Shown: one piece after another, positions 1 through 64,000 of the stretch
Position numbering within the stretch: the first letter of the stretch is position 1
Layout of the letters: each line of letters starts with the position of its first letter
Assembly: GCA_036395115.1 (NCBI GenBank)
Contig: DASWDU010000023.1
Span: forward strand, 1 to 64,000
Length of the DNA: 64,000 nucleotides
From: Thermoplasmata archaeon
Lineage (GTDB): Archaea > Thermoplasmatota > Thermoplasmata > RBG-16-68-12
Direction of reading: 5' to 3'
Position numbers and translations under genes: made by a program
The notes under the pieces: generated by a model
What the model was told of the DNA's origin: nothing
The model's database searches: none
The model's input: the letters and a program-made list of their open reading frames with translations, nothing else

Positions 1-147
1 CATCCCGGTGACGTCGCAGAGGCTGTTGTCGCGGACGAACAGGTCGCCGCGGACCAGGCCGGTCATCGTCGTCGACCGCGGGCCGATCACGACGACGGAG
101 CCCTCGAACCGCTCGTCGAGCACGCCGCCGCGGAAGATGCGCACCAT
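1..147 (-). CDS. Unknown protein, N-terminal part only
   Basis: The first 49 residues of a protein whose rest lies outside the window. It begins with ATG at 147. The peptide shows short alternating segments such as GSVVVIGPRS and GDLFVRDNSLCDVTG, with Gly/Val/Asp spacing reminiscent of beta-helix or bactofilin-like repeats, but the fragment is too short to assign. An AT-rich stretch at about 183-192 (minus-strand AATTTTGAAG) lies where a TATA box would be expected. The function is not recognised. Confidence 0.6.
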   Translation of the reverse strand, partial: MVRIFRGGVLDERFEGSVVVIGPRSTTMTGLVRGDLFVRDNSLCDVTGM

Positions 148-250
148 GGAATCCTAGCTCTGCTCTATGGAGGCGAGGTTACTTCAAAATTTCGACATCT
201 CTTGTCGGGCTTGGGTTGGCGGAGACGTCGTTCGACGTCCGACGGCCGTC

Positions 251-1795
251 TCACGGTCTTCGGGCGCGAGCCCTCGCGCCTCGCGTCCACCACCACACGG
301 CAAAGCCTCCGCCACCGACCGCGATTGCGGCCGCCAGCGCCACCGCATACGGCACTCCCCCGCCAGTGGCCGCGAGGCCCGGGACGGATACCACAGACAC
401 CACAAGGGAGAAAGTCGCGGACGCGTCGGCGGCGTCGGTCACGACGAATGCAACGCGGTACCCTCCCGGTGCTGAATAGGTGTGGACGGGGTTCGCATCC
501 GAACTCGTTGCGCCGTCCCCGAACGCCCACGCGTAGCGGTACGGCGGTACCCCTCCGGTGATCGAACTCGTGAACGAGACGGTGCCGGGCTGTGCCGCGT
601 TCGTGGTGCGCGCGAAGGCTCGGACGATAAGCGGGTCGATCCCTCGGACCGCATGATACTCCCACGTTTCCGAGTTTCCATAGGCCACCACGACGCCGCG
701 CGGGTCGTACGCGAGCGCCCCCGGCGAGCTGCCGAGCGTCGTCGTGTATGAGAAGTCGGGGGAATCGGCGGACGGCATCCGCATCCAGGTCACGTCCCGT
801 GCGTCGTACCACCAGGTGTCTCGGTCGCACGATCCATCGCCGCATCCGCCGTACATCACCACGGCCCTCGCCTCGGCATCGTACTCCATCCGAAGCCCCG
901 ATCGAGCCGTCGGAGGGCTCGCGGGATGGACGTCCTTCCACGCGTAGGTTCGCGGGTCCAATGACCACGTGTCACCGAGGACCCAGCTGCCCGGATATCC
1001 TTGGTCGACGGGGGCCCCGCCGAACAGGACGATTGCGGGACCGTTCGGGTGGTACGCGATCCCGGCGTCCGAGCGAGCAGGAGGAGCGACTTCGCTCGTG
1101 ACGTTCGTCCACGTGTTCGCGGACGCGTCGTACACCCAGGTGTCGTCCAACCTCGGGCCGGAGTCTTCGGGGATTCGGAATGCGCATGAGAAGAGGAGAC
1201 CGCCGAAAAGGACGACCCGATGGGTCATGGGATCGTACGCCATGGCGTGCCCGGTGCGGGGCGACGGTGAGTCGCGCGGCGTGACGTTCGCCCATGTGTT
1301 CGCCAGCGGGTCGTACGCCCATGTGTCGTCCGCGGCGGAGATGCAATGGTCCTCGAATATCCGGATCCCTCCATGCAGGATCACCTTCTTCGAATCAGGA
1401 TCGTACACCATCGACGCCCCGACCCGCATCGGCGGAATAGGGGAGGGCGGACCAAGTCGGGTCCAGTTGTTCCGCGCTGAGTTGTACAACCACGTGTCGT
1501 TGAGGAACGGCGAGCCGCGCGTACCGCCCAGGAGCAGGGTCCCGCCGAGTTCGGGGACGTACGCGATCGCGGCTCCCCAGCCGGCCACGGGCCCGTGCGG
1601 CGGGGTGACGTTGGTCCAGTACCCGGCGCTGCTGAGCCGAGGACCAGGCCCGGCGCCATTCACGGAGGACGCGGTGCTCCAGCCGCCAAGCTCCGAGGTG
1701 CCGCTAGTGGCCCGTGGAGCGGGCAACGGTGCGGCCGCTGCCAGTAGGAACACGATTAGGACGAACGGCGGCAGGTGCCTGAGCGTGGTTTCCAC
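251..1795 (-). CDS. Exported kelch-repeat protein with PKD domain and C-terminal membrane anchor
   Basis: 514 residues, GTG start. Residues 1-30 form a signal peptide with hydrophobic core VLIVFLLAAAAPL. Residues about 70-380 hold kelch-type repeats, each with a YDP or YDA turn, a VVLFGG/VILHGG strand and a TWxYD strand, expected to form a beta-propeller. Residues about 385-470 form a PKD domain (key motif YAWAFGDG, then a VHTYSAPGGY strand). Near residues 478-500 there is one membrane segment followed by Arg-rich residues. The likely place is the outer face of the cell membrane, with a role in adhesion or surface structure. Such modular surface proteins are common in archaea; no ligand or enzymatic activity can be inferred. 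Confidence 0.85.
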   Translation of the reverse strand: METTLRHLPPFVLIVFLLAAAAPLPAPRATSGTSELGGWSTASSVNGAGPGPRLSSAGYWTNVTPPHGPVAGWGAAIAYVPELGGTLLLGGTRGSPFLNDTWLYNSARNNWTRLGPPSPIPPMRVGASMVYDPDSKKVILHGGIRIFEDHCISAADDTWAYDPLANTWANVTPRDSPSPRTGHAMAYDPMTHRVVLFGGLLFSCAFRIPEDSGPRLDDTWVYDASANTWTNVTSEVAPPARSDAGIAYHPNGPAIVLFGGAPVDQGYPGSWVLGDTWSLDPRTYAWKDVHPASPPTARSGLRMEYDAEARAVVMYGGCGDGSCDRDTWWYDARDVTWMRMPSADSPDFSYTTTLGSSPGALAYDPRGVVVAYGNSETWEYHAVRGIDPLIVRAFARTTNAAQPGTVSFTSSITGGVPPYRYAWAFGDGATSSDANPVHTYSAPGGYRVAFVVTDAADASATFSLVVSVVSVPGLAATGGGVPYAVALAAAIAVGGGGFAVWWWTRGARARARRP

Positions 1796-1883
1796 CGGCC
1801 CGACAACTCATCACTTCCCGGTTATTTGGGTCCTTCGTGTGCGCGGACGTCCGTCGGTGCACGGGCACACCGCCTATCGCTCG

Positions 1884-2840
1884 CTACGCTTGGGCTTGAA
1901 GCCACCGCTCCGCGTCGAGCGCCGCCATGCACCCGAACCCGGCGGCTGTCACGGCTTGGCGGTAGCGGAAATCATGGACGTCGCCCGCGGCGAAGACGCC
2001 GGCTGCGGAGGTTGCCGTCGAGAATCCATCGTGCGGTTGAAGGGCCACGTAGCCTCGTTCCATCTGGAGCTGTCCCTGAAAGACCTGGGTTGCGGGCGTA
2101 TGGCCGATCGCGAGGAACAAGCCTTGCACCTTCAGGTCCGAGGTCTTCCCGGTCTTCACGTGCTTGATCCGGACGCCTTCGACCTTCTGCTCGCCGAGGA
2201 CGTCGACGACTTCCGAGTCCCAAACCACTTGGATGTTCTTCGTCTTGAACAACCGATCCTGCATGATCTTGCTCGCCCGGAACGCATTCCGGCGGTGGAC
2301 CACCGTAACGGTCTTGCAGAGCTTCGACAGGTAGAGGCTCTCTTCCATTGCCGTGTCGCCGCCGCCGACCACGACGACGTCGAGACCCTTGAAGAAGAAT
2401 GCATCGCACGTCGCACAAGCGCTCACCCCACGGCCCTTGAGCCGTTCCTCGTTCGGCAGGCCGAGATACTTCGCGTTCGCGCCAGTCGCGATAACGACCG
2501 TCCGGCCCTCGTGCATCTTGTCTGTCGTCCATACCTTGAGCGGATTCGTGCGGAAATTGACTCTCGTCACGTCGTCGTCGACGAATTCCGCCTTGAATCG
2601 TTCCGCCTGCTTGCGCCATAACTCCATCAGTTCGGGTCCTTGGACGCCGGAGGGGAAGCCCGGATAGTTCTCGACGTCCGTGGTGATCATGAGCTGGCCT
2701 CCGGCGACGGCACCTGCGACGACGAGCGTCTTAAGATTCGCCCGCGTCGCGTAGATCGCCGCGGTGAGGCCTGCCGGGCCCGAGCCGATGACGATGACGT
2801 CGTATGGAGGCACGGCGGAATGAAGGTCCCGGTTCCCCAT
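1884..2840 (-). CDS. trxB: Thioredoxin reductase
   Basis: 318 residues, the normal family length. It transfers electrons from NAD(P)H through FAD to thioredoxin-like proteins in the cytoplasm. The FAD-binding motif GSGPAG is at residues 19-24, the redox-active CATC pair at Cys142/Cys145, the NAD(P)-binding GGGDTAMEE motif follows, and the C-terminal FAD motif AAGDVHD is present. The ATG at 2840 is chosen because translation in this frame further upstream has no FAD-protein similarity, and a TATA-like CCTTTAGG (2869-2876) lies 29 bases before it. It is divergent from the gene at 2901. It probably supports MsrA and the peroxiredoxin found elsewhere in the window. Confidence 0.95.
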   Translation of the reverse strand: MGNRDLHSAVPPYDVIVIGSGPAGLTAAIYATRANLKTLVVAGAVAGGQLMITTDVENYPGFPSGVQGPELMELWRKQAERFKAEFVDDDVTRVNFRTNPLKVWTTDKMHEGRTVVIATGANAKYLGLPNEERLKGRGVSACATCDAFFFKGLDVVVVGGGDTAMEESLYLSKLCKTVTVVHRRNAFRASKIMQDRLFKTKNIQVVWDSEVVDVLGEQKVEGVRIKHVKTGKTSDLKVQGLFLAIGHTPATQVFQGQLQMERGYVALQPHDGFSTATSAAGVFAAGDVHDFRYRQAVTAAGFGCMAALDAERWLQAQA

Positions 2841-2868
2841 AAGAGTTGCCCTGCGCGTCAATGCGCAA

Positions 2869-2876
2869 CCTAAAGG
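2869..2876. promoter_or_regulatory. Shared, two-way TATA-like box between trxB and the 2901 gene
   Basis: The octamer reads CCTAAAGG on the plus strand and CCTTTAGG on the minus strand. It is 25 bases before the TTG start at 2901 and 29 bases before the ATG at 2840, the spacing typical of archaeal leaderless genes in both directions. Whether both strands are used is inference. Confidence 0.5.
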
Positions 2877-2900
2877 GCACTCTCTCGTTTCCGTCGATGC

Positions 2901-4121
2901 TTGGCATCCGATCTCGATCGACTGCTCGCCCTGCTCCCGACGTTCGAACACCAGAAAGGCATTAGGCTGTTCGATGAGCTCGCGAAGGATCCCGCGAACG
3001 CGGCGCCGATCCTCCAGGAACTCCTCGCGGTCGTCTCGAACCACGACGACCCGCAGCTCCACACGCCGCACGGCATGCTGACCGTCCACGCGGGGCGGGA
3101 CCTCTTGCGACTCACGCGGCCGCCGGGAGGACTCGGCCTCCTGCGGTTCCTCGTCCTGTACAACTTCAGCCTGCAGAAACGGCCCCTGACGGCGGTCCAG
3201 GCCGAGGCGAACGCCCGCGCAGTGCCATCCGCGAAACGCGAGGACATGGAGGCCGGGTACCGGAAGGTCGTCCACGACCAGGTGGGGCCGAAGGCGGCCG
3301 CGTTGCTCGGCCGAATCGCGCTGGACCACGGCATCGAGGCGGCCGCGCATCTCGCGATCCGTACGGCCCTCGACGACTTCGGCCGTCTGGGCCACAATCT
3401 CTCCATGGCGGTCGCGTATTCCGACGTCGCTTCAGTCCTCGGGGCGCCGCGCGGCCTCACCCCGCTCGCGAACCTCGGGTACGTCCAGGCGATGGCGCTT
3501 CAGGGGGTCGCGCCGGTCGAGATCCCCGTGCTCGCGGACGCAGGCCAAGGCGAGGCGGACATGGATCGACTGTCTCGCCTCGTGGAGGAATGGGAATTCG
3601 ATCGCGTCGAGGGGATGTTGCGCGCCTTCGCCTTCGAAAGCCAGGCGGACGTCGCATATCGTCCGCTCCTTATCGCGGCGAGCGCGGACCCGGGCTTCCT
3701 CGGCCACACCCTGAGCCAGGTCAACGCCGCCCGGGTCGCCACTCGATACCTCACGCCCTCCGAGAATGCGTGGCTCCTGTGGAAACTCTACCGCACGCTC
3801 ACGACGCGATTCGGATACCCGGAGTTCCTGAGGCTCGGCGAGTCGGTGGCGAGCGGGCCGGAATCGATCCTGGCCGCCTTCGAGTCGAGCCTGCGGTACA
3901 AGTCGCCCCCCGCGGAAGAGACCGTGCGACGGGCCCTCGAGGCCGGCCTCCCGTTGGAGGATCTCCTCGCGAAGACGGTGGACTTCTACGGCCAATGGAC
4001 CGTCGGCGAGAAGGAGCACACGATCAGCTATCTGAATGCGGTCCTCCAAACCGCGAGCTTCCTTGGGAAGGATGAAGCGCTCCTCCCGCTCGCGATCGGC
4101 CTGAGCAAGTTGCCGTTTTGA
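2901..4121 (+). CDS. Unknown alpha-helical cytoplasmic protein
   Basis: 406 residues from a TTG start, chosen because the TATA-like box at 2869-2876 is 25 bases upstream and no ATG is in frame nearby. No signal peptide or membrane segment is seen. The sequence is mostly amphipathic helix with clustered histidines (NHDDPQLHTPHG near 47-58, DHGIEAAAHLAIR near 142-154, GRLGHNLS near 161-168) that could bind a metal, loosely reminiscent of helical oxidase-like proteins. I do not recognise the family. It is convergent with isocitrate lyase, ending 9 bases from that gene's end. Confidence 0.75.
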   Translation: MASDLDRLLALLPTFEHQKGIRLFDELAKDPANAAPILQELLAVVSNHDDPQLHTPHGMLTVHAGRDLLRLTRPPGGLGLLRFLVLYNFSLQKRPLTAVQAEANARAVPSAKREDMEAGYRKVVHDQVGPKAAALLGRIALDHGIEAAAHLAIRTALDDFGRLGHNLSMAVAYSDVASVLGAPRGLTPLANLGYVQAMALQGVAPVEIPVLADAGQGEADMDRLSRLVEEWEFDRVEGMLRAFAFESQADVAYRPLLIAASADPGFLGHTLSQVNAARVATRYLTPSENAWLLWKLYRTLTTRFGYPEFLRLGESVASGPESILAAFESSLRYKSPPAEETVRRALEAGLPLEDLLAKTVDFYGQWTVGEKEHTISYLNAVLQTASFLGKDEALLPLAIGLSKLPF

Positions 4122-4130
4122 TTCGCTCGA

Positions 4131-5471
4131 TCAGCCGGTTTCGGAAATCGACGGACGGGCCGAGCGCCTCGCGACCGATGTCTCGGCGGGTGCGGGTTCG
4201 TCTTGAAACTGCTCCCGTTCCGTCGAGCCTGCCATCGCGGCCGTTGACGCGTCGCCGCCCGATATGACCCGCGCGATCTCGTCGAAATACGCGGTACCGA
4301 CGAACGACTGGTGCTGGGCCGCCCGGTAGCCTTCCGCTTTCACGGCGAACTCCTCTTGCTGGAGCTCCGTGTACGCGGTCATCCCCCGCTCCTTGTAAGC
4401 CCTCGCCAGTTCGAACATCGAGAGGTTCAGGGTGTGGAAGCCCGCGAGGGTGACGAACTGGAACTTGTACCCCATGTCCGCAAGTTCTCGCTGGAACCGG
4501 GCGATCGTCCCCTCGTCGAGTTTCTTCTGCCAGTTGAACGACGAGGAACAGTTGTAAACGAGCATCTTCCCGGGGAATCGGGCGTGAATCGCATCCGCGA
4601 ACGCCATCGCCTCGTTCAAGTCCGGTCCAGAAGTCTCGCACCAGAGGAGATCCGCGTACGGTGCGTACGCGAGGCCACGTGCGATCGCCGCTTCGAGGCC
4701 GCCCCGGTACGCGTGGAATCCTTCCGGAGTCCGTTCTCCGTCGGCAACAAACGGTCGGTCCCTCGGATCCACATCCGTCGTGATGAGTCTCGCGGAATTC
4801 GAATCCGTACGCGCGATGAGGATCGTCGGCACGCCGGAGAGGTCCGCGGCGAGACGTGCGGCGACTAGTTTTTGCAGGAAGACACCGGTAGAGACGAGGA
4901 CTTTCCCTCCCAGGTGGCCGCACTTCTTCGCGCTGGCCAGTTGGTCCTCGAAATGGACGCCCGCTGCGCCCGCTTCGATCATCGCTTTCATCAGTTCGAA
5001 CGCGTTCAGCGGACCGCCGAATCCGGCCTCGGCGTCCGCGACGATTGGCGCGAACCAAAATGTGGATCTCTGGCCCGACATCGTCTGCTTCTCGTCCTCG
5101 CGCCGGAACGCGTTATTCATCCGCCGCACGAGGTTCGGCACGCTGTCCGCGGGATACAGGCTCTGGTCCGGGTACGTCTGGCCCGCGTCGTTTCCGTCCG
5201 CGGCGACTTGCCAGCCGCTCATGTAGACGGCCTGGAGGCCCGCCTGAACTTGTTGGATCGCCTGGTTTCCCGTCAGCGCCCCGAGGGCGGGCACATACGG
5301 CTCCGAGTGGAGGAGCGACCACAGCCGCTCCGCACCCATCCGCGCGAGCGTATGCTCGATGAACACCGAGCCCCGGAGTCGGATGACGTCCTCGGCCCGG
5401 TACGGTCGGACGATCCCGGCCCACCGCTCGTCCTCCTTCCAGCGCGCTTCCAACTCGCTTGCGTCAATCAT
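4131..5471 (-). CDS. aceA: Isocitrate lyase
   Basis: 446 residues. It cleaves isocitrate to glyoxylate and succinate, the first step of the glyoxylate shunt. The catalytic signature KKCGH is at 182-186 with Cys184 as the base. Also present are [24 protein letters not shown] (Mg-binding region), [20 protein letters not shown] and a NCSSSFNW segment, all in the family order. The last 35 or so residues (Ser/Arg/Glu-rich tail) exceed the usual end of the family. A purine-rich AAGGGGA lies before the ATG. No malate synthase is in the window, so the second shunt enzyme must be elsewhere or glyoxylate is used differently. Confidence 0.96.
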
Positions 5472-5919
5472 GTCGGAATCCCCTTGCCCGCTCGTTCGAT
5501 GATCCTGAGAGGGCGTCGGGCGTCCGCGTGCGGTCGCTCCGCTCCTCCTCCCGCGTCCGTCTCCCGTTCCAGCGTGTGCTCATGCAGTGACCACCCGTGA
5601 CCGGCCCCGATTCCCAGGAGCCGGTCACCGAAGAACTACCGACGAGACCGCGAGGTGCGAAGATCGTTCGGAGTTCGTCCCTCCGATTCGCACGGCGGTC
5701 GACATCGCGTCCATGGGAACGACGCGCATGTCCCTACTTAACGATTCTAATCACGAGTGCACACGCTTGGCCACGATGTGACGTACAATGTGTTCACTCA
5801 TCTCGCCTGGGTCGGACGCGCTCCCTTCGGTCCCGTGATTTTCAGACGGACCATCTCGAAGTCGTCCTGAACGAGCGTTTCGTTTAAGGCTCGGGATTGC
5901 GTAGGAGAATCGAGGGACG
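5472..5919. other. Intergenic region of 448 bases with two inverted repeats
   Basis: No convincing gene is seen. It holds a hairpin with 9-bp arms GTGACCGGC/GCCGGTCAC (5597-5605 and 5620-5628). It also holds a longer-range inverted repeat, GAGTGCACAC (5755-5764) against GTGTTCACTC (5790-5799), with one mismatch. Near the right end, GTTTAAGG at about 5880-5887 is a TATA-like box for the gene at 5920. The region is divergent between isocitrate lyase and the DCC protein, so the repeats may be regulatory. Confidence 0.45.
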
Positions 5920-6309
5920 ATGTCGGCTCGCGAGTATGTGCTCCTATTCGACGGGGAGTGTGGGCTCTGCGGCGCGTTCGGTCGGTGGGTTCACGCCGCG
6001 GACCTCCGACGGCGGATCCGCATTCGGCCGGCCCAGTCGTCGCGGGAACTCTTGCGCGGCGTGCCCGACGACCAAGTGCTCGCGGTGTTCCACATGGTCG
6101 ATCCGGGAGGCCGGATCACCTCCGCCGGGGACGCGGTGCCGACCCTCATCGAAGCGTTGCCGATGGGCGTCGGCCTCGCGCGCGTCGTCCGGGGCTCGGA
6201 AGCCCTCATGGGCCGCGCGCGGCGGTCTTACCGGTTCGCTGCGCGGTTCCGGGACCGGCTCGTTTGCCGGGTGGCGCCCGCGGCGACGTCGGTGGGTTCG
6301 GGCCCGTGA
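5920..6309 (+). CDS. DCC-family (DUF393) thiol-disulfide oxidoreductase
   Basis: 129 residues, the usual size for the family. The defining N-terminal motif FDGECGLCGAFGRW carries the redox pair CxxC at residues 16-19, just after a DG pair. The remaining strands and helices fit a thioredoxin-like fold, including DAVPTLIEALP for the cis-Pro loop. Its partner is unknown. A TATA-like GTTTAAGG lies about 33 bases before the ATG. Its last 104 bases overlap the end of endonuclease IV on the other strand. Confidence 0.85.
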   Translation: MSAREYVLLFDGECGLCGAFGRWVHAADLRRRIRIRPAQSSRELLRGVPDDQVLAVFHMVDPGGRITSAGDAVPTLIEALPMGVGLARVVRGSEALMGRARRSYRFAARFRDRLVCRVAPAATSVGSGP

Positions 6310-7144
6310 CGAGCGAGCGAAGCGTTTTCAGGTTCCGCCGGTAGCCGCCCTCCTGTCCGGGGAACTCGAGGCATCCGGGGACTTCGCGGAAGCGTTCGTC
6401 GTTCACCAAGAAGCGGAACGCCTCCTTGCCGAGCTTGCCTTTCCCAATGTCCTCGTGGCGGTCCCAGTGGGACCCGAGGTCGCCGACCGAGTCGTTCAAG
6501 TGGAACGCCCGGATGCGGCTCAGCCCGACCGTCTCGTCGATCGTCCTCAGGAGAGCGTCGTATCCGTCTCGCGCGCGGAAGTCGTATCCCGCGGCGAACG
6601 TGTGGCAAGTGTCCACACAGACCCCGAGCCGGTCCGGGTGGGCGGATCCCTTGACGATCTCCGCGAGCTGCTCGAACTTCGATCCAATCACGGTGCCCTG
6701 CCCCGCCGTGTTCTCGAGGACCGCAAAGACGTCCGGGGCGTTCGCATGTTCGAACGACCAGTCGAGGCTCTCGGCCGTCGCCCGAATCGAATACGCTTCA
6801 CCTCTCCCGCCGTGGCTGGCGGGATGGAAGACGACGTCGCGGACCCCGAGAGCGTGTGCCCGATCGAGTTCCTCGACGAACGCCACGCGGCTGTAGTTGA
6901 GCGTGTTGTCATCCGGGCCGCCGAGGTTGATCAGGTAATTCGCGTGAATCACCGCACGCGCAATCCCGTTCTTCGCCATGTTCTCGCGGAAGCCCCGAGT
7001 CTCCTCTTCGGTCAGCGGCTTCGTCTTCCGAAGCATGCGCGGGCTGCGCGAGAAAATCTGGATTGCTTCGGCGCCGACCGCTCGGCCCCGTTCCGGCGCG
7101 AGGGCGATGTTCTCCGCGATCGAGACGTGTGCGCCCAGATACAT
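6206..7144 (-). CDS. nfo: Endonuclease IV (AP endonuclease)
   Basis: 312 residues. It cuts the DNA backbone 5' of abasic sites in base excision repair. The metal-binding TIM-barrel motifs appear in order: GAHVSIAENI (residues 4-13), FHPASHGG, VLENTAGQG, CVDTCHTFAAGYD, FHLNDS, GSHWDRHEDIGKGKLG and LEFPG. The catalytic domain ends near residue 280; the last 30 or so residues are Pro/Arg/Thr-rich and come from the region that overlaps the DCC gene on the opposite strand, so the tail may be a recent read-through extension. Confidence 0.95.
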   Translation of the reverse strand: MYLGAHVSIAENIALAPERGRAVGAEAIQIFSRSPRMLRKTKPLTEEETRGFRENMAKNGIARAVIHANYLINLGGPDDNTLNYSRVAFVEELDRAHALGVRDVVFHPASHGGRGEAYSIRATAESLDWSFEHANAPDVFAVLENTAGQGTVIGSKFEQLAEIVKGSAHPDRLGVCVDTCHTFAAGYDFRARDGYDALLRTIDETVGLSRIRAFHLNDSVGDLGSHWDRHEDIGKGKLGKEAFRFLVNDERFREVPGCLEFPGQEGGYRRNLKTLRSLVTGPNPPTSPRAPPGKRAGPGTAQRTGKTAARGP

Positions 7145-7204
7145 GGCGTTCCCCCGGCCCGGGAACGGCTCCGGGCGGATGAGCTTTGCCGAATCGACAC
7201 GGCT

Positions 7205-7927
7205 CTACTCGGCGGCGTACGGACCGGGGATGCGACGCGCCTTCCCGATGAGGAAGGAGAGGGTGAGCTGCTTCTCCCCCCGCGCGAACGAGTCCGCGAG
7301 TTCCTCCCATCGCCCGTCCTCGACCCATTGGCGGACCGTCGCGTCTCGGAGGAAGAGCTCGACCTCCCGCAACACTTCGAACGTCGCGACGGCCGTGTCG
7401 ACGCCCATGAACTCGACCGTGAGGCGGTTCTCCTCGAGCAGGTCCGTCATCGTGTCCTCGTAAAACGCCCAGCGCGATCCACGGCGGGTCTCCTTCCAGT
7501 GGTCCCCGTGATGGCAGCAGAAGATGAACAGCCCGCCGGGGCGCAGGGCGCGGGACGCGTGCCAGACGATCGGCGGCGACATGCAGAGGTTGCTCGTCAC
7601 CGCATCGATCGGCCCGTGGACGAATTCCGCGTACGGCGTCTTCTCGACGTCGCCCCAGACGAATTCCGCGTTCCGGACGTCCCGGATGCCCGCGTAAGCG
7701 CGGGCATGGAGGAGCTTCGCGCGATCGAGGTCCACGCCGACCACGCGGGCTCCGCCCGCCGCCGCGACGAACGCGAGTCGACCCTGTCCCGTGCCGAGAT
7801 CCAAGACGGACTTCCCGCGGAGATCTTCGTGGCGAAACTGGTCGAGGAGCATCGGCCGGAGGGCGTCGACCTCCTTTGCCGCCTCCCGCCACGGGAGCGT
7901 GCGGCTGACACGCACGACGTCCGGCAC
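7205..7927 (-). CDS. Class I SAM-dependent methyltransferase
   Basis: 240 residues with a GTG start at 7927. The SAM-binding motif VLDLGTGQGRLAF is followed by GVDLDRAKL (acidic residue that binds the ribose) and WGDVEKTPY, the typical Rossmann methyltransferase order. The substrate is unknown. The start is chosen because the sequence upstream in this frame is the complement of the aldehyde dehydrogenase gene and has no family features. It is divergent from the gene at 8034, with about 107 bases between the starts. Confidence 0.82.
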   Translation of the reverse strand: MPDVVRVSRTLPWREAAKEVDALRPMLLDQFRHEDLRGKSVLDLGTGQGRLAFVAAAGGARVVGVDLDRAKLLHARAYAGIRDVRNAEFVWGDVEKTPYAEFVHGPIDAVTSNLCMSPPIVWHASRALRPGGLFIFCCHHGDHWKETRRGSRWAFYEDTMTDLLEENRLTVEFMGVDTAVATFEVLREVELFLRDATVRQWVEDGRWEELADSFARGEKQLTLSFLIGKARRIPGPYAAE

Positions 7928-7996
7928 GGCACTCCTCGCTGCGCATCGGCCGCGCGAGATAAGAGGCCACCGGTGCGTCCGCGCCAAAGCCACACG

Positions 7997-8004
7997 CTTA
8001 TAGG
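7997..8004 (+). promoter_or_regulatory. TATA box of the aldehyde dehydrogenase operon
   Basis: CTTATAGG lies 30 bases before the ATG at 8034, so the transcript would have a leader of only a few bases. It is one of the clearest archaeal TATA boxes in the window. Confidence 0.65.
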
Positions 8005-8033
8005 TCGCGGCCCGTTCGTGGAGCGAGACGACG

Positions 8034-9485
8034 ATGGACGTGCAAGAACACGGGTTGTACATCGCCGCGAAATCGGTCCCCGCTTCCTCGGGCGCGACCA
8101 CGGACGTCCTGGATCCCGCGACGAATCGGCCGATCGCCCGCGTCGCAGCCGGGACGAAAGACGACGTCGATTCGGCGGTCGATGCGGCCCGACGGGCCTT
8201 CGAGGCGCCGGAATGGCGGGACCTCGATCCGAGCAAGCGCGGGCGGCTGTTGTGGCTCCTCGCCCAGCAGGTTCGGGACCGCTTCGATGAGCTCGCTCGG
8301 CTCGAGTCGTTGAACGTCGGCAAGCCGATCCGAGAGGCGAAAGGCGACATCGCGTACGTGTACAAGCTGTTCGAATATTATGCAGGTCTTGCCGATAAAA
8401 TTCAGGGCGACACGATCCCCGTGCCGGGGGCGCGGCTCGACTACACGTTGCGTGAGCCGCTCGGCGTGACCGCCCACATCGCGCCCTGGAACTACCCCCT
8501 CCTCCTCGCCTCGCGGGGCGTCGCGCCCGCCCTCGCGGCCGGCAACACGGTCGTCCTGAAACCCGCGACGCTCACGCCGCTCACCGCGCTGAAGCTCGGA
8601 GAGCTCGCTGCGGCGGCCGGTTTTCCCGCGGGCGTCGTGAACGTGGTCACGGGCCCCGGTGCCGAGGTAGGCGGCGCGCTTGCGGCCCATCCGAACGTCG
8701 ATTCCGTGACCTTCACGGGGTCGACCGAGACAGGCAAGCAACTCCTGCGGATGGTGGCGGAGCGCATCGTGCCGTCGACGCTCGAACTCGGCGGGAAGAA
8801 TCCCCAGATCGTGCTTCCGGACGCGAAGATGGATCGCGCGGTCCAGGGCGCGCTTTGGGGCGCGTTCCAGAACGCCGGCCAGATGTGCTGGGCGGGCTCC
8901 AAACTCTTGGTTCACGAGGATATCGCCTCGTCGTTCCTCGCCAAGCTCGCGGATCTTGCGGCGAAGATACGGCTCGGGCCTCCCTTGAGCGAGGGAGTCC
9001 AGATGGGGCCGCTCGTTTCGAAAGACCACGCCGCAAACGTCGCGAAGGCGATCGAGGACGGAATCGCGAACGGATCGAAGGTCTTGGCCGGAGGTCGCCG
9101 CCCCGACGCGCCCGGCCTGCAGGAAGGGAATTTCCTCGCGCCAACGATCTTCGAGGAACCGCCAGCGGCGGCACGCGTCGCGGGCGAGGAGGTGTTCGGG
9201 CCCGTCTTGGCCGCGTGGCGGTTTTCCGATCTGGACGATGCGGTTGCGAAGGCGAACGACACGCCGTACGGACTGTCCGCGGGGCTCTGGACCCAGGATC
9301 TCGGGAAGGCCCATGCGGTTGCACGGAGGCTCCAGGCGGGGATGATCTCGGTCAACGAGTACCCGGTCACGTTCCCGCAGACGCCGTTCCTCGGCTGGAA
9401 GCAGTCCGGCCTCGGTGCGGAGCAGGGCGCCGACGCGGTGCTCTTCTACACGCACGTGAAGAACGTCCTCGTGAACCTCGAGTGA
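8034..9485 (+). CDS. Aldehyde dehydrogenase (NAD(P)-dependent, ALDH superfamily)
   Basis: 483 residues, standard length. It oxidises an aldehyde to its acid with NAD(P). The substrate-entry motif APWNYPL is at about 150-156, the cofactor loop FTGSTETGK near 227-235, the general base Glu251 in LELGGKNP, and the catalytic Cys285 in NAGQMCWAGS. The sequence resembles the betaine/gamma-aminobutyraldehyde type, but the aldehyde cannot be told from sequence. It is the first gene of a compact operon with the three genes that follow. Confidence 0.93.
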   Translation: MDVQEHGLYIAAKSVPASSGATTDVLDPATNRPIARVAAGTKDDVDSAVDAARRAFEAPEWRDLDPSKRGRLLWLLAQQVRDRFDELARLESLNVGKPIREAKGDIAYVYKLFEYYAGLADKIQGDTIPVPGARLDYTLREPLGVTAHIAPWNYPLLLASRGVAPALAAGNTVVLKPATLTPLTALKLGELAAAAGFPAGVVNVVTGPGAEVGGALAAHPNVDSVTFTGSTETGKQLLRMVAERIVPSTLELGGKNPQIVLPDAKMDRAVQGALWGAFQNAGQMCWAGSKLLVHEDIASSFLAKLADLAAKIRLGPPLSEGVQMGPLVSKDHAANVAKAIEDGIANGSKVLAGGRRPDAPGLQEGNFLAPTIFEEPPAAARVAGEEVFGPVLAAWRFSDLDDAVAKANDTPYGLSAGLWTQDLGKAHAVARRLQAGMISVNEYPVTFPQTPFLGWKQSGLGAEQGADAVLFYTHVKNVLVNLE

Positions 9486-9489
9486 GCCG

Positions 9490-10035
9490 ATGATCTACGT
9501 CGCGCCGAGCGCGGTCGTCGTCGGAGACGTCACGATCGAGGACGGCGCGAGCGTTTGGCATGGGGCCGTACTGCGGGGGGACTTCGACGGAATTATCGTC
9601 GGACGGGACTCGAATGTGCAGGACCACGTCGTCGTGCATGTGGATCGCGGGATGCCCGCACGGATCGGCGCTCGAGTGACCATCGGTCATTCGGCGGTCG
9701 TCCACGGATGCACGATTGGCGACGAGTGTCTGATCGGCATGAATGCGACCGTCAACAGCGGCGCCGTGATTGGATCCGGCTCTCTCGTCGCGAGCGGCGC
9801 CGTGGTCCGGGAGTCCGCGGAGTTTCCCTCCGGCCAGCTGATCGCCGGAGTACCCGCGAAGGCGATCCGAGCCGTTGACGAGACCTTGCGACGACGGATC
9901 AGCTTGTCCTGGTCGATTTACCGAGACCTGGCAACGGCGAGCCTCCCCCCGAAGCGGGCCGTTCGGGGCGATTCCTCGAAACAGGTGGTCCTCGCGCCGT
10001 CCGAGGAATTCACCCGCCTGATCCAGCGGGAGTGA
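9490..10035 (+). CDS. Gamma-carbonic-anhydrase-like hexapeptide-repeat protein
   Basis: 181 residues. Left-handed beta-helix repeats fill residues 1-120 (for example VGDVTIEDGASVWHGAVLRGD). The three metal-binding histidines of the family are visible in QDHVVVHVD and IGHSAVVHGC, and the family Arg/Asp in LRGDFDGIIVG. A C-terminal helix follows AGVPAKAIR. Family members include carbonic anhydrases and PaaY/YrdA proteins, and PaaY acts as a thioesterase. Here it lies between an aldehyde dehydrogenase and a hotdog thioesterase, 4 bases after the former. Confidence 0.88.
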   Translation: MIYVAPSAVVVGDVTIEDGASVWHGAVLRGDFDGIIVGRDSNVQDHVVVHVDRGMPARIGARVTIGHSAVVHGCTIGDECLIGMNATVNSGAVIGSGSLVASGAVVRESAEFPSGQLIAGVPAKAIRAVDETLRRRISLSWSIYRDLATASLPPKRAVRGDSSKQVVLAPSEEFTRLIQRE

Positions 10036-10508
10036 GCCGAACCCAAACGTTTTTCGAGAAACCCTGGCATCGCCCCGGGATGACGCGCTTCACGACGGAC
10101 GTCCAGATGCGGTTCCGGGACATCGACGGGATGGGACACGTGAACAACGCGGTCTACCTCTCGTACATCGAACTCGCCCGGACGCGGTTCTACATGGAAG
10201 TCGCCGGCAAGCGGAGCCTCGATGAGATCGACTTCATTCTGGCCCACGTGGACATCGACTTCGAATCCCAGTCGGTCTGGGGAGACCAGATTCAGGTCGC
10301 CGTCTGGCCTTCGAAGATTGGGACGTCGTCCTTCACGCTAAGCTACGAGGTTGCAGAGAAGCAAAGCCGTCGCGTGCTCGCTCGCGCGAAGAGCGTCCTC
10401 GTATCCTATGACTACGAGAAGAGGAAACCGAAGCCGATCCCTCCCGACTTCCGTCAGCTCCTGGAGAAGAATCTGGAAGCCGCGTCGCCGCAGGTCGGTG
10501 AATCGTGA
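10032..10508 (+). CDS. Hotdog-fold acyl-CoA thioesterase (YbgC/4HBT type)
   Basis: 158 residues from the GTG that overlaps the previous stop by 4 bases (GTGA); an ATG at 10080 would give the more usual 142 residues. The catalytic loop RFRDIDGMGHVNNAVYL with its Asp is the 4-hydroxybenzoyl-CoA thioesterase signature, followed by the long helix SYIELARTRFYM. It probably hydrolyses an acyl- or aryl-CoA in the cytoplasm. It is translationally coupled on both sides. Confidence 0.88.
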   Translation: MSRTQTFFEKPWHRPGMTRFTTDVQMRFRDIDGMGHVNNAVYLSYIELARTRFYMEVAGKRSLDEIDFILAHVDIDFESQSVWGDQIQVAVWPSKIGTSSFTLSYEVAEKQSRRVLARAKSVLVSYDYEKRKPKPIPPDFRQLLEKNLEAASPQVGES

Positions 10509-11449
10509 AGGCCTTGATCACGGGCGGTGCGGGCTTCCTCGGCCTCCCGCTCGCGCGCGCCCTCGTGAAGCGGGGTGATTCCGTCGCGCTCCTGGATCTC
10601 GCGTTCCCCGAAAACCGCCTCGCCGACCTGGGAGGGAAGGTCGAGAGGCACGTGGCCAACGTGGCCATCTTCAGCGAAGTCCTCGAGGCCTTCCGGAGGC
10701 ATCGGCCGGACGCCGTGTTCCACCTCGCGGCCTTGCTCTCCGCGGGCGCAATCGCCAGCCCGACGGAGGCCTACCACGTCAACATCGACGGGTTCTTCCA
10801 TGCGATCGAGGGCGCCCGCCTGTTCGACGTCTCGCGATTCGTGTTCCCGAGCTCCATCGCGTCCTTCGGCCCGGGGACCCCCGACCCCACGCCGAACGAG
10901 CAAGACCAGAAGCCCACGACCCTATATGGCGTCTCGAAAGTCTTCGGAGAGCGGCTCGGCGAATATTACCAGCGGACGTACGGCCTCGAGTTCCGCGCCC
11001 TCCGTCTCCCGTCAGTCCTCGGCCCGGGCCGCGGGCCCGGAGGGATGAGCGCGTATTCGACGTTCATGATCGAGCGCCCGATCCAGGGCGAGCCGTACGA
11101 GGTGTACTGCCGCGAGGATACGCGGATCCCCCTCCTCTACGTCGAGGATGCCGTGGACGGCCTCGTCCGGGTCCACGATGCGCCGCGCGCGAAGGTCACC
11201 CGCTGCTCGTACAACGTCCAGGGGTTCAGTCCGGCCGCGGGCGAGATCGCCGCGGAGGTCCGGCGCCGCGTGCCTGGTGCGAAGATTGCCTTCCGGCCGG
11301 ATCCGGATCGGCAGAAGGTCCTCGACTCGTGGCCGCGGCGGCTCGAAGACACGCCCGCGCGGGAGGACTGGGGATGGCGGCCTTCCTTCGACCTCGCGGC
11401 CACGGTGGACGGGTACCTCCGGGGGCAGCGGGTCCGCGCGGGCGCGTGA
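10505..11449 (+). CDS. Extended SDR epimerase, L-threonine 3-dehydrogenase-like
   Basis: 314 residues, GTG start overlapping the previous stop by 4 bases. The NAD motif GGAGFLG is at residues 7-13; the catalytic triad is SSIASFGP (Ser), then YGVSKVFGE (Tyr and Lys). The motifs TPNEQ, RLPSVLG, PGGMSAYSTFMI and PLLYVEDA match the archaeal and bacterial epimerase-like threonine dehydrogenases, which oxidise threonine to 2-amino-3-ketobutyrate. A sugar-nucleotide epimerase is the main alternative. If it is TDH, the operon could handle amino-acid-derived aldehydes and acyl-CoAs. Confidence 0.82.
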   Translation: MKALITGGAGFLGLPLARALVKRGDSVALLDLAFPENRLADLGGKVERHVANVAIFSEVLEAFRRHRPDAVFHLAALLSAGAIASPTEAYHVNIDGFFHAIEGARLFDVSRFVFPSSIASFGPGTPDPTPNEQDQKPTTLYGVSKVFGERLGEYYQRTYGLEFRALRLPSVLGPGRGPGGMSAYSTFMIERPIQGEPYEVYCREDTRIPLLYVEDAVDGLVRVHDAPRAKVTRCSYNVQGFSPAAGEIAAEVRRRVPGAKIAFRPDPDRQKVLDSWPRRLEDTPAREDWGWRPSFDLAATVDGYLRGQRVRAGA

Positions 11450-11465
11450 GGCGCATGAGTCTTGC

Positions 11466-11514
11466 GGACTCGCATAATTAGCGTGGCGCCCGGGTTCGAA
11501 ACCCGTCGGGAGCA
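11466..11514 (+). repeat. tRNA 3'-half-like sequence (possible integration scar, copy 1)
   Basis: Contains a good T-arm (CCGGG, loop TTCGAAA, CCCGT; one mismatch at the base), then CGGGAGC as a 3' acceptor strand and A as discriminator. Upstream is CATAATTAGCGTGG, similar to the anticodon-loop side of CAU tRNAs. No matching 5' acceptor (GCTCCCG) or D-arm exists upstream, so this is not a complete tRNA gene. It immediately follows the operon ending at 11449 and starts a lower-GC islet. Confidence 0.4.
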
Positions 11515-11583
11515 CTTCTATCTTGGGAGTAAGGACCGCGTGTCGGATATCCAACTCCTATGCTGGATCGTTCTCCCGGTTGT

Positions 11584-11784
11584 TCATCCATATCTCAGCA
11601 GCAGAGCCCCACCGAGCGCGTCGACGGAACCGAGACCGAAAAGGGCGATTCCAGAGGCCAGACTTGGGAACCAGTCTAAAGCAAGGCCCGCCAAAACAAC
11701 GAATAGCATGACCGAGCCAGTCAGAACCATGGCCAGGCCAGCGCGTTGGTAGAAGTTGAGCCGATTCTCAAGGGCGAGCTGCAT
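11584..11784 (-). CDS. Small two-pass membrane protein
   Basis: 66 residues with two hydrophobic segments (about 14-35 and 40-62) and no other feature. A TATA-like GTTTATGG (11809-11816, minus strand) is 25 bases before the ATG, which supports real expression. The base composition is less GC-rich than its neighbours. No family recognised; it sits in the islet bounded by tRNA-like repeats. Confidence 0.5.
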   Translation of the reverse strand: MQLALENRLNFYQRAGLAMVLTGSVMLFVVLAGLALDWFPSLASGIALFGLGSVDALGGALLLRYG

Positions 11785-11844
11785 TCCAACTCGAAGGGAC
11801 GCGAAAACCCATAAACATGACTAGCCGTTCTAAGATAGTTGTCA

Positions 11845-11880
11845 ATCCCGCCGGGAGCATGCCCGCGCGGGTTCGCTATC
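11845..11880 (+). repeat. tRNA-3'-end-like repeat, copy 2
   Basis: ATCCCGCCGGGAGCATG shares the CCCG-CGGGAGCA core with the copy at 11500-11514. About 30 bases starting at CGGGAGCAT match the copy near 12253-12282 at roughly 80 percent. It lies upstream of the small membrane gene at 11784 on the minus strand. Confidence 0.4.
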
Positions 11881-11908
11881 AAGGTCGATCTATCGAACGC
11901 TGCACGGT

Positions 11909-12187
11909 TCAGAGCATGTCCCGCCACGGCTCAACCTGAATCTTTCGGCGGTGAGCGACGAATCCGGCAAGGGCGAAGACTCCAATGACTCCACCCGCGA
12001 TTAGGCCGATCGTCCAGTTCTGGTCGAACCGAGTAGGGTTCCGAAGCCAAACAAGGAGCGTGAAGACGCCGGTAGCGGCTGCGTACGGTATGGCGAAGTA
12101 GAAGAGGAAGTCGCCAAGCGCACTCTGAAAGCGGGCCATACGACTATTCACCATCTCCGTTCTGTCCCCAAATACATTCCGACACAC
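11909..12187 (-). CDS. Small two-pass membrane protein
   Basis: 92 residues from a GTG at 12187; an ATG at 12154 would give 81. Two membrane segments (about residues 27-48 and 58-78) are followed by a basic tail with HRRK. No family recognised. It lies between tRNA-like repeats 2 and 3 in the lower-GC islet, which suggests acquired DNA. Confidence 0.5.
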   Translation of the reverse strand: MCRNVFGDRTEMVNSRMARFQSALGDFLFYFAIPYAAATGVFTLLVWLRNPTRFDQNWTIGLIAGGVIGVFALAGFVAHRRKIQVEPWRDML

Positions 12188-12230
12188 CTTGGCCCAACTT
12201 GGCGTCGTTTATGTGGGGTTGAGATGTTCA

Positions 12231-12284
12231 CTCGCGCCGGTTTACTCCCGGGCGGGAGCATCCCCACGCGGGTCTGCTCTACCA
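12231..12284 (+). repeat. tRNA-3'-end-like repeat, copy 3
   Basis: CGCCGGTTTACTCCCGGG resembles a decayed T-arm and is followed by CGGGAGCA, the same acceptor-like end as copies 1 and 2. The segment from CGGGAGCAT to CGCGGGT matches copy 2. It ends just before the end of the DUF255 gene. Confidence 0.4.
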
Positions 12285-12296
12285 TCGGCGTCGTTG

Positions 12297-14402
12297 TCAT
12301 CGGGCCTTCGGTTCGTTGCCGGCGAGGAGCGCGCGCAGGCGCTCGGGATCCGCCGTCGGCGGGGAGCAGGCGTTCCCCTGGCAGACGAAGGCCACGGGCC
12401 CCGCCTTCGCTTCGCGGGTCGCGCGCATCGGCTCGACGAGCGCCGGGACGTACGCATCGTCGCGGTCCACGACGAGGACGCTCTTCCCCGGCGCGAAGGT
12501 CTCCGTGGCCGCGGCGCGTAGCGAGAGCGTCGTCGGGTCCTCCCGCGGACCCAGGATGACGACCTCGGCGGGCGGGTGGATCCACAGCTCGGCCGCGAGG
12601 TGGTACGTCCCCGCGAACACGGGGCCGTAGCGGCTCGCCTCGCCGGCGAATGCGATCATGAGTTCGTCGTGGTGCAGCCGGTAGTCGTCGTTTCCGGTGA
12701 GCGCATGCAGCCGCTGGAGGGCCAGCGCCGCAACCGCGTTTGCCCCCGCGTACGGGGAGTCCTCCACGGGCCGGCGGCGAAGTTCCTTGAGCGGGAGTCC
12801 TACTCCCTCGTGCAAGTCCGCCGCGATATCGACGAAGCCGCCTTCCTTGTCCCAGAAGTGCTTGAGAGTGAAGGCCATCACGTCCTCCGCGTTGCGCAGG
12901 AATGCGGGGTCAGCGGTGGCGGCGTACGCGGCGAGCAGCCCGTCGGCCGTGTAGACGTGGTCCTCGAGGAGTCCGCGCACTTTGCGGTTTCGACCGGCGA
13001 GCGCGTGCCACATGCCGTCCTCCTTCGACCACAGGTCCGTCAGGATCCGCTTGAGGGACTTCAACGCGAATCCGCGGAGGTCCTCCCGGTCGAAGGCCAT
13101 CGCCGCCTCGAGGACGGAAGAGATCATCATCCCGTTCCAGGAGGCGAAGATGGTCGGATCGACGGCCGGCGCCGGTCGCTTGTCCCGAGCGGCCATCAGT
13201 TTTCCCTTCCCGCTCGCGATGAGCTCGAGGATTCGCTCGGCTGGTAGGCCCAGGGCCTTCCCGATCGCCTCGGGCTCCTGGTCGACGAAAAGGACGTTCT
13301 TCTTCGGATTGTGCCGCATCTCGCCGCGTTCGCCGACCTCGTACAGGAGAGCGAGGACGCGCGCTTCGTCCACGGTCACGGCATCCTTGAGTTCGTCGAG
13401 CGTCCACGTGAAGTAATCGCCATCGTCGTCGAGACCGACGTCCGCATCTTGACTGGCGTAGTATCCGCCGTGCGCGCGGTCCGAGAGGACTTCCTCGGCC
13501 CATCGGAGGATTCCGTTCGCAGTCTCGCGATAGAGCGGGTCCTTCGTGAGCTGCCACGCGTGCACGTAGTTCGCGAGCAGGCCGGCGTTGTCGTACAGCA
13601 TCTTCTCGAAGTGCGGCACGATCCACTGCGGGTCGGTCGCGTATCGATGGAAGCCCCCGGCGACTTGATCGTACACGCCGCCCCGGGCCATCGACATGAG
13701 CGTCCGCGTGAAGATTGTCGCGAGGCTCGGCTCCCGGGTGCGATGGTAACGGGCCATGACCCACTCCATCGTGCCGGGATGCGGGAACTTCTGCTGGCCG
13801 GAGATGCCGCCGTTCACCGGGTCGAACTGGCCGCGGAGGGTGTCGACGCTCTCCTTCAGCATCGCGTCGTTCACGACGCCCTCTTCGACGAGAGCCGCGC
13901 GGCCTTCGGCGAGGGCGCGGTGCAGCGACTCCGCCTCCCGCACGGTGTCGGCCTTGTTCGTGCGGTACGCCTCCGCCATCGACAGCAAGACGCGGCGGAA
14001 GCTCGGCCGTCCGTGTGCGTCCTTGGGCGGGAAGTACGTGCCGCCGTAGAACACCTTGCCGTCCGGCGTCAGGAAGGCGGTGAGGGGCCAGCCGCCGGAT
14101 CCGGTAATTGCGCCGACCGCCTGCTGGTACCGCGCGTCGACGTCCGGCCGCTCGTCTCGGTCGACCTTGATCGCGACGAAGTTCTCGTTGATCACCTTCG
14201 CAAGGTCGGGATCCTCATACGACTCGCGGTCGATCACGTGGCACCAGTGGCACCATGTGGCGCCGATGTCGAGGAGGATCGGCCGGTCGAACTCCTTCGC
14301 GCGGCGGAACGCCTCCTCGCCCCACGGATGCCAGTCGACCGGCTGGTGGGACGCGCCCTTGAGATACGTCGATGTCTCCCGGGCGAGGCGGTTTTTCCCC
14401 AT
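12297..14402 (-). CDS. DUF255/YyaL thioredoxin-domain protein (SPATA20 family)
   Basis: 701 residues, full family length. The N-terminal thioredoxin-like domain (1-170) begins NRLARETSTYLKGASHQPVDW and contains the CHWCHV redox motif near residues 51-56. The rest is an (alpha/alpha)6 barrel with N-acylglucosamine 2-epimerase/cellobiose epimerase-like features (GGVYDQVAGGFHRYATD, HFEKMLYDNA, YYASQDADV). Its molecular role is not established in any organism. It is downstream of msrA by 25 bases and probably co-transcribed, which fits a redox-related role. Confidence 0.92.
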   Translation of the reverse strand: MGKNRLARETSTYLKGASHQPVDWHPWGEEAFRRAKEFDRPILLDIGATWCHWCHVIDRESYEDPDLAKVINENFVAIKVDRDERPDVDARYQQAVGAITGSGGWPLTAFLTPDGKVFYGGTYFPPKDAHGRPSFRRVLLSMAEAYRTNKADTVREAESLHRALAEGRAALVEEGVVNDAMLKESVDTLRGQFDPVNGGISGQQKFPHPGTMEWVMARYHRTREPSLATIFTRTLMSMARGGVYDQVAGGFHRYATDPQWIVPHFEKMLYDNAGLLANYVHAWQLTKDPLYRETANGILRWAEEVLSDRAHGGYYASQDADVGLDDDGDYFTWTLDELKDAVTVDEARVLALLYEVGERGEMRHNPKKNVLFVDQEPEAIGKALGLPAERILELIASGKGKLMAARDKRPAPAVDPTIFASWNGMMISSVLEAAMAFDREDLRGFALKSLKRILTDLWSKEDGMWHALAGRNRKVRGLLEDHVYTADGLLAAYAATADPAFLRNAEDVMAFTLKHFWDKEGGFVDIAADLHEGVGLPLKELRRRPVEDSPYAGANAVAALALQRLHALTGNDDYRLHHDELMIAFAGEASRYGPVFAGTYHLAAELWIHPPAEVVILGPREDPTTLSLRAAATETFAPGKSVLVVDRDDAYVPALVEPMRATREAKAGPVAFVCQGNACSPPTADPERLRALLAGNEPKAR

Positions 14403-14427
14403 CGGTTGTGCGGAGGCGCGGGGCGCG

Positions 14428-14994
14428 TTAAGTGCCTTTGGGTGCCGTCACCGGCGCCTTCAGCTTCGCCGCGTACTGCTTCCGGAACTTCGCGACCTTT
14501 GGCGCGACCACCGCGCGGCAGTAGCCCGCCGTCGGGTTCTTGCGGAAGTAGTCCTGGTGGTACTCCTCCGCCCGGTAGAACGCGGAAAGGGGTGCGAGCT
14601 CCGTGACGAACGGTCCGTGCCAGATCTTCGCCGCCTCGAGTTCCGAGATGACCTGCCGTGCGGCCTGTTTCTGTTCGTCGTTCGAATAGAAGACTGCGGA
14701 TCGGTACTGCGTTCCGAAGTCCGCGCCTTGGCGATTCAGCGTCGTCGGATCGTGCACGGTGAAGAAGATGCGGAGGATCTCGGCGAGGGAGATGATCGTC
14801 CGGTCGAACGTGATCTGGACGGCCTCCGCGTGGCCCGTCGTGTCGGTGCACACCATCTCGTACGACGGGTCCCGGACCTTGCCTCCGGAATATCCGACCT
14901 CGACTCTCTCGACGCCTCGTAGTTCCTGGAACACGGGCTGCAGACACCAGAAGCAGCCGCCGGCCAGGGTGATCGTCTCTCGTCCGTTCTCCAT
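14428..14994 (-). CDS. msrA: Peptide methionine sulfoxide reductase MsrA
   Basis: 188 residues. It reduces methionine-S-sulfoxide in proteins. The catalytic Cys14 is in GGCFWC, and the family motifs GYSGGK, YEMVCTDTTGHAEAV, DPTTLNRQGADFGTQYRS and the EEYHQDYFRKNP region are intact. A TATA-like CCTTAATC near 15034-15041 is about 40 bases upstream. It would draw electrons from the thioredoxin system. Confidence 0.95.
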   Translation of the reverse strand: MENGRETITLAGGCFWCLQPVFQELRGVERVEVGYSGGKVRDPSYEMVCTDTTGHAEAVQITFDRTIISLAEILRIFFTVHDPTTLNRQGADFGTQYRSAVFYSNDEQKQAARQVISELEAAKIWHGPFVTELAPLSAFYRAEEYHQDYFRKNPTAGYCRAVVAPKVAKFRKQYAAKLKAPVTAPKGT

Positions 14995-15075
14995 CGGATC
15001 AGAGCCCCGTCGGGTTCAGGATGGTCGGACCGGGATTAAGGTTTGCCAGGCTTAGGCCGCAATCCCACCCTCCGG

Positions 15076-15927
15076 CTATTGGAAAATCCGCGCTGCATTC
15101 GTGCGGAAGATGCGTTCCTTCGTTTCGGATGAGAGGGCCAGAGCCCCCAACGCGTCGATCTCCTCCCGGATTCCGGGGATTCCCGGGGCTGGCCAGTCCG
15201 AGCCGAAAAGGACCTTGTCCCGGATTTCCTCGAGGCGCGGGAACCATTCGAGGAGCCGCTTCGGCGGGATGCTCGAGATGTCGAGGTGGACGTTCGGGTG
15301 GCGGCGGAGGAGGTAGAACGCGGTGTCGCACCAGAGCGGCCGGCCGCCGTGCGCCATCAGGATCGTGAGGTCCGGGAAGTCTTGTGCGACGTCATCGAGA
15401 TCCATCGGGTCTCCATACTTCGACCGCGCCCCGGGGAAGATCGACGTGCCGGTGTGGACCATCACCGGCATTCCAATCCTCTCGGCGGTCTTGTAAATCC
15501 TCCGCAACGCCGGGAACCGCTCGTCGACGTACGCGTTCGCCGCGAACAGCTGATGGGGCGGATGGATCTTCATCGCGCCCATCTCGAGCTTCGACGCTAG
15601 GCGCTCCACGTCCCGCTCCGGGTTCTTCGTGCGCTTCGGGTGGACAGAGCCGAAGGGGATGAGGCGCTTCCGGTCCGCCTTCGCGAACCCCGCGACGAAC
15701 TCGTTGACGGCTTCGGTAAATCCCATGACCTCCGGTGCGACGTAGTTGATCAGGCACGCCCGATCCACCTTCGCGGCATCCAGATGGTCCAAGAAGGCTC
15801 GTGGGTCGTCTGTGAGCCGCTGGGCGCGATCCCTGTCAGGGATTTCTCGCCATAGCATCTCGAGGACGTTCGGCTTGATTTCGCGATACGGCTCGAGGTG
15901 CACGTGGACGTCCGTGATTCCGGGCAA
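15076..15927 (-). CDS. Amidohydrolase family 2 (TIM-barrel metal-dependent hydrolase/decarboxylase)
   Basis: 283 residues. Metal-ligand motifs are DVHVHLEP near residue 6, MKIHPPHQ in the middle, MVHTGTS, the LMAHGGR strand, and the terminal FGSDWPAP. This is the ACMSD-like/amidohydrolase-2 arrangement. The substrate is not predictable; members decarboxylate or hydrolyse aromatic and other small molecules. It is in the minus-strand run with NRDE and msrA. Confidence 0.85.
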   Translation of the reverse strand: MPGITDVHVHLEPYREIKPNVLEMLWREIPDRDRAQRLTDDPRAFLDHLDAAKVDRACLINYVAPEVMGFTEAVNEFVAGFAKADRKRLIPFGSVHPKRTKNPERDVERLASKLEMGAMKIHPPHQLFAANAYVDERFPALRRIYKTAERIGMPVMVHTGTSIFPGARSKYGDPMDLDDVAQDFPDLTILMAHGGRPLWCDTAFYLLRRHPNVHLDISSIPPKRLLEWFPRLEEIRDKVLFGSDWPAPGIPGIREEIDALGALALSSETKERIFRTNAARIFQ

Positions 15928-15977
15928 CGCGCCGCCGTAGCCCAGGGCTCACGAAAGCCTTTTCGTAGGCGCTCAGG

Positions 15978-16721
15978 TCACACCGGACTCGGAAGACGGC
16001 GGATCACTTCTCGGTAGTCGCGATACGGCGTCGAGCACGGCTGGCCGTCGGCATACAGCAAGACGTTCTCGCCGGGATCCGCGTTGCTCAGAGCGAGGAT
16101 TGTCGAGGAGACCGTCCCTCCACCGGGGGAGTGGACGCAGATGCTCACGCCTCCCGGGCCGGACGCGTGCGTCCGGAGCGTGGACTGGAGCGCCCGGACA
16201 ACGTCCTCGATCGACCGGTTCGACGTCTTTGAGAGGAGGCCTTGGATCGTCTGCACCTTCGGATCCGTCGCGATATTCCCTCCCTCGTTCGTGAGGACGT
16301 TGAGTCCCTCGCGGCCGCGCGTCATTCCAATCTCGCCATTGTACCGGAAGAATCGCACCTCCTTCCGGGAGGCGACGAACAGGTTCCAGAAGTTGTACTC
16401 GTGCTCGCGCACCTCGCGTTCCAGGAGGATGTCCACCGCCGGAACGGAGGTCTGCCTCAGGGTGTCGAGGACGAGCTGTCCACGGGATCGCGCGCTCGCC
16501 GAGGTCCGGCCGCGGCGGTTCGACAGCGCGACGACGAGCCCGGTGCCGCTCGCGCCGAGCCAGGTGCCGCCCGCCTGGCGGTCACGCGGGGCTACGATGA
16601 CCGGGTCCTCCGCGATGAGGGCGGGCGGATCCGCGGGACGCATCGCGGACTCGTCGCGGTTCATCCCGACCACGAGGTCGTATCCGGGGACGGAGTGCCA
16701 GAGGGCGATGAGCGTGCACAT
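15978..16721 (-). CDS. NRDE-family (TANGO2-like) protein
   Basis: 247 residues. It starts MCTLIALW with Cys at position 2, as in Ntn-hydrolase-like proteins. It carries the name-giving NRDE motif (GMNRDES at about 19-25), followed by GGTWLGASGTGLVVALSNRRG, all diagnostic. The biochemical role is unsettled; eukaryotic TANGO2 is linked to haem and lipid handling. It begins 9 bases after the TPR-like gene, suggesting an operon. Confidence 0.9.
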   Translation of the reverse strand: MCTLIALWHSVPGYDLVVGMNRDESAMRPADPPALIAEDPVIVAPRDRQAGGTWLGASGTGLVVALSNRRGRTSASARSRGQLVLDTLRQTSVPAVDILLEREVREHEYNFWNLFVASRKEVRFFRYNGEIGMTRGREGLNVLTNEGGNIATDPKVQTIQGLLSKTSNRSIEDVVRALQSTLRTHASGPGGVSICVHSPGGGTVSSTILALSNADPGENVLLYADGQPCSTPYRDYREVIRRLPSPV

Positions 16722-16730
16722 CGTCCGGCC

Positions 16731-17342
16731 TCACGGATTCTGTTTGAGATCGTACGCCCGCATCTGGGCCACCCGAGCCACATCGGCCCGGCCTGCCTTC
16801 GTCGCAGACTCCATTGCCCGCTCGTACGCGACGATCGTCGCCTGACGAAGGGTCGGGTCGCCGCTCGTCGAGGCCTGCTCGCTCATCGCCTCCGCCGTGT
16901 CGAAGAAGTACTTCGCCGCGCTGAGATGATCACCGAGCGTCCGGAAGAACGCCCCCGCGAACAGGCCCTCGTGGGTGAGCCCTTCCGCGCCGGCGGAGAA
17001 GTTGTCCTTCAACACGGAGGCATATTCCTTCGCGATGTCGGGAAGCGAGGGGTCGCCATGGAGGTCTTGTACGGCGTTGCGGTACTCGACGAGGGCCAAG
17101 TATTGGCGTTCGTCGCGGGCCATCACGGCGTCCTCGAGAGAAAGGTATCCCTGGCCAGCTTTCCGTCGCCACACGCCCGCCTCGGGGAGCCGTCCGAGCT
17201 TCTCGCTGCAGCGCGCGAGCGCCTGGAAGATTCCGACCCGATCGAGGGAAGAACCGGACTCCGTGAGCGTCGCGTAGTGTGGGAGTGCCTTCGCGAACTC
17301 CCCGCGCGCCTCCGCGTCGATCGCCTCAATGAGGTCGGACAT
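16731..17342 (-). CDS. TPR-like helical-repeat protein
   Basis: 203 residues, entirely helical, soluble, with repeats resembling tetratricopeptide units (ALPHYATLTESGSSLDRVG, LGRLPEAGVWRRKAGQGYLS, LGDHLSAAKYFFDTAEAM). Probably a protein-binding scaffold of unknown partner. It is the first gene before NRDE. Confidence 0.7.
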   Translation of the reverse strand: MSDLIEAIDAEARGEFAKALPHYATLTESGSSLDRVGIFQALARCSEKLGRLPEAGVWRRKAGQGYLSLEDAVMARDERQYLALVEYRNAVQDLHGDPSLPDIAKEYASVLKDNFSAGAEGLTHEGLFAGAFFRTLGDHLSAAKYFFDTAEAMSEQASTSGDPTLRQATIVAYERAMESATKAGRADVARVAQMRAYDLKQNP

Positions 17343-17396
17343 GGAGTGGCGAAGTCGCTCACGGGATATGAGCCTGCGCTCGTCGTCGGAGAAGAA

Positions 17397-17404
17397 AATT
17401 TAAG
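17397..17404 (+). promoter_or_regulatory. TATA box for the 17426 membrane gene
   Basis: AATTTAAG is centred about 26 bases before the ATG at 17426, giving an almost leaderless transcript. Confidence 0.55.
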
Positions 17405-17425
17405 TGGGTCGGCTATTCGCGGCGC

Positions 17426-17926
17426 ATGGCCGAAATCATCATCGCCTTGATCCTCCGGTTCCTCCATATCTTGTTCGGAATCGCTTGGATTGGCGCGCTC
17501 GTGTACGGTGTCGGGGTTCTCGGTCGCGTACTCCCCCGCGTCGACGCGGCCTCCCGAAAGGAATTCATGAAACATTTCATCCCGGTCGTCACCCAGTTCC
17601 TTCCGGGGAGCGCGGTCATGACAATCCTCTTCGGGTTCCTCCTCTACCTGTACCTTGGCGAATTCGACGTCGCCATCCTCGCGGGGAGCGCGTGGGGGCG
17701 GACTCTCCTTTTCGCCCTCGTCCTGGCGCTCGCGACGTTCGCCATCGGCATGGTGTTCGGTGTCGGGAGCGCGAAGAAGATCCTCGGACACCTGAAGGAG
17801 GAGTCGTGCACCCACGGTCCCGAGGTCGGGGCCCTCCAGAAGCGGTTCAACCTCTCCCAAGTCATCAGCCTCGGTCTCGGGCTTGTGATCGTCGTGCTGA
17901 TGGTCCTCGCGACCGAAGGGATGTGA
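17426..17926 (+). CDS. Four-pass membrane protein, PuuD/DUF420-like
   Basis: 166 residues with four membrane helices (about 5-25, 52-75, 88-110, 145-163). The first, RFLHILFGIAWIGALVYG, carries a His within an HxxxGxxWxG pattern seen in small haem-associated and urate-oxidase membrane-domain proteins (for example PuuD). A second His lies in MKHFIPVV. Possible haem or copper binding is inference. It is convergent with queD, 3 bases apart. Confidence 0.7.
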   Translation: MAEIIIALILRFLHILFGIAWIGALVYGVGVLGRVLPRVDAASRKEFMKHFIPVVTQFLPGSAVMTILFGFLLYLYLGEFDVAILAGSAWGRTLLFALVLALATFAIGMVFGVGSAKKILGHLKEESCTHGPEVGALQKRFNLSQVISLGLGLVIVVLMVLATEGM

Positions 17927-17929
17927 GCC

Positions 17930-18256
17930 TCAGATCTCGGCCCACTTGCCGTGGCCTTCCCACACCCGGACGTGCAGCGGGAACTTGATCTTCGCCTGGA
18001 GCCGCTTCGAAATCAGCTCGCAGATGTTCTCGACGGTCGGGTACTCGAGGAAGTCGTTCCAGTCTTTGTGGTCGTACTCGGCGAGGATCGTGCGCAACGC
18101 CTTCTTGATCTCCGCGAAGTCGAGGAGCATCCCGCCCTTGTGCTCCCCTTCGATGGTGACGTCGATCTGGTACGTGTGACCGTGGAGGGACCCGCAACGC
18201 TCGTGGCCCGGGAGGTGGTGCGCGCAGTCGATGTACTCCGTGACCCCGAGCTTCAT
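17930..18256 (-). CDS. queD: 6-carboxy-tetrahydropterin synthase QueD (PTPS family)
   Basis: 108 residues from the ATG at 18256. It makes 6-carboxytetrahydropterin in the 7-deazaguanine pathway. Zinc ligands are His13/His14, His25 and His27 (AHHLPGHERCGSLHGHTY), with catalytic Cys21. LLDFAEIKKAL and the terminal VRVWEGHGKWAEI are typical. I prefer this start to the ATG at 18283 because a CTTTATGG TATA-like box (18281-18288, minus) overlaps that codon and sits 25-30 bases before 18256. It clusters with queC. Confidence 0.92.
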   Translation of the reverse strand: MKLGVTEYIDCAHHLPGHERCGSLHGHTYQIDVTIEGEHKGGMLLDFAEIKKALRTILAEYDHKDWNDFLEYPTVENICELISKRLQAKIKFPLHVRVWEGHGKWAEI

Positions 18257-18304
18257 CGTCCGCACGAAGAGCCCGGCGGCCATAAAGATTGGCCACCGCG
18301 GCCA

Positions 18305-18640
18305 TCAAATCGGCGTCACGGTGAGGAACCTCAACGGTCCCGTACCCCGCTGCATGAACTGGTGTTCCTCGTTCGACTGGACGAGCAGCACGACGCCCGG
18401 GCGGAGGACGAGCTTCGAGCCGCCGATGATCGCGGTCCCGCGGCCTTCCGTGACGACGAGCTGGTGGTCCCACTCGTGGCGGTGCATCGCGGAGTATCCG
18501 CCCTTGCCCAGGATCAGCTCGTGCATCGAGGTCTTCCGCGCGCCGTCCTCGCGCCCGATGAGCTGGCGCATCTTGACGTTGTAGCTGCCGTCCTCCAGGA
18601 AACGCACGGGCCCGACGGACCGGACCGTCGTCGTGTACAT
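18305..18640 (-). CDS. Single-domain cupin protein
   Basis: 111 residues forming one cupin barrel. Motif 1 is GGYSAMHRHEWDHQLVVTEG with two His and one Glu/Asp-type ligand, and motif 2 is PGVVLLVQSNEEHQF. A metal site is likely, but the function (isomerase, dioxygenase or sensor) is not known. It is placed between queC and queD, so a link to deazaguanine metabolism is possible but unproven. Confidence 0.85.
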   Translation of the reverse strand: MYTTTVRSVGPVRFLEDGSYNVKMRQLIGREDGARKTSMHELILGKGGYSAMHRHEWDHQLVVTEGRGTAIIGGSKLVLRPGVVLLVQSNEEHQFMQRGTGPLRFLTVTPI

Positions 18641-18692
18641 GGTGTGCGGCCGGGGAATCGCCCCACCCGAATAAGATTTGCGTCTCGTCCGC

Positions 18693-19346
18693 TCACGCCT
18701 CGTGCGCGACCGGATCCTCGACGCCGACGGCGGCGAATGCGGTGCGCCGCTCCTTGCACGACTCGCAGGTGCCGCAGTGGACGTCGCGGTCCCAGTAGCA
18801 GGACCACGTGATGTCGAATGGGACGTTCATCTCAAGGCCCATCCGCACGACTTCCTCCTTCGACTTGCCGCTCAGCGGCACGAGGATCTGCACCGGCGAC
18901 TTGTCGTACGACCAGAGGCTCAGGTGGAACACGCTGTTCAGGAAGTTGAAGAACTTCGGACTCGCGTCGGGGAACGACTCCGGGTCGATTCCGTTGTGTC
19001 CGCCGACGATGTACCGCACCCCGCCGAGCTCCGCGTAATAGCCCGCGAGGGCGTAGAAAATCAGGTTCCTCCCGGGGATGTAGCCCTCGGGGGACTCGAG
19101 GAGCAGCCGGTTCTCGATCCCCTGCGCGCGGAGGTCGTGGACCTCCTTCAGGAAGGGGAGATCGACGTGGCGGGCGTTTTCGATGCCGCTCCGTTCGGTG
19201 AGTGCGGCGATGGCGGCGTTCTCGCGCCGCGGCCGACCGAAGTAGTCGAACGTCAGCGGCTGGAGGTCCCAGCCCCGCGCCTTCGCCCACCACAGCGTCA
19301 CGGCCGAGTCGATGCCGCCGGAAAGCAGGACGATCGCGCGGTCCAT
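18693..19346 (-). CDS. queC: 7-cyano-7-deazaguanine synthase QueC
   Basis: 217 residues. It converts 7-carboxy-7-deazaguanine to preQ0 with ATP and ammonia, the precursor of archaeosine in archaeal tRNA. The PP-loop SGGIDS is at residues 9-14. A four-Cys zinc site is in SCYWDRDVHCGTCESCKER near the C-terminus. PGRNLIFYALAGYYA is characteristic. A TATA-like ATATTTAT (19412-19419) lies about 65 bases upstream. queE is not in the window. Confidence 0.95.
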   Translation of the reverse strand: MDRAIVLLSGGIDSAVTLWWAKARGWDLQPLTFDYFGRPRRENAAIAALTERSGIENARHVDLPFLKEVHDLRAQGIENRLLLESPEGYIPGRNLIFYALAGYYAELGGVRYIVGGHNGIDPESFPDASPKFFNFLNSVFHLSLWSYDKSPVQILVPLSGKSKEEVVRMGLEMNVPFDITWSCYWDRDVHCGTCESCKERRTAFAAVGVEDPVAHEA

Positions 19347-19456
19347 GCATCATGCCGCCTGGGCCCCTCGTCGAAGTCGCGAGGGACCCGCGGACGGGAG
19401 CCCTCGGCGCCATAAATATCTGTCCCAGGAACGGACACGCGTCGGTGCTTCGGTCG

Positions 19457-20584
19457 CTACGCGGCGGGCGGCGGAGGCACGTGGTACGGCTGCCACAGGA
19501 CGGACAGCTCGTCCTCGATTCCCTCGATCGTCTCGCCCGACCAGTGCACGAGCCGCGCGCCGTACCGGTCCTGGAGCACCGCGAGCAGGTGACGCAGCCG
19601 GTGGACGATATCCTCCGTCTGGCCAGACTTCACGAGCACCGCCGCGACGACCCCGCTGTCGTTGCACATCACGAAGCGGTGGTCCCCCAATGTCACCTCG
19701 TGGACCTCGCCGTCCCGTTCGGAAAAGGCCTCGCGGACGAACGACGAGATCGCGGAGATCATGCTCCCGACCACGTCGCGGTCCTTGTCGGACATCAGGC
19801 TCCGGGACATGTGTTTGACCAGGAGACCGTTCGGCCCGATCAGGAAGACCTCCTCGACCACGGGCTCCGGCGGGACCTCGACGACAAACTCGGTCGGCGG
19901 GGGCGGAGGCAACTCGGGCTCGACCGCCGAGGCCCTTGTGAAAGGGGTGAGCTCGACGGCGCGCGCCGGGGTCCCCTTCTTCGCCGTCTTGACCGACGCG
20001 ATGTGCCAGACGTCCGACGAGGCCCAAGCGAGCGCGAGCCCCGCGACGATCGCGAGGACCCAGCCCGTGGCCGGCGTCCATGCGAGGACCGTCCCGGTCG
20101 CGGGGTCGTACGTCTGGCCCCGGAATTCGGGGATGCCGGCCCCGAGGCTCGGCAGGTCTGCCGTCGCCGCGGCAGGCAGTGTGAAGACAATCGCGAAGGT
20201 TGCGTACAGGATCGAAGCACAGGCGCCGAGGAACGCGACGCCCGCGTATGTTCCGCGTATCCCCTTCCAACGCGAGAGCGCGGTCAAGGCAACGCCGCCG
20301 AGCGACGCGATCATCCCGATCAGAAAGAACTGGGCGAACTCGCCGAACGCGCGGGCCATGTTCGGTTGCGACGCCGAGAGCTCGGCGTAGCTATAGGACC
20401 GGGACTCTTCGAGTTGGTTCGATGTCTTGTTGAACCGTTCGCGATGCGCGGAGAACAGGCCGTATTGCCAGACGTCGCGGACTTGCGCGTTCTCGAGCCG
20501 CCACTCCCAGGTCGGCTGCCCGAAGACGGCGACGGCTAAGGCGATGGCTACCCCTGCGGCAGCGATGCCCGACCAGACAGACAT
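19457..20584 (-). CDS. Four-pass membrane protein with C-terminal sensor-like cytoplasmic domain
   Basis: 375 residues. Membrane segments are at about 5-22, 85-105, 112-137 and 170-190, with a periplasmic-type loop 25-80. A Pro/Glu-rich linker (PELPPPPPTEF) leads to a domain of about 120 residues starting EEVFLIGPNGLLVKH and containing DRDVVGSMISAISSFV and GDHRFVMCNDS. This resembles the roadblock-like domain found in archaeal sensor proteins. It probably senses or relays a membrane signal; no kinase or phosphatase motif is present. Confidence 0.72.
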   Translation of the reverse strand: MSVWSGIAAAGVAIALAVAVFGQPTWEWRLENAQVRDVWQYGLFSAHRERFNKTSNQLEESRSYSYAELSASQPNMARAFGEFAQFFLIGMIASLGGVALTALSRWKGIRGTYAGVAFLGACASILYATFAIVFTLPAAATADLPSLGAGIPEFRGQTYDPATGTVLAWTPATGWVLAIVAGLALAWASSDVWHIASVKTAKKGTPARAVELTPFTRASAVEPELPPPPPTEFVVEVPPEPVVEEVFLIGPNGLLVKHMSRSLMSDKDRDVVGSMISAISSFVREAFSERDGEVHEVTLGDHRFVMCNDSGVVAAVLVKSGQTEDIVHRLRHLLAVLQDRYGARLVHWSGETIEGIEDELSVLWQPYHVPPPPAA

Positions 20585-20672
20585 GTCTGGAAATTCGACG
20601 CCGCCGTGCGGTTATGAGGCCTCTCACGTGGTTATCGGGGCTGACACGAAAAATCAAGATTGAGAACCGACC

Positions 20673-21452
20673 TTAGCGGCCTTTCCATGCCGGATCGCGC
20701 TTCTCGAGGAACGCCCGCACGCCTTCCTCCTTGTCCTCGGACGCCATCGCGAGCGCGAAGAGGCTCTGCTCGTACCGACGGCCTTGGTCTAAGGGTAGCC
20801 GCGTCGCCGCGTGAATCGCCGCCTTCGCCAGTCGGACCGCGACGGCGCTGTGCGCCGCAATCTTTCCGGCGATCTCGAAGGTGCGCTCTTCGAGCCGCGC
20901 GTGCGGGACGACCTCGTCCACGAGGCCGAGCCGGAGGGCTTCTGCCGCATCGATTCGATCTCCGGTGAGGGTGAGCTTCATCGCGTTGCCCATGCCAACG
21001 AGCCGCGGCAGTCGCTGGCTCCCACCTCCACCTGGGATGATCCCGATGTTGATCTCCGTCTGCCCGAGCGTCGCCTGCTCCGATGCGATTCGGATGTCGC
21101 ATGCCATCGCGAGCTCGAGTCCGCCACCGAAGCAGTAGCCGTTGATCATCGCGATGATGGGCTTCGCCACCCGATCGACCGCGTCGTACAAGGTTCCGTG
21201 CTCGTTCATGCGCCACTGTTCCATCGGCGTCCGACCTTGGAACTCGTGGATGTCTGCGCCGGCCGTGAAGGCCTTGTCGCCTGCGCCCGTCATCACGATT
21301 GCGCGCACCTTCGCGTCCGTGTCGGATTCGTGCAATGCGCGGATGAGTTCCTCTTTCATCATCATCGACATCGCGTTCAGTTTGTCGGGACGGTTGAGGA
21401 TGATGAGGCCCGCGGAATCCCGACGGCTTGTGACAATCGTCTCAAAGTTCAT
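20673..21452 (-). CDS. Enoyl-CoA hydratase/isomerase family protein
   Basis: 259 residues. Crotonase fold with oxyanion-hole motifs AFTAGADIHEF and NGYCFGGGLELAMACDIR. Both catalytic glutamates are present, in GGLEL and GQTEINIGIIPGGGGSQ, so true hydratase activity is expected. It follows, with the paralogue at 21579-22367, the BoxB-like oxygenase, and may act in the same CoA-thioester pathway. The 126-base gap before it carries CGTTTAGAGGTAAC (about 21506-21519), a possible promoter. Confidence 0.9.
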   Translation of the reverse strand: MNFETIVTSRRDSAGLIILNRPDKLNAMSMMMKEELIRALHESDTDAKVRAIVMTGAGDKAFTAGADIHEFQGRTPMEQWRMNEHGTLYDAVDRVAKPIIAMINGYCFGGGLELAMACDIRIASEQATLGQTEINIGIIPGGGGSQRLPRLVGMGNAMKLTLTGDRIDAAEALRLGLVDEVVPHARLEERTFEIAGKIAAHSAVAVRLAKAAIHAATRLPLDQGRRYEQSLFALAMASEDKEEGVRAFLEKRDPAWKGR

Positions 21453-21578
21453 GATATCGGCGGGAGGAAGGCCCTCAGGCGACTTGAGTCCTCGCTCCGG
21501 GGTTACCTCTAAACGGGGTAAGCCGCCCGGTTCCCGTCGGTCGCCTCGGCGGTTTCCATCGATTTGCGGGGCCCCCGC

Positions 21579-22367
21579 TCACTTCCCCTGGAACGTCGGC
21601 TTCCGCTTCTCGAGGAAGGCCCGGAATCCTTCTTTCGCGTCGGCCATGGCGAAGAGCCGGTTCTGCAACTCCCGTTCGAGCGCGAGGCCCTCGTACATCG
21701 GCATCTCGAGGCCTTCCGTCACGGATCGCTTGATGAGGCCCACGGCCCGCGCCGAGTGCTGCGGATACGTCAGCCCCTTCGCGAAGGCCATCGTCTCCTC
21801 CCAGAACTTTTCCCGTGGGAAGACCCGGTTCAGGAGGCCCCAGTCCAGCGCCTCCTTCGGCGTCAGCATGCGGCCCGTGGCCATGAGGTCGATTGCGCGG
21901 CTCTTGCCGACCAGGCGCGGCAGACGCTGTGTGCCGCCTGTGCCGGGTAGGACGCCGAGCGTGACCTCCGGCAAGCCGATCCGCCACGCGCCGTCCGATG
22001 CGACCCGGAGATCGGTCGACATCGCGATTTCGAGGCCGCCGCCGACGCAATGTCCGTCGATCGCCGCGATGAACAGCTTCGGCGTGCTCTCGAGCTTGTT
22101 CAGTGTCTCCTGGCAGTCGAGGCAGAACATCGCCTTGTAATCCGGCGTCGAGGTCGCGAGGAGGTTGATGTCCGCGCCCGCCGACCAGATGCCGTCGAGT
22201 TTCGACGCGAGCACGCAGAGGTCGACGTTGTCGTCGAACCGCACGTCGTCCACGACCGCGCTGAGGTCTCGCATCAGGTCCGCATCGTAGGTGTTCGCCT
22301 TCGGCTTGTTGAGCCACGCAATCGCGACGCGGTCTTTCTTCTCGAGGGAAATGTATCTCAGGTCCAT
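21579..22367 (-). CDS. Enoyl-CoA hydratase/isomerase family protein (second copy)
   Basis: 262 residues from the ATG at 22367, preferred over upstream starts because of the strong TATA box at 22402-22409. Crotonase motifs are IWSAGADINLL and DGHCVGGGLEIAMSTDLR; both glutamates are present (GGLEI and GLPEVTLGVLPGTGGTQ). It differs clearly from the copy at 20673, so the two probably use different substrates. It lies immediately downstream of the BoxB-like gene. Confidence 0.9.
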   Translation of the reverse strand: MDLRYISLEKKDRVAIAWLNKPKANTYDADLMRDLSAVVDDVRFDDNVDLCVLASKLDGIWSAGADINLLATSTPDYKAMFCLDCQETLNKLESTPKLFIAAIDGHCVGGGLEIAMSTDLRVASDGAWRIGLPEVTLGVLPGTGGTQRLPRLVGKSRAIDLMATGRMLTPKEALDWGLLNRVFPREKFWEETMAFAKGLTYPQHSARAVGLIKRSVTEGLEMPMYEGLALERELQNRLFAMADAKEGFRAFLEKRKPTFQGK

Positions 22368-22401
22368 CGCACTGCCTCGGGCGTGCCAAGGATTCAAGTC
22401 G

Positions 22402-22409
22402 TTATAAAA
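22402..22409 (-). promoter_or_regulatory. TATA box of the 22367 hydratase gene
   Basis: The minus strand reads CTTTTATAAC, the strongest TATA match in this region, ending 35 bases before the ATG at 22367. It separates this hydratase from the oxygenase gene, so the two can be transcribed separately. Confidence 0.65.
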
Positions 22410-22419
22410 GCTGGCTCTT

Positions 22420-23838
22420 TCAGCGGGATGCGACGGACTCGGGCGTCCCCCACTTGTCGTTGAACAGGAACTCGTCTTTGACGAACTCCCAGTGCCGGCT
22501 CGTCATGTAGCGCGCGGGCAGGACCGTCTTGAGGTAGTCGACGTACTCGGCGCGTTCGACCGGTCTTCCGTCGTCGGCCAGCGCTCGTCCGTGAACGTCG
22601 TACGGCAGGTACACGTACCCGACCCCCGCCGCGTCGGATCCGGGGAGCCGGTAGTCGCCGTACTCGCGGAGTCCTCGGATCCGGAAGAACCGCCGGTCGG
22701 GGAGGAACAACAGATCGTCCTTCGTGAGCCCGTGGACGGTCTCGCCCTTCTCCTGGGTTCGACGCAGGATCGCCTCGGCCTCCTCCCGGGAGCATCGCGT
22801 CCTCGCCTGGACAATCGCGAGGTTCGCGTCCTTCACCTTCCCGAGGACCTCGTCGATGTAGATCGCCTGCGCCTCGGCGTTCTTCAGGGTCTTGAAGACG
22901 CCCTTGACGAGATCCCCGCCGAGTTCGGACCCGAACATCTCGAGCCCGCGGGGGTACCACATGTTCAGCGTCGCCTGCAGATCCGCGATTCCAAAGTTCC
23001 CGCCGTCGAGGGTCGCGGCGACCGCGATTGCCTTCATGAGCGTCTCGCCTGCGGCGAGATGGTACGATTCCTCGAGGAAGCGCATCCAGGGCATCGAGAT
23101 TGCCATGGGGCCGTAAAGGAAGTGATGTTGCATCTCGAGCTGGAACTTCCCGACGCGGTCGATGAACGACAGGAACGTCGCGGAGTCCATGAGGCTCTTG
23201 AACTCGATGTTGAAGGCGTCGAGGACGTGCTCGCCCGGCTTCATCGCGAAGAGCTCCTCCATCGTCTCCGTGGCCCAGCGGCGGCCCCACCGCGCCTTGT
23301 CGAACGTCTCGTCGAGCGTCAGCACGCCCGCCATCTGCATGTGGTGCCGCAGTTCCTCGACGCATACCCGTTTCTTCGAGAACGAGATCGCATCGAGCCG
23401 GTGGCCCGTCGGGTCCGTCCGGTGGATGCCCTCGACGATCTCCTTGTCGAAGCCGGTGAGAGAGCCGCCGTCCAGCTGTTCGTACACCATGCGGTGTTGC
23501 TGAATCGACCCGAGCTCCGTCGACGCCTGCGCGCGGATGATCTTGAGCGCGGTCATGAACTGCGCATCCGGCATCTTGTCCGCGGTCCAGACCCGGTTCG
23601 AGAGGCTGGCCGTCGCCGACGTCGACCCGACGACCTTCTGAGCGAACCCGCCGAAGCCGTCTGGCTTCGCCATGATCACGCTCAGGCGTGGCATCGGCGT
23701 CTCTGGGTAGTACCGCGACCAGTTCGGCTGGTCCAAGACCTCCGGCATCTCGGGGAAGTACGTCTCCTGCCAGCGCTTCCCCTCGTCCTGCCATTTTTTC
23801 GGGAGCGACTCGATCCGGAATTGGTCGAGGAACGGCAT
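22420..23838 (-). CDS. BoxB-like diiron oxygenase (aryl-CoA epoxidase family)
   Basis: 472 residues from the ATG at 23838 (a GTG at 23856 is possible). The diiron ligands of BoxB, the oxygenase component of benzoyl-CoA 2,3-epoxidase, are all recognisable: Glu108 in ASTELGSIQQHR, Glu162 and His165 in VEELRHHMQM, Asp227 in FIDRVGKFQL, Glu257 and His260 in LEESYHLAAGE. Length and the later segments (LNMWYPRGLEMFG) also fit BoxB rather than the shorter PaaA. The reductase BoxA is not in the window. The substrate is inferred to be an aromatic or other CoA ester; nearby crotonase-family genes support this. Confidence 0.82.
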   Translation of the reverse strand: MPFLDQFRIESLPKKWQDEGKRWQETYFPEMPEVLDQPNWSRYYPETPMPRLSVIMAKPDGFGGFAQKVVGSTSATASLSNRVWTADKMPDAQFMTALKIIRAQASTELGSIQQHRMVYEQLDGGSLTGFDKEIVEGIHRTDPTGHRLDAISFSKKRVCVEELRHHMQMAGVLTLDETFDKARWGRRWATETMEELFAMKPGEHVLDAFNIEFKSLMDSATFLSFIDRVGKFQLEMQHHFLYGPMAISMPWMRFLEESYHLAAGETLMKAIAVAATLDGGNFGIADLQATLNMWYPRGLEMFGSELGGDLVKGVFKTLKNAEAQAIYIDEVLGKVKDANLAIVQARTRCSREEAEAILRRTQEKGETVHGLTKDDLLFLPDRRFFRIRGLREYGDYRLPGSDAAGVGYVYLPYDVHGRALADDGRPVERAEYVDYLKTVLPARYMTSRHWEFVKDEFLFNDKWGTPESVASR

Positions 23839-23889
23839 GCCGCCTGTACGATGCACACGGGGAAGGATGAACCTTTCTTGCGCGCGCCC

Positions 23890-24162
23890 TCACGCCCTCG
23901 CGATGCGTCGGTCGGCCTCGGATCCGAGCACGACGACTCCGAAGGCGACGAACGCCCCCAGCCCGCGGGTCCCCACCCAGGAATCACACGAGGATTTCGA
24001 AGAGCGCGAGGAGTCCCACGACCGCGACGAGGCGCCGCAGATACTTGTGGCGCCCGATCTTGGGATCTTCTCCGTGGGGGCGAAGGCCGATCGCCTACTT
24101 CCCGCTCCCTTCCTGCGGATCGAGGTCCTCGCGATCCTGCGCCGACCGGCGCCGGAATCCAT
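23890..24162 (-). pseudogene. Apparently frame-disrupted gene for a small membrane protein
   Basis: An ATG at 24162 has a TATA-like GGTTATTG (about 24181-24189) upstream. Its own frame gives a Ser/Arg-rich peptide of 90 residues that becomes membrane-like only at the end (GLGAFVAFGVVVLGSEADRR). The +1 frame over the middle encodes IGRHKYLRRLVAVVGLLALF, a clear membrane segment, but is closed by a TAG at 24095-24097 and has no start. Joined together the pieces look like one two-pass protein broken by indels or a stop. Sequencing error is an alternative. Confidence 0.35.
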
Positions 24163-24238
24163 TATCCCTTTGACGACCGTCCAATAACCTACTTCTAGCG
24201 GGCACTCGTGCTCGACTTGCGAAGAGGTAAAGCCCCGC

Positions 24239-24517
24239 ATGAACAGAGCATTCGGAATTGCGGCGTTCGCCCTCGCCGTGGGCCTCGCGCTCACGGCTGC
24301 CGTGGCACTCGGGGTCGGTTTGCCTTCGCAGGCGAATCAACATGCCGCGGACGCGGCTTCGGCAGCACAGTCCGGAGCCGACGTCAGCGGCCACCCCAAC
24401 GCCACGGTGAACCAAGTGCCGCCGGGCCCGCCCGCGTGGCTCAACGACAGCGCCCCATACGGGCCGCCGACTTGGGTCACGTCCGGAGGACCGCCCACTT
24501 GGGTCATCCTGCCGTAG
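24239..24517 (+). CDS. Small exported protein with Pro-Pro-Thr-Trp-Val repeats
   Basis: 92 residues. Residues 1-30 form a signal peptide (core AAFALAVGLALTAAVALGVGL). The mature part is Ala/Ser-rich and then Pro-rich, ending in three related units (GPPAWLND, GPPTWVTSG, GPPTWVIL). No family recognised. GAGGT lies 13 bases before the ATG. It is convergent with the methyltransferase at 24558. Confidence 0.55.
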   Translation: MNRAFGIAAFALAVGLALTAAVALGVGLPSQANQHAADAASAAQSGADVSGHPNATVNQVPPGPPAWLNDSAPYGPPTWVTSGGPPTWVILP

Positions 24518-24557
24518 TCGGATGTCGATCCGGACGGCAGGACTTCCCCCTTTTGCC

Positions 24558-25313
24558 TCAACGACGCTCGAGCACGCCGACGTAGTCCCCGGGCACGTAT
24601 CCGCCTTCCCAGATTACGCGGACGAGTTCCCATCCCGTCCCCTCCGCGAGCCGCGCGAGTTCCTCCGGTGAAATGAGCAGGAGTTCGAACCAGTCCCCCA
24701 CCTTGCCTCTGTAGCGCACGCGCAAGATGAGCAGGCCGGCCGGCCGTTTCCTCCGCAGGTTCCGTTTCACGTACGGCAGGTGGTCGTCCGACCACGTGCC
24801 GGGAATCCGGCTGTTGCCGATGATCCGAGCGCGCGTCCGGGTGATTTCCCGGAGCTCCCGCAGGAAGCGCCGCGTCCGTGGGAGATCCCCCGGCAGGCCG
24901 AGGTTGTTGCCCAGCATCAGGACCGTGTCGAACGTCCCCAGGCCCCGCGGCAGGCGCCGCACGCTCGCCTCGTACACCTGCGCGAGGCCGCGGATCCGTG
25001 CGAGCGCAACCTGCGTCGGGGACGCGTCCACGCCGACGACGTCGAACCCTTTCTTCTGGAGGAAAAGGGCGTGTCGGCCGGGTCCACATCCGAGGTCCAG
25101 GACGCGGCCGCGGACGAGCCGCAGCGCCTCCCGTTCCATCCGAGGCCACCGGCTCGAGGGCGCGAAGGAACCCTCGATCTTCGAGGCGCTGCGGTACCCG
25201 TCGTCCCGCTCGAACTCCACGAGGACCTTCTTCCCGAGCCAATGATCGAGCATCGCGCGCGCGTACAGCTCGAACGAGGATCCGGGAGGCGGTTTCTGCG
25301 AGGACGTCGGCAC
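24558..25313 (-). CDS. Class I SAM-dependent methyltransferase
   Basis: 251 residues from a GTG at 25313; an ATG at 25253 would give 231. The SAM motif VLDLGCGPGRHALFL, GVDASPTQVALAR and FDTVLMLGNNLGL are in the standard order. The N-terminal helix SSFELYARAMLDHW supports the longer form. The substrate is unknown. It is divergent from the DUF2080 gene. Confidence 0.8.
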   Translation of the reverse strand: MPTSSQKPPPGSSFELYARAMLDHWLGKKVLVEFERDDGYRSASKIEGSFAPSSRWPRMEREALRLVRGRVLDLGCGPGRHALFLQKKGFDVVGVDASPTQVALARIRGLAQVYEASVRRLPRGLGTFDTVLMLGNNLGLPGDLPRTRRFLRELREITRTRARIIGNSRIPGTWSDDHLPYVKRNLRRKRPAGLLILRVRYRGKVGDWFELLLISPEELARLAEGTGWELVRVIWEGGYVPGDYVGVLERR

Positions 25314-25393
25314 GGTCGCCGCCGGATGCGACGTTGTCGTATTGAGCCTTCCCCCCGCGAGCGCGCAGCTACAAGATAGTCGGGGCGCGCAAG

Positions 25394-25401
25394 CCTTTAT
25401 G
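25394..25401 (+). promoter_or_regulatory. TATA box of the DUF2080/zinc-ribbon operon
   Basis: CCTTTATG lies 34 bases before the ATG at 25435. Confidence 0.55.
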
Positions 25402-25434
25402 CCGTCCGATGCCCTAGCGCCGCCGGGGTCGGAG

Positions 25435-25581
25435 ATGGCGCGCGTCCGCAAGGAAGCGAAGTTCGAGGTTTTCGGTCAGGAGATGCTCGAGAAGGTCGTT
25501 GCGAAGAGCGGCAGCTCGGGTCGCGTGTACTTGCCGCCGGACTGGATCGGCAAGCGAGTGAAGGTCATTCGCGTCGAGTGA
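25435..25581 (+). CDS. DUF2080-type small archaeal protein
   Basis: 48 residues. The core GSSGRVYLPPDWIGKRVKVI matches the archaeal DUF2080 family, described as putative transposon-encoded and resembling AbrB-like DNA-binding strands. No transposase is nearby; here it looks like a resident gene, 9 bases before the zinc-ribbon/HisA-like gene. It may be a small DNA- or RNA-binding regulator. Confidence 0.75.
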   Translation: MARVRKEAKFEVFGQEMLEKVVAKSGSSGRVYLPPDWIGKRVKVIRVE

Positions 25582-25590
25582 GGACCGCGT

Positions 25591-26652
25591 ATGGCGAGCC
25601 GCTTCGGGCCGACCGACTTCGCTGCCTGCGCGCGATGCGGCAGCGACCAAGTGCACCCGAAGCTCCTCGTGATGGGGCCGATTGCGGGGATCGATAGCGA
25701 CAGCCGGGCCTACGTGTGCCATGTGTGCGGCTACGAGGGCCTCCCGATCCTCTTCGACACCGCCGAGGAGCGCGCGCAGTTCGAGCGGGAGAAGAAAGGG
25801 CTGTGGCCCGCCGAGCCGAAGTCCGCGAACAAGGGGGTTCGCAGCATCCCGATCCTCCCGATCCAAACGGACCCGCTGATTGACATCAAGGTCCTCGACC
25901 TCATCCCGATCCGCGTCGCCAACGTCACGGGCGTCCGGTGGGAGGACGGCCGGCTTCAACCGACGGCGTACCGCGCCTCGTTCCAGGAGTACTGGGACGC
26001 GATCGGGGGCCCGCGGTACAATGCGGCCCTCGTATTCATGCTCGACCTGAGCGGCGTGAACCGCGCGAACCCGAACTTCGATGTGACGCGACATCTCGTG
26101 AAACGGTGCGACGTCTGGCTCGACTCCGGCGGCCGCGAGCCGGAAGAGGTCATGGACGGCTACATGCTCGACGTCGAGCGGGTCGTCGCGGGTTCAAAGA
26201 CCCTCCGCGGCATCGGCGCGTTCGCGGAGCTGTACGGGCTTTCGTCGGAGGTGTTGCCGTGCCTCGACTGGGACGGCCGCGTCGTCTGGGGAGACCCGCG
26301 GGAAACGCAGGTCGAGCTGCGGCACGTCGCGAAGCGCCTTCGATCGATCGGCTTTCCGTCGTTGTGCGTCATGGACTTGCGACGCCTCGGGACGGAACTC
26401 GGCCCCGACCCGGCGCTCCTCGCCCTCCTGGAAGGGCTGGACGCGGAGCTGTACATCGGCGGCGGCATCCAGGAAACCGACGTGGCGGCGCTGGGCGAGC
26501 GCGGGTTCGCGGGCGGCCTTGTCGATCCGTACACGCCCGTAATCCGCGACCTGATGCGCCCTCCGAAAGAGCGGTCGACGACGGAAGCGACCGCACCCGC
26601 CGCCGCGCCACGCACCCCGCCGGCCCCGGACGCCGTGCCGGGTCCCTCCTGA
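25591..26652 (+). CDS. Zinc-ribbon plus HisA-like TIM-barrel protein
   Basis: 353 residues. Residues 10-55 form a zinc ribbon (CARCGSDQ and CHVCGYEG). Residues about 95-325 resemble the HisA/HisF-type phosphate-binding barrel: IPIRVANVTGVRW, FMLDLSGVNRA, DVWLDSGG, LPCLDWDGRVVWGD and the closing ELYIGGGIQETDV with GGLVD. The last 30 residues are a Pro/Ala-rich tail. Some archaeal HisA-like proteins serve methanopterin or other cofactor routes; the reaction here is not assigned. Confidence 0.75.
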   Translation: MASRFGPTDFAACARCGSDQVHPKLLVMGPIAGIDSDSRAYVCHVCGYEGLPILFDTAEERAQFEREKKGLWPAEPKSANKGVRSIPILPIQTDPLIDIKVLDLIPIRVANVTGVRWEDGRLQPTAYRASFQEYWDAIGGPRYNAALVFMLDLSGVNRANPNFDVTRHLVKRCDVWLDSGGREPEEVMDGYMLDVERVVAGSKTLRGIGAFAELYGLSSEVLPCLDWDGRVVWGDPRETQVELRHVAKRLRSIGFPSLCVMDLRRLGTELGPDPALLALLEGLDAELYIGGGIQETDVAALGERGFAGGLVDPYTPVIRDLMRPPKERSTTEATAPAAAPRTPPAPDAVPGPS

Positions 26653-26728
26653 AGACGTGGGACGCCTTTTACCGGGGATCGCACAGAAGTTCCGTCCCCG
26701 CAGCCAGTCCGTTAAGAATTCTGACATA

Positions 26729-26736
26729 ACTATAAG
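26729..26736 (+). promoter_or_regulatory. TATA box of the DUF1761 gene
   Basis: ACTATAAG lies about 41 bases before the ATG at 26777, implying a leader of roughly 15 bases. Confidence 0.5.
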
Positions 26737-26776
26737 GCCGCCAAGCGGCTCCGCGCGACGGGGAGGCGGACTGGGT

Positions 26777-27214
26777 ATGGCATTAATGCTGGACGTGAAC
26801 TTCTTCATCGCCATCATCGCGGCGACAATCGTGAGTTTCGTGATCGGGGGACTGTGGTATGGACCCCTCTTTGGGAAGGCGTGGATGGCCGCCATGGGGA
26901 AGACCGAGGCGGACCGGGAGGCGATGCGAAAGCAAGCGCCGAAAGGGTTCGTGGTCGCGCTCGTCGGCGCCTTCATCGCGTCGTTCGTGCTCGGGATCTT
27001 GCTTCAATACGCTCGGCTGGCGAACGTCGGGTTGCCCGCCGGGGTCGTCGGAGGGCTGGCGCTCGGATTCCTCGTCTGGTTCGGGTTCCCGTTGACCGGG
27101 ATGATCACCGGGGCCATCTTCGAAGGCGCCTCCGGAAAGCTCGTCGGGATCAACCTCGGCCACGCCCTCGTAACCTTCCTCGCGATGGGGCTCGTCCTCG
27201 GGATCTGGGTCTGA
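26777..27214 (+). CDS. DUF1761 membrane protein
   Basis: 145 residues with four membrane segments. The family signature FVIGGLWYGPLFGKAWM occupies residues 19-35, and a MGKTEADREAM loop follows. The last helix is ALVTFLAMGLVLGIWV. Function unknown in all members. The ATG at 26777 is used because it precedes the first membrane helix directly and a TATA-like box is upstream. Confidence 0.85.
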   Translation: MALMLDVNFFIAIIAATIVSFVIGGLWYGPLFGKAWMAAMGKTEADREAMRKQAPKGFVVALVGAFIASFVLGILLQYARLANVGLPAGVVGGLALGFLVWFGFPLTGMITGAIFEGASGKLVGINLGHALVTFLAMGLVLGIWV

Positions 27215-27272
27215 GCCGAACTCCGCGGAAAGAGTCAAGTCCCAGGGCCCCGTCCGGGACCGGAGGGAATCG

Positions 27273-27545
27273 ATGTCCGCGCGAAAAGTCCCGAGGCCGT
27301 TCGACCTGCATTGGGGGAAAGGCGTCATCGCCGAAGAGGCGTCCGTCGTGACGCCGTTCCACGAGCCGACGATCCAGTTGCTCGCCTTCGACGACGGGTC
27401 GAGGTCGTTGCGGTTCTGTGCATACCACGACTCGTCCTTCGCGCGGATGCCTCTCATCGTCTCGGAAGAGCACATCGGGGCGCTCGCGAAGGCAGTCAGG
27501 AAGAGTCCGCAGATTCGGCGGCTTCTGAAGGAACTCGTCGGATGA
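27273..27545 (+). CDS. Small conserved-looking protein of unknown function
   Basis: 90 residues, soluble. It has alternating strands (PTIQLLAFDDGSRSLRFCAY) and a C-terminal helix (HIGALAKAVRKSPQIRRLLKEL). GGAGGG lies about 8 bases before the ATG and is a plausible ribosome binding site. Family not recognised. Confidence 0.6.
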   Translation: MSARKVPRPFDLHWGKGVIAEEASVVTPFHEPTIQLLAFDDGSRSLRFCAYHDSSFARMPLIVSEEHIGALAKAVRKSPQIRRLLKELVG

Positions 27546-27581
27546 GCGCCCGCGCATAGCGGGCATGTTGGCGGAGTGCGC

Positions 27582-27995
27582 TCAGACGCGTTCGACCTCG
27601 ACTCCCACCTTTCGGATGATGTCGAGGCCTTCGTCGGACCGATACGTGGCTCGGTAGTACACCTTCGAGACGCCCGAATTCACGATCGCCTTGGCGCATG
27701 TGATGCACGGCTGGGCGGTCACGAAGACGACCTTCCTTGGGTCGTTGACCCGCACCTTGATCAGCGCGTTTACCTCCGAGTGAACGCAGCCGCACCCGCC
27801 GGGCTGGTCGGCTTTGCAATCGTCGTGAGATAGTCCTCTTGCGGTCCCATTGTACCCGAATCCGTAGATTTGGGTCATGTCTTCGGACGCGATGACGCAT
27901 CCGACCTGGAATCGTTTGCACGTGGCCCGTCGGGTGAGGGACGTCGCGAAGTCCATGATGAGGCTCTCAAGACTCGGTCGTTCGATCGTCCCCAT
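27582..27995 (-). CDS. dCMP/cytidine deaminase family protein
   Basis: 137 residues. Zinc-dependent deaminase with the HxE motif at His72 and Glu74 (CVHSEVNAL) and the PCxxC motif at Cys97 and Cys100 (AQPCITCAK). The inserted Cys/Gly-rich loop (PGGCGCVHSE) and length match ComEB-like dCMP deaminases, which supply dUMP for thymidylate synthesis. Its TATA-like CCTTAAGC is near 28036-28043. Confidence 0.88.
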   Translation of the reverse strand: MGTIERPSLESLIMDFATSLTRRATCKRFQVGCVIASEDMTQIYGFGYNGTARGLSHDDCKADQPGGCGCVHSEVNALIKVRVNDPRKVVFVTAQPCITCAKAIVNSGVSKVYYRATYRSDEGLDIIRKVGVEVERV

Positions 27996-28088
27996 GGCGG
28001 ATCTCCTCAGATGCTCCCACGCAAACCCTGGGTCGGCTTAAGGTTTCGGAAGGATCGAGGAACGGACGTTCCGCGGTCCCGCTGGAAG

Positions 28089-28096
28089 CCTTAATC
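28089..28096 (+). promoter_or_regulatory. TATA box of the AlkZ-like gene
   Basis: CCTTAATC lies 27 bases before the ATG at 28123. Confidence 0.5.
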
Positions 28097-28122
28097 CTCA
28101 TTCGCGGCGATGCCCGCGGACG

Positions 28123-29316
28123 ATGAGATTGGAGTCGGCCTCCGTGGCCGCGCCAAGCGTCTCGCCGGAACGAGTCGCAGCCTTCCGCCTCGCGAGGCAC
28201 CACCTGTCTGAACGCGCGCCGACCTCGGCCTTGGCGCGGGTCGCAGGCGACATGGTGGGCGCGCAGGCCCAGGTCCTGTCTGCGGCGCAGATCTCCCTAT
28301 GGGCGCGGACTCGGGGCTTGCGGCTCGAAGACGTCAATGCGGCGCTCTCCGAACAGCGGACTCTCGTGAAGACATGGTGCCTCCGAGGAACGCTTCACAT
28401 CATCCCTTCCAACGACTTCGCGGTGTTCGTTCGCGGATCGGCACGGCGGGGCGCCCGCTGGACCGCGTGGATGCTTCGCGCTGGGATCCCGATCGACGCG
28501 GTCGACCGGCTCCTCGAGGCGGTGCGGGATGTGCTGGACCGGCCCCTCACGCGAATGGAAATCGCGGGACGGATTCGAGACACGCTCGGCATCAAGATCG
28601 CTGCGAAGTCGGGCCGCGGCTGGGGTGGGCCATCGAACGCGACCGGATTCCAGATCGCCGGCACCACCTTGTCCCTCGATGGGATCATGTTCCTCGCGGG
28701 TCAGCGGGGCCTCGCCTGTTTCGGTCCAATGCGCGGCGCGGAGGCGACGTTCGTCCGCCCGGAGGACTGGCTCCCGAACTGGCACGACATGCCCGCCGAG
28801 AAGGCCGAACCCGAACTCCTGAGGCGCTACCTTCGGGGGCACGGCCCCGCGACGGTGCCGGATTACGCCCGCTGGACGTACATGACTGCCGCCGACACCC
28901 GCGATGTCTGGCGACGTCTCGAACCGGAGATGGCCCCCGTCGACGTGGCAGGACGGGTCGGTTGGGTGTTGCGCGGGGACCTGGCCGCGCTGCGACGGGC
29001 GAAGCTCGACGGGCCGATCGTCCGCCTCCTACCATCCTTCGATTCGTTGCTCCTCGGCCTGGTGGACAAGGGCCACCTCGTGGACGCGACGCACTACAAG
29101 CGCATCTACCGCCCGCAGGGATGGCTCTCGCCGGTCGTCCTCGTGGATGGCCGGGCTGCGGGTGTGTGGTCGTACGAACGGAAAGGGCGGCGACTCGCGG
29201 TCCGCGTGGAGGCGTTCCGCCGATTCCCTGCGGCGGTCCGCTCTCGAGTCACGGATGAATCGGAAGACCTCCGGCGGTTCTTCGGTATCCCCGAGGTCAC
29301 CGTCGCCTTTCGCTGA
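28123..29316 (+). CDS. Winged-helix AlkZ/YcaQ-like DNA-binding protein
   Basis: 397 residues, family size. The Q-x-Q motif at Gln48/Gln50 (GAQAQVLSAA), used as the catalytic motif in AlkZ glycosylases, is followed by the family hallmark VKTWCLRGTLHII. Three tandem winged-helix units and a C-terminal beta-barrel segment (LLPSFDSLLLG, then YRPQGWLSPVVLVDG) complete the pattern. AlkZ-type enzymes unhook DNA interstrand crosslinks or remove alkylated bases; many homologues are untested. Confidence 0.85.
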   Translation: MRLESASVAAPSVSPERVAAFRLARHHLSERAPTSALARVAGDMVGAQAQVLSAAQISLWARTRGLRLEDVNAALSEQRTLVKTWCLRGTLHIIPSNDFAVFVRGSARRGARWTAWMLRAGIPIDAVDRLLEAVRDVLDRPLTRMEIAGRIRDTLGIKIAAKSGRGWGGPSNATGFQIAGTTLSLDGIMFLAGQRGLACFGPMRGAEATFVRPEDWLPNWHDMPAEKAEPELLRRYLRGHGPATVPDYARWTYMTAADTRDVWRRLEPEMAPVDVAGRVGWVLRGDLAALRRAKLDGPIVRLLPSFDSLLLGLVDKGHLVDATHYKRIYRPQGWLSPVVLVDGRAAGVWSYERKGRRLAVRVEAFRRFPAAVRSRVTDESEDLRRFFGIPEVTVAFR

Positions 29317-29409
29317 ATCCGAAGGCGGGCGGCGTATGCGACGCGGACCGAGACTTCGTGCATTGCCGGTTTCGCAATTCCCGGCGCAGCCTCGTCCCGA
29401 CGCCGGCGT

Positions 29410-29592
29410 TCAGTCCGGGGTCGCTGTGGTCCATCCGCCCGCGGAAGGCAGGGGGATCGATCCCTCCGCTTCCGGTCGTTCCTTCTTCGTGCCTCGATTC
29501 CACAGGATGATGAGGACGCGCAAGGTGTTGGGGAACCTGCGGAATCGCATCGACACGCCGCTCTCCGCGATTGTGACGACTTCCAGGTTCAT
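29410..29592 (-). CDS. Small protein preceded by a strong Shine-Dalgarno sequence
   Basis: 60 residues, basic, with FRRFPNTLRVLIILWNRGTKK as its only hydrophobic part. No family is recognised. AAGGAGGAG ends a few bases before the ATG at 29592, an unusually strong ribosome binding site in a genome where most genes look leaderless. Just upstream is a short inverted repeat, CGAATC-TC-GATTCG (29605-29618). This suggests it is internal to a transcript, probably after the gene at 29658. Confidence 0.5.
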   Translation of the reverse strand: MNLEVVTIAESGVSMRFRRFPNTLRVLIILWNRGTKKERPEAEGSIPLPSAGGWTTATPD

Positions 29593-29657
29593 GGACTCCT
29601 CCTTCGAATCTCGATTCGGTCGCCCTCGTGAGAAAGGGAGAGCTTCGGGCCGCGCAA

Positions 29658-30038
29658 TCACGCGGCCCGCGCGAGCCACACGTCGCCCCCGCGAAGACGA
29701 TCGTCCTCGTCCGGAGACCGATTCTTCCGCCGAGAAGCGGCGGGCCGCCGCCGGCGACGATCGCGCTGCTTCCGGGTGTTCTTCTTGCTCATCGCATAGC
29801 CGATCAGCGCGAGTCCGCCGAGGACCCCGAGGAAGATTGCCTCGATTGGCGGTGCCACGGGCTCGGGCCGGCCCGCGATGGCGAGGCCATACACGACGAC
29901 GCCCGCAAGGGCGGCAATCGCGGTACCCACGACGGTGGGAGCTGGGGAACGCCAGAAGGACGGGTCCCCCGCAACTGCAGGCCATGTCTCGTTCGATGCC
30001 AAGAAGTCATCCACCTCGCCGCCTACCCGCGGCGGCAT
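29658..30038 (-). CDS. Two-pass membrane protein with basic tail
   Basis: 126 residues with two membrane segments (about 35-53 and 65-82), then a long Lys/Arg-rich tail (KKNTRKQRDRRRRR). Family not recognised. It is followed by the small gene at 29410 on the same strand. Confidence 0.5.
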   Translation of the reverse strand: MPPRVGGEVDDFLASNETWPAVAGDPSFWRSPAPTVVGTAIAALAGVVVYGLAIAGRPEPVAPPIEAIFLGVLGGLALIGYAMSKKNTRKQRDRRRRRPAASRRKNRSPDEDDRLRGGDVWLARAA

Positions 30039-30111
30039 CGCACTTAACCATCATTGGACGCTCCTCGAAGGAGCGAAAAAAGGCTCCGTCGCGGGCGTCG
30101 AAACGAAAATA

Positions 30112-31833
30112 CTAAGAAGCCCGGTCCGCGGCCGGCCGCTTGGCGAGCTCCCGTTCCCGGAGCTCCCGGCGGAGGACCTTCCCGACGAGGGACTTTGGCA
30201 GGTCGGCCGTGAACTCAATCTGTTTGGGCACCTTGAACGGCGCGAGGCGCTCCTTGCAGAAGGCGATGATGTCGTCGCCCGACGCGGCCATCCCGGCCTT
30301 GAGCACGACGAACGCCTTGACCGTCTCGCCGCGGTACGGGTCCGGGACGCCGATCGCGGCGGCGTCCGCGACGGCCGGATGCATGAAAAGGACTTCCTCG
30401 ACTTCCCGCGGGTACACGTTGTATCCGGAGCACAGGATCATGTCCTTCTTGCGGTCGACGATCGAGAAGTACCCGTCCGGGTCCATCGTGGCGATGTCGC
30501 CGGTCAGGAGCCATCCGTCCCGCAGCACGGCCGCCGTCTCCTCGGGTTTGTTCCAGTATCCTTTCATCACCTGTGGACCGCGGACGGCAAGCTCCCCGAC
30601 CGCGCCTTGCGGGAGTTCCTTCGTCGCGTCGTCGGGATCGACGATCTTCGCGTCCGTGTCCGGGACCGGGATCCCGATGCACTCCTTCACCACGCCGTTC
30701 AGCGGGTTGCAGTGCGTGACGGGCGACGCCTCCGTGAGGCCGTAGCCTTCCACGAGCCGCCCTCCGGTGGCGGCCTCGAACTGCCTCCGCACCTCGTTCG
30801 GGAGCGGCGCGGCGCCCGAGACGCACGCTCGGATCGAGCGGAGGTCGTACTTCGCGAGCTTCGGATGGCGGAGGATCGCGATGTACATCGTCGGGGCGCC
30901 GGGGAATTCCGCCGGCTTCGTCTTGTCGATCAGCTTGAGGATCGCGCCGATCTCCCTCGGGTTCGGGTAGAGGACCATCTCGTTGCCCCGGACGACGGAG
31001 AAGAGCATGACCGCGGTGAGTCCGTAGACATGGAACAAGGGGAGCACGCCGAGCACGCGCTCGGGCCCGGTGGAACCCACGGCGAACCAGGCGGACGTCT
31101 GCAGCGCATTCGCGACGAGGTTGCGGTGCGTGAGCATCGCCCCTTTGGGCGTCCCCGTCGTCCCGCCCGTGTACTGGAGGACCGCGATGTCGTCCGGCGC
31201 CACGCGGGCCTCCTGGCTCGGATCGGCGGGAGTTCGCGCCAGGTCGGCGAATCGGTACACCCAAGGCTCCCTCGGAATGTCGAGCGGCCAGTGGCCCTGC
31301 TTCTTGAGGTCGTGCCGCCTCTTCATCGGGTAGAGCTGGCGGAGCGGGGTCCGGAGGAACTCGCGGACATCGCAGACGATGACGCGTTTCACGGGCGACC
31401 GCGTCTTCGCCTTGGAAACGTTGGCCCAGAACAGGTCGAGTGCGACGACGGTCTCGACGCCGGCGTCGTTCCAGATCTGTTCGAGCTCCCGCGGCACATA
31501 GATCGGATTCGTCTGCGCCACGACGCCTCCCGCCCGCAACACCGCGAAGAAGGCGACGACGAAATGGGGCGTGTTCGGGAGGAGAAGGGAGACGCGGTCC
31601 CCGACCCGCACGCCGATCCGGCGCAAACCCGCCGCGAACCGGTCGACGGCCGCGTCGAGTTCTCGATACGACAAGGACTTGCCGTAGAACGTCACCGCAG
31701 CACGATCGCCGTAGTCCCGCGCGGTGCGGCGGAGCAGCTCCGCGAGCGGGATATCCGGATAGTCGAGGGATCTCGGTACGCCCTCCGGCCAGCTCCCGGA
31801 CCATGGCCTCGCCGACGCCGCTTCCGCGTGCAT
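30112..31833 (-). CDS. Long-chain fatty-acid/aryl-CoA ligase (AMP-forming)
   Basis: 573 residues. It activates a carboxylic acid with ATP and CoA. The P-loop YTGGTTGTPKGAML, the GYGLTEASPV motif, the hinge LTGDIATMDPDGYFSIVDRKKDMI region and the catalytic C-terminal Lys in LPKSLVGKVLRREL are all intact. The closest type is FadD, but aryl substrates cannot be excluded. A TATA-like CTTTTAGG (31858-31865, minus strand) is 25 bases before the start. It is divergent from a crotonase gene. Confidence 0.93.
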   Translation of the reverse strand: MHAEAASARPWSGSWPEGVPRSLDYPDIPLAELLRRTARDYGDRAAVTFYGKSLSYRELDAAVDRFAAGLRRIGVRVGDRVSLLLPNTPHFVVAFFAVLRAGGVVAQTNPIYVPRELEQIWNDAGVETVVALDLFWANVSKAKTRSPVKRVIVCDVREFLRTPLRQLYPMKRRHDLKKQGHWPLDIPREPWVYRFADLARTPADPSQEARVAPDDIAVLQYTGGTTGTPKGAMLTHRNLVANALQTSAWFAVGSTGPERVLGVLPLFHVYGLTAVMLFSVVRGNEMVLYPNPREIGAILKLIDKTKPAEFPGAPTMYIAILRHPKLAKYDLRSIRACVSGAAPLPNEVRRQFEAATGGRLVEGYGLTEASPVTHCNPLNGVVKECIGIPVPDTDAKIVDPDDATKELPQGAVGELAVRGPQVMKGYWNKPEETAAVLRDGWLLTGDIATMDPDGYFSIVDRKKDMILCSGYNVYPREVEEVLFMHPAVADAAAIGVPDPYRGETVKAFVVLKAGMAASGDDIIAFCKERLAPFKVPKQIEFTADLPKSLVGKVLRRELRERELAKRPAADRAS

Positions 31834-31926
31834 CCTTCGCCGACAACGGGGGCGAGGCCTAAAAGATAGTGGACCCCGGACGGTCTCTCGAAACGATTAT
31901 CCGTCGCAGGGTCGCTCGGAGGCCCG

Positions 31927-32691
31927 ATGCCCCAGGGGCCCGGCCTCCGCGCGGAACGGAAAGGACCCGTGGCCGTCCTCCGAATCGAGAACCCCCCGTG
32001 GAATCTCCTGACGCTCTCCATGGTCGCGGCCCTCGCGACGTCCGTCGCAGAACTCGAGAAGGACGACTCCGTCCGTTCGGTCGTCGTGACGGGGGATGGC
32101 CGCACGCACTTCTGCGCGGGCGCCGACATGGGCGAGTGGTCCCGACTCGGTCCGAAGGAAGCGCAAGCCGAGATCAGCCGGGGGCAAGATTCATTCTGGG
32201 CGCTCGAGCATCTCACGAAGCCGACGATCGCCGCGGTCGCGGGTTCGGCGCGCGGGGTCGGGGCCGAACTCGCCCTCGCGTGCGACATCCGCATCGCGGA
32301 CGAGAGCGCCATGTTCTCGTACCCGGAGGTGGACCTTGGATGGATGCCGAGCCACGGGGCGACGGCGAGGCTCTCCAAGATCGTCGGTCGATCGAGGGCG
32401 CTCGAGATCCTCTTGAGCGGGAAAGAAGTGAAGGCGCTCGACGCGCTCCGCCTCGGGATGGTCGACCATCTCGCCTCTCCCGGCGGGGCGTTCGACCAGG
32501 CGGAAGCCCTTGCGACCGCATTCGCCGCGAAGCCCCGGCCGGCGGTGAAGGCGATCAAACGGGCGCTCACGGAAGGGGACGAGAAACCGTACCGCAACCG
32601 CTTCCTCCTCGAGTCGCAGCATGCGGTCCAGCTCGCTTGGACGGACGAGTACAAGGCCGCGATGGAGCGACTTCGCGAGAAGAGTCCCTGA
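31927..32691 (+). CDS. Enoyl-CoA hydratase/isomerase family protein (third copy)
   Basis: 254 residues. Crotonase motifs THFCAGADMGEW and AGSARGVGAELALACDIR. Glutamates in GAELA and SYPEVDLGWMPSHG fit hydratase chemistry. The N-terminal region is shorter than the other two copies. It is divergent from the CoA ligase, with GATTATCC (about 31893-31900) as a possible TATA box, so both genes may respond together to fatty or aromatic acids. Confidence 0.88.
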   Translation: MPQGPGLRAERKGPVAVLRIENPPWNLLTLSMVAALATSVAELEKDDSVRSVVVTGDGRTHFCAGADMGEWSRLGPKEAQAEISRGQDSFWALEHLTKPTIAAVAGSARGVGAELALACDIRIADESAMFSYPEVDLGWMPSHGATARLSKIVGRSRALEILLSGKEVKALDALRLGMVDHLASPGGAFDQAEALATAFAAKPRPAVKAIKRALTEGDEKPYRNRFLLESQHAVQLAWTDEYKAAMERLREKSP

Positions 32692-32816
32692 TCTTCGGAG
32701 GCGCGGACCAAGCGCGCGGCCGGAAGGTCCGGACGTGGCAGAGCCACGGACCCGCGAAAACCGCACCTTCGCTCGCGCGGCGGTCGAACACGGCCGTGGA
32801 AGGCGACGGGGGCTCC

Positions 32817-33350
32817 TCAGCCCCGACGCATGATCGTCTCCTTCGGCCCCCACCGCTTCAGCTCGATGTCGACGCCGACGTCAGTCGCGACGAACGAGCC
32901 GTCCCGAAGGCCCGCGTCCTTCAAGACCTTGCGGCGTTGCTCGCCGTCCTCGAATCCGAGTTGCGTCTGAAACATCCCGAAGTCGATCTCCACGGTCCCG
33001 TCCACCCGGACGGCGCCGACGAGCCGCGTCCCGCTCTCGAGGACCGCTCCGGGCGTGACGATCCGATGGGCACGGACCCGTTTCAGGTACCCGAAGCAAA
33101 TCACCCGGCCCTCCGCCCACTCTCCCGCACGGACCTTCAGGTACGCATCCCGCGGATCGATGCCGTAGATGTCCACGAAGCTCGCGGAGTCCTTCGGATC
33201 GTACGACCAGCCTTTCTTCGGGTCCCGCGCGATGCGCATCCGGAGGTAGCCTTCCGCCTCGCAGTCCGGACACAGGACGGCCTCGAGGATCCGGCCCCTC
33301 ACGGGGAACGCCGCCTCGAACTCGAGGCCCGATTTGATGGCACGAGGCAC
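32817..33350 (-). CDS. Unknown protein with a CPDC zinc-like motif
   Basis: 177 residues, soluble, mostly beta. Contains LCPDCEAEGYLRMRI (residues about 26-40) and a repeated strand pattern in the second half (VGAVRVDGTVEIDFGMF). Only two cysteines of a would-be zinc knuckle are visible. Family not recognised. The 125 bases between it and the hydratase at 32691 show no further gene. Confidence 0.6.
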   Translation of the reverse strand: MPRAIKSGLEFEAAFPVRGRILEAVLCPDCEAEGYLRMRIARDPKKGWSYDPKDSASFVDIYGIDPRDAYLKVRAGEWAEGRVICFGYLKRVRAHRIVTPGAVLESGTRLVGAVRVDGTVEIDFGMFQTQLGFEDGEQRRKVLKDAGLRDGSFVATDVGVDIELKRWGPKETIMRRG

Positions 33351-33499
33351 GGCGATCCCAGCGACTCCGATGGCGATAATGACGACGCGAGAGCTTCAAG
33401 CCGTCGCGGGCCTTACACGAGCCAACGCGCGGGGGAGCGGCGATCCCGGACGAACGCCTGGTCCACAACTACCTCATCGAGGCGGGCCTCGCGGAGCGC

Positions 33500-34702
33500 A
33501 TGCCGAAAGGCATCCGCATCTGGGAGGAGACGTTGCGCGACGGCGAGCAGACGCCGGGCGTGGCGTACACGCCCGAGGAGAAACTTCGGATCGCGAGGCT
33601 CCTCGATGAGATTCGCGTCCCGATCATGGACACCGGTATCCCCGTCGTCTCCAAGGAGGAGGCGCGCGCCGTCCGGATGATCGCGGGCGAGGGGCTCGAC
33701 GCGACGATCATGGCCGCCGCCCGCACGGTGCGCAAGGACGTCGACGCGTGCATCGCCTGCGATGTCGACGAGATCGCCCTCTTCACGGCGGGATCGGACC
33801 TGCACATCAAACTCAAGCTCGGCATGACGCGCGAGCAGGTGAAGGAAGCCGCGGTCCGCGAGACGGAGTATGCGGTCGCCCACGGCGTCGCGGTTTCCTT
33901 CGTCACGGAGGACACCTTCCGCGCGGACCTCGGTTTCGTCGTCGACCTCTACAACGCCTGTGCGGATGCGGGCGCCCACCGCGCGGTCGTGTGCGACACG
34001 GTCGGCATCATGACGCCGCCCGGGGTGCGATGGTTCTTCGAGCAGCTCCGGGGCCGCCTCAAGTCGACGGAGCTGTCGTTCCACGGCCACAACGACTTCG
34101 GCCTCGCGGTCGCGAACAGCCTCGCGGCGGTCGAGGCGGGGGTGCAGGTGCCTCACACGTGTGTGAATGGCCTCGGGGAGCGCGCCGGGAACGCGAGCTT
34201 CGAGGAACTCGTCCTCGCGCTGGAGGCGCTGTACGACTACGACACGGGGATCGACGTGTCCCGCATCTACGAACTCTCCCAGCTCGTGGAGAAGCTCAGC
34301 GGCATCCCGATCGGGACGAACAAGCCGCTCGTGGGCCCCAACGCCTTCGCCCACGAGTCCGGCATCCATGCCCATGGGGTGATCCGGCACACCGCGACCT
34401 ACGAGCCGATCCAACCGGAGAAGCTCGGGAGGCAACGCACGTTCGTCTTCGGCAAGCACACCGGATCCCTCGCCGTCGCGGAGAAGCTCCGTGCGCGCGG
34501 CATCGAGGCGTCGCCGGAGCAAGTGGCGGAGCTCGTCCGGCTCATCAAGGGGTCCGCCGAGGCGCGTTCGAAGGAGGATCAGCAGGCGTTCATCGTCTCG
34601 CTCCGGGAACGCACGGAGCGGGGCCGCGGCGTGACGGACGACGAGTTCTGGTCGCTCGCCCGGAAAGCGGGCATCGAGGCGTCCGGAAATCGCGACGCAT
34701 GA
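33500..34702 (+). CDS. leuA: 2-isopropylmalate/homocitrate synthase family protein
   Basis: 400 residues. It condenses acetyl-CoA with a 2-oxoacid. The family signature ETLRDGEQTPGVAYT is at the N-terminus, the metal/second signature HGHNDFGLAVANSLAAVEAG in the middle, and HESGIHAHG for the metal site. There is no leucine-binding regulatory domain, so feedback control by that domain is absent. Sequence upstream of the ATG (33433-33499) also looks coding in frame but has no start codon. The neighbours LeuC, LeuD and LeuB support a leucine or lysine (homocitrate) route; specificity is not resolved. Confidence 0.88.
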   Translation: MPKGIRIWEETLRDGEQTPGVAYTPEEKLRIARLLDEIRVPIMDTGIPVVSKEEARAVRMIAGEGLDATIMAAARTVRKDVDACIACDVDEIALFTAGSDLHIKLKLGMTREQVKEAAVRETEYAVAHGVAVSFVTEDTFRADLGFVVDLYNACADAGAHRAVVCDTVGIMTPPGVRWFFEQLRGRLKSTELSFHGHNDFGLAVANSLAAVEAGVQVPHTCVNGLGERAGNASFEELVLALEALYDYDTGIDVSRIYELSQLVEKLSGIPIGTNKPLVGPNAFAHESGIHAHGVIRHTATYEPIQPEKLGRQRTFVFGKHTGSLAVAEKLRARGIEASPEQVAELVRLIKGSAEARSKEDQQAFIVSLRERTERGRGVTDDEFWSLARKAGIEASGNRDA

Positions 34703-34775
34703 AGGGCCGGTTGCGGCTCACGACACCGTCAATCCGGTGTGCGAGTTCTGGAAATCGCGCTTCCGCCTCGGCGGC

Positions 34776-35738
34776 CTACCTCCTCGCGTCGGAAGGTGCC
34801 GGAGGACCGGCTTCCCCGACGGCGACGGTCTCGCCGGCGATGCCCGGGACCCCCGAGGCGGCGCGCTTGAGCAGGGACAGGTAAATCCCGCCGAGCGTCA
34901 CGGCCGCACCCACGATTGCGAGGGGATCGAACACCTCGCCTCCGAGGGAGACGCCGAGGAAGATCGCGACGACCGGGATGATGAGGGCGATGAAGGACAC
35001 GTAGGTCGCTTGGATTTGCTTCAGGAGCCATTGCCAGGCCACGAACGTGACGACGGACCCGGCGAGCGCGAGATAGAGGATTGCGCCGAGCCCTTGCGGC
35101 CACGAGGGGATCTGCCATGGCTCGCTCGCGACGAGCGAGACCGCGGCCAAGCCCGCCGCACCGACGGCCATCGACGCGGCGTTGAACGTGACCGGCTCGG
35201 TCTCGTGGCCCCACCGTTTCAAGGCGATGGTCGCGAACGCGGCGCACGTCGCGGCGACGACGATCGCCAGCATGGGGACCACTTTCTCGAGGCCCGCCGT
35301 CGCGAGCTGGCCGCGGAAAATGAGGACGACCCCGCCGAAGCCGACGACGATCCCGAGCAGTTTCTGCAGGGTGAGGCGCTCCGCCTTCAGGAACGCATTG
35401 GCCACGAGGGCGGTCTGCAGGGGGAACGACGCGAACAAGATCGCGGAGAGGCCGCTCTCCACCCCGTTGTTCTCGCCCCAGTAGATGAGCCCGTAGTCCG
35501 CGGTGAAGAGGACGATCCCGACGAACCCGACGAGGGCCCACTCCGTGCGGTTTTGCGGCCACTTCGACCGGAGGGCGAACGCGAGGACGAGGAGTGTGAG
35601 GGAGGCCACGGCGAACCGGAGGGACGCGGCAAGGAAGGGGGGCGCGCCCTCCAGGCCGATGCGGATCGCGAGCCACGTGGATCCCCAGATGATGCACAGC
35701 AGCGCGAACGCAGCGACCTGGGACCGCCGAGGGCTCAC
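34776..35738 (-). CDS. EamA/DMT-superfamily transporter
   Basis: 320 residues with ten membrane helices in two EamA repeats (first repeat FALLCIIWGSTWLAIRIGL, second from AIVVAATCAAFATIALK). Such proteins export or take up small metabolites, often amino acids. The GTG at 35738 is chosen because it directly precedes helix 1 and a TATA-like CTAAATGG (35758-35765, minus) is about 20 bases upstream. Inserted between leuA and leuC on the opposite strand. Confidence 0.85.
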   Translation of the reverse strand: MSPRRSQVAAFALLCIIWGSTWLAIRIGLEGAPPFLAASLRFAVASLTLLVLAFALRSKWPQNRTEWALVGFVGIVLFTADYGLIYWGENNGVESGLSAILFASFPLQTALVANAFLKAERLTLQKLLGIVVGFGGVVLIFRGQLATAGLEKVVPMLAIVVAATCAAFATIALKRWGHETEPVTFNAASMAVGAAGLAAVSLVASEPWQIPSWPQGLGAILYLALAGSVVTFVAWQWLLKQIQATYVSFIALIIPVVAIFLGVSLGGEVFDPLAIVGAAVTLGGIYLSLLKRAASGVPGIAGETVAVGEAGPPAPSDARR

Positions 35739-35850
35739 GGCCCGCCTAACGCCCTCCCATTTAGCCTTGGGCCCGGCATCCGTGAACGCAGATTCCGTTC
35801 GGCGCCGCCCCGCGAGGCGCTGTGGGTCTCGCGCCTCCGGACGAGCCAGG

Positions 35851-35858
35851 TTTATGAG
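35851..35858 (+). promoter_or_regulatory. TATA box of leuC
   Basis: TTTATGAG lies 29 bases before the ATG at 35887. Confidence 0.55.
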
Positions 35859-35886
35859 CCGCGCGGGGGATGAGGTACGTCGCACG

Positions 35887-37143
35887 ATGACCGCGCTCAC
35901 GATGTCGGAGAAGATCCTCGCGCGCGCGAGCCACGTCGGCGTCGTCCGGCCGGGACAGATCGTCGACGGCGCCGTCGACCTGCTCTACATGCACGAGATG
36001 CTCGCGATGGCCCTCCTGCCGTTCAACGAGATCGGCACGATAAAGGTCTGGGACCCGGAGAAGATCGTCGTCACGCTGGACCACTGGGTCCCGCCGCCGA
36101 CGCCCGAGATAGCGGCGATGCACCAGACGATCCGGGACTTCTGCCACAAGCAGGGGATCAAGCGGTTCCACGACGTCGGGGATCACGGCATCGTCCACCA
36201 GCTCATCGCCGAGCGGGGCTACGCCCATCCGTGGGACCTCGTGATCGGGAGCGACAGCCACACGAACATGGTCGGGGCCGTCGGCGCGTTCGCGGCGGGG
36301 ATCGGCGCGACGGACACGGCGGCCGTGATGGCGACTGGGCGCCTGTGGCTCCGTGTGCCGGAGACGATCCGCGTCGACATCCGCGGTACGTTAGCGAACC
36401 GCACGGGCGCGAAGGACGTCATCCTCAAGGTCATCGGCACGACGGGCGACGACGGCGCGCGCTACGCGGCCGTGGAGTTCGCCGGGCCGACGGTGACGGC
36501 GTTCCCGATGAACGAGCGGTTCGTCCTATGCAACATGACCACGGAGATGGGGGCGAAAGTCGGGATGATCGAGGCGGACGAAGCCACGAAAGCGTATCTG
36601 GCCCATGCAGGCCAGCCGTTCCGGCCCATCGAGTCTGACGAGGATGCCTCGTTCGCCAAGACGTACGCCTTCGACGTCGACGGGATGGGCCCGCAGGTCG
36701 CGTGCCCGTCGAACCCTGCGAACCTGAAGCCGGTCGAGGACGTCGAGGGGACGAAGATCGATGTCGCGTTCCTCGGCTCCTGCACGAACGCCCGGATCGA
36801 GGATTTGCGAATCGCGGCGGAACTCCTGAGAGGCGAGAAGGTGGCGCCCCGGGTGCGGTTCCAAATCACGCCCGCCTCCCAGATTATCTACCGCCAAGCG
36901 CTCAAGGAGGGCCTCGTGGAGGTCTTCCTGGACGCGGGCGCGACGTTCACGTCGTCTACGTGCGGCCCGTGCTTCGGTGGCCACCTTGGTACTTTGGCGG
37001 GCGATGAGGTCTGCATCTCCTCGACGAACCGCAACTACCCAGGCCGCATGGGTTCGCCGCAAGCCCAGGTGTATCTCGCGAGCCCGTGGACCGTCGCGGC
37101 CTCGGCGATCCACGGAGAGATCACGGACCCGCGAAAGGTCTAG
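35887..37143 (+). CDS. leuC: 3-isopropylmalate dehydratase (homoaconitase) large subunit
   Basis: 418 residues, the archaeal LeuC/HacA length. It is a 4Fe-4S hydro-lyase working with the small subunit at 37629. Cluster ligands are in FLGSCTNARIEDL and SSTCGPCFGGH. VIGSDSHTNMVGAVGAFAAGIGATD and the closing SSTNRNYPGRMGS are diagnostic. The ATG at 35887 fits the TATA box. The last 4 bases overlap the end of the aspartic-protease-like gene on the other strand. Confidence 0.94.
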   Translation: MTALTMSEKILARASHVGVVRPGQIVDGAVDLLYMHEMLAMALLPFNEIGTIKVWDPEKIVVTLDHWVPPPTPEIAAMHQTIRDFCHKQGIKRFHDVGDHGIVHQLIAERGYAHPWDLVIGSDSHTNMVGAVGAFAAGIGATDTAAVMATGRLWLRVPETIRVDIRGTLANRTGAKDVILKVIGTTGDDGARYAAVEFAGPTVTAFPMNERFVLCNMTTEMGAKVGMIEADEATKAYLAHAGQPFRPIESDEDASFAKTYAFDVDGMGPQVACPSNPANLKPVEDVEGTKIDVAFLGSCTNARIEDLRIAAELLRGEKVAPRVRFQITPASQIIYRQALKEGLVEVFLDAGATFTSSTCGPCFGGHLGTLAGDEVCISSTNRNYPGRMGSPQAQVYLASPWTVAASAIHGEITDPRKV

Positions 37144-37508
37144 CCGGTCGCGAGCGCGAGGTAGACGTCCACTCGCTTGAGCGCCCGGGCGCTGGGTTCG
37201 ACCTCAAGCCCCAAACCCTCCAAGGCATATGCACCAAGCACAGGGGCGTCTCGAGGCCGCGCGAAGACCACGAACGTACTAGCCCGTCGTCCCTCGCATT
37301 CGATCCTGGCCTCGCAAACCGGCCGATCGATCACCTTCCCGTCGACGGTCCGGAATTGGCGCATCTCGGAAGGCCGATGCCCGAGCTTCACCATCGTCTC
37401 CTTCGGCACCCAAGTCAAGAACGAGCCCGTGTCGACAATCATGTCAAGTACTTCCCGACGCGAAAGGTCCGCCGAGAAGACGATGACTCGCGTGTGGACG
37501 ATGCCCAT
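37140..37508 (-). CDS. Clan AA (retropepsin-like) aspartic protease domain protein
   Basis: 122 residues from the ATG at 37508. The catalytic motif DMIVDTGSFLTWVP near residue 20 is the single-domain D-T-G/S of retropepsin-like proteins, with the matching hydrophobic-hydrophobic-Gly near the end (PVLGAYALEGLGLEV). Two chains would form one active site. A GGATAAGC TATA-like box (about 37534-37542) supports this start over the ATG at 37523. No signal peptide. Role unknown; its divergent neighbour is leuD. Confidence 0.75.
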   Translation of the reverse strand: MGIVHTRVIVFSADLSRREVLDMIVDTGSFLTWVPKETMVKLGHRPSEMRQFRTVDGKVIDRPVCEARIECEGRRASTFVVFARPRDAPVLGAYALEGLGLEVEPSARALKRVDVYLALATG

Positions 37509-37595
37509 GGGGGCGGGACACATCGCCGTGCTTATCCCCGGTTCCACTACAAGTACATTAACACTCGCTATTTGTCGGCCGGAGCGTTTCAGCAA

Positions 37596-37603
37596 CCTAT
37601 ATC
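37596..37603 (+). promoter_or_regulatory. TATA box of leuD
   Basis: CCTATATC lies 26 bases before the ATG at 37629. Confidence 0.6.
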
Positions 37604-37628
37604 GCACGCGATCGCTTTCGAAAGCTCG

Positions 37629-38135
37629 ATGCAGACCCGCTTCAAGGGCCGGGTGTGGACGTTCGGCGACGACATCTCCACGGATCATATCATCGCGGGC
37701 AAGTATCTCGGGACGACGGACCCGAAGGTATTCGCGGAGCACGCGTTCGAAGCCATGGATCCGACGTGGGCGAAAAGAGTCCAGGCCGGAGACATTGTCG
37801 TCGCGGGAGCCAACTTCGGATGCGGCTCGAGCCGGGAGCAAGCTCCGATTGCGCTGAAGACGCTCGGGATCAGCTCGATCCTCGCGAATTCGTTCGCCCG
37901 CATTTTCTTCCGGAACGCGATCAATCTCGGATTCCCGGTGATCGAGTGTGCAGGGCTCCGTGAGAAAGTGAAGACCGGGGACACGGTCGAGATCGACATG
38001 GCCCGCGGCGAGGTCCATCTGCCGGATGCGAGCGTGATGCGGTTCGCGCCCCTCCCTCCAAACGTCCTCGAGATTCTCGAAGCGGGTGGGCTCGTCCCGA
38101 AATTGCGGAAGGAGCTCGCGGCGAAATCGTCGTGA
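37629..38135 (+). CDS. leuD: 3-isopropylmalate dehydratase (homoaconitase) small subunit
   Basis: 168 residues. Swivelling domain that completes the active site of LeuC. Signature residues are GDDISTDHIIAGKYL at the start, the GANFGCGSSREQAP motif that holds substrate-binding Arg and Ser, and ANSFARIFFRNAINLGFP. The TATA box at 37596 fixes the ATG at 37629. Confidence 0.94.
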   Translation: MQTRFKGRVWTFGDDISTDHIIAGKYLGTTDPKVFAEHAFEAMDPTWAKRVQAGDIVVAGANFGCGSSREQAPIALKTLGISSILANSFARIFFRNAINLGFPVIECAGLREKVKTGDTVEIDMARGEVHLPDASVMRFAPLPPNVLEILEAGGLVPKLRKELAAKSS

Positions 38136-38144
38136 GCGCGGACG

Positions 38145-38753
38145 TCATCGCGGCGGGCGTTCTGTCTGTAGATAGCCGATGACATCTTCCGGATGGCGAT
38201 CCGGTGGAAAAACCGGATAGAACACTTTCTTCACGCGATCATTTGCGAGGATGAGCGTAAGCCGCTTCAGGAACACGTGGCCCTCGAACTCGAACGTCGG
38301 GAGGCGGAGGGACTTCGACCACGATCGGTCGGCATCGCTTAGCAATTCGAAAGGAAGGTGGAGTCGCCCGACCGCTTCTCGCTGCCACTCCCGGGTGTCC
38401 GTGCTCACGCCGTATACCTGGGCCCCGAGCGCGCGAAGTTCTGCATGGTGGTCTCGGAACGCGCACGACTCGGGCGTGCACCCGCGGGCCCCGGGGATGA
38501 GGTCCCATTCTTTCGGCGTCGGCACGTCGGGCCGACCCGTGTGCGGATAGACGTAGACGACGGTCGTCCCTCGCGCGGCGGCGAGATTGACGGAATGGCC
38601 CGCGGTCGATCGTAAGGCGACGGCTGGGAGTCGCATTCCGGCAAGGTGGTCGCATGCCCCGTCGTCAACCGGGACCGGAAGGTCGGGCGGGAGAGACGTA
38701 GCCGGTGCGCCGGCCATCAAGGAACCGCACACCCCCCGGACAGAAAAGGCCAT
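38145..38753 (-). CDS. Peroxiredoxin (AhpC/TSA-like)
   Basis: 202 residues from the ATG at 38753; an ATG at 38717 would give 190. It reduces hydroperoxides using the Cys in GARGCTPESCAFRDH. TVVYVYPHTGRPDVP, WQREAVGRLHLPFELLSD and VFYPVFPPDRHPEDVI match a family mainly known from bacteria, so acquisition by transfer is possible. The upstream start is favoured because AT-rich GTTAAC within the palindrome at 38777-38804 would then sit at TATA distance. Convergent with leuD. Confidence 0.85.
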   Translation of the reverse strand: MAFSVRGVCGSLMAGAPATSLPPDLPVPVDDGACDHLAGMRLPAVALRSTAGHSVNLAAARGTTVVYVYPHTGRPDVPTPKEWDLIPGARGCTPESCAFRDHHAELRALGAQVYGVSTDTREWQREAVGRLHLPFELLSDADRSWSKSLRLPTFEFEGHVFLKRLTLILANDRVKKVFYPVFPPDRHPEDVIGYLQTERPPR

Positions 38754-38776
38754 CGGGGCCCAGCCGCCGGTCTGTG

Positions 38777-38804
38777 CAAGTTAACCTTGAACAAGGTTAA
38801 CTTG
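38777..38804. promoter_or_regulatory. Perfect 28-base palindrome, probable operator
   Basis: Two 13-base arms, CAAGTTAACCTTG and its exact reverse complement CAAGGTTAACTTG, are separated by AA. It lies 24-51 bases before the peroxiredoxin start at 38753 and 70 bases before leuB at 38874. It overlaps the expected TATA position of the peroxiredoxin gene, so binding of a dimeric regulator would be expected to block that gene. Confidence 0.75.
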
Positions 38805-38841
38805 GCGTGGTCCGTGCGATTCCCTGCACGGCCTCCGAATC

Positions 38842-38849
38842 CTTATTGC
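38842..38849 (+). promoter_or_regulatory. TATA box of leuB
   Basis: CTTATTGC lies 25 bases before the ATG at 38874. Confidence 0.55.
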
Positions 38850-38873
38850 CGGCTCTCTCCTTCCGGCGGCTCG

Positions 38874-40001
38874 ATGGCGTATAGGCTCGTCCTCCTCGCC
38901 GGAGACGGCGTGGGGCCCGAGGTGATGCGCGAGGGCGTCAAGATTCTCAAAGTCGTCGAAGGCGCGTACGGTCTCTCGTTCGATCTCGTCCCGTACCCGT
39001 GCGGCGGCCAGCACTACCTCGAGACGGGCGAGGAATGGCCCGACGGCGCGTTCGAGTCGTGCAAGGCCGCGGACGCGATCCTCCTCGGGGCCGTCGGGCT
39101 CCCGGAGGCCGTGCTGCCGAACGGCGAGATCGCGGGGATCGGGGTCGTCTTCGGATTGCGATTCGGCCTCGATCTTTACGCCAACGTTCGCCCGACGAAG
39201 CTCTACCCGAACGTCCGGCACAAGATCCACGACGGCTTCAAGCAGGTCTGGGAACCGGGCAAGGTCGATTTCTCGATTGTGCGGGAGAACACGGAGGGGC
39301 TCTACACGCCGACCCGAGGGTTCCTCGAACGCGGCGGCACGAGAGAGCTCGCGGTGGACAGCCGCGTCATCACGCGGAAGGGCGCGGAGCGCGTCATCCG
39401 CTTCGCCTTCGAGTTGTCAAAGCAGCGGGACGGCGCGCCGGCGGATCGGAAACGACGCGTGACGTGCGTCGACAAATCGAACGTGACCGCGGGTTGCAAA
39501 CTGTTCCGCCAAGTCTACGACGAGGTCGCGGTCGGCTACCCGACGATCCAGAGGGACTACGCCTATATCGACGCGTTCCAGCAGTGGCTCATCCGGTCCC
39601 CGGAGGGCTACGACGTCGCCGTGACGTCGAACGTGTTCGGGGACATCGCGACAGACCTCGCGGCGGTCCTCCAAGGCGGCATGGGCATGGCCGCCGGAGG
39701 GAACATCGGCGACGCGCACGCGATGTTCGAGCCCATCCATGGGAGCGCGCCGAAGCACGCGGGGAAGGACGAGGTGAATCCGATCGCGATGATCCTGGCG
39801 GTCCAGATGATGCTCGACTGGCTCGGACGGCGCAAGGCGGACGGCACGATGCGAGAAGCCGCGGCCTCCGTCGAGAAGGCCGTCGCGACCGTCCTCAAGG
39901 AAGGCAAGACGCTCACCTACGACCTCGGCGGCGCCGCGAAGTGCAGCGAGGTCGGGACGGCCGTCGCGAGCGCCCTCTGGAAGCGTCCAAAGGGAGCGTA
40001 G
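38874..40001 (+). CDS. leuB: 3-isopropylmalate (or homoisocitrate) dehydrogenase
   Basis: 375 residues. Beta-decarboxylating dehydrogenase: GDGVGPEVMREG at the N-terminus, substrate-binding Arg in LRFGLDLYANVRPTKLYP, VRENTEGLYTPTRG for substrate choice, catalytic Tyr/Lys region CVDKSNVTAG, and Mg-binding Asp in SNVFGDIATDLAA, then MFEPIHGSAPKHAGK. VRENTEGLY is also found in isocitrate and homoisocitrate dehydrogenases, so the substrate remains open. It is followed one base later by the MFS gene. Confidence 0.87.
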   Translation: MAYRLVLLAGDGVGPEVMREGVKILKVVEGAYGLSFDLVPYPCGGQHYLETGEEWPDGAFESCKAADAILLGAVGLPEAVLPNGEIAGIGVVFGLRFGLDLYANVRPTKLYPNVRHKIHDGFKQVWEPGKVDFSIVRENTEGLYTPTRGFLERGGTRELAVDSRVITRKGAERVIRFAFELSKQRDGAPADRKRRVTCVDKSNVTAGCKLFRQVYDEVAVGYPTIQRDYAYIDAFQQWLIRSPEGYDVAVTSNVFGDIATDLAAVLQGGMGMAAGGNIGDAHAMFEPIHGSAPKHAGKDEVNPIAMILAVQMMLDWLGRRKADGTMREAAASVEKAVATVLKEGKTLTYDLGGAAKCSEVGTAVASALWKRPKGA

Positions 40002-40002
40002 G

Positions 40003-41631
40003 ATGGCGGAACCGCTCGCGACCGAGTCCGCCTGGGCCGCCCTCGCGACGCCTGCGTTCCGCGCCCTATGGATTGCGGCGCTCGTCTCGAACCTCGGGAC
40101 TTGGATCCAGGACGTCGGCGAGGTCTGGACGATGACTTCCCTCACGACCTCGCCCCTCTTGATCGCCCTCGTCGAGACGGCGACGACCTTGCCCGTGTTC
40201 GCCTTGGCGATCCCGGCGGGGGCGATCGCCGACGTCCTCGACCGGCGTCGGTTCCTCCTGGTCTCCCAGGGTTGGATGCTCGCCGTGGCCCTCGCGATGT
40301 TCGCCGTGGTGTCGGTGGGAGCGATGTCGACGACCCTCCTGCTCGTGTTGATCGCCCTCCTCGGGGTCGGCACCGCCCTGACCTTGCCGGCCTTGAGCGC
40401 GATCATCCCCGAGATCGTGCCCCGCTCGCAGTTGTCGAGCGCCGTCACGCTCAACGGGGTCACGGTCAACGTGGCCCGCGCCTTGGGCCCGGCGATCGGG
40501 GGGTTGCTCGTCGCCGTGGCCGGCCCGGCCGCGACGTTCGGGTTGAACTCCCTGTCGTTCGTCGGCATGATCGTCGTGCTCTTCGTCTGGCGGCGTCCGG
40601 TGTCCGGCGGGACGCTGCCCGCGGAGGACGTCGTGGGCGCGATGCGGGTCGGACTCCGCTACGTGCGCCACGCGCCCGCCATGCGGGCCGTCCTCGCCCG
40701 CGTGGCAGGCTTCGCGTTCCCCGCGAGCGCGATCTTCGCTCTCCTCCCGGTGCTCGCTCGGATCGAGATCGGTGTGGACGCGGCGCAGTACGGCGTGCTC
40801 CTCGGGAGCCTGGGGACCGGCGCAATCGCGGGTGCGGTCGGGCTGCCGCGCCTCGGCCGACTCCTCCCGATCGACCGTCTCGCGGTCGCGGGCGGGATCC
40901 TGTTCGCCGGCGTCTTGGGCGTCCTCGCCCTGACTCGAAACGTCATCGTCATCGGCGCCGCGGCCTTCCTCAGCGGCGTCGCGTGGATCGCCGTTCTGTC
41001 GACGTTCAACATCGCGGCCCAGACCGCGGCTCCCGCGTGGGTCCGCGCGCGCGCCTTGGCCGTCTACCTGCTCGTCTTCTTCGGAGGATATGCCCTCGGC
41101 GCGTTCGCATGGGGAGCCCTCGCGGCCCGCGTCGGCCTCTCGGGTGCGTTCGCCGCGGCCGGCGGGGTCCTCCTCCTCACGACCGCCGCATCCGCCCGCT
41201 ACCGCCTGTCGCCGCACGCGGGTCTGGACCTCACCCCATCGCGTCACTGGCCCGAGCCGATCTTGCGAGGATACGGCCCGGAGGACGTCGAACGGCCCGC
41301 GAAGGTCACGGTGGAGTACCGAATCGATCCAAGCCGGACCGCCGAGTTCCTCGAAGCGATCCGAGACCAGCGGCGGATGCGCCTGCGGGACGGGGCGCTC
41401 CGCTGGGATCTCGCCGCCGACGCGGCGGAACCAGGTCGTTTCGTCGAAAGCTACGACATAGAGTCGTGGACCGAGCACCTGCGGCAGCACGAGCGGGTCA
41501 CGGTCAGCGACCGCCAAGTGGAGGCGCGAGTCCAACGATTCCATGTCGGGCCGGAGGCGCCGACGGTCCGTCATTTCCTCGTCCACGCAGTCCCGTCGAA
41601 ACGGCCCGAGTCGAAACGCCGCAAGGACTAG
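40003..41631 (+). CDS. MFS exporter (EntS-like, MFS_3) with C-terminal monooxygenase-like domain
   Basis: 542 residues. Residues 1-400 contain about ten to twelve membrane helices with the motif AGAIADVLDRRRFLL between helices 2 and 3 (MFS motif A). Residues about 425-530 form a soluble ferredoxin-like domain (VTVEYRIDPSRTAEFLEAI) of the antibiotic-biosynthesis-monooxygenase type seen fused to these exporters. Probably a drug or metabolite exporter. It starts one base after leuB and may be co-transcribed. Confidence 0.88.
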   Translation: MAEPLATESAWAALATPAFRALWIAALVSNLGTWIQDVGEVWTMTSLTTSPLLIALVETATTLPVFALAIPAGAIADVLDRRRFLLVSQGWMLAVALAMFAVVSVGAMSTTLLLVLIALLGVGTALTLPALSAIIPEIVPRSQLSSAVTLNGVTVNVARALGPAIGGLLVAVAGPAATFGLNSLSFVGMIVVLFVWRRPVSGGTLPAEDVVGAMRVGLRYVRHAPAMRAVLARVAGFAFPASAIFALLPVLARIEIGVDAAQYGVLLGSLGTGAIAGAVGLPRLGRLLPIDRLAVAGGILFAGVLGVLALTRNVIVIGAAAFLSGVAWIAVLSTFNIAAQTAAPAWVRARALAVYLLVFFGGYALGAFAWGALAARVGLSGAFAAAGGVLLLTTAASARYRLSPHAGLDLTPSRHWPEPILRGYGPEDVERPAKVTVEYRIDPSRTAEFLEAIRDQRRMRLRDGALRWDLAADAAEPGRFVESYDIESWTEHLRQHERVTVSDRQVEARVQRFHVGPEAPTVRHFLVHAVPSKRPESKRRKD

Positions 41632-41694
41632 GCCCGGAAGGCGGAGCCCAAGCGCGACGTTGAGCCGCATCGGGCACGGTCCGTCTCGCTCGCC

Positions 41695-42459
41695 TCACCG
41701 CTCCCGCCACTGGTACAGCCGCCACGCCGCGACGAGCCCGATCGCCGTCGAGACGGCGAGGAGCGCCGCGTCGAGCGCGAGGTCTCCGGAGTCCGCGGAT
41801 CCGAGCCCGAGGGCGCCTTGGACGAGCAACGCCGCATACGTCGCGGGCAGGAGGCGGGCGAGTTCCCGCCAGACCGGCGGGAGGATCGAGAGCGGGTAGT
41901 ACAGGGGCGAGAGGATCCCGAGGAGCGTGAAGATCAGGTTCCCCACGGGCCACACCTCCCGCTGGCTTCGCAATCGACTTGAGACGGCGATCCCGATCGC
42001 GGAATACAAGATCCAGATGGTCAAGATGCACGCCGCCAAGACCAGCCATCCTACGAGGGTGACGTGGACGACCGTCGCGAGGAGTACACCGAGCACGATC
42101 AGCGCGGGCGCGGCGGGGATGAGATTCGAGAACGCGACCCCGAACAGGTACCGCAGCTTGTCGTGCGGTGAGGCGACGAAGATGTCCTGGAGCCGCAACT
42201 CGATCCGGAACACGGCGGAGTCGGAGAGGCACCAGCTCCCGATGTTCTGCGTCGAGAACAGCATCGCGCCGGCGACTTGCAGCGGGAAGTAACTGGCGGG
42301 CGCGATGAGGTGCAGGAAGTACAGGAAGAAGAACGGTTGAAGGAGCGGCACGATCGCGGCGGCCGGGCTGCGCCAGACCCAGCGCCAACCGATCCATGCC
42401 CACGCCGGCAGCACGCGACCTCGTTGCGGCAACCCCGGCCGGCCGACGTCCGTCGCCAT
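41695..42459 (-). CDS. ABC-2 type transporter permease
   Basis: 254 residues with six membrane helices. RSQREVWPVGNLIFTLLGILSP is the conserved ABC-2 segment before helix 5. It is the last of three genes (ATPase, permease, permease), starting 2 bases after the preceding permease. Together they form a DrrAB/Nod-type exporter; substrate unknown. Confidence 0.85.
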   Translation of the reverse strand: MATDVGRPGLPQRGRVLPAWAWIGWRWVWRSPAAAIVPLLQPFFFLYFLHLIAPASYFPLQVAGAMLFSTQNIGSWCLSDSAVFRIELRLQDIFVASPHDKLRYLFGVAFSNLIPAAPALIVLGVLLATVVHVTLVGWLVLAACILTIWILYSAIGIAVSSRLRSQREVWPVGNLIFTLLGILSPLYYPLSILPPVWRELARLLPATYAALLVQGALGLGSADSGDLALDAALLAVSTAIGLVAAWRLYQWRER

Positions 42460-42461
42460 CG

Positions 42462-43208
42462 TTACTTCTCCCGGGCCGTCCTTCGGGCCCAGACGATTCC
42501 GAACGCGAACAGCCCGAGCGCCTCGAGGAACAGCGCGCCGGCCGCGACGATTGACTCGCTCGTCGAGACGGTCTCGAGGCCCGCCGCCGCGTCGACGAGC
42601 ACCGCGGCCGCGCTCGTCGGGAGGACCAACACGACGGACCGCCATTCGATCGGCACTCGTCCTAGCGGGTAGAACACCGGCGGGACGATGCCGAACAGGT
42701 TCGTCAGCAGGGCGGAGTACGGCCAGATCGTCTTCATGTCCTTGAAGAGCGTCGACACGACGTACCCGATCGTCGAGGAGACGGCCCATACGGCGATCAA
42801 GCAGGCACCGAGCACGAGCCCCGCGGCCGGGCTGAGCGGGTGGAGGACTTCCAAGATGACGACGAGGACGAGGCTCGGCGGGAGATACGCCACGAGCATC
42901 CCTCCGGCGATCCCGAGGAAGTATCCTTCCGGCGACAACGGGCTGGCGTGGTACAGCTCGTTCAGCTTGTGGTCGATGCGAATGTAGGCGGCCTCGTTGA
43001 GCACGCGCTGTCCGATCAGGAACATCGAATAGACGAGCGCGCCGATGACCGTCACGGGCAGGAGGCCCGGCGCCAGGACGGCGACGAACACGAGGAGCGC
43101 TCCCGGCGTCAGCGTCCCGGTGACGATCGCCAGCCACTCGTGCAGCTGGACGCGGATCTCGGTGGCGAGGAACATGCCGGACCCGGACCACTTCAGCCCG
43201 AACGCCAT
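42462..43208 (-). CDS. ABC-2 type transporter permease
   Basis: 248 residues, six membrane helices. FKDMKTIWPYSALLTNLFGIVPPVF corresponds to the conserved ABC-2 segment, and a cytoplasmic EAAYIRIDHKLNELYHASPL stretch is typical of the coupling region. It begins 4 bases after the ATPase gene and pairs with the permease at 41695. Confidence 0.87.
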   Translation of the reverse strand: MAFGLKWSGSGMFLATEIRVQLHEWLAIVTGTLTPGALLVFVAVLAPGLLPVTVIGALVYSMFLIGQRVLNEAAYIRIDHKLNELYHASPLSPEGYFLGIAGGMLVAYLPPSLVLVVILEVLHPLSPAAGLVLGACLIAVWAVSSTIGYVVSTLFKDMKTIWPYSALLTNLFGIVPPVFYPLGRVPIEWRSVVLVLPTSAAAVLVDAAAGLETVSTSESIVAAGALFLEALGLFAFGIVWARRTAREK

Positions 43209-43212
43209 CGTC

Positions 43213-44139
43213 TCACTCCGCGTCGATCGAACGTCCGACGATCGTGAGGAACGCCTCCTCGAGGGTCACGGGTCCGACGGTCGCCGAGAGGCGGTTCCGC
43301 AGGGCGACGTCCATCACCTCGTGAATGCGTTCCGGTTCCGTGATTACGTGCAACGAGGACCCTTGATCGACGGTCTCCCCGAACGAAGTGAACAGGTCCC
43401 GGTGGTCCCCCCCGTTCTCGATCGACACGCGGAGGGTCCCGCCGATCTGCCGCTTCGCCCGGTCCGCGGTCCCCTCGAACAGGATCCGGCCCTCCTCGAC
43501 GATGTACAGCCGCTCCGCAAGCGCCTCCGCCTCGTCGAGATAGTGCGTCGTGAGAAGGACCGTCGAGCCCTTCCGGGTCAGCTCCCGCAAGACGTCCCAG
43601 ACCGCCCGCCGTGCGAACGGGTCGAGGCCGATCGTCGGCTCGTCGAGGAACATGAGGGGCGCCTCCGTCGCCATGACGGTCGCCACCATTGCCCGCTGTT
43701 TCTGTCCGCCGCTCAACGTGACGCTGAGGCGATCCGCGACTTCTTCCAGCCCCATCTTCGCAAGCGATTCTTCGGTGCGCGCCTGGGCGACCTCGCGGGA
43801 GAAGCCGCGGGCGCGGAGGTAGCAGTACACTTGTTCACGCGGCGTGAGATGGAAGAACGGCTTCCCCTCCTGGGGCACGACGGCGATGAGCGGCCGGACC
43901 CGCTCCGGGCTTTCGACGACGTCGTGCCCGAACGCTGTGACCGTCCCGGACGTCGGGATGAGGAGCGTCGACGCGATTCGCAGGAACGTCGTCTTGCCCG
44001 CGCCGTTCCGCCCCAGCAAGGCGATGCGCTCCCCTTTCCGGAAGGCGAGGGACACCCCTCGGAGCGCCTCGACGCCCGGTCCCCTCCGGCCGCGGTACAC
44101 CTTCCGCACGTCCTGCGCGCGGAGGGCCTCCTCGGTCAT
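43213..44139 (-). CDS. ABC transporter ATP-binding protein (ABC-2 exporter)
   Basis: 308 residues from the ATG at 44139. Walker A GRNGAGKTT, Q-loop VVPQEG, signature VTLSGGQKQR, Walker B PLMFLDEPTIGLDP and switch His in TTHYLD are all present. The C-terminal 80 residues are the extra domain of DrrA-type ATPases. The start is fixed by the CTTTATAC box 24-31 bases upstream. Confidence 0.95.
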   Translation of the reverse strand: MTEEALRAQDVRKVYRGRRGPGVEALRGVSLAFRKGERIALLGRNGAGKTTFLRIASTLLIPTSGTVTAFGHDVVESPERVRPLIAVVPQEGKPFFHLTPREQVYCYLRARGFSREVAQARTEESLAKMGLEEVADRLSVTLSGGQKQRAMVATVMATEAPLMFLDEPTIGLDPFARRAVWDVLRELTRKGSTVLLTTHYLDEAEALAERLYIVEEGRILFEGTADRAKRQIGGTLRVSIENGGDHRDLFTSFGETVDQGSSLHVITEPERIHEVMDVALRNRLSATVGPVTLEEAFLTIVGRSIDAE

Positions 44140-44162
44140 GCGCCGGAGCAAGCCAGCGGTGC

Positions 44163-44170
44163 GTATAAAG
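44163..44170 (-). promoter_or_regulatory. TATA box of the ABC exporter operon
   Basis: The minus strand reads CTTTATAC, about 24 bases before the ATG at 44139, so the operon appears leaderless. Confidence 0.65.
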
Positions 44171-44196
44171 CTAGATTCGCGCCGCGGTCCCGTCGA

Positions 44197-44661
44197 TCAC
44201 TGCTGGAAGCCGGGATGCTCGCCCTTCTCGAACATACCGAAGGCGGCCTGACGCTTCGCCTGTTTCTCGGACTCGCTCATCTTGACGACCATTGCGACGG
44301 ACCAGATGTGGCCGAACGGGTCCTGGAGCTTGCCGTACCGCTCGCCCCAGAACTGGTTCTCAAGCGGCATCGTCGGCTTCGCGCCCGCATTGATCGCCTG
44401 ATTCCAGAGCTTGTCGACGTCTTTCGAGTAGATGTGCATGTTCGATGTCGTCCCGCCCGCGGATGTCGGCGACTTCGTGTCGCTCCCGGGGAATTCGTCG
44501 GACATCATCACGAGCGAGTCACCGATTTTGATCGTCGCGTGCATCAGCGTGCCGTCCGGCATGGCTTGGCGCGTGACTTCTTTCGCGCCGAACGCCTTCT
44601 TGTAGAACTCGATTGCCCTTCCGGCTCCGTTGATTACCAGATACGGCGTCACGGTCCGCAT
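44197..44661 (-). CDS. VOC-superfamily (PhnB/glyoxalase-like) protein
   Basis: 154 residues from the first in-frame ATG. The fold is indicated by VTPYLVINGAGRAIEFYKKA, the DGTLMHATIKIGDSLVMMSDE strand, and KLQDPFGHIWSVA with the C-terminal metal-site region. Upstream, in frame and without a stop, 32 further codons encode a Lys/Arg/Thr/Ala-rich stretch ending APVPTG, like the N-terminal tails of homologues. No ATG, GTG or TTG opens that frame; an ATT at 44755-44757 lies at TATA distance from CCTTAAGT (about 44791-44798). The true start may be that ATT. Confidence 0.85.
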   Translation of the reverse strand: MRTVTPYLVINGAGRAIEFYKKAFGAKEVTRQAMPDGTLMHATIKIGDSLVMMSDEFPGSDTKSPTSAGGTTSNMHIYSKDVDKLWNQAINAGAKPTMPLENQFWGERYGKLQDPFGHIWSVAMVVKMSESEKQAKRQAAFGMFEKGEHPGFQQ

Positions 44662-44822
44662 CCCCGTCGGGACGGGAGCCGTTCGCGTCGCACGCGCCTT
44701 GCGCGCGGTCGTCTTCTTCCGTTGAGCAGTGCGCTTCGTCTTGCGGGCCGTGGAAATTTCCCCCGCGGCAGCAAGACGGAAGGGGCACTTAAGGATGTCT
44801 CACCTTCGGGCGTCGGGAGCGG

Positions 44823-45365
44823 TCACGGACCGAGCCACATGCCCATCAGGACCTCGTCGACGTATTCGTCGCGGATGCGCACGTGCCGCCGGCGGACGCC
44901 CTCCTCACCGAAGCCAAGCGACTCGTAGAGGCGCCGGGCGCGGACGTTCGTGGCGAAGACGGCGAGTTCGGCCTTGGCGAATCCGCGCGCCCGCATCCAC
45001 TCGAGGATTCGCCCCATCATCTGTCGGCCGAGGCCCACTTCCCGCCAGCCGTCTTGGATCGCGATCCCGATCCCGCCGACGTGGCGATCCTTCGGAAAAA
45101 TGCCCGCGTGACAATCCGCGGCCCCGATGACCTCGCCCCCGTCGACGGCGACGAAGAGGACATTTCGGGTCCCGTCGAACTCGCTGAGCCAGCGTCGCTC
45201 CGACTCGAGTTCCGGGACTTCCTCCACCATGATGTAGATTCCTTCCCGACCGATGCGGTTCACGTTCCGCATCGTGGACTTGGCGTCCTCCATCCTCGCG
45301 GGGCGCAGCACGACCGTGCGTCCGTCGCGGAGGGTGATCTCCTCCGCACGCAGCGGATCCGACAT
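44823..45365 (-). CDS. GNAT-family N-acetyltransferase
   Basis: 180 residues. Acetyl-CoA binding motif GIAIQDGWREVGLGRQMM and ATNVRARRLYESLGFGEEG are standard GNAT/RimJ-like features. The substrate is a protein N-terminus or small amine; not resolved. It begins 5 bases after the E1-alpha gene in the lipA operon, a placement worth noting because acetyl-CoA is the product of that enzyme. Confidence 0.88.
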   Translation of the reverse strand: MSDPLRAEEITLRDGRTVVLRPARMEDAKSTMRNVNRIGREGIYIMVEEVPELESERRWLSEFDGTRNVLFVAVDGGEVIGAADCHAGIFPKDRHVGGIGIAIQDGWREVGLGRQMMGRILEWMRARGFAKAELAVFATNVRARRLYESLGFGEEGVRRRHVRIRDEYVDEVLMGMWLGP

Positions 45366-45370
45366 GCGTC

Positions 45371-46492
45371 TCACAGCGGGAACTTGTCGAGCATCTCGGG
45401 CCGACGCCGCTCCCCGGAGGCGAGGTACGCCTCCATCTGCTCCTTGAGCTGAGGCGTCAGCTCCGCGTACACGTCGGTGAAGAGGCTCTCGATTGGCGGA
45501 GGCGGGTGTCGCTCGACCTCTTTGATCGTCGTCTGCAGGAGGTCGTCGAGTTCCGCGCGGAGTTTGTCGTCGGCGTCGCGAGACCACAGGCCTTTCAGCT
45601 CGAGGTACTTCCGCATCCGCTCGATCGGGTCCCGCTGCCCCCAGGACTCGACCTCGTCCTTTGGGCGATAGCGGGTCGGGTCGTCGCTGGAGGAGTGCGG
45701 CCCCATGCGGTACGTGACCGCCTCGATCATCGTCGGCCCTCCGCCTGCGCGCGCCTTGTCGACGGCGGCCTTCGTGGCTGAGTAAACCGCAAGGACGTCG
45801 TTCCCGTCGACGCGGACGCCCTCGAAGCCGTACGCCTGGGCCTTCTGCGCGAGTGTCTTCGCGGCGGTCTGCCGGGAGAGCGGCACGGAGATCGCCCACT
45901 GGTTGTTCTTGCAGAAGAAAATCGTCGGCGTCTTGAAGACGCCCGCGAAATTCATGGCCGCGTGGAAATCGCCCTCGCTCGTGGCGCCGTCCCCGAAGAA
46001 CGTCAGCGTGACGACGTCGTCCTTGCGGATCTTCGCGGCCCAGGCCGCGCCGACCGCCTGCGGGATCTGCGTGCCGACCGGGCTCGACACGGTCACGAGG
46101 TTCACCTCGCGCGAGCCGATGTGGCTCGGCATCTGGCGGCCCTTCTGCGCGTCCTTCGCGTTGCCGTACGCCTGGGCGATCAGCAATTCGAGCGGGAAGC
46201 CCCGCCAGAGGGCGCCGCCCGGCTCGCGGTACGCGGGGAAGACCCAGTCCCGCTTCTCGAGGGCCATCGCGCTCCCGATCTGGCACGCTTCCTCGCCCGT
46301 GCTCGGGACGTAGAAGCCGATCCGGCCCTGCCGCTGGAGGGACAGCATCCGGTTGTCGAGCACGCGGACGAGGACGAGGGCGCGGTACGCCTGCTTCAGG
46401 AGATCCGGAGGGAGCTTCGGCTCCAGCTTCGAATCGTACGTGCCGTCGAGGTCGATGATCCGGAGGAGCGTCTCTTCGGCGATCGCCCTCAC
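45371..46492 (-). CDS. 2-oxoacid dehydrogenase E1 component alpha subunit (copy 1)
   Basis: 373 residues, GTG start overlapping the lipA stop by 4 bases. Thiamine-diphosphate motif [18 protein letters not shown], active-site region [10 protein letters not shown], and the phosphorylation-loop equivalent [16 protein letters not shown]. The PDH-like N-terminal [14 protein letters not shown] is conserved with the second copy at 59602. No E1-beta gene is beside this copy, so it may share the beta subunit at 58047 or form an alternative complex. Confidence 0.93.
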
Positions 46493-47385
46493 CCCACCCG
46501 GTCCCGGTTGCGCTCCCGAATCACCCGCTCCAAGAAGAATTCACCGGCCCGATACGACGACCGGACGAGCGGGCCCGCGGCGACGTACGCGAAGCCCATT
46601 GACTCGCCGATGTCGCGCAGCTCGTTGAAGGTCTCCGGGGGCACGTATTCGTGCACGACAAGGTGCCAATCGCTCGGCCGGAGATATTGACCGAGAGTCA
46701 GGATGTCGACGTCGTTCGCGCGCAGGTCGCGCATCGTCCGTAGGACCTCGTCGCGCGTCTCCCCGAGGCCGAGCATGATCGACGATTTCGTGAAGAGGTC
46801 GGACCGCATCGCCTTCGCGCCGCGGAGCACCTTCAGGCTCTGGGCGTAGTTCGACCGTCGGTCCCGCACGGTCGCCTGGAGGCGCTCGACCGTCTCGACG
46901 TTGTGGTCGAGGACGTCCACGCCCGCGTCGACGACGGTCCGCACGGCACCCAGGTCGCCTTGGAAGTCCGGGACGAGCGCCTCGACGAGCATGTCCGGAC
47001 GGCGGGCCTTGATCTCCCGCACGGTCTGAGCGAAGTGTCCCGCGCCGCCATCCGCGAGGTCGTCTCGGTCCACGGACGTCAGCACGACGTACGAGAGATC
47101 CATCTCCGCGAGGGCCATCGCGACCTTCCGCGGTTCGTCGATGTCGAGGACGCCGTGCGGGTTGCCCGACTTGACGGCGCAGAAGCGGCAACCGCGGGTG
47201 CACGTGTCGCCCATGAGCATGATCGTGGCGGTCCCTCCGCCCCAGCATTCCCAGACGTTCGGGCAATGGGCTTCCTCGCACACCGTGTGGAGGTCCAAGG
47301 ATCGGAACAGGGTCTTCAGGTGAACGTATTGCTCGCCCGACGGAGGGCGGACCCGGAGCCATTCGGGCTTCGGTTCTCGAATCAT
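46489..47385 (-). CDS. lipA: Lipoyl synthase LipA
   Basis: 298 residues. Radical-SAM enzyme that inserts two sulfurs into octanoyl groups on E2. The auxiliary cluster motif [12 protein letters not shown] (CX4CX5C), the radical-SAM motif CTRGCRFC, and the C-terminal RSSYRAGEF with its cluster-ligand Ser are intact. A TACATAAAC TATA-like box (47412-47420, minus) lies 27 bases before the ATG at 47385. It heads an operon with E1-alpha and a GNAT. Confidence 0.96.
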
Positions 47386-47490
47386 CAGTAGCGAGTACGA
47401 AGGCGTCTCGCGTTTATGTAGATAGCCCAAGAGTCAGCGGCATTTGCGGGCGCAGGCCTGAACTGCAGTCGAGCGGAGCTATCGTGGGGA

Positions 47491-48252
47491 ATGCCACCAC
47501 AACAGCCATGGCGTCGCATGGGCGTCAGGATGATAATGGAGGCGCGTTCGGAATCAGTCCACTCCGTCGAGTATGTCCAACCTCGATGGGAATTCCTCCT
47601 CCGTAAGGGAGGGAACCTGGGATTCGCAATCCTTCTCTTCACGCTTGCGATTGGCATCATCGTGATTCCGTCCGAGACTGGGGACCGCCGCGTTGTCGCC
47701 TTCATTTTCGGCCCCGTGCTGATCGCGTTCAGTGGATTGATTGTGTATCAATGGTTGTTCGTGAAGCCGTACCGGTTGTTCGGCGATGGAATCCAGTATT
47801 CCTTCAGGGGGGTCCAGTTCTGGCCTTACTCGGACATCCGCGATGCGCAACTCCTCACCGGACGACGCGGCAGGCCCGCGTTCCTTTTTGTGACTCACAG
47901 GGATGGAACGAAGATAGTCGTCGGGCGCCAGTTCTGGACGAAGAACGTCACGTTCAAGTCGCATGAGTTCGACCGGGTCGCAACCCTGGTCCAGCGAAAC
48001 GTCGAACGCAAGGGCGCTCGCCCCGCCGTGCCTTGGTCAGCAGAGGCATGGGCTGCCGTCGAGCCCCTCTTCCTACGGGGCGGTCTAGTTGCCCAGATGG
48101 AAAAGCGTGCCCAAGCCGAGGGTGTGCCAATCATCGATGCCGCGTTCGTCTCGCGCGCAATTTCCGCTGACAAGGGCCTCCGGCGCGCATTTGCGATCTC
48201 TCTTGTGACGACGGAAGCCGAGAAGCAGCGGAAGCAGAAGCGCGCGATCTAG
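47491..48252 (+). CDS. Two-pass membrane protein of unknown function
   Basis: 253 residues. Two adjacent membrane helices near residues 42-60 and 68-90 (ILLFTLAIGIIVIP, AFIFGPVLIAFSGLIVY), followed by a soluble domain starting RLFGDGIQYSFRGVQFWPYSDI that resembles a PH-like (bPH) fold. Its base composition is lower in GC than the neighbours. Its last 4 bases overlap the end of fixX on the other strand. Confidence 0.7.
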   Translation: MPPQQPWRRMGVRMIMEARSESVHSVEYVQPRWEFLLRKGGNLGFAILLFTLAIGIIVIPSETGDRRVVAFIFGPVLIAFSGLIVYQWLFVKPYRLFGDGIQYSFRGVQFWPYSDIRDAQLLTGRRGRPAFLFVTHRDGTKIVVGRQFWTKNVTFKSHEFDRVATLVQRNVERKGARPAVPWSAEAWAAVEPLFLRGGLVAQMEKRAQAEGVPIIDAAFVSRAISADKGLRRAFAISLVTTEAEKQRKQKRAI

Positions 48253-48563
48253 CCAAACCGGAATTCGACGCCGTACGAGCCGCGCGGATAGTTCCAGTGG
48301 ATCGCGTTCTTGCCGATGTGCTTGCAGACGATCGCGCACGCACCGAGTTCGATGCAGCCCTCCGTGTTGTACACGAGCTCGCCCTTGTCGAGGCGGTAGA
48401 CCTTCGACGGACACACGTAGAGGCAGGGCTTCGTGTCGCACGTTCGGCAGACGTCCGTGTCGACCGTGATGAAGGGCTCTTCGTCGAACTCGAACCGGTC
48501 GAGTCCGACCCGTTCGTCCACGGGCAGAATCTTCGAGGCCTCCGGCTTCGGGGACTCGGGCAT
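48249..48563 (-). CDS. fixX: Ferredoxin-like protein FixX
   Basis: 104 residues from the ATG at 48563. Cys-rich core CRTCDTKPCLYVCPSKVY and GCIELGACAIVC, then the FixX ending HIGKNAIHWNYPRGSYGVEFRFG. It carries an iron-sulfur cluster and works with FixC to pass ETF electrons to the quinone pool. CCTTATTACC (48591-48600, minus strand) is its TATA box. It is divergent from the V4R gene and separated from fixCAB. Confidence 0.93.
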   Translation of the reverse strand: MPESPKPEASKILPVDERVGLDRFEFDEEPFITVDTDVCRTCDTKPCLYVCPSKVYRLDKGELVYNTEGCIELGACAIVCKHIGKNAIHWNYPRGSYGVEFRFG

Positions 48564-48590
48564 GTGTCCGACGTCGAAAAGCGGGGCACG

Positions 48591-48600
48591 GGTAATAAGG
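48591..48600 (-). promoter_or_regulatory. TATA box of fixX
   Basis: CCTTATTACC on the minus strand, 28 bases before the ATG at 48563. Confidence 0.6.
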
Positions 48601-48717
48601 ATTGGTAACTCAGGGCGCCACGTTATCAGGGAGGGCAATTGAGGAGAAACATTCTATAGCGGTCCTTCGGAATCGCGAGCCCCGCGACCTTCCGTCGTCC
48701 GTGTAGGATTTGCCTTC

Positions 48718-49317
48718 ATGCCGCAGAGCGATCAGGACGCCCCAACGATCGATCCAAAACGCGATTTGTCCGCGATTGGCACGACGCTCGCTCGCAAACT
48801 GCTCGCCGTCGCCCTCACGCCCGATCCGGAGACGGGAATCCTCCTCCTCTCCGGCCAGTCGTGCCTCATCGTTCGACCCGATGTCATCATGAACATTCAG
48901 AAGCAACTCGAGCAGACGATGGGCAGTTCGTCGAAGGGGATCATGTACCTGTCCGGCGAACGGAGTGCGGGGGCGGGACTGAACCCGCTGGCATCGATTG
49001 AATCCGAATCCAAGGGGGCGTTCAACTTCGATCGAGCGCGGCGGATCATCGAAGCTTCCGCCTTCCTTGGCTGGGGCCGCGCGGCGATTCGTTTGTTCGA
49101 CCCGGACGCCGGCCGTTTCGTCATCTCGATCAAGAACAGCCCGCTCGCCCGTTCGTACGGTCCGTCGAAGAAGCCCGTGTGCCACTTCCTCGCGGGCTGG
49201 CTCGCCGGGTTGGGCCGCATCCTGCTGTCGAAGGAGCTCCTCTGCGAAGAGACGGTGTGTGCATCGCAGGGACCGGATCACTGCGAGTTCGACCTCCGTC
49301 CGATGCCGCTGCGATGA
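48718..49317 (+). CDS. V4R-domain small-molecule-binding protein
   Basis: 199 residues. The second half is a V4R (4-vinyl reductase) domain, shown by the Cys/His end CEETVCASQGPDHCEFDLRP and the SPLARSYG and HFLAGWLAGLGRILLS segments. V4R domains bind hydrophobic ligands and act as sensors in aromatic and tetrapyrrole pathways. No DNA-binding domain is evident. It sits between fixX and fixCAB, so it could tune electron transfer or respond to its substrates. CATTCTATAG near 48649-48658 may be its promoter. Confidence 0.8.
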   Translation: MPQSDQDAPTIDPKRDLSAIGTTLARKLLAVALTPDPETGILLLSGQSCLIVRPDVIMNIQKQLEQTMGSSSKGIMYLSGERSAGAGLNPLASIESESKGAFNFDRARRIIEASAFLGWGRAAIRLFDPDAGRFVISIKNSPLARSYGPSKKPVCHFLAGWLAGLGRILLSKELLCEETVCASQGPDHCEFDLRPMPLR

Positions 49318-49371
49318 GCCCCGGAAAGACTTTTACCTGCTCCGCTTTTCTGCAGCGGGAAGCGGGACATC

Positions 49372-50664
49372 GTGGAGCGTTTTGACGCCGTCGTGGTGGG
49401 GGCCGGGCCCGCGGGCTCTGCGGCCGCGCTGACGCTCGCGCGGAAGGGATTCTCGACGCTCCTCGTGGAGCGAGGGCGCTCGCCGGGGGTCAAGGGGATG
49501 TTCGGCGGTCGCATCTACGCGTGGGCGCTCCAGGACCTCGTGCCGGGCTGGGAGAAAGACTGCCCCGTCGAGCGACGCGTCGTGCAGGAGAACCTGGCGT
49601 TTCTCTCCGGGGACGCGTCGCTCACGATCACGCTGGATGCGCCGCGGTTGGCCCACGGCCGCGGGGCGAGCTTCACCGCGCTCCGCGCGAAGTTCGACGC
49701 CTGGCTGGCGAAGAAAGCCGAGGAGGCCGGCGCGACGCTCGTCACGGGCATCCGGGTCGACGACCTATGGCGGGAGGACGGCCGCGTAAAGGGCGTCTTC
49801 GTCGCGCCGAACGACCGCGTCGGCGCGGACCTCGTCGTGATCGCCGAGGGCGCGACGTCGGTCCTGGTGCGGAAAGCGGGCCTGAAGGCCGACCTCGAAC
49901 CCCGCGAGGTGTCGGTCGGCGTCAAGGAGACGGTCGAGTTGCCGGCGGAGACGATCCAGGAGCGGTTCGGCGTCGGCGACGCCGAGGGCGCCGCCTACGT
50001 GTTCGCGGGGGAGGCGTCGATGGGGCTCCGCGGCGGCGGCTTCCTGTACACGAACAAGGCGTCCGTTTCCCTCGGACTCGTCGTCTCCTCCGAGGACCTC
50101 TCCCGCAAGAAGGTCGAGATCGAGGAGCTCCAGACGAAGTTCCGGATGCATCCCGCCGTCCAGCGGCTGATCAAGGGCGGCAAGGTCGCCGAGTACAGCG
50201 CGCACCTCGTGCCGGAGCTCGGGGCGGGGATGATGCCTCGCCTGGCGGCGGACGGCGTCCTCGTGGCGGGCGACGCGGCGGGCTTCCTGATCAACAACGG
50301 ATACACGTTCCGCGGGGTCGACCTCGCGATCGCCTCCGGCATGGCGGTCGGCGAGGCGGCGGAGACCGCTCGCGCGGCGGGCGGCATGACCGCCGGAAAC
50401 CTCGCACCGTACGAATTGTTCCTCCGGTCGCGGAACGTGCTGACGGATCTCGAGCGGTTCCGGCGCGCACCGTTGTACATGAAGAACGAACGGCTCTTCG
50501 AACTCTACCCTCGGATGCTCCTCGAGATCGCGCAGCGGCTCTACACCGTGGACGGAAGCGGCAAGGAACGCCTCATGGAGATCGTCCTCGAGGAAGCCTC
50601 CGCCGCCCGCGTCTCGAAATGGAAGCTGTTGCTGGACTTCCTCCAGGGGGCCCGATCGATGTGA
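49372..50664 (+). CDS. fixC: FixC, ETF:quinone oxidoreductase flavoprotein
   Basis: 430 residues, GTG start. FAD motif VVVGAGPAGSAAALTLAR at residues 7-24 and the second FAD motif GVLVAGDAAGFLINNGYTFRG region near 292-313. The length and motifs match FixC/GGR-like oxidoreductases that accept electrons from FixAB. TTTTAC near 49333 may be its promoter. Its stop overlaps the start of fixA. Confidence 0.92.
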   Translation: MERFDAVVVGAGPAGSAAALTLARKGFSTLLVERGRSPGVKGMFGGRIYAWALQDLVPGWEKDCPVERRVVQENLAFLSGDASLTITLDAPRLAHGRGASFTALRAKFDAWLAKKAEEAGATLVTGIRVDDLWREDGRVKGVFVAPNDRVGADLVVIAEGATSVLVRKAGLKADLEPREVSVGVKETVELPAETIQERFGVGDAEGAAYVFAGEASMGLRGGGFLYTNKASVSLGLVVSSEDLSRKKVEIEELQTKFRMHPAVQRLIKGGKVAEYSAHLVPELGAGMMPRLAADGVLVAGDAAGFLINNGYTFRGVDLAIASGMAVGEAAETARAAGGMTAGNLAPYELFLRSRNVLTDLERFRRAPLYMKNERLFELYPRMLLEIAQRLYTVDGSGKERLMEIVLEEASAARVSKWKLLLDFLQGARSM

Positions 50665-51482
50665 CCGATGCCGGCGCGAAGGCGCTTTCCCGGATCGTCG
50701 TGTGCATCAAGCAGGTCCCCAAGGCGCAGGAGCTCCAGGTGGATCCCGTCACCCAGACGCTCAAGCGCGTGGGCGTGCCGAGCGAGATCAACCCGCCGGA
50801 CGCGAACGCGCTCGAGATCGCGTTGCAGCTGAAAGACCGCCACGGCGCGGAGGTCGTCGTTCTCTCGATGGGGCCGACGTCGTTCGACGAGAGCCTCGAA
50901 CGCGCGGTCGCGATGGGCGCGGACCGATCCGTCCTGCTCACGGACCGGATCCTCGGCGGCTCGGACACGGTCCCGACCGCGTATGCGCTGAGCGAGACGA
51001 TCCGAAAGATCGGCGGGTACGACCTCATCCTCTGCGGCGAGGAGACGACGGACGCCTCGACGGGCCATGTCGGTCCGGGGATCGCAGGCCATCTCGACAT
51101 GCCGCAACTCACGTACGTCTCGGAGGTCCAAGTTGTCGACGGGAAGGTGCGCGCGCGGCGCACCGCGGAGGACGGCACCGAGTGGTGGGAGACGTCCATG
51201 CCGTGCCTGGCCACGGTGAACTTCGGTTGCAACAAGCCACGAGAGCCTTCCCTCACCGGCAAGATCCGCGTGAAGCGCGGCGGCGTGATCGCGCACTGGT
51301 CGTGCGCCGACGTCGGGATCGACCCGAAGAAGGTCGGCCTGCTCAACTCGCCGACGATCGTCGCGAAGGTCGACACGGTGAAACTCCCGCCCCGGGCGGG
51401 AAAGCTCTTTAGGGGCGACCCGAGGGACGCCGTCCAGCGGCTCCTCGCGGCCCTCGTGGCAGACCGGGTGATTTCGACGTGA
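50661..51482 (+). CDS. fixA: FixA, electron transfer flavoprotein beta subunit
   Basis: 273 residues, GTG start overlapping the fixC stop (ATGTGA). VCIKQVPKAQELQVDP at the start, SEINPPDANALEIALQLK, and the FixA/ETF-beta signature VEVQVVDGKVRARR-like segment and KPREPSLTGKIRVKR. It pairs with FixB. Overlapping starts show translational coupling. Confidence 0.94.
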   Translation: MTDAGAKALSRIVVCIKQVPKAQELQVDPVTQTLKRVGVPSEINPPDANALEIALQLKDRHGAEVVVLSMGPTSFDESLERAVAMGADRSVLLTDRILGGSDTVPTAYALSETIRKIGGYDLILCGEETTDASTGHVGPGIAGHLDMPQLTYVSEVQVVDGKVRARRTAEDGTEWWETSMPCLATVNFGCNKPREPSLTGKIRVKRGGVIAHWSCADVGIDPKKVGLLNSPTIVAKVDTVKLPPRAGKLFRGDPRDAVQRLLAALVADRVIST

Positions 51483-52543
51483 CGGATGCCCACGTCCTGG
51501 AGGACAAGTCCCACTTCCGCGGCGTCTGGGTGTTCCTTGAGCATCGGAAGCACGGCCTCCGCGACGTCTCCGTCCAGCTGATCGGCGAAGGCCGTCGACT
51601 CGCGGACCTCCGCCGCGCCGCCTTGACGGGCGTCCTGTTCGGACGCGACGTGGACGCGCTCGCCGGACATGCGATCGGCTACGGCCTCGACCGCGTGATC
51701 GTCGTGGACCACCCGCTCCTCGAGATCTACCGATCGCGGCCCTACGCGCAGGTCATGGCCCAGTTGATCCGGCGGCACAAGCCGGAGGTCGTCCTCTACG
51801 GCGCCTCGAAGAACGGCCGGGACCTCGGCGGCCGCTTGCACGCAATCCTGGAGACGGGCCTCGCGGCGGACTGCGTGAGGTTCGACGTCGACGCCGACGG
51901 GAACCTCGACATGATCCGACCGAGCTTCGGTGGGAAGTCGCTCGCGCACATCCTATGCAAGAAGCACCGCCCGCAGATGGCGTCCGTGCGCCGCAACGTG
52001 TTCATCGCGCCGCCGCACGACCCGGCGCGGCAGGGCGAGGTCGTCCACGAGCCGGCGGATCTCTCGGAGGACGACGAAGATGTGACGCTCCTCGAGTTCA
52101 AGGAGTTCACGAAGGAAGGCGGCCTCCGGCCGGAGGAAGCGGCCATCGTCGTGAGCGGTGGCTACGGCCTCCGCGACCCGAAGAACTTCGCGATGCTCCA
52201 AGAACTCGCGGACCTCCTCGGCGGGACGGTCGCCGCATCCCGGAAGGCCGTGGACAGCGGGTGGGTCCCGAAGATGTTGCAGGTCGGGCAGACCGGCATG
52301 ACGGTCCGACCGAAGCTCTACATCGCCGTCGGGATCAGCGGGGCCGTCCAGCACCTCGCGGGCATGCAGGAATCCGAGAAGATCCTCGTGATCAACCTCG
52401 ACCCGAAGGCGCCGCTCTTCGAGATTGCGGACTACGGGATCGTCGGCGATCTGTTCGACGTCGTGCCGGAGATGATCCGACAGCTCCGGGCCCTCAAGGC
52501 CGGCGGCGCGTCCCCGGCGGCGGTTCCGGCAGCAACTCGGTGA
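51479..52543 (+). CDS. fixB: FixB, electron transfer flavoprotein alpha subunit
   Basis: 354 residues, GTG start overlapping the fixA stop by 4 bases. The C-terminal FAD-binding signature GVSGAVQHLAGMQESEKILVINLDP-type region is present (residues about 283-306, here with GISGAVQHLAGM). VVSGGYGLRDP and AVDSGWVPKMLQVGQTG are conserved. Its final 50 bases overlap lipB on the opposite strand. Confidence 0.94.
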   Translation: MTDAHVLEDKSHFRGVWVFLEHRKHGLRDVSVQLIGEGRRLADLRRAALTGVLFGRDVDALAGHAIGYGLDRVIVVDHPLLEIYRSRPYAQVMAQLIRRHKPEVVLYGASKNGRDLGGRLHAILETGLAADCVRFDVDADGNLDMIRPSFGGKSLAHILCKKHRPQMASVRRNVFIAPPHDPARQGEVVHEPADLSEDDEDVTLLEFKEFTKEGGLRPEEAAIVVSGGYGLRDPKNFAMLQELADLLGGTVAASRKAVDSGWVPKMLQVGQTGMTVRPKLYIAVGISGAVQHLAGMQESEKILVINLDPKAPLFEIADYGIVGDLFDVVPEMIRQLRALKAGGASPAAVPAATR

Positions 52544-53210
52544 CGTTCACGCGCCGCAGCGCGACGCCGAAGACGGCCTGGAAGTGCGCGATCACGGACG
52601 CCTTGACGTCCTCCAGCTCGACCGGATGCCCGAGGACCCGCTCCATCGAGGTCATGATGCCGCCCTCGTGCCCGCACGGACGGATCTTGAGGAACTGCCG
52701 GAGGTCGGTCGTCACGTTGTGCGCGAAGCCGTGGAACGTCACATTCCGATGCACGGCGAGCCCGATCGATGCGATCTTCTTGCCGCCGACCCACACGCCG
52801 CGCTCGGGTCCGGCGCGCGTCGCATCGATCCCGAAGTCCGCGCACGTGCGCAGGAGGACCTCCTCGAGGTCCGTCACGAGCCGCTTGACCTCGAGCCGGT
52901 CCGGGAGCTTGAGGATCGGATAGCCGACGAGTTGGCCCGGGCCATGATACGTCGCTTCGCCGCCCCGCTCGACCTCGACGACTTCGAGACCTGGGTCGAG
53001 GACGTCATCGCGCGCCCCGCGCCGCCCGAGCGTCGCGACCGGATCGTGCTCGACGAAGATCAGGCCATCGGGGATCTTGTCCGCCGCCCGACGGTCCACG
53101 AGCGCCTTCTGGAGGTCCCAGACCTCCCGGTACGGCCGTCGCCCGAGGTCGAGGAGCCACGCATCCCGCGCGATGAGGATCGCCTTCTCGCCCTCTTCCG
53201 TGGTGAGCAT
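52494..53210 (-). CDS. lipB: Octanoyltransferase LipB
   Basis: 238 residues. It moves octanoyl groups from carrier protein to the E2 lipoyl domain. RGGEATYHGPGQLVGYPIL is the family signature; the catalytic Lys is in KKIASIGLAV and the catalytic Cys in IRPCGHEGG. It begins 4 bases after the E3 gene, so lipoate synthesis and E3 are likely co-expressed. The C-terminal Pro/Arg-rich tail comes from the overlap with fixB. Confidence 0.95.
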   Translation of the reverse strand: MLTTEEGEKAILIARDAWLLDLGRRPYREVWDLQKALVDRRAADKIPDGLIFVEHDPVATLGRRGARDDVLDPGLEVVEVERGGEATYHGPGQLVGYPILKLPDRLEVKRLVTDLEEVLLRTCADFGIDATRAGPERGVWVGGKKIASIGLAVHRNVTFHGFAHNVTTDLRQFLKIRPCGHEGGIMTSMERVLGHPVELEDVKASVIAHFQAVFGVALRRVNVTELLPEPPPGTRRRP

Positions 53211-53214
53211 GGTC

Positions 53215-54612
53215 TCAGCGGTTCAGGACGTGGATCGCCTGCCCGAGTGCCGCCTCGGCGCTCTCCATGATCCCCTCCGGCAAGGTCGGGTGCGGATGGA
53301 CCGTGAGCGCGATGTCCGTGATCGTCGCGCCCATCTCGATCGCGAGGGCGAGCTCACTGATGAGATCGCTCGCGTCCGGCCCGACGATCGTCGCGCCGAG
53401 GAAGATCTTCGAGTCCGCGTCGGCTACCAGCTTCACGAATCCGTCGGATTCGCCCGTGGTGAGCGCGCGACCGATCGCCGCGAACGGGACCTTCCCGATG
53501 CGCACCTTGCGCCCTTTCGCCGCCGCGTCCGCCTCCTGCATCCCGACCGTGGCGATCTCGGGGTCCGTGAAGATGGCGGCGGGCATCGCGCGGTAGTCGA
53601 CCTCGACGGGATGGCCCGCGATGACCTCGGCGGCGATGAGCCCTTCCTTCGTCGCTTTGTGCGCGAGGAACGGCGGCCCGATCACGTCGCCGATCGCGAA
53701 GACGTGCGGATTCGACGTCCGGAGCTGCGAATCGACGGCGATGTACCCGCGCGGCCCGAGGGTTACGCCCGCGCGGTCCGCACCGAGGCCGTCCGTGTTC
53801 GGACGACGGCCCACCGTCATGAGGACGACGTCCGCGCGGCGCGCGAGCAGCCCCTCGGGCGACACGACGTCGACGACCCGTTGGCCCTTATCCTCCCGCC
53901 AACCCCGGGCTTGGGACTTCACGTGGATTTCGACCCCGAGCTTCCGCAGGTTTCGCTCGACGACGCGCACGGCCTCGAGGTCGGTCCCGGGGAGGAGCTG
54001 CTCCATGATCTCGACGACGACGACGCGGCTCCCGAGCTTCGCGTAGAACGTCCCGATCTCGAGCCCGGAGATGCCTCCGCCGATGATCGCGAGGTTCTTC
54101 GGGACCTCGGTCAGCTCGAGCGCCTCTTTCGTGCCGATGACCCGCCGGCCGTCGAACTGGAAGGCGGGCAGGTCGGACGGCCGTCCCCCGGTCGCGATGA
54201 TCGCGTCGTCGAACGTGATCTCATCGGGGGCGGCCCCCGCGATCCGGAGGGCGTTCGGGCCGGTGAACGCGGCGGTGCCCGTGACGACATCGACCCGGTT
54301 CGCCTTGCAGAGCTGGCCGATCCCGTTCACGAGTCGTTGGACGACGGAGGCCTTCCACGCCTGCAAGCGCGCCATGTCCACCTTGACCGGTCCCGTCTCG
54401 ACCCCTCGCTCGGACGCCGCCTCGATCGCGTGGACGAGGTTCCCGGTGTGGATCAGCGCCTTCGAAGGGATGCATCCGTAGTTCAGGCACTCCCCGCCGA
54501 GACGGTCGCGTTCGACGAGGAGGACCTGCTTGCCGAGCTGCGCCGCCCGGATCGCCGCCGGGTAGCCGCCGGGGCCGCCGCCGATCACGACGAGCGGGAC
54601 GTGCCGAGGCAT
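53215..54612 (-). CDS. lpdA: Dihydrolipoamide dehydrogenase (E3)
   Basis: 465 residues from the ATG at 54612. FAD motif GGGPGGYPAAIRAA (residues 11-24), redox-active pair Cys42/Cys47 in GGECLNYGCIPSK, NAD motif IGGGISGLEIG, and the C-terminal catalytic His-Glu in LTVHPHPTLPE. A GCATATGG box (54637-54644, minus) 25 bases upstream favours this start over the GTG/ATG at 54621. It serves the E1/E2 genes downstream in the chromosome. Confidence 0.96.
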   Translation of the reverse strand: MPRHVPLVVIGGGPGGYPAAIRAAQLGKQVLLVERDRLGGECLNYGCIPSKALIHTGNLVHAIEAASERGVETGPVKVDMARLQAWKASVVQRLVNGIGQLCKANRVDVVTGTAAFTGPNALRIAGAAPDEITFDDAIIATGGRPSDLPAFQFDGRRVIGTKEALELTEVPKNLAIIGGGISGLEIGTFYAKLGSRVVVVEIMEQLLPGTDLEAVRVVERNLRKLGVEIHVKSQARGWREDKGQRVVDVVSPEGLLARRADVVLMTVGRRPNTDGLGADRAGVTLGPRGYIAVDSQLRTSNPHVFAIGDVIGPPFLAHKATKEGLIAAEVIAGHPVEVDYRAMPAAIFTDPEIATVGMQEADAAAKGRKVRIGKVPFAAIGRALTTGESDGFVKLVADADSKIFLGATIVGPDASDLISELALAIEMGATITDIALTVHPHPTLPEGIMESAEAALGQAIHVLNR

Positions 54613-54636
54613 CGGCCGCACAAAAGGGCCCCGGGC

Positions 54637-54644
54637 CCATATGC
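54637..54644 (-). promoter_or_regulatory. TATA box of the lpdA-lipB operon
   Basis: GCATATGG on the minus strand, 25 bases before the ATG at 54612. Confidence 0.55.
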
Positions 54645-54690
54645 CTTTGTGTGCGCCATCTCCTGAAAAGGGGACCGTGGCGTCGCCGGC

Positions 54691-56115
54691 TCACGGCGCT
54701 CCCGGAGGGGGCGGCCCAGTCGGCGGCATCTCCGCAGGCGGAATCGCCGCCGGCGGGACGGCCGTTGGCTTGCGACGGCGACGCACCAAGAGCGCCGCGA
54801 CGACGACCGCGACCGCCGCGATGAGCACGATGCCGAAGTACGGCGCCCTCAAGAAGAAGTCCGCGATCGGATTCGGCGCCCGTGCGGCGAGGGAGTATGT
54901 ATCTTTCGTGTCCGCGATGTGCCGCTCGGCGTCCGCCGGCGGTGTGTTCTTGAGTTCGAAGAACGAGACGCCGGGCGCGAGCTCGCATACGAACCCGACG
55001 ATGAACCCGTCGTCCGGACTGTAGACGTAGCTGCAGGGCGAAGTGAAGAGGCCGCCACCCCCGACCGGGGTCTCGGAGATCAGGTAGACCGTGTGCAAGT
55101 TGCCGTCGGCGAGGGTCATCTTCGTCTCCCTTGCATGGAGGCGGAAGGCGACGGGCACGGTGATGTCGTGGATCTCGCCGTCTTTCAGGTACGGGGTCGC
55201 CACCAGCATGATCGTGATGTCCTCGAGGACGATCGGGAACCCGTCGAGGCCGGTGACCGTGAAGCCGCTCATCGTCAACGATCGATTGAGCGAATCGAGG
55301 AGCTGTGCCTCCTCCTCCGGAGAGAGGCCGACGACATCGATTGTCCCGGCGATGTGGCCTCCGAGCGTCGCGTTCGAGAACGCGTACCAGGTCTCGTTGT
55401 CCACGATCGGGAAGTCGAAGAAGTCGAGCGCCGGCGTGTACGCCATGCGGAGGTCCGTCGTGATGTCCTCCGTGGTCGTGGTCTGACCGCTCTCGTAGGT
55501 GACCGTCGTCGTGCAGGCGGTGAAGTTGAAGTCAACGCGGGGCGCGTTGTACATCGTGGACGTCGTGCGGTAGTCGACGGAAGTGTTCGTCCGCGACGCG
55601 CGCTCCGCGAAGTCGGAGATGTTCCACGTCGAGGTGCCCGACGACGTCGCGAGGTAGTCGACCTGCATCTCGAAGGAAGTCGTCGCGGTCGTCGTCGGAG
55701 GGATCGCAGGCACGCAGTACCCGGAGCTCGTGTCCCCGGGGTACGTGCCGGCCATCGGGGACTGGAGGGACGTTACGTTCGCGACGTAATGGGCTTTCGC
55801 CCCGGCCGCGGCGTCCATCTGGATCGTGTACGTGTCGGTCGTCTTGTCGACGACTTTCGTCGTGGTCCAGATGTCGGATGTGCCGGTGAAGTCCAGCTCA
55901 TTGATCGTGAAGTTGTCGTCCGCCGCATCGTATGCGCGCAGTTGAGCTAGGAACGGAGCCGCCACCGCGCCGAGGTCGGTAGTCGCGCCGTATCCGACCG
56001 CGTCGCCGACCTCATGCACCGGGACCGGCGCGTCGGCCGCCGCGTGGGCGGGAACGAGAAGGAGGCCCGTGACGCTCGCGACGGCGACGATGAACGTCAG
56101 GACACGCAGAGACAT
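54691..56115 (-). CDS. Exported membrane-anchored surface protein
   Basis: 474 residues. Signal peptide 1-27 (core LTFIVAVASVTGLLLVPAHA). A long Thr/Ser/Asp-rich beta region with many N-glycosylation sequons (NFT, NVT, NIS, NTS, NET, NAT, NRS) follows. One membrane helix near 425-447 (YFGIVLIAAVAVVVAALLV) is followed by Arg/Lys and a Pro-rich cytoplasmic tail ending PPTGPPPPGAP. Probable cell-surface protein of unknown role, between the E2 and E3 genes but not obviously related to them. Confidence 0.78.
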   Translation of the reverse strand: MSLRVLTFIVAVASVTGLLLVPAHAAADAPVPVHEVGDAVGYGATTDLGAVAAPFLAQLRAYDAADDNFTINELDFTGTSDIWTTTKVVDKTTDTYTIQMDAAAGAKAHYVANVTSLQSPMAGTYPGDTSSGYCVPAIPPTTTATTSFEMQVDYLATSSGTSTWNISDFAERASRTNTSVDYRTTSTMYNAPRVDFNFTACTTTVTYESGQTTTTEDITTDLRMAYTPALDFFDFPIVDNETWYAFSNATLGGHIAGTIDVVGLSPEEEAQLLDSLNRSLTMSGFTVTGLDGFPIVLEDITIMLVATPYLKDGEIHDITVPVAFRLHARETKMTLADGNLHTVYLISETPVGGGGLFTSPCSYVYSPDDGFIVGFVCELAPGVSFFELKNTPPADAERHIADTKDTYSLAARAPNPIADFFLRAPYFGIVLIAAVAVVVAALLVRRRRKPTAVPPAAIPPAEMPPTGPPPPGAP

Positions 56116-56193
56116 GTTCCCCCCGGAACCGCTCGCATAGGCCCGTCTCGGGCCTTAAGGCTATCGTCGGAGTTCCGAGTGCGCTTCGGTGCG

Positions 56194-57411
56194 CTACCCG
56201 AGCCCGACGAACAGCAGCGCCGGATGCTCCAGGGCGCTTCGCACGGATTGCACGAACGCCGCGCCGACGTGCCCGTCGATCACGCGATGGTCGAACGAGC
56301 AGGAGAGGTACATCATGTCCCGGATCACGATCTGGTCGTCCCGCACAACGGGCCGCTTCTCGATCTTGTGGATCCCGAGGATCGCCACCTCGGGCCAGTT
56401 GATGATCGGCGTCGCGAGGATGCCGCCTTCCTTGCCGAGGGACGTGATCGTGAACGTCGAGCCCTGGACGTCCTGGAGGGAGAGCTTCTTGTCCCTTGCG
56501 GCGGTCGAGAGCCGATCGACCTCCTTCGCGAGGTCCCAGAGATCCTTCTTGTCCGCGTCGTGGACCACGGTCACCGTGAGGCCCTCGTCCGTGGCCGTGG
56601 CGACCCCGATGTTGTAGTACCTCTTGACGACGATCTCGCCCCGTTCGTCGTCGACGGACGCGTTGAGCCTCGGGGACTCCGTGAGCCCCACGAGGATCGC
56701 CTTGATGAAGAACGGCAGGAACGTGAGCTTGGTTCCCTTGCGCTCGGCGGCCTCCTTCAGGTGGTCCCGGAGGCGGACGAGCTGCGACATGTCGACTTCC
56801 TCGACATAGGTGAAAGGCGCGGCGGTCGCGTTCGATTTCGCCATCCTCTCGAAGATCCGCTTCCGCAGGCCGTGGATCGGGATTCGCTCTTCCGCGCCGG
56901 TCGGCGCGGCCACCGCCACCGTGGGCTTCGGCGGCATCGCAGGTCCTTTCGTCGTCCGGCGGATGTCGTCCTCCGTGATCCGGCCTTGCGGCCCGCTCCC
57001 TCGGACCGAGGCCAGCTCGACGTTCAGCTCCCTCGCGAGTCGACGGACCGCGGGCGCCGCGAGGACCTCTCCCGATACCGGCGGCGGAGGCGGGGGTGGG
57101 GCCGTCTTGCCGGGGGCGGCGGGCGCCGCCGGTCCGGCCGGCGCGGCGGGAGACGACGCCGGCACCGCCTCTCCCGCTTCCCCGAAGACGACGAGCGTCG
57201 CGCCGACCCTCACGACCTCGCCTTCCTTCGCCCGCAGCTGCAGGATCTTGCCCGTGACGGGTGAGGGGATCTGCACCGTCACCTTGTCCGTCATCACCTC
57301 GACGATCGGGTCGTTCTCCTTGACGGCGTCCCCTTCTTTCACGAACCACTTGACGACCTCGCCCTCGTGGACGCCCTCCCCGATGTCGGGGAGCTTGAAC
57401 TCCCGGGCCAT
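56194..57411 (-). CDS. Dihydrolipoamide acyltransferase (E2)
   Basis: 405 residues from the ATG at 57411. N-terminal lipoyl domain with the modified Lys43 in VMTDKVTVQIPSP; Pro/Ala-rich linker; peripheral-subunit-binding domain (AAPAVRRLARELNVEL...GRITEDDI, about 116-150); catalytic domain ending in SCSFDHRVIDGHVG with the His-x-x-x-Asp-Gly active site. The GTTAAGTC box (57436-57443, minus) is 25 bases upstream. It links E1 and E3 and carries lipoate made by LipA/LipB. Confidence 0.95.
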   Translation of the reverse strand: MAREFKLPDIGEGVHEGEVVKWFVKEGDAVKENDPIVEVMTDKVTVQIPSPVTGKILQLRAKEGEVVRVGATLVVFGEAGEAVPASSPAAPAGPAAPAAPGKTAPPPPPPPVSGEVLAAPAVRRLARELNVELASVRGSGPQGRITEDDIRRTTKGPAMPPKPTVAVAAPTGAEERIPIHGLRKRIFERMAKSNATAAPFTYVEEVDMSQLVRLRDHLKEAAERKGTKLTFLPFFIKAILVGLTESPRLNASVDDERGEIVVKRYYNIGVATATDEGLTVTVVHDADKKDLWDLAKEVDRLSTAARDKKLSLQDVQGSTFTITSLGKEGGILATPIINWPEVAILGIHKIEKRPVVRDDQIVIRDMMYLSCSFDHRVIDGHVGAAFVQSVRSALEHPALLFVGLG

Positions 57412-57435
57412 CTCGGTCGCCAAGACCCGAAGGCG

Positions 57436-57443
57436 ACTTAACG
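57436..57443 (-). promoter_or_regulatory. TATA box of the E2 gene
   Basis: GTTAAGTC on the minus strand, 25 bases before the ATG at 57411. Confidence 0.5.
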
Positions 57444-57471
57444 CTTTGCCCCTGCGGCGGAATGCGAACCG

Positions 57472-57479
57472 TTTTATGG
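57472..57479 (+). promoter_or_regulatory. TATA box upstream of the 57614 leader
   Basis: TTTTATGG on the plus strand. It predicts a transcript starting near 57497-57503, about 110 bases before the TTG at 57614, an unusually long leader for this genome. Confidence 0.5.
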
Positions 57480-57493
57480 CCTCCAACCAATCT

Positions 57494-57601
57494 ATGTCCG
57501 GGGAGGAGTGGGCCGTGGAGGAGTGGCACAGACCGGTGGGCGTGATTTGTGCCCGGCGCTCCGCGCCGGAAGTTTTCCCGTCCTGCTCCTCCTTTCCATG
57601 A
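57494..57601 (+). CDS. Candidate 35-residue upstream (leader) reading frame
   Basis: Begins ATG at 57494 and stops with TGA at 57599-57601, inside the hairpin that covers the ribosome binding site of the next gene. The peptide starts MSGEEWAVEEWHRPVG and ends in a Ser/Cys-rich segment. It is not recognised, and the start is close to the predicted transcript start, so expression is uncertain. Confidence 0.35.
   Translation: MSGEEWAVEEWHRPVGVICARRSAPEVFPSCSSFP
57553..57569 (+). promoter_or_regulatory. GC-rich hairpin in the 57614 leader
   Basis: CCGGCGC, loop TCC, GCGCCGG: seven G-C pairs, followed by AAGTTTTCCC. It may act as a pausing or termination hairpin in the leader. Confidence 0.5.
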
Positions 57602-57607
57602 GGAGGA
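57587..57607 (+). promoter_or_regulatory. Hairpin that sequesters the ribosome binding site of the 57614 gene
   Basis: TCCTCCT (57587-57593) pairs perfectly with AGGAGGA (57601-57607) across a 7-base loop. AGGAGGA is the Shine-Dalgarno sequence for the TTG at 57614, with a 6-base gap. The upstream frame's TGA lies at the loop/stem edge, so a ribosome finishing it would open the hairpin. Confidence 0.6.
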
Positions 57608-57613
57608 CCGATT

Positions 57614-58021
57614 TTGGCTCGTCCGGTTGGAATTACGATCTTGGGTGCGCTCGTCGTGCTGGCCGCGTTCGTCATGGTCATGATCGGCATCGCCGGCTTC
57701 ATCGTGGGACTCACGGGTCTGATCCCGGGATCGCCGATCCCCGGGACCTCGTTGCTCCTAAACGGTCTCCTGTATGTGGTCATCGGAATCGTATTAGGCG
57801 TCGCGGGCTACGGACTCCTGGGCCTCCGCCCGTGGGCATGGGGACTCGCCCTCCTTGCCGCGCTCGTGACCCTCGTCTACCTGGGTTACAACGTGTGGCG
57901 GGATTCGAACGCCGGCGAAAGTATCACGCTGACGGCCATCGTCACGCTCGTGATCGTCGGGGCGGTCCTTGTGTACTTGCTGAGCGTCGCGAAGGCGTTC
58001 CGCGCCCCGGAGCCGATCTGA
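57614..58021 (+). CDS. Four-pass membrane protein
   Basis: 135 residues from a TTG start, fixed by the strong AGGAGGA 6 bases before it. Four membrane helices (about 7-30, 45-67, 72-92, 105-127) with conserved-looking small residues (GVAGYGLLGLRPWAWGLALLA). Resembles small DUF2127-like or similar integral membrane proteins, but not firmly assigned. Its translation appears controlled by the hairpin leader. Confidence 0.7.
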   Translation: MARPVGITILGALVVLAAFVMVMIGIAGFIVGLTGLIPGSPIPGTSLLLNGLLYVVIGIVLGVAGYGLLGLRPWAWGLALLAALVTLVYLGYNVWRDSNAGESITLTAIVTLVIVGAVLVYLLSVAKAFRAPEPI

Positions 58022-58046
58022 ACCGGCTCCCTCGCCGCGTCCGCGG

Positions 58047-59018
58047 TCAGAAGGCCATGACCTTGTCGATCGCCGCGAGCACGCGGTCCGCGTTCGGCAT
58101 GTAGACGTCCTCGAGCGCATACGGGAACGGCGTGTCGAATCCGCACACGCGGACGATGGGGCCGCGTAGGTACTCGATCGCTTTCTCGGCGAGGATCGCG
58201 CTGATCTCGCCGCCGTACCCGCCGGTCCGCGGCGCCTCGTACACGATCACGGCGCGCCCGGTCTTCTTCACGCTCCCCAGGAGGGTCGGCTCGTCGAGGG
58301 GCACGAGCGTGCGCACGTCGATCACCTCCGCCTCGACGCCTTTCTCGGCCGCCTTCGTCGCGGCCTCGAGGCAGACCTGCGCCATGTAGCCGTACGCGAT
58401 GAGCGTGACGTCCTTACCGGCGCGGCGCACGGCCGCCTGGCCGAGGGGCACGGTGACCTCGCCCTCCGGGACGTCCTCGCGGAACGCGCGGTAGAGTTTC
58501 TTCGGCTCGAGGAACATCACGGGGTCGGGATCGCGGATCGACGACGTCAGGAGGCCCTTGGCCTCGAGGGGCGTCGATGGGGTGACGACCTTGAGCCCGG
58601 CCGTGTGACAGAAGTACGCCTCGCTCGACTGGCTGTGGTAATGCCCGCCGCGGATGCCGCCGCCGTACGGCGTGCGGATCGTCATCGGCACGGTGTACTG
58701 GCCGCCGGAGCGGTATCGCATCTTCGCGGCCTCGGAGACGATCTGGTCGAACCCGGAGTAGATGAAGTCCATGAACTGGATCTCGGGCACCGGCCGGAGG
58801 CCGTAGAGCGCCATGCCGATCGAGGTGCCGATGATGCCTGCCTCCGAGAGCGGCGTGTCGAACACCCGCTCCGGGAACTCATCGAGGAGGCCTTCCGTGC
58901 ACCGGAAGACGCCCCCGTTGCGGCCGACGTCCTCGCCGAGCACGACGACCCGATCGTCGCGTCGCATCTCCTCGCGCAGCGCGTTGTTGATCGCCTGGAC
59001 CATCGTCATCGCGGGCAT
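58047..59018 (-). CDS. 2-oxoacid dehydrogenase E1 component beta subunit
   Basis: 323 residues. Transketolase-like pyrimidine domain with VVVLGEDVGRNGGVFR, FDTPLSEAGIIGTSIGMA, MTIRTPYGGGIRGGHYHSQS, and the C-terminal domain IVYEAPRTGGYGGEISA. It forms an alpha2beta2 thiamine enzyme with an E1-alpha. It is third in the order E1-alpha, TPR, E1-beta, starting 3 bases after the TPR gene. Confidence 0.95.
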   Translation of the reverse strand: MPAMTMVQAINNALREEMRRDDRVVVLGEDVGRNGGVFRCTEGLLDEFPERVFDTPLSEAGIIGTSIGMALYGLRPVPEIQFMDFIYSGFDQIVSEAAKMRYRSGGQYTVPMTIRTPYGGGIRGGHYHSQSSEAYFCHTAGLKVVTPSTPLEAKGLLTSSIRDPDPVMFLEPKKLYRAFREDVPEGEVTVPLGQAAVRRAGKDVTLIAYGYMAQVCLEAATKAAEKGVEAEVIDVRTLVPLDEPTLLGSVKKTGRAVIVYEAPRTGGYGGEISAILAEKAIEYLRGPIVRVCGFDTPFPYALEDVYMPNADRVLAAIDKVMAF

Positions 59019-59021
59019 CGC

Positions 59022-59540
59022 TCACGACCTCGTCGCGTAGTACTCGGAATAGGGATCCTCGCTCGCCGCCGCGCCGGGCAGCCGGCCGAGCATCTCCGGA
59101 TCGTCCTTGAACGGCCGCAAGTCCGGGTCCTCATCGAGGCTCGCCTTGTAGTCCGGTTGGAGTTCCACCGCTTTCGCGAAGTGCTCGATCGCCTTGGACT
59201 TGTCGCCCATCCGCGCGGCGATGCGGGCGAGGTTGTAGTGCGCGCTCGCGCGGGTCGGCTCCAGCTTGACGGCGTGGAGGAACGCCTCGAGGGCGCCCTC
59301 GATGTCGCCCGCGTGGAAGAGATCGTAGCCCAAGCTGTTCCACCCCTGCGGGTTCCCCGGGTCCGCGTCGCACAGCATGCGGTCGATCCGCGCCGCCTCG
59401 AGGTACTCGCCCTCCGCGCCGAGGCACGCGGCCGCGAGCGCGCAGACGTTCGCATCGACGTCTTTGCGTTGGAGCAGGGGCCGGACGATCGCGAGAGCCT
59501 CCCGGGGCCGGCCTTGCTTGAACAGCTCGTGGGCACGCAT
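59022..59540 (-). CDS. TPR protein embedded in the E1 operon
   Basis: 172 residues of tetratricopeptide helices (NPQGWNSLGYDLFHAGDIEG, RASAHYNLARIAARMGDKSK) with a charged C-terminal tail. Probably a protein-binding scaffold. Placed between E1-alpha and E1-beta with gaps of 61 and 3 bases; a role in assembly or control of the complex is inference from position. Confidence 0.8.
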   Translation of the reverse strand: MRAHELFKQGRPREALAIVRPLLQRKDVDANVCALAAACLGAEGEYLEAARIDRMLCDADPGNPQGWNSLGYDLFHAGDIEGALEAFLHAVKLEPTRASAHYNLARIAARMGDKSKAIEHFAKAVELQPDYKASLDEDPDLRPFKDDPEMLGRLPGAAASEDPYSEYYATRS

Positions 59541-59601
59541 GATGCCGGAGCTCGAGGACGGCGGGGGAGCAGGTGCGGCGGGTCCCTTCTTCGCCAGCGT
59601 C

Positions 59602-60675
59602 TCACCCCCGCGGCGACGCCGTCAGGGCGTCCCGTTGCTCGCGCAGCCGTGACGGCATGTCCGCATACACGTCGGAGAAGAGGCTCTCCAGCGGCGGGGG
59701 CGGCACGCGCTCCGTCTCTTGGACCGCCCGCGTGATCTCGTCCCCGATTTCCTGCTCGAGGCGTGCCTCCCGTCCCTCGTCCCACCGGCCCGCCCGTTCG
59801 AGGTACCTCCGGAAGCGGGCGATCGGATCCCGCGCCCGCCAGGCGGCGACCTCCGCCTCGTCGCGGTACCTCGACGGGTCGTCGCTCGACGAGTGGGGGC
59901 CAAGGCGGTACGTGACCGCTTCGACCAAGGTGGGGCCCCGTCCCGACCGGGCGGCGTCCGCGGCGTCGCGGGTCGCGCGGTACACGGCGAGCGCGTCCAT
60001 GCCGTCGACGCGGACGCCATCGAAGCCGTACGCCTGGGCTTTCTGCGCCAGGGTCGCCGAGGCGGTCTGCTTCGCCACGGGGACGGAAATCGCCCATTGG
60101 TTGTTGTTGCACAGGAAGACGGTCGGCGTGCGGAAGACGCCGGCGAAGTTCATCGCGGCGTGGAAGTCCGACGTGCTCGTCGCCCCGTCGCCGAAGAACA
60201 CGAGCGCTGCGGCGCGGTCGCCGCGCAGCTTCATCGCCCACCCGATGCCGACCGCGTGCGGGATCTGCGTGCCGACGGGCGAGGAGATCGAGAGGTAATT
60301 CCCCTTCCGGTAGACGTAGTGGCAGGGCATCTGCCGGCCTTGCACCGGATCGCGCGCATTCCCCATGAGCTGACACAGAAGCTCCGTCAGGGGCATTCCG
60401 CGGACGAGCGCCGCGCCGGGCTCCCGGTACTGCGGCACGATCCAGTCGTCCGGAGACATCGCGAGCGCCGCGCCGACGATCGCCGCCTCCTGGCCGAGCG
60501 AGGGCCCGTAGAACCCGATTCGGCCCTGGCGCTGCAAGGCGAGCATGCGGTTGTCGAGGATCCGTTGGAGCATCATCCCCCGGTACATGCGGACCGCCTC
60601 CGCCTCCGGGAGTTTCGGGTCGAGACGGGGGTCCGTCGACCCATCGTCCTGGATGACGCGGAGCGCATCGACCAC
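59602..60675 (-). CDS. 2-oxoacid dehydrogenase E1 component alpha subunit (copy 2)
   Basis: 357 residues from a GTG at 60675, preceded by GAGG at a normal distance; a TTG at 60711 is upstream of the expected transcript start given the CTTAAGGC box near 60725-60732. Thiamine motif [45 protein letters not shown]. Aligned N-termini support the GTG. This copy is with E1-beta and is the likely main partner. Confidence 0.92.
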   Translation of the reverse strand: MVDALRVIQDDGSTDPRLDPKLPEAEAVRMYRGMMLQRILDNRMLALQRQGRIGFYGPSLGQEAAIVGAALAMSPDDWIVPQYREPGAALVRGMPLTELLCQLMGNARDPVQGRQMPCHYVYRKGNYLSISSPVGTQIPHAVGIGWAMKLRGDRAAALVFFGDGATSTSDFHAAMNFAGVFRTPTVFLCNNNQWAISVPVAKQTASATLAQKAQAYGFDGVRVDGMDALAVYRATRDAADAARSGRGPTLVEAVTYRLGPHSSSDDPSRYRDEAEVAAWRARDPIARFRRYLERAGRWDEGREARLEQEIGDEITRAVQETERVPPPPLESLFSDVYADMPSRLREQRDALTASPRG

Positions 60676-60757
60676 GGTGTTCCTCGCACCCCCGGGGGGC
60701 GGGAAAAACAAGACGGCTCGTGCCGCCTTAAGCCTTCCGACCGGAGGCCGGAGGAAT

Positions 60758-60765
60758 CTCTAAAT
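60758..60765 (+). promoter_or_regulatory. TATA box of the transporter-ligase operon
   Basis: TCTAAATC, about 30 bases before the GTG at 60795. Confidence 0.5.
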
Positions 60766-60794
60766 CGTTCGCGGCGTTGTCCGCGCGGTGATTT

Positions 60795-61730
60795 GTGGAC
60801 GTCGGCCGGCGGACGTACGGCTACCTTGCAATCGTCCTTGCGGCGGTCCTGTTCGGCGTCTGGCCGAGCCTGTCGAAGCTCGTCCTGAATGAGGTCCACC
60901 ACCCGCTCGTCATCGCGTTCCTGGTCCAGCTCATCCCTGGGATCGCGCTCTCGCCAGCGCTCCGGGGCGTCCGGATCCGCCGACCGGACTGGCGGCTCCT
61001 CCTCTTCGGAGCCCTCGTCGGGTCCGTCGCCGGGCCGATCGTCTACTTCTATGGCCTCGACCGGACGACCGCGGCGAACTCCATCCTCCTGTCGAACAGC
61101 GAGTCCCTCTTCACGATCGTGCTCGCGTACGCCGTCCTGGGGGAACGCGCCACGCGACGCGAATACGTCGCGCTCGCCGGCATCGCGGTCGGCGCGTTCC
61201 TCGTGACGACCCAATTGCGTCTCGGCGACGTCCGATTCCTGGAGTTCCTCATCGGCAACGCGATGCTCGTGGCCGCCGCGGCGTGCTGGGGCGTGAGCAA
61301 CACCGTGAGCACGATCCTCCTCCGTCGGGTCAAGATCGTCCCGCTCCTCGCGACCCAGCTGCTCGTCGCCGCCGCCGTGCTCGCGCCGATCGTTCTGGTC
61401 GCCGGCGCGCCCCTCACGATCCCGCTCCCCATCGTGCCGATCCTCGTCCTCCTCTCCCTGAGCGCCGGCGGCATGTTCTCCGTGCTCTTCTTCTACGCGT
61501 TCCGCACGATCGGCGCGATGCGCACGGGAGCCGTCCTCCCGACGTCCGCGCTCTGGGGCATCCTCCTCGCCATCTACCTCTTCCCGAGCGAGACGTTGAG
61601 CGGGGTGCAGATCGTCGGCGGCGCCCTGATGCTCCTCGCCCTCGTGGCGTTCTACGTCCTGCGCGGTCCCTCGGAGGCCGAAGGCGAAACGTTGAAACCG
61701 GCCGCGTCGGATGGTCCCGATTCACCGTGA
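60795..61730 (+). CDS. EamA/DMT-superfamily transporter
   Basis: 311 residues, ten membrane helices in two EamA repeats (VLAAVLFGVWPSLSKLVL; AAAACWGVSNTVSTILL). DRTTAANSILLSNSESLFTIVLAY is the conserved helix 3-4 region. GTG start. Its stop overlaps the start of DNA ligase by 4 bases, coupling the two genes although their roles look unrelated. Confidence 0.87.
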   Translation: MDVGRRTYGYLAIVLAAVLFGVWPSLSKLVLNEVHHPLVIAFLVQLIPGIALSPALRGVRIRRPDWRLLLFGALVGSVAGPIVYFYGLDRTTAANSILLSNSESLFTIVLAYAVLGERATRREYVALAGIAVGAFLVTTQLRLGDVRFLEFLIGNAMLVAAAACWGVSNTVSTILLRRVKIVPLLATQLLVAAAVLAPIVLVAGAPLTIPLPIVPILVLLSLSAGGMFSVLFFYAFRTIGAMRTGAVLPTSALWGILLAIYLFPSETLSGVQIVGGALMLLALVAFYVLRGPSEAEGETLKPAASDGPDSP

Positions 61731-63340
61731 CCCCGACGACCTCGGACGAGACGCCGTTCGCCCGCCTCGCGGAACTGGCCCGGAAGCTCGAGGCGACGCC
61801 GAAGCGGCTGGAGAAGCGCGCGCTGCTGGCGGAATTCCTCCGGTCGCTCCGGAGGGACGAGGTCGCGCCCGCGGTCCACCTGATCGTCGGCCGGATCTTC
61901 GCGGAGTCGGATGCGCGCGCGCTGAACGTCGGCTGGGCGACGCTCAAGAAGGCGATGGCCGGGGCGAAACAGGCGACGCTGAATCCGCAGCCGCTCACGA
62001 TCCTCGACGTCTCCCGCGCCTTCGCGCAAGTCGCGGAGGCCCACGGGCCCGATTCGGTGAGGACCCGCCGGCGGATCCTCGGGTCCCTCCTCGGCCGCGC
62101 CTCCGAGGACGAACGGCACGTCCTCCTGAAGAACGTCTTCGGCGAGATGCGGATCGGGGTGAATGAGGGCGTCATGCTCGACGGGATCGCGGACGCCTCC
62201 GGGGTCCCTGCGGACGTCGTGCGGACCGCGCACATGTTCCTCGGCGACCTCGGCCTCGTCGCGGAGATCGCGCGGTTCGAGGGGGCCGACGGCCTGCGGT
62301 CCCGAGGCCTGCGCCTCCTGGCCCCGATGAAGCCCATGCTCGCGGAGATGGCGGTAGACCTCGACGACGTCCTGAAGGAGCACGGCGGCGCCACGGCGAT
62401 CGAGTACAAGCTGGACGGCGCGCGAATCCAGATCCACCGCCGGGGCGACGCCGTCCGAATCTTCAGCCGCAGACTGAGCGACGTGACGAACAGCCTCCCC
62501 GAGATCGTCGCAATCGCCCGCTCCTTCCTGGCCAGGGAGTTCCTCCTGGAGGGCGAGGTGGTCGCGATCGACCACGCGGGCAAGCCGCTCCCGTTCCAGG
62601 ACCTCATGCGCCGCTTCCGGCGCGTGCACGAGATCGCCGCGGCTGCGGAAGAAATCCCGTTGCGGCTCTACCTCTTCGACCTGCTCCACGTCGACGGGCG
62701 GACCCTGATTGACGAGCCGTACCGCGTGCGGTGGGAGCTCCTCGAACGCCTCGTGCCCGCCCAATATCTCACGGCCCGCCGAGTCGCACGGTCGAAGGAC
62801 GAGGTGGAGTCGTTCCTGAGAGAGGCGCTCGAGGCGGGCCACGAGGGGCTCATGGCGAAGCACCTCGAATCGACGTATTCCGTCGGAAAGCGCGGGAAGA
62901 AGTGGTTCAAGATCAAGCCCGCGGACCGCCTCGACATGGCGATCGTCGCGGCGGAGTGGGGGAGCGGTCAGCGGGAAGGCTGGCTCTCGAACTACTGGCT
63001 CGCCGTCCGGGATGAGAGGACGGGCGCGTTCCAGATGATCGGCAAGACGTTCAAGGGCCTAACCGACGCGGAGTTCGACGCGATGACGGATCGCCTGCGC
63101 AAGCTCGCGACATCGGAGGAGCGGTGGGGGTTCCACGTGCGGCCGGAGGTCGTCGTCGAGGTCGCGTACAACGAGATTCAGCGGAGCCCGCACTATCCGA
63201 GCGGGTTCGCGCTGCGCTTCGCGCGGATCGTGCGCATCCGGGACGACAAGGGGCCCGACGAGGTCGACACGTACGCGCGTCTGAAAGAATTGTACGGGAA
63301 GCAGTTCGAGCGGAAAGGCCGAGGGCCCGAGGAACCGTAG
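61727..63340 (+). CDS. lig: ATP-dependent DNA ligase
   Basis: 537 residues, GTG start overlapping the previous stop (GTGA). N-terminal DNA-binding domain (1-200), adenylation domain with catalytic Lys near 228 in IEYKLDGARIQIH, then EGEVVAID, HEGLMAKHLES and KKWFKIKP, and C-terminal OB-fold (IGKTFKGLTDAEF, VVVEVAYNEIQRSPHYPSG). This is the archaeal replicative ligase type. Confidence 0.95.
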   Translation: MTPTTSDETPFARLAELARKLEATPKRLEKRALLAEFLRSLRRDEVAPAVHLIVGRIFAESDARALNVGWATLKKAMAGAKQATLNPQPLTILDVSRAFAQVAEAHGPDSVRTRRRILGSLLGRASEDERHVLLKNVFGEMRIGVNEGVMLDGIADASGVPADVVRTAHMFLGDLGLVAEIARFEGADGLRSRGLRLLAPMKPMLAEMAVDLDDVLKEHGGATAIEYKLDGARIQIHRRGDAVRIFSRRLSDVTNSLPEIVAIARSFLAREFLLEGEVVAIDHAGKPLPFQDLMRRFRRVHEIAAAAEEIPLRLYLFDLLHVDGRTLIDEPYRVRWELLERLVPAQYLTARRVARSKDEVESFLREALEAGHEGLMAKHLESTYSVGKRGKKWFKIKPADRLDMAIVAAEWGSGQREGWLSNYWLAVRDERTGAFQMIGKTFKGLTDAEFDAMTDRLRKLATSEERWGFHVRPEVVVEVAYNEIQRSPHYPSGFALRFARIVRIRDDKGPDEVDTYARLKELYGKQFERKGRGPEEP

Positions 63341-63394
63341 CCGCCCGAGTAGTTTCACCCACCCCACCGGAACGGGCTTGGGCCCGCAGACGAT

Positions 63395-63414
63395 ATACCT
63401 CTACTTAGAGGTAT
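63395..63414. promoter_or_regulatory. 20-base palindrome over the promoter of the 63420 gene
   Basis: ATACCTCTA-CT-TAGAGGTAT, perfect 9-base arms. It overlaps GATATACC (63392-63399), the TATA-like box 21-28 bases before the ATG at 63420. A near copy lies at 63659-63676. It looks like an operator or an end of a mobile unit. Confidence 0.65.
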
Positions 63415-63419
63415 GAACG

Positions 63420-63671
63420 ATGGAGATTGGTTGTGGAGCGCGGATCCGAGACTTCGGCGGACGGCGGTACTTCTACTTCTGGCACTACGAACGCGACGAC
63501 GGACGGTCCTCGCGGAAGGAGGACTATATCGGCCGGGTCGAGTCCGCGCGGGGCCGCGACGAGCTCCTCCGGCGGATGGCCGCCTACCACCGGAAGGCCG
63601 AACAGGAGTTCGCCCGACGACGGGAGCGAATCGAGCGGCAGATCGTCCTCGCGGCCCATACCTCTGCTTAG
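63420..63671 (+). CDS. Small basic protein of unknown function, flanked by palindromes
   Basis: 83 residues. RIRDFGGRRYFYFWHYERDDG followed by RKEDYIGR resembles short integrase- or transposon-associated proteins with an aromatic YFYFWHYER strand; the C-terminal half is an Arg/Glu-rich helix (RRMAAYHRKAEQEFARRRER). No domain is firmly recognised. ATG start at TATA distance. The second palindrome covers its stop codon. DNA or RNA binding with self-control is a reasonable guess. Confidence 0.65.
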   Translation: MEIGCGARIRDFGGRRYFYFWHYERDDGRSSRKEDYIGRVESARGRDELLRRMAAYHRKAEQEFARRRERIERQIVLAAHTSA

Positions 63672-63676
63672 AGGTA
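63659..63676. repeat. 18-base near-palindrome at the end of the 63420 gene
   Basis: TACCTCTG-CT-TAGAGGTA, differing at one base from the copy at 63396-63413. It contains the TAG stop of the small gene (63669-63671) and lies just before the end of the transporter gene at 63682. Confidence 0.65.
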
Positions 63677-63681
63677 CGCCC

Positions 63682-64000
63682 TCACTCGACGTCCCGCGCG
63701 GCGATCGTCTCCCGCGTCCGCGCCCCCTGGCCCATGACGGTCAGGTAGATCCCCGCGAGGGCGAGCGCCCCGCCGATGCCGACGGCGATGCCGGGCGTCT
63801 GGCTGAGGAGGGCCCACGCGAGGAGGCTCGACCCGATCGGCTCGCCCACGAGGCTCAGGCTCACGACCGGCGCCGGTACCCACCGGAGGCTCCAGTTGTA
63901 CAGCGTGTGCCCGCCGATCTGCGGGATGACGGCCATCGCGAGGAAGAGGGCCATCTCCCGGGGCACATCTCCGGTCGGCGTGAGGCTCGCCCCCAACACG
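63682..64000 (-). CDS. EamA/DMT-superfamily transporter, C-terminal part
   Basis: At least 105 residues; the gene begins beyond the window. Four membrane helices with SLVGEPIGSSLLAWALLSQTPG, the conserved EPxxxxxxA motif of the last EamA repeat, and a basic cytoplasmic tail. Convergent with the small gene at 63420. Confidence 0.8.
   Translation of the reverse strand, partial: VLGASLTPTGDVPREMALFLAMAVIPQIGGHTLYNWSLRWVPAPVVSLSLVGEPIGSSLLAWALLSQTPGIAVGIGGALALAGIYLTVMGQGARTRETIAARDVE

Follow-up and report, generated by a model that had tools for sequence, protein, structure and literature searches.

Comparative sequence data make it likely that the mini-gene at positions 63420-63671 of the window, i.e. 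the whole stretch of 64,000 nucleotides that was analysed, belongs to a new protein family whose members bind DNA at 9-4-9 operators of their own and are autoregulatory, which is the best explanation of our observations. As nearly every family member exhibits a matching 22-base palindrome at its promoter, these proteins very probably act as regulators of their own and of other genes.

In agreement with the original prediction, the mini-gene is bounded by two nearly identical palindromes, whose 18-mers differ by a single base. The upstream palindrome, ATACCTCTACTTAGAGGTAT (63395-63414), is a perfect 20-mer inverted repeat except for the central CT and is located 6-25 bp before the ATG at 63420. 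The downstream palindrome, TACCTCTGCTTAGAGGTA (63659-63676), covers the stop codon as claimed, with the TAG (63669-63671) inside it. The open reading frame between both palindromes encodes 83 residues, and the left half of the downstream copy provides the codons for the C-terminal His-Thr-Ser-Ala. With up to three mismatches, the pattern occurs at two places in the window, both at the mini-gene, against a mean of 0.02 in shuffled sequences, so the pair is indeed unlikely to have arisen by chance. In the 2.40-Mb genome, eight exact TACCTCTNNTTAGAGGTA sites are present, including both window sites, plus several near-matches; with up to three mismatches, 13 matches per strand are observed, compared with 4-5 for the reversed control. 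The features of this locus are as follows.

61730..63340 (start approximate), + strand: ATP-dependent DNA ligase, the left neighbour, whose stop codon precedes the upstream palindrome by about 55 bp
63352..63372, + strand: GTTTCACCCACCCCACCGGAA element, about 22 bp before the palindrome; a shared GTTTCRCMCACCYCHCC element is found here and at other S1/S2 genes, about 20-25 bp before the palindrome; flanks aligned by eye
63394..63415, + strand: predicted upstream operator TATACCTCT-ACTT-AGAGGTATG, 9-4-9; the same site is found at -24 to -27 in 35 of 35 flanked S1 genes
63420..63671, + strand: 83-residue protein of the GCG...Y-x-YFWHYE family, subfamily S1, with a predicted three-stranded sheet and a long helix
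63657..63678, + strand: predicted downstream operator copy CATACCTCT-GCTT-AGAGGTACG; a recognisable copy lies exactly over the stop codon in 33 of 35 S1 genes
63682..64000 (continues beyond the window end), - strand: EamA-family transporter, the convergent right neighbour, given as context

The element at 63352-63372 is common to S1 and S2 genes at other loci and is not TATA-like.

With regard to the protein, eight paralogs are encoded in the host genome (G000), with 28-71% identity in the alignment, and ten residues are invariant among the nine members (G4, C5, G6, Y17, Y19, F20, W21, Y36, G38, and Y56). All 22 genomes of the archaeal family of the host carry 2-9 copies, which amounts to more than 110 relatives; these genomes are soil and sediment MAGs. 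Among 400 sampled genomes of the class, strong matches outside the host's family were obtained only in five genomes, from other families of the same order; one further genome from the order and three from the class gave short or weak matches. This order, RBG-16-68-12, has been described as Candidatus Angelarchaeales (PMC9038741). None of the families in Pfam, NCBIfam, and PHROGs recognises the proteins; DUF7565, HSA, and phrog_34056 gave weak matches only, below the cut-off or scattered. No recombinase or transposase domain was found in these three collections, and no HTH, RHH, or AbrB domain was recognised. The viral contigs and plasmids searched contain no relatives, and a sequence search of the PDB gave nothing significant apart from one match (E=7e-5) to a designed repetitive helical protein, in which no single stretch is significant. 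The literature that we searched describes no archaeal family of this kind. The family is previously unnamed, could be assigned to no known family, and, weak matches aside, is restricted to one order in the genomes sampled.

The AlphaFold2 model, built with 54 sequences, is confident (pLDDT 93.4) and exhibits the order strand-strand-strand-long helix. Foldseek searches with this model against the PDB and viral models gave no match at E<=0.001. Solved and viral structures thus offer no significant counterpart to the fold, so that the sheet is a predicted DNA-binding surface. A weak relative (L145, in G028) constitutes the N-terminal region of a larger protein, which we take to be Fic-like, a hint that larger proteins may contain the small fold as one of their domains. 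At another locus (L322, G465 contig 23, 31495-32702), a family gene seems to be split into two parts that are separated by about 1 kb, while the outer ends retain their palindromes, which looks like an insertion into the gene.

Palindromes accompany the whole family. In the host genome, each of the nine genes has an inverted repeat that is no farther than about 65 bp from its start codon, with differing cores. Among the 115 flanked family genes, the upstream palindrome is significant by shuffling (p<=0.05) in 102, and several of the 13 others have weaker recognisable sites. The original prediction had pointed to relatives that keep the gene without either palindrome as the contrary outcome; what we observed instead is that 93 of the 115 family genes carry upstream palindromes in which no fewer than 8 of the 9 arm pairs match, compared with 16 of 410 control genes (Fisher p=4e-64). 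Among these 16, several are neighbour genes with a family site inside their upstream window. The usual site is 22 bp long, with two 9-bp arms around a 4-bp core, and typically reads GTTA-N5 ... N5-TAAC. Both the half-site and its distance to the start codon are almost constant within each subfamily:

S1: (G)TTACCTCT, at -24 to -27
S2: YYTACCTCT, at -35, three at -25
S3: GTTATCGTT, at about -58
S4: GTTAACCTT, at about -36
S5: GTTATAGTT, at about -36
S6: GTTACCCTT, at about -36
S7: GTTACCACC, at -22
S8: GTTATCTAT, at about -36
S9: GTTATCCTT, at about -36
S10: site at about -36

A second copy at the 3' end is found in S1, most S2 and S3, S8, S9, and S11-S13, and is absent in S4, S6, and S7. The distances between proteins and between half-sites are correlated across 18 cluster representatives (Mantel r=0.60, p=0.0002), a value inflated to some degree as the representatives are related, the helix alone also correlating with the half-site (r=0.35). 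Among the single segments tested, the correlation is highest for strand 3, and residues 32 and 34 are among the most informative columns. With regard to the members from other families of the order, which were not used in forming the palindrome rule, 10 of 11 exhibit an upstream palindrome with 7-9 of 9 pairs, at -19, -23, -36, or -60, which in several of them is repeated downstream. In one genome (L265 and L266, G002 contig 10, 11193-22099), six S1-type palindromes are clustered around a single S1 gene in a stretch of 11 kb, mostly at a spacing of 2-3 kb.

The position of these sites relative to the promoter is informative. In 482 ordinary genes of the loci analysed, TATA-like motifs are most frequent 30-35 bp before the ATG, which indicates that transcripts are mostly leaderless. 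The sites at -36 thus coincide with the TATA box, and the S1 site is found between this box and the ATG. The claim that the upstream palindrome covers the promoter is an inference; this palindrome is located 6-25 bp before the ATG, and its first base is immediately downstream of where the TATA box usually lies. Six subfamilies have their palindrome over the TATA position, which makes autorepression the likeliest function, and the S1 operator, from its placement, would be expected to block initiation. The palindromes could alternatively work as hairpins in the transcript, in translation control or at 3' ends, the protein being an RNA-binding autoregulator. Palindromes that have 7-9 bp arms and a 4-nt loop would fold in this way, the S1 hairpin would put AGAGGU before the start codon, and S1/S2 sites do lie near gene 3' ends. 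However, with promoters that look leaderless, most upstream sites would be untranscribed, and many S4 sites lie in divergent promoters. Mismatches in the arms, read on the sense strand, exhibit no excess of G-U over A-C, the latter being at least as frequent. Nearly all sites of family genes have RRRY cores in one orientation, but with respect to the gene, the core of S1 is oriented unlike that of the other subfamilies, and the gene-less sites examined, all with RRRY cores in one orientation (63/63 S4-type, 49/49 S1/S2-type), point in both directions about equally, with about 50:50 on the plus strand. A-C mismatches that are not rarer than G-U and cores in either direction fit recognition as DNA rather than RNA. 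After these tests of mismatch type, core orientation, and promoter position, we regard the hairpin explanation as disfavoured and very improbable.

Sites without an adjacent family gene are dispersed in the genomes. S1/S2-type sites number 1-18 per genome (0-1 for the reversed-pattern control) and S4-type sites 0-17 (control 0). The original prediction had raised the possibility of a common genome-wide repeat unrelated to the gene; further copies do occur in the genome, though as conserved sites with the same specificity. The arms of gene-less sites have an identity of 0.98 at orthologous junctions, against 0.60 in the 30-nt flanks and 0.55 for random sequence, which identifies these sites as maintained elements. 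The two types differ in context (p=0.001), the contexts being approximate since genes were called by our own codon-usage procedure. Among the 49 gene-less S1/S2 sites, 17 are flanked by convergent genes and 7 by divergent ones, whereas only a quarter of the two kinds of space is convergent (p=3.5e-6); these sites lie mainly in intergenic regions past stop codons, and such a preference for gene ends is unlike what a simple promoter regulon would predict. S4-type sites (5 convergent, 19 divergent) are distributed as the background predicts. One of them is present in the window:

38780..38801 (extended palindrome 38778-38803), + strand: gene-less site of S4 specificity, GTTAACCTT-GAAC-AAGGTTAAC, in the divergent promoter between peroxiredoxin and isocitrate/isopropylmalate dehydrogenase genes

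Further GTTAACCTT-RRRY-AAGGTTAAC sites of the host genome are located at C4:6900, C16:83156, C31:19183, C31:28190, and C30:47201, and its S4-type sites adjoin genes for Ku and an ATP-dependent ligase, MutY / 8-oxoguanine glycosylase, a KaiC-like ATPase, a diphthamide-synthase-like protein, and ThiF/ThiS. S4-type promoter sites recur before the same genes across genomes, including Ku (four genomes), diphthamide-synthase-like (five), MoaB-like, and KaiC-like ATPase genes, among others. S4-type sites possibly define a repair/redox regulon conserved in several relatives. Binding of S4 proteins to the gene-less sites is suggested by the shared half-site; the cores are mostly AAAC, compared with AAGT at the S4 gene's own site. 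S4-type sites are also present in genomes where no S4 gene was detected (e.g. G013 and G014), which may reflect genome incompleteness or recognition by another regulator. That all solo palindromes are relics of lost genes was rejected for most of them, because sites with no gene in any relative examined stay conserved at orthologous junctions; for a few loci, this origin is retained.

The original prediction had proposed to look for empty-site loci; several loci with a single palindrome and no gene were found. S1 occurs at four loci at least, with the same palindromes, and occupied S1 loci also exist in a gene-less state with exactly one palindrome:

thiolase/radical-SAM locus: gene-less with one palindrome in G000 and G009
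the window's own ligase/EamA locus: gene-less with one palindrome in G020
FtsX locus: gene-less with one palindrome in G007
L101 locus: gene-less with one palindrome in G006
L044 locus: palindrome only in five genomes, gene only in G004

The loci reduced to a single palindrome where relatives have palindrome-gene-palindrome include L298, L252, L288, L280, and L004. The thiolase/radical-SAM locus of G000 and the FtsX locus of G007 lack the gene that relatives have there but keep the upstream element with one palindrome, which points to deletion between two direct repeats, for which no dedicated enzyme is needed. The pattern at L044 could represent gene gain. The two-state pattern is real, and self-mobility is not required to account for it.

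The original prediction left two readings side by side, a protein that binds both sites and controls itself, or palindromes that mark the ends of a very small mobile unit. Self-control is strongly supported by comparison: the fixed distance of the palindromes in each subfamily, their covariation with the protein, and their overlap with or abutment to the TATA box or start all suggest that the protein controls its own gene via these sites. For the mobile unit, one would suppose that a palindrome-gene-palindrome cassette enters or leaves an existing palindrome by protein- or host-catalysed recombination at the 18-22 bp site, as could be read from the single-palindrome versions of occupied S1 loci, the presence of S1 with the same palindromes at several loci, and the asymmetry of the 4-bp core. 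Yet each subfamily is found at the same orthologous loci across the genus, the S1 tree mostly tracks the locus (with weak support), and the mobile reading is disfavoured because the loci are fixed and syntenic. The searches recovered neither a recombinase or transposase domain, although an unfamiliar catalytic fold is conceivable, nor viral or plasmid relatives; no transposon-type target-site duplication was seen by eye in the compared flanks. In addition, the upstream element kept in G000 and G007 suggests loss through direct repeats, and solo sites are conserved like functional elements. We therefore consider mobility improbable, although several loci do occur in two states. REP/RAYT systems, in which a gene is flanked by cognate palindromes, suggest a domesticated transposase that spreads its own extragenic palindromes. 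The same layout, several protein/palindrome subfamilies, and gene-less extragenic copies are found here; however, the Pfam search revealed no HUH/Y1 transposase domain in this protein of about 80 residues, S1/S2-type copies number about 1-18 per genome, which is not a high copy number, and the sites are bare 22-bp palindromes with positions conserved as for regulatory sites, which makes such an origin hardly credible. According to PMC3116915 and PMC8266576, REP/RAYT (TnpA-REP) palindromes are extragenic and tied to an associated protein. Finally, further copies in the genome would be expected of a chance or generic repeat with no link to the gene, but this has a negligible probability in view of the window expectation, the occurrence of the family in all 22 genomes, the protein covariation, and the recurrence in out-of-sample members from other families.

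For the preferred reading, that of autoregulatory DNA-binding proteins, the observed association of sites with genes, the covariation, and the position, conservation, and contexts of the sites lead us to infer the following mechanism. A predicted homodimer would read the 9-bp half-sites of its subfamily's own 22-bp operator with the three-stranded sheet and, by binding over or beside the TATA box or transcription start, would repress its own promoter. The operator at the 3' end may strengthen repression by looping, or may shield the convergent neighbour from read-through. Away from its own gene, the same protein would act at further, dispersed sites. Those of S4 specificity sit in promoters, some of which belong to DNA-repair and redox genes; those of S1/S2 specificity lie mostly past stop codons and are enriched between convergent genes, where a bound protein could form a roadblock or boundary. 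A stronger version, which we consider rather unlikely, is that S1/S2 proteins, together with their 22-bp sites at convergent junctions, make up a dedicated boundary or roadblock system (a sequence-specific bidirectional terminator or insulator), whose own gene is punctuated by the same sites at both ends, the two-state loci then reflecting a palindrome-gene unit that is gained and lost there like a cassette.

The family offers a natural series of protein/DNA-site pairs, with about a dozen specificities on one small scaffold in an uncultured archaeal lineage, so that a protein-DNA recognition code becomes directly testable. It also provides a candidate regulon with genes for end joining and base-excision repair in archaea, and prompts us to ask which role protein-binding sites play between convergent archaeal genes.

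Compared with known systems, the 22-bp target of I-CreI-like homing endonucleases is also 9 + 4 + 9 and is read by a beta-sheet, as predicted here; in contrast to these enzymes, the family protein is far too short, no LAGLIDADG motif was recognised in it, and its sites are intact on both sides of the gene. AP2/ERF and arm-type integrase N-terminal domains have three strands followed by a helix, the same order of elements as in our model. One member gave a weak Arm-DNA-bind_3 match (E=3.5), and for the family no significant sequence or Foldseek match to an AP2 or arm-type integrase domain was obtained; unlike these domains, the protein stands alone, its helix is much longer, and its sites are palindromic. 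Archaeal autoregulators of the Lrp family, of the MarR/ArsR-type wHTH, AbrB/SpoVT, and ribbon-helix-helix classes are small proteins with palindromic operators at their own promoter and dispersed regulons. The cognate palindrome at the family's own promoter, which covaries with the protein, resembles this arrangement, although the predicted order is strand-strand-strand-long helix and the searches recognised no HTH, RHH, or AbrB domain. By analogy, the family would therefore work like known autoregulators, from which it differs by its restriction to one order in our sample and by the second operator copy at the 3' end, a double-site layout that is unusual.
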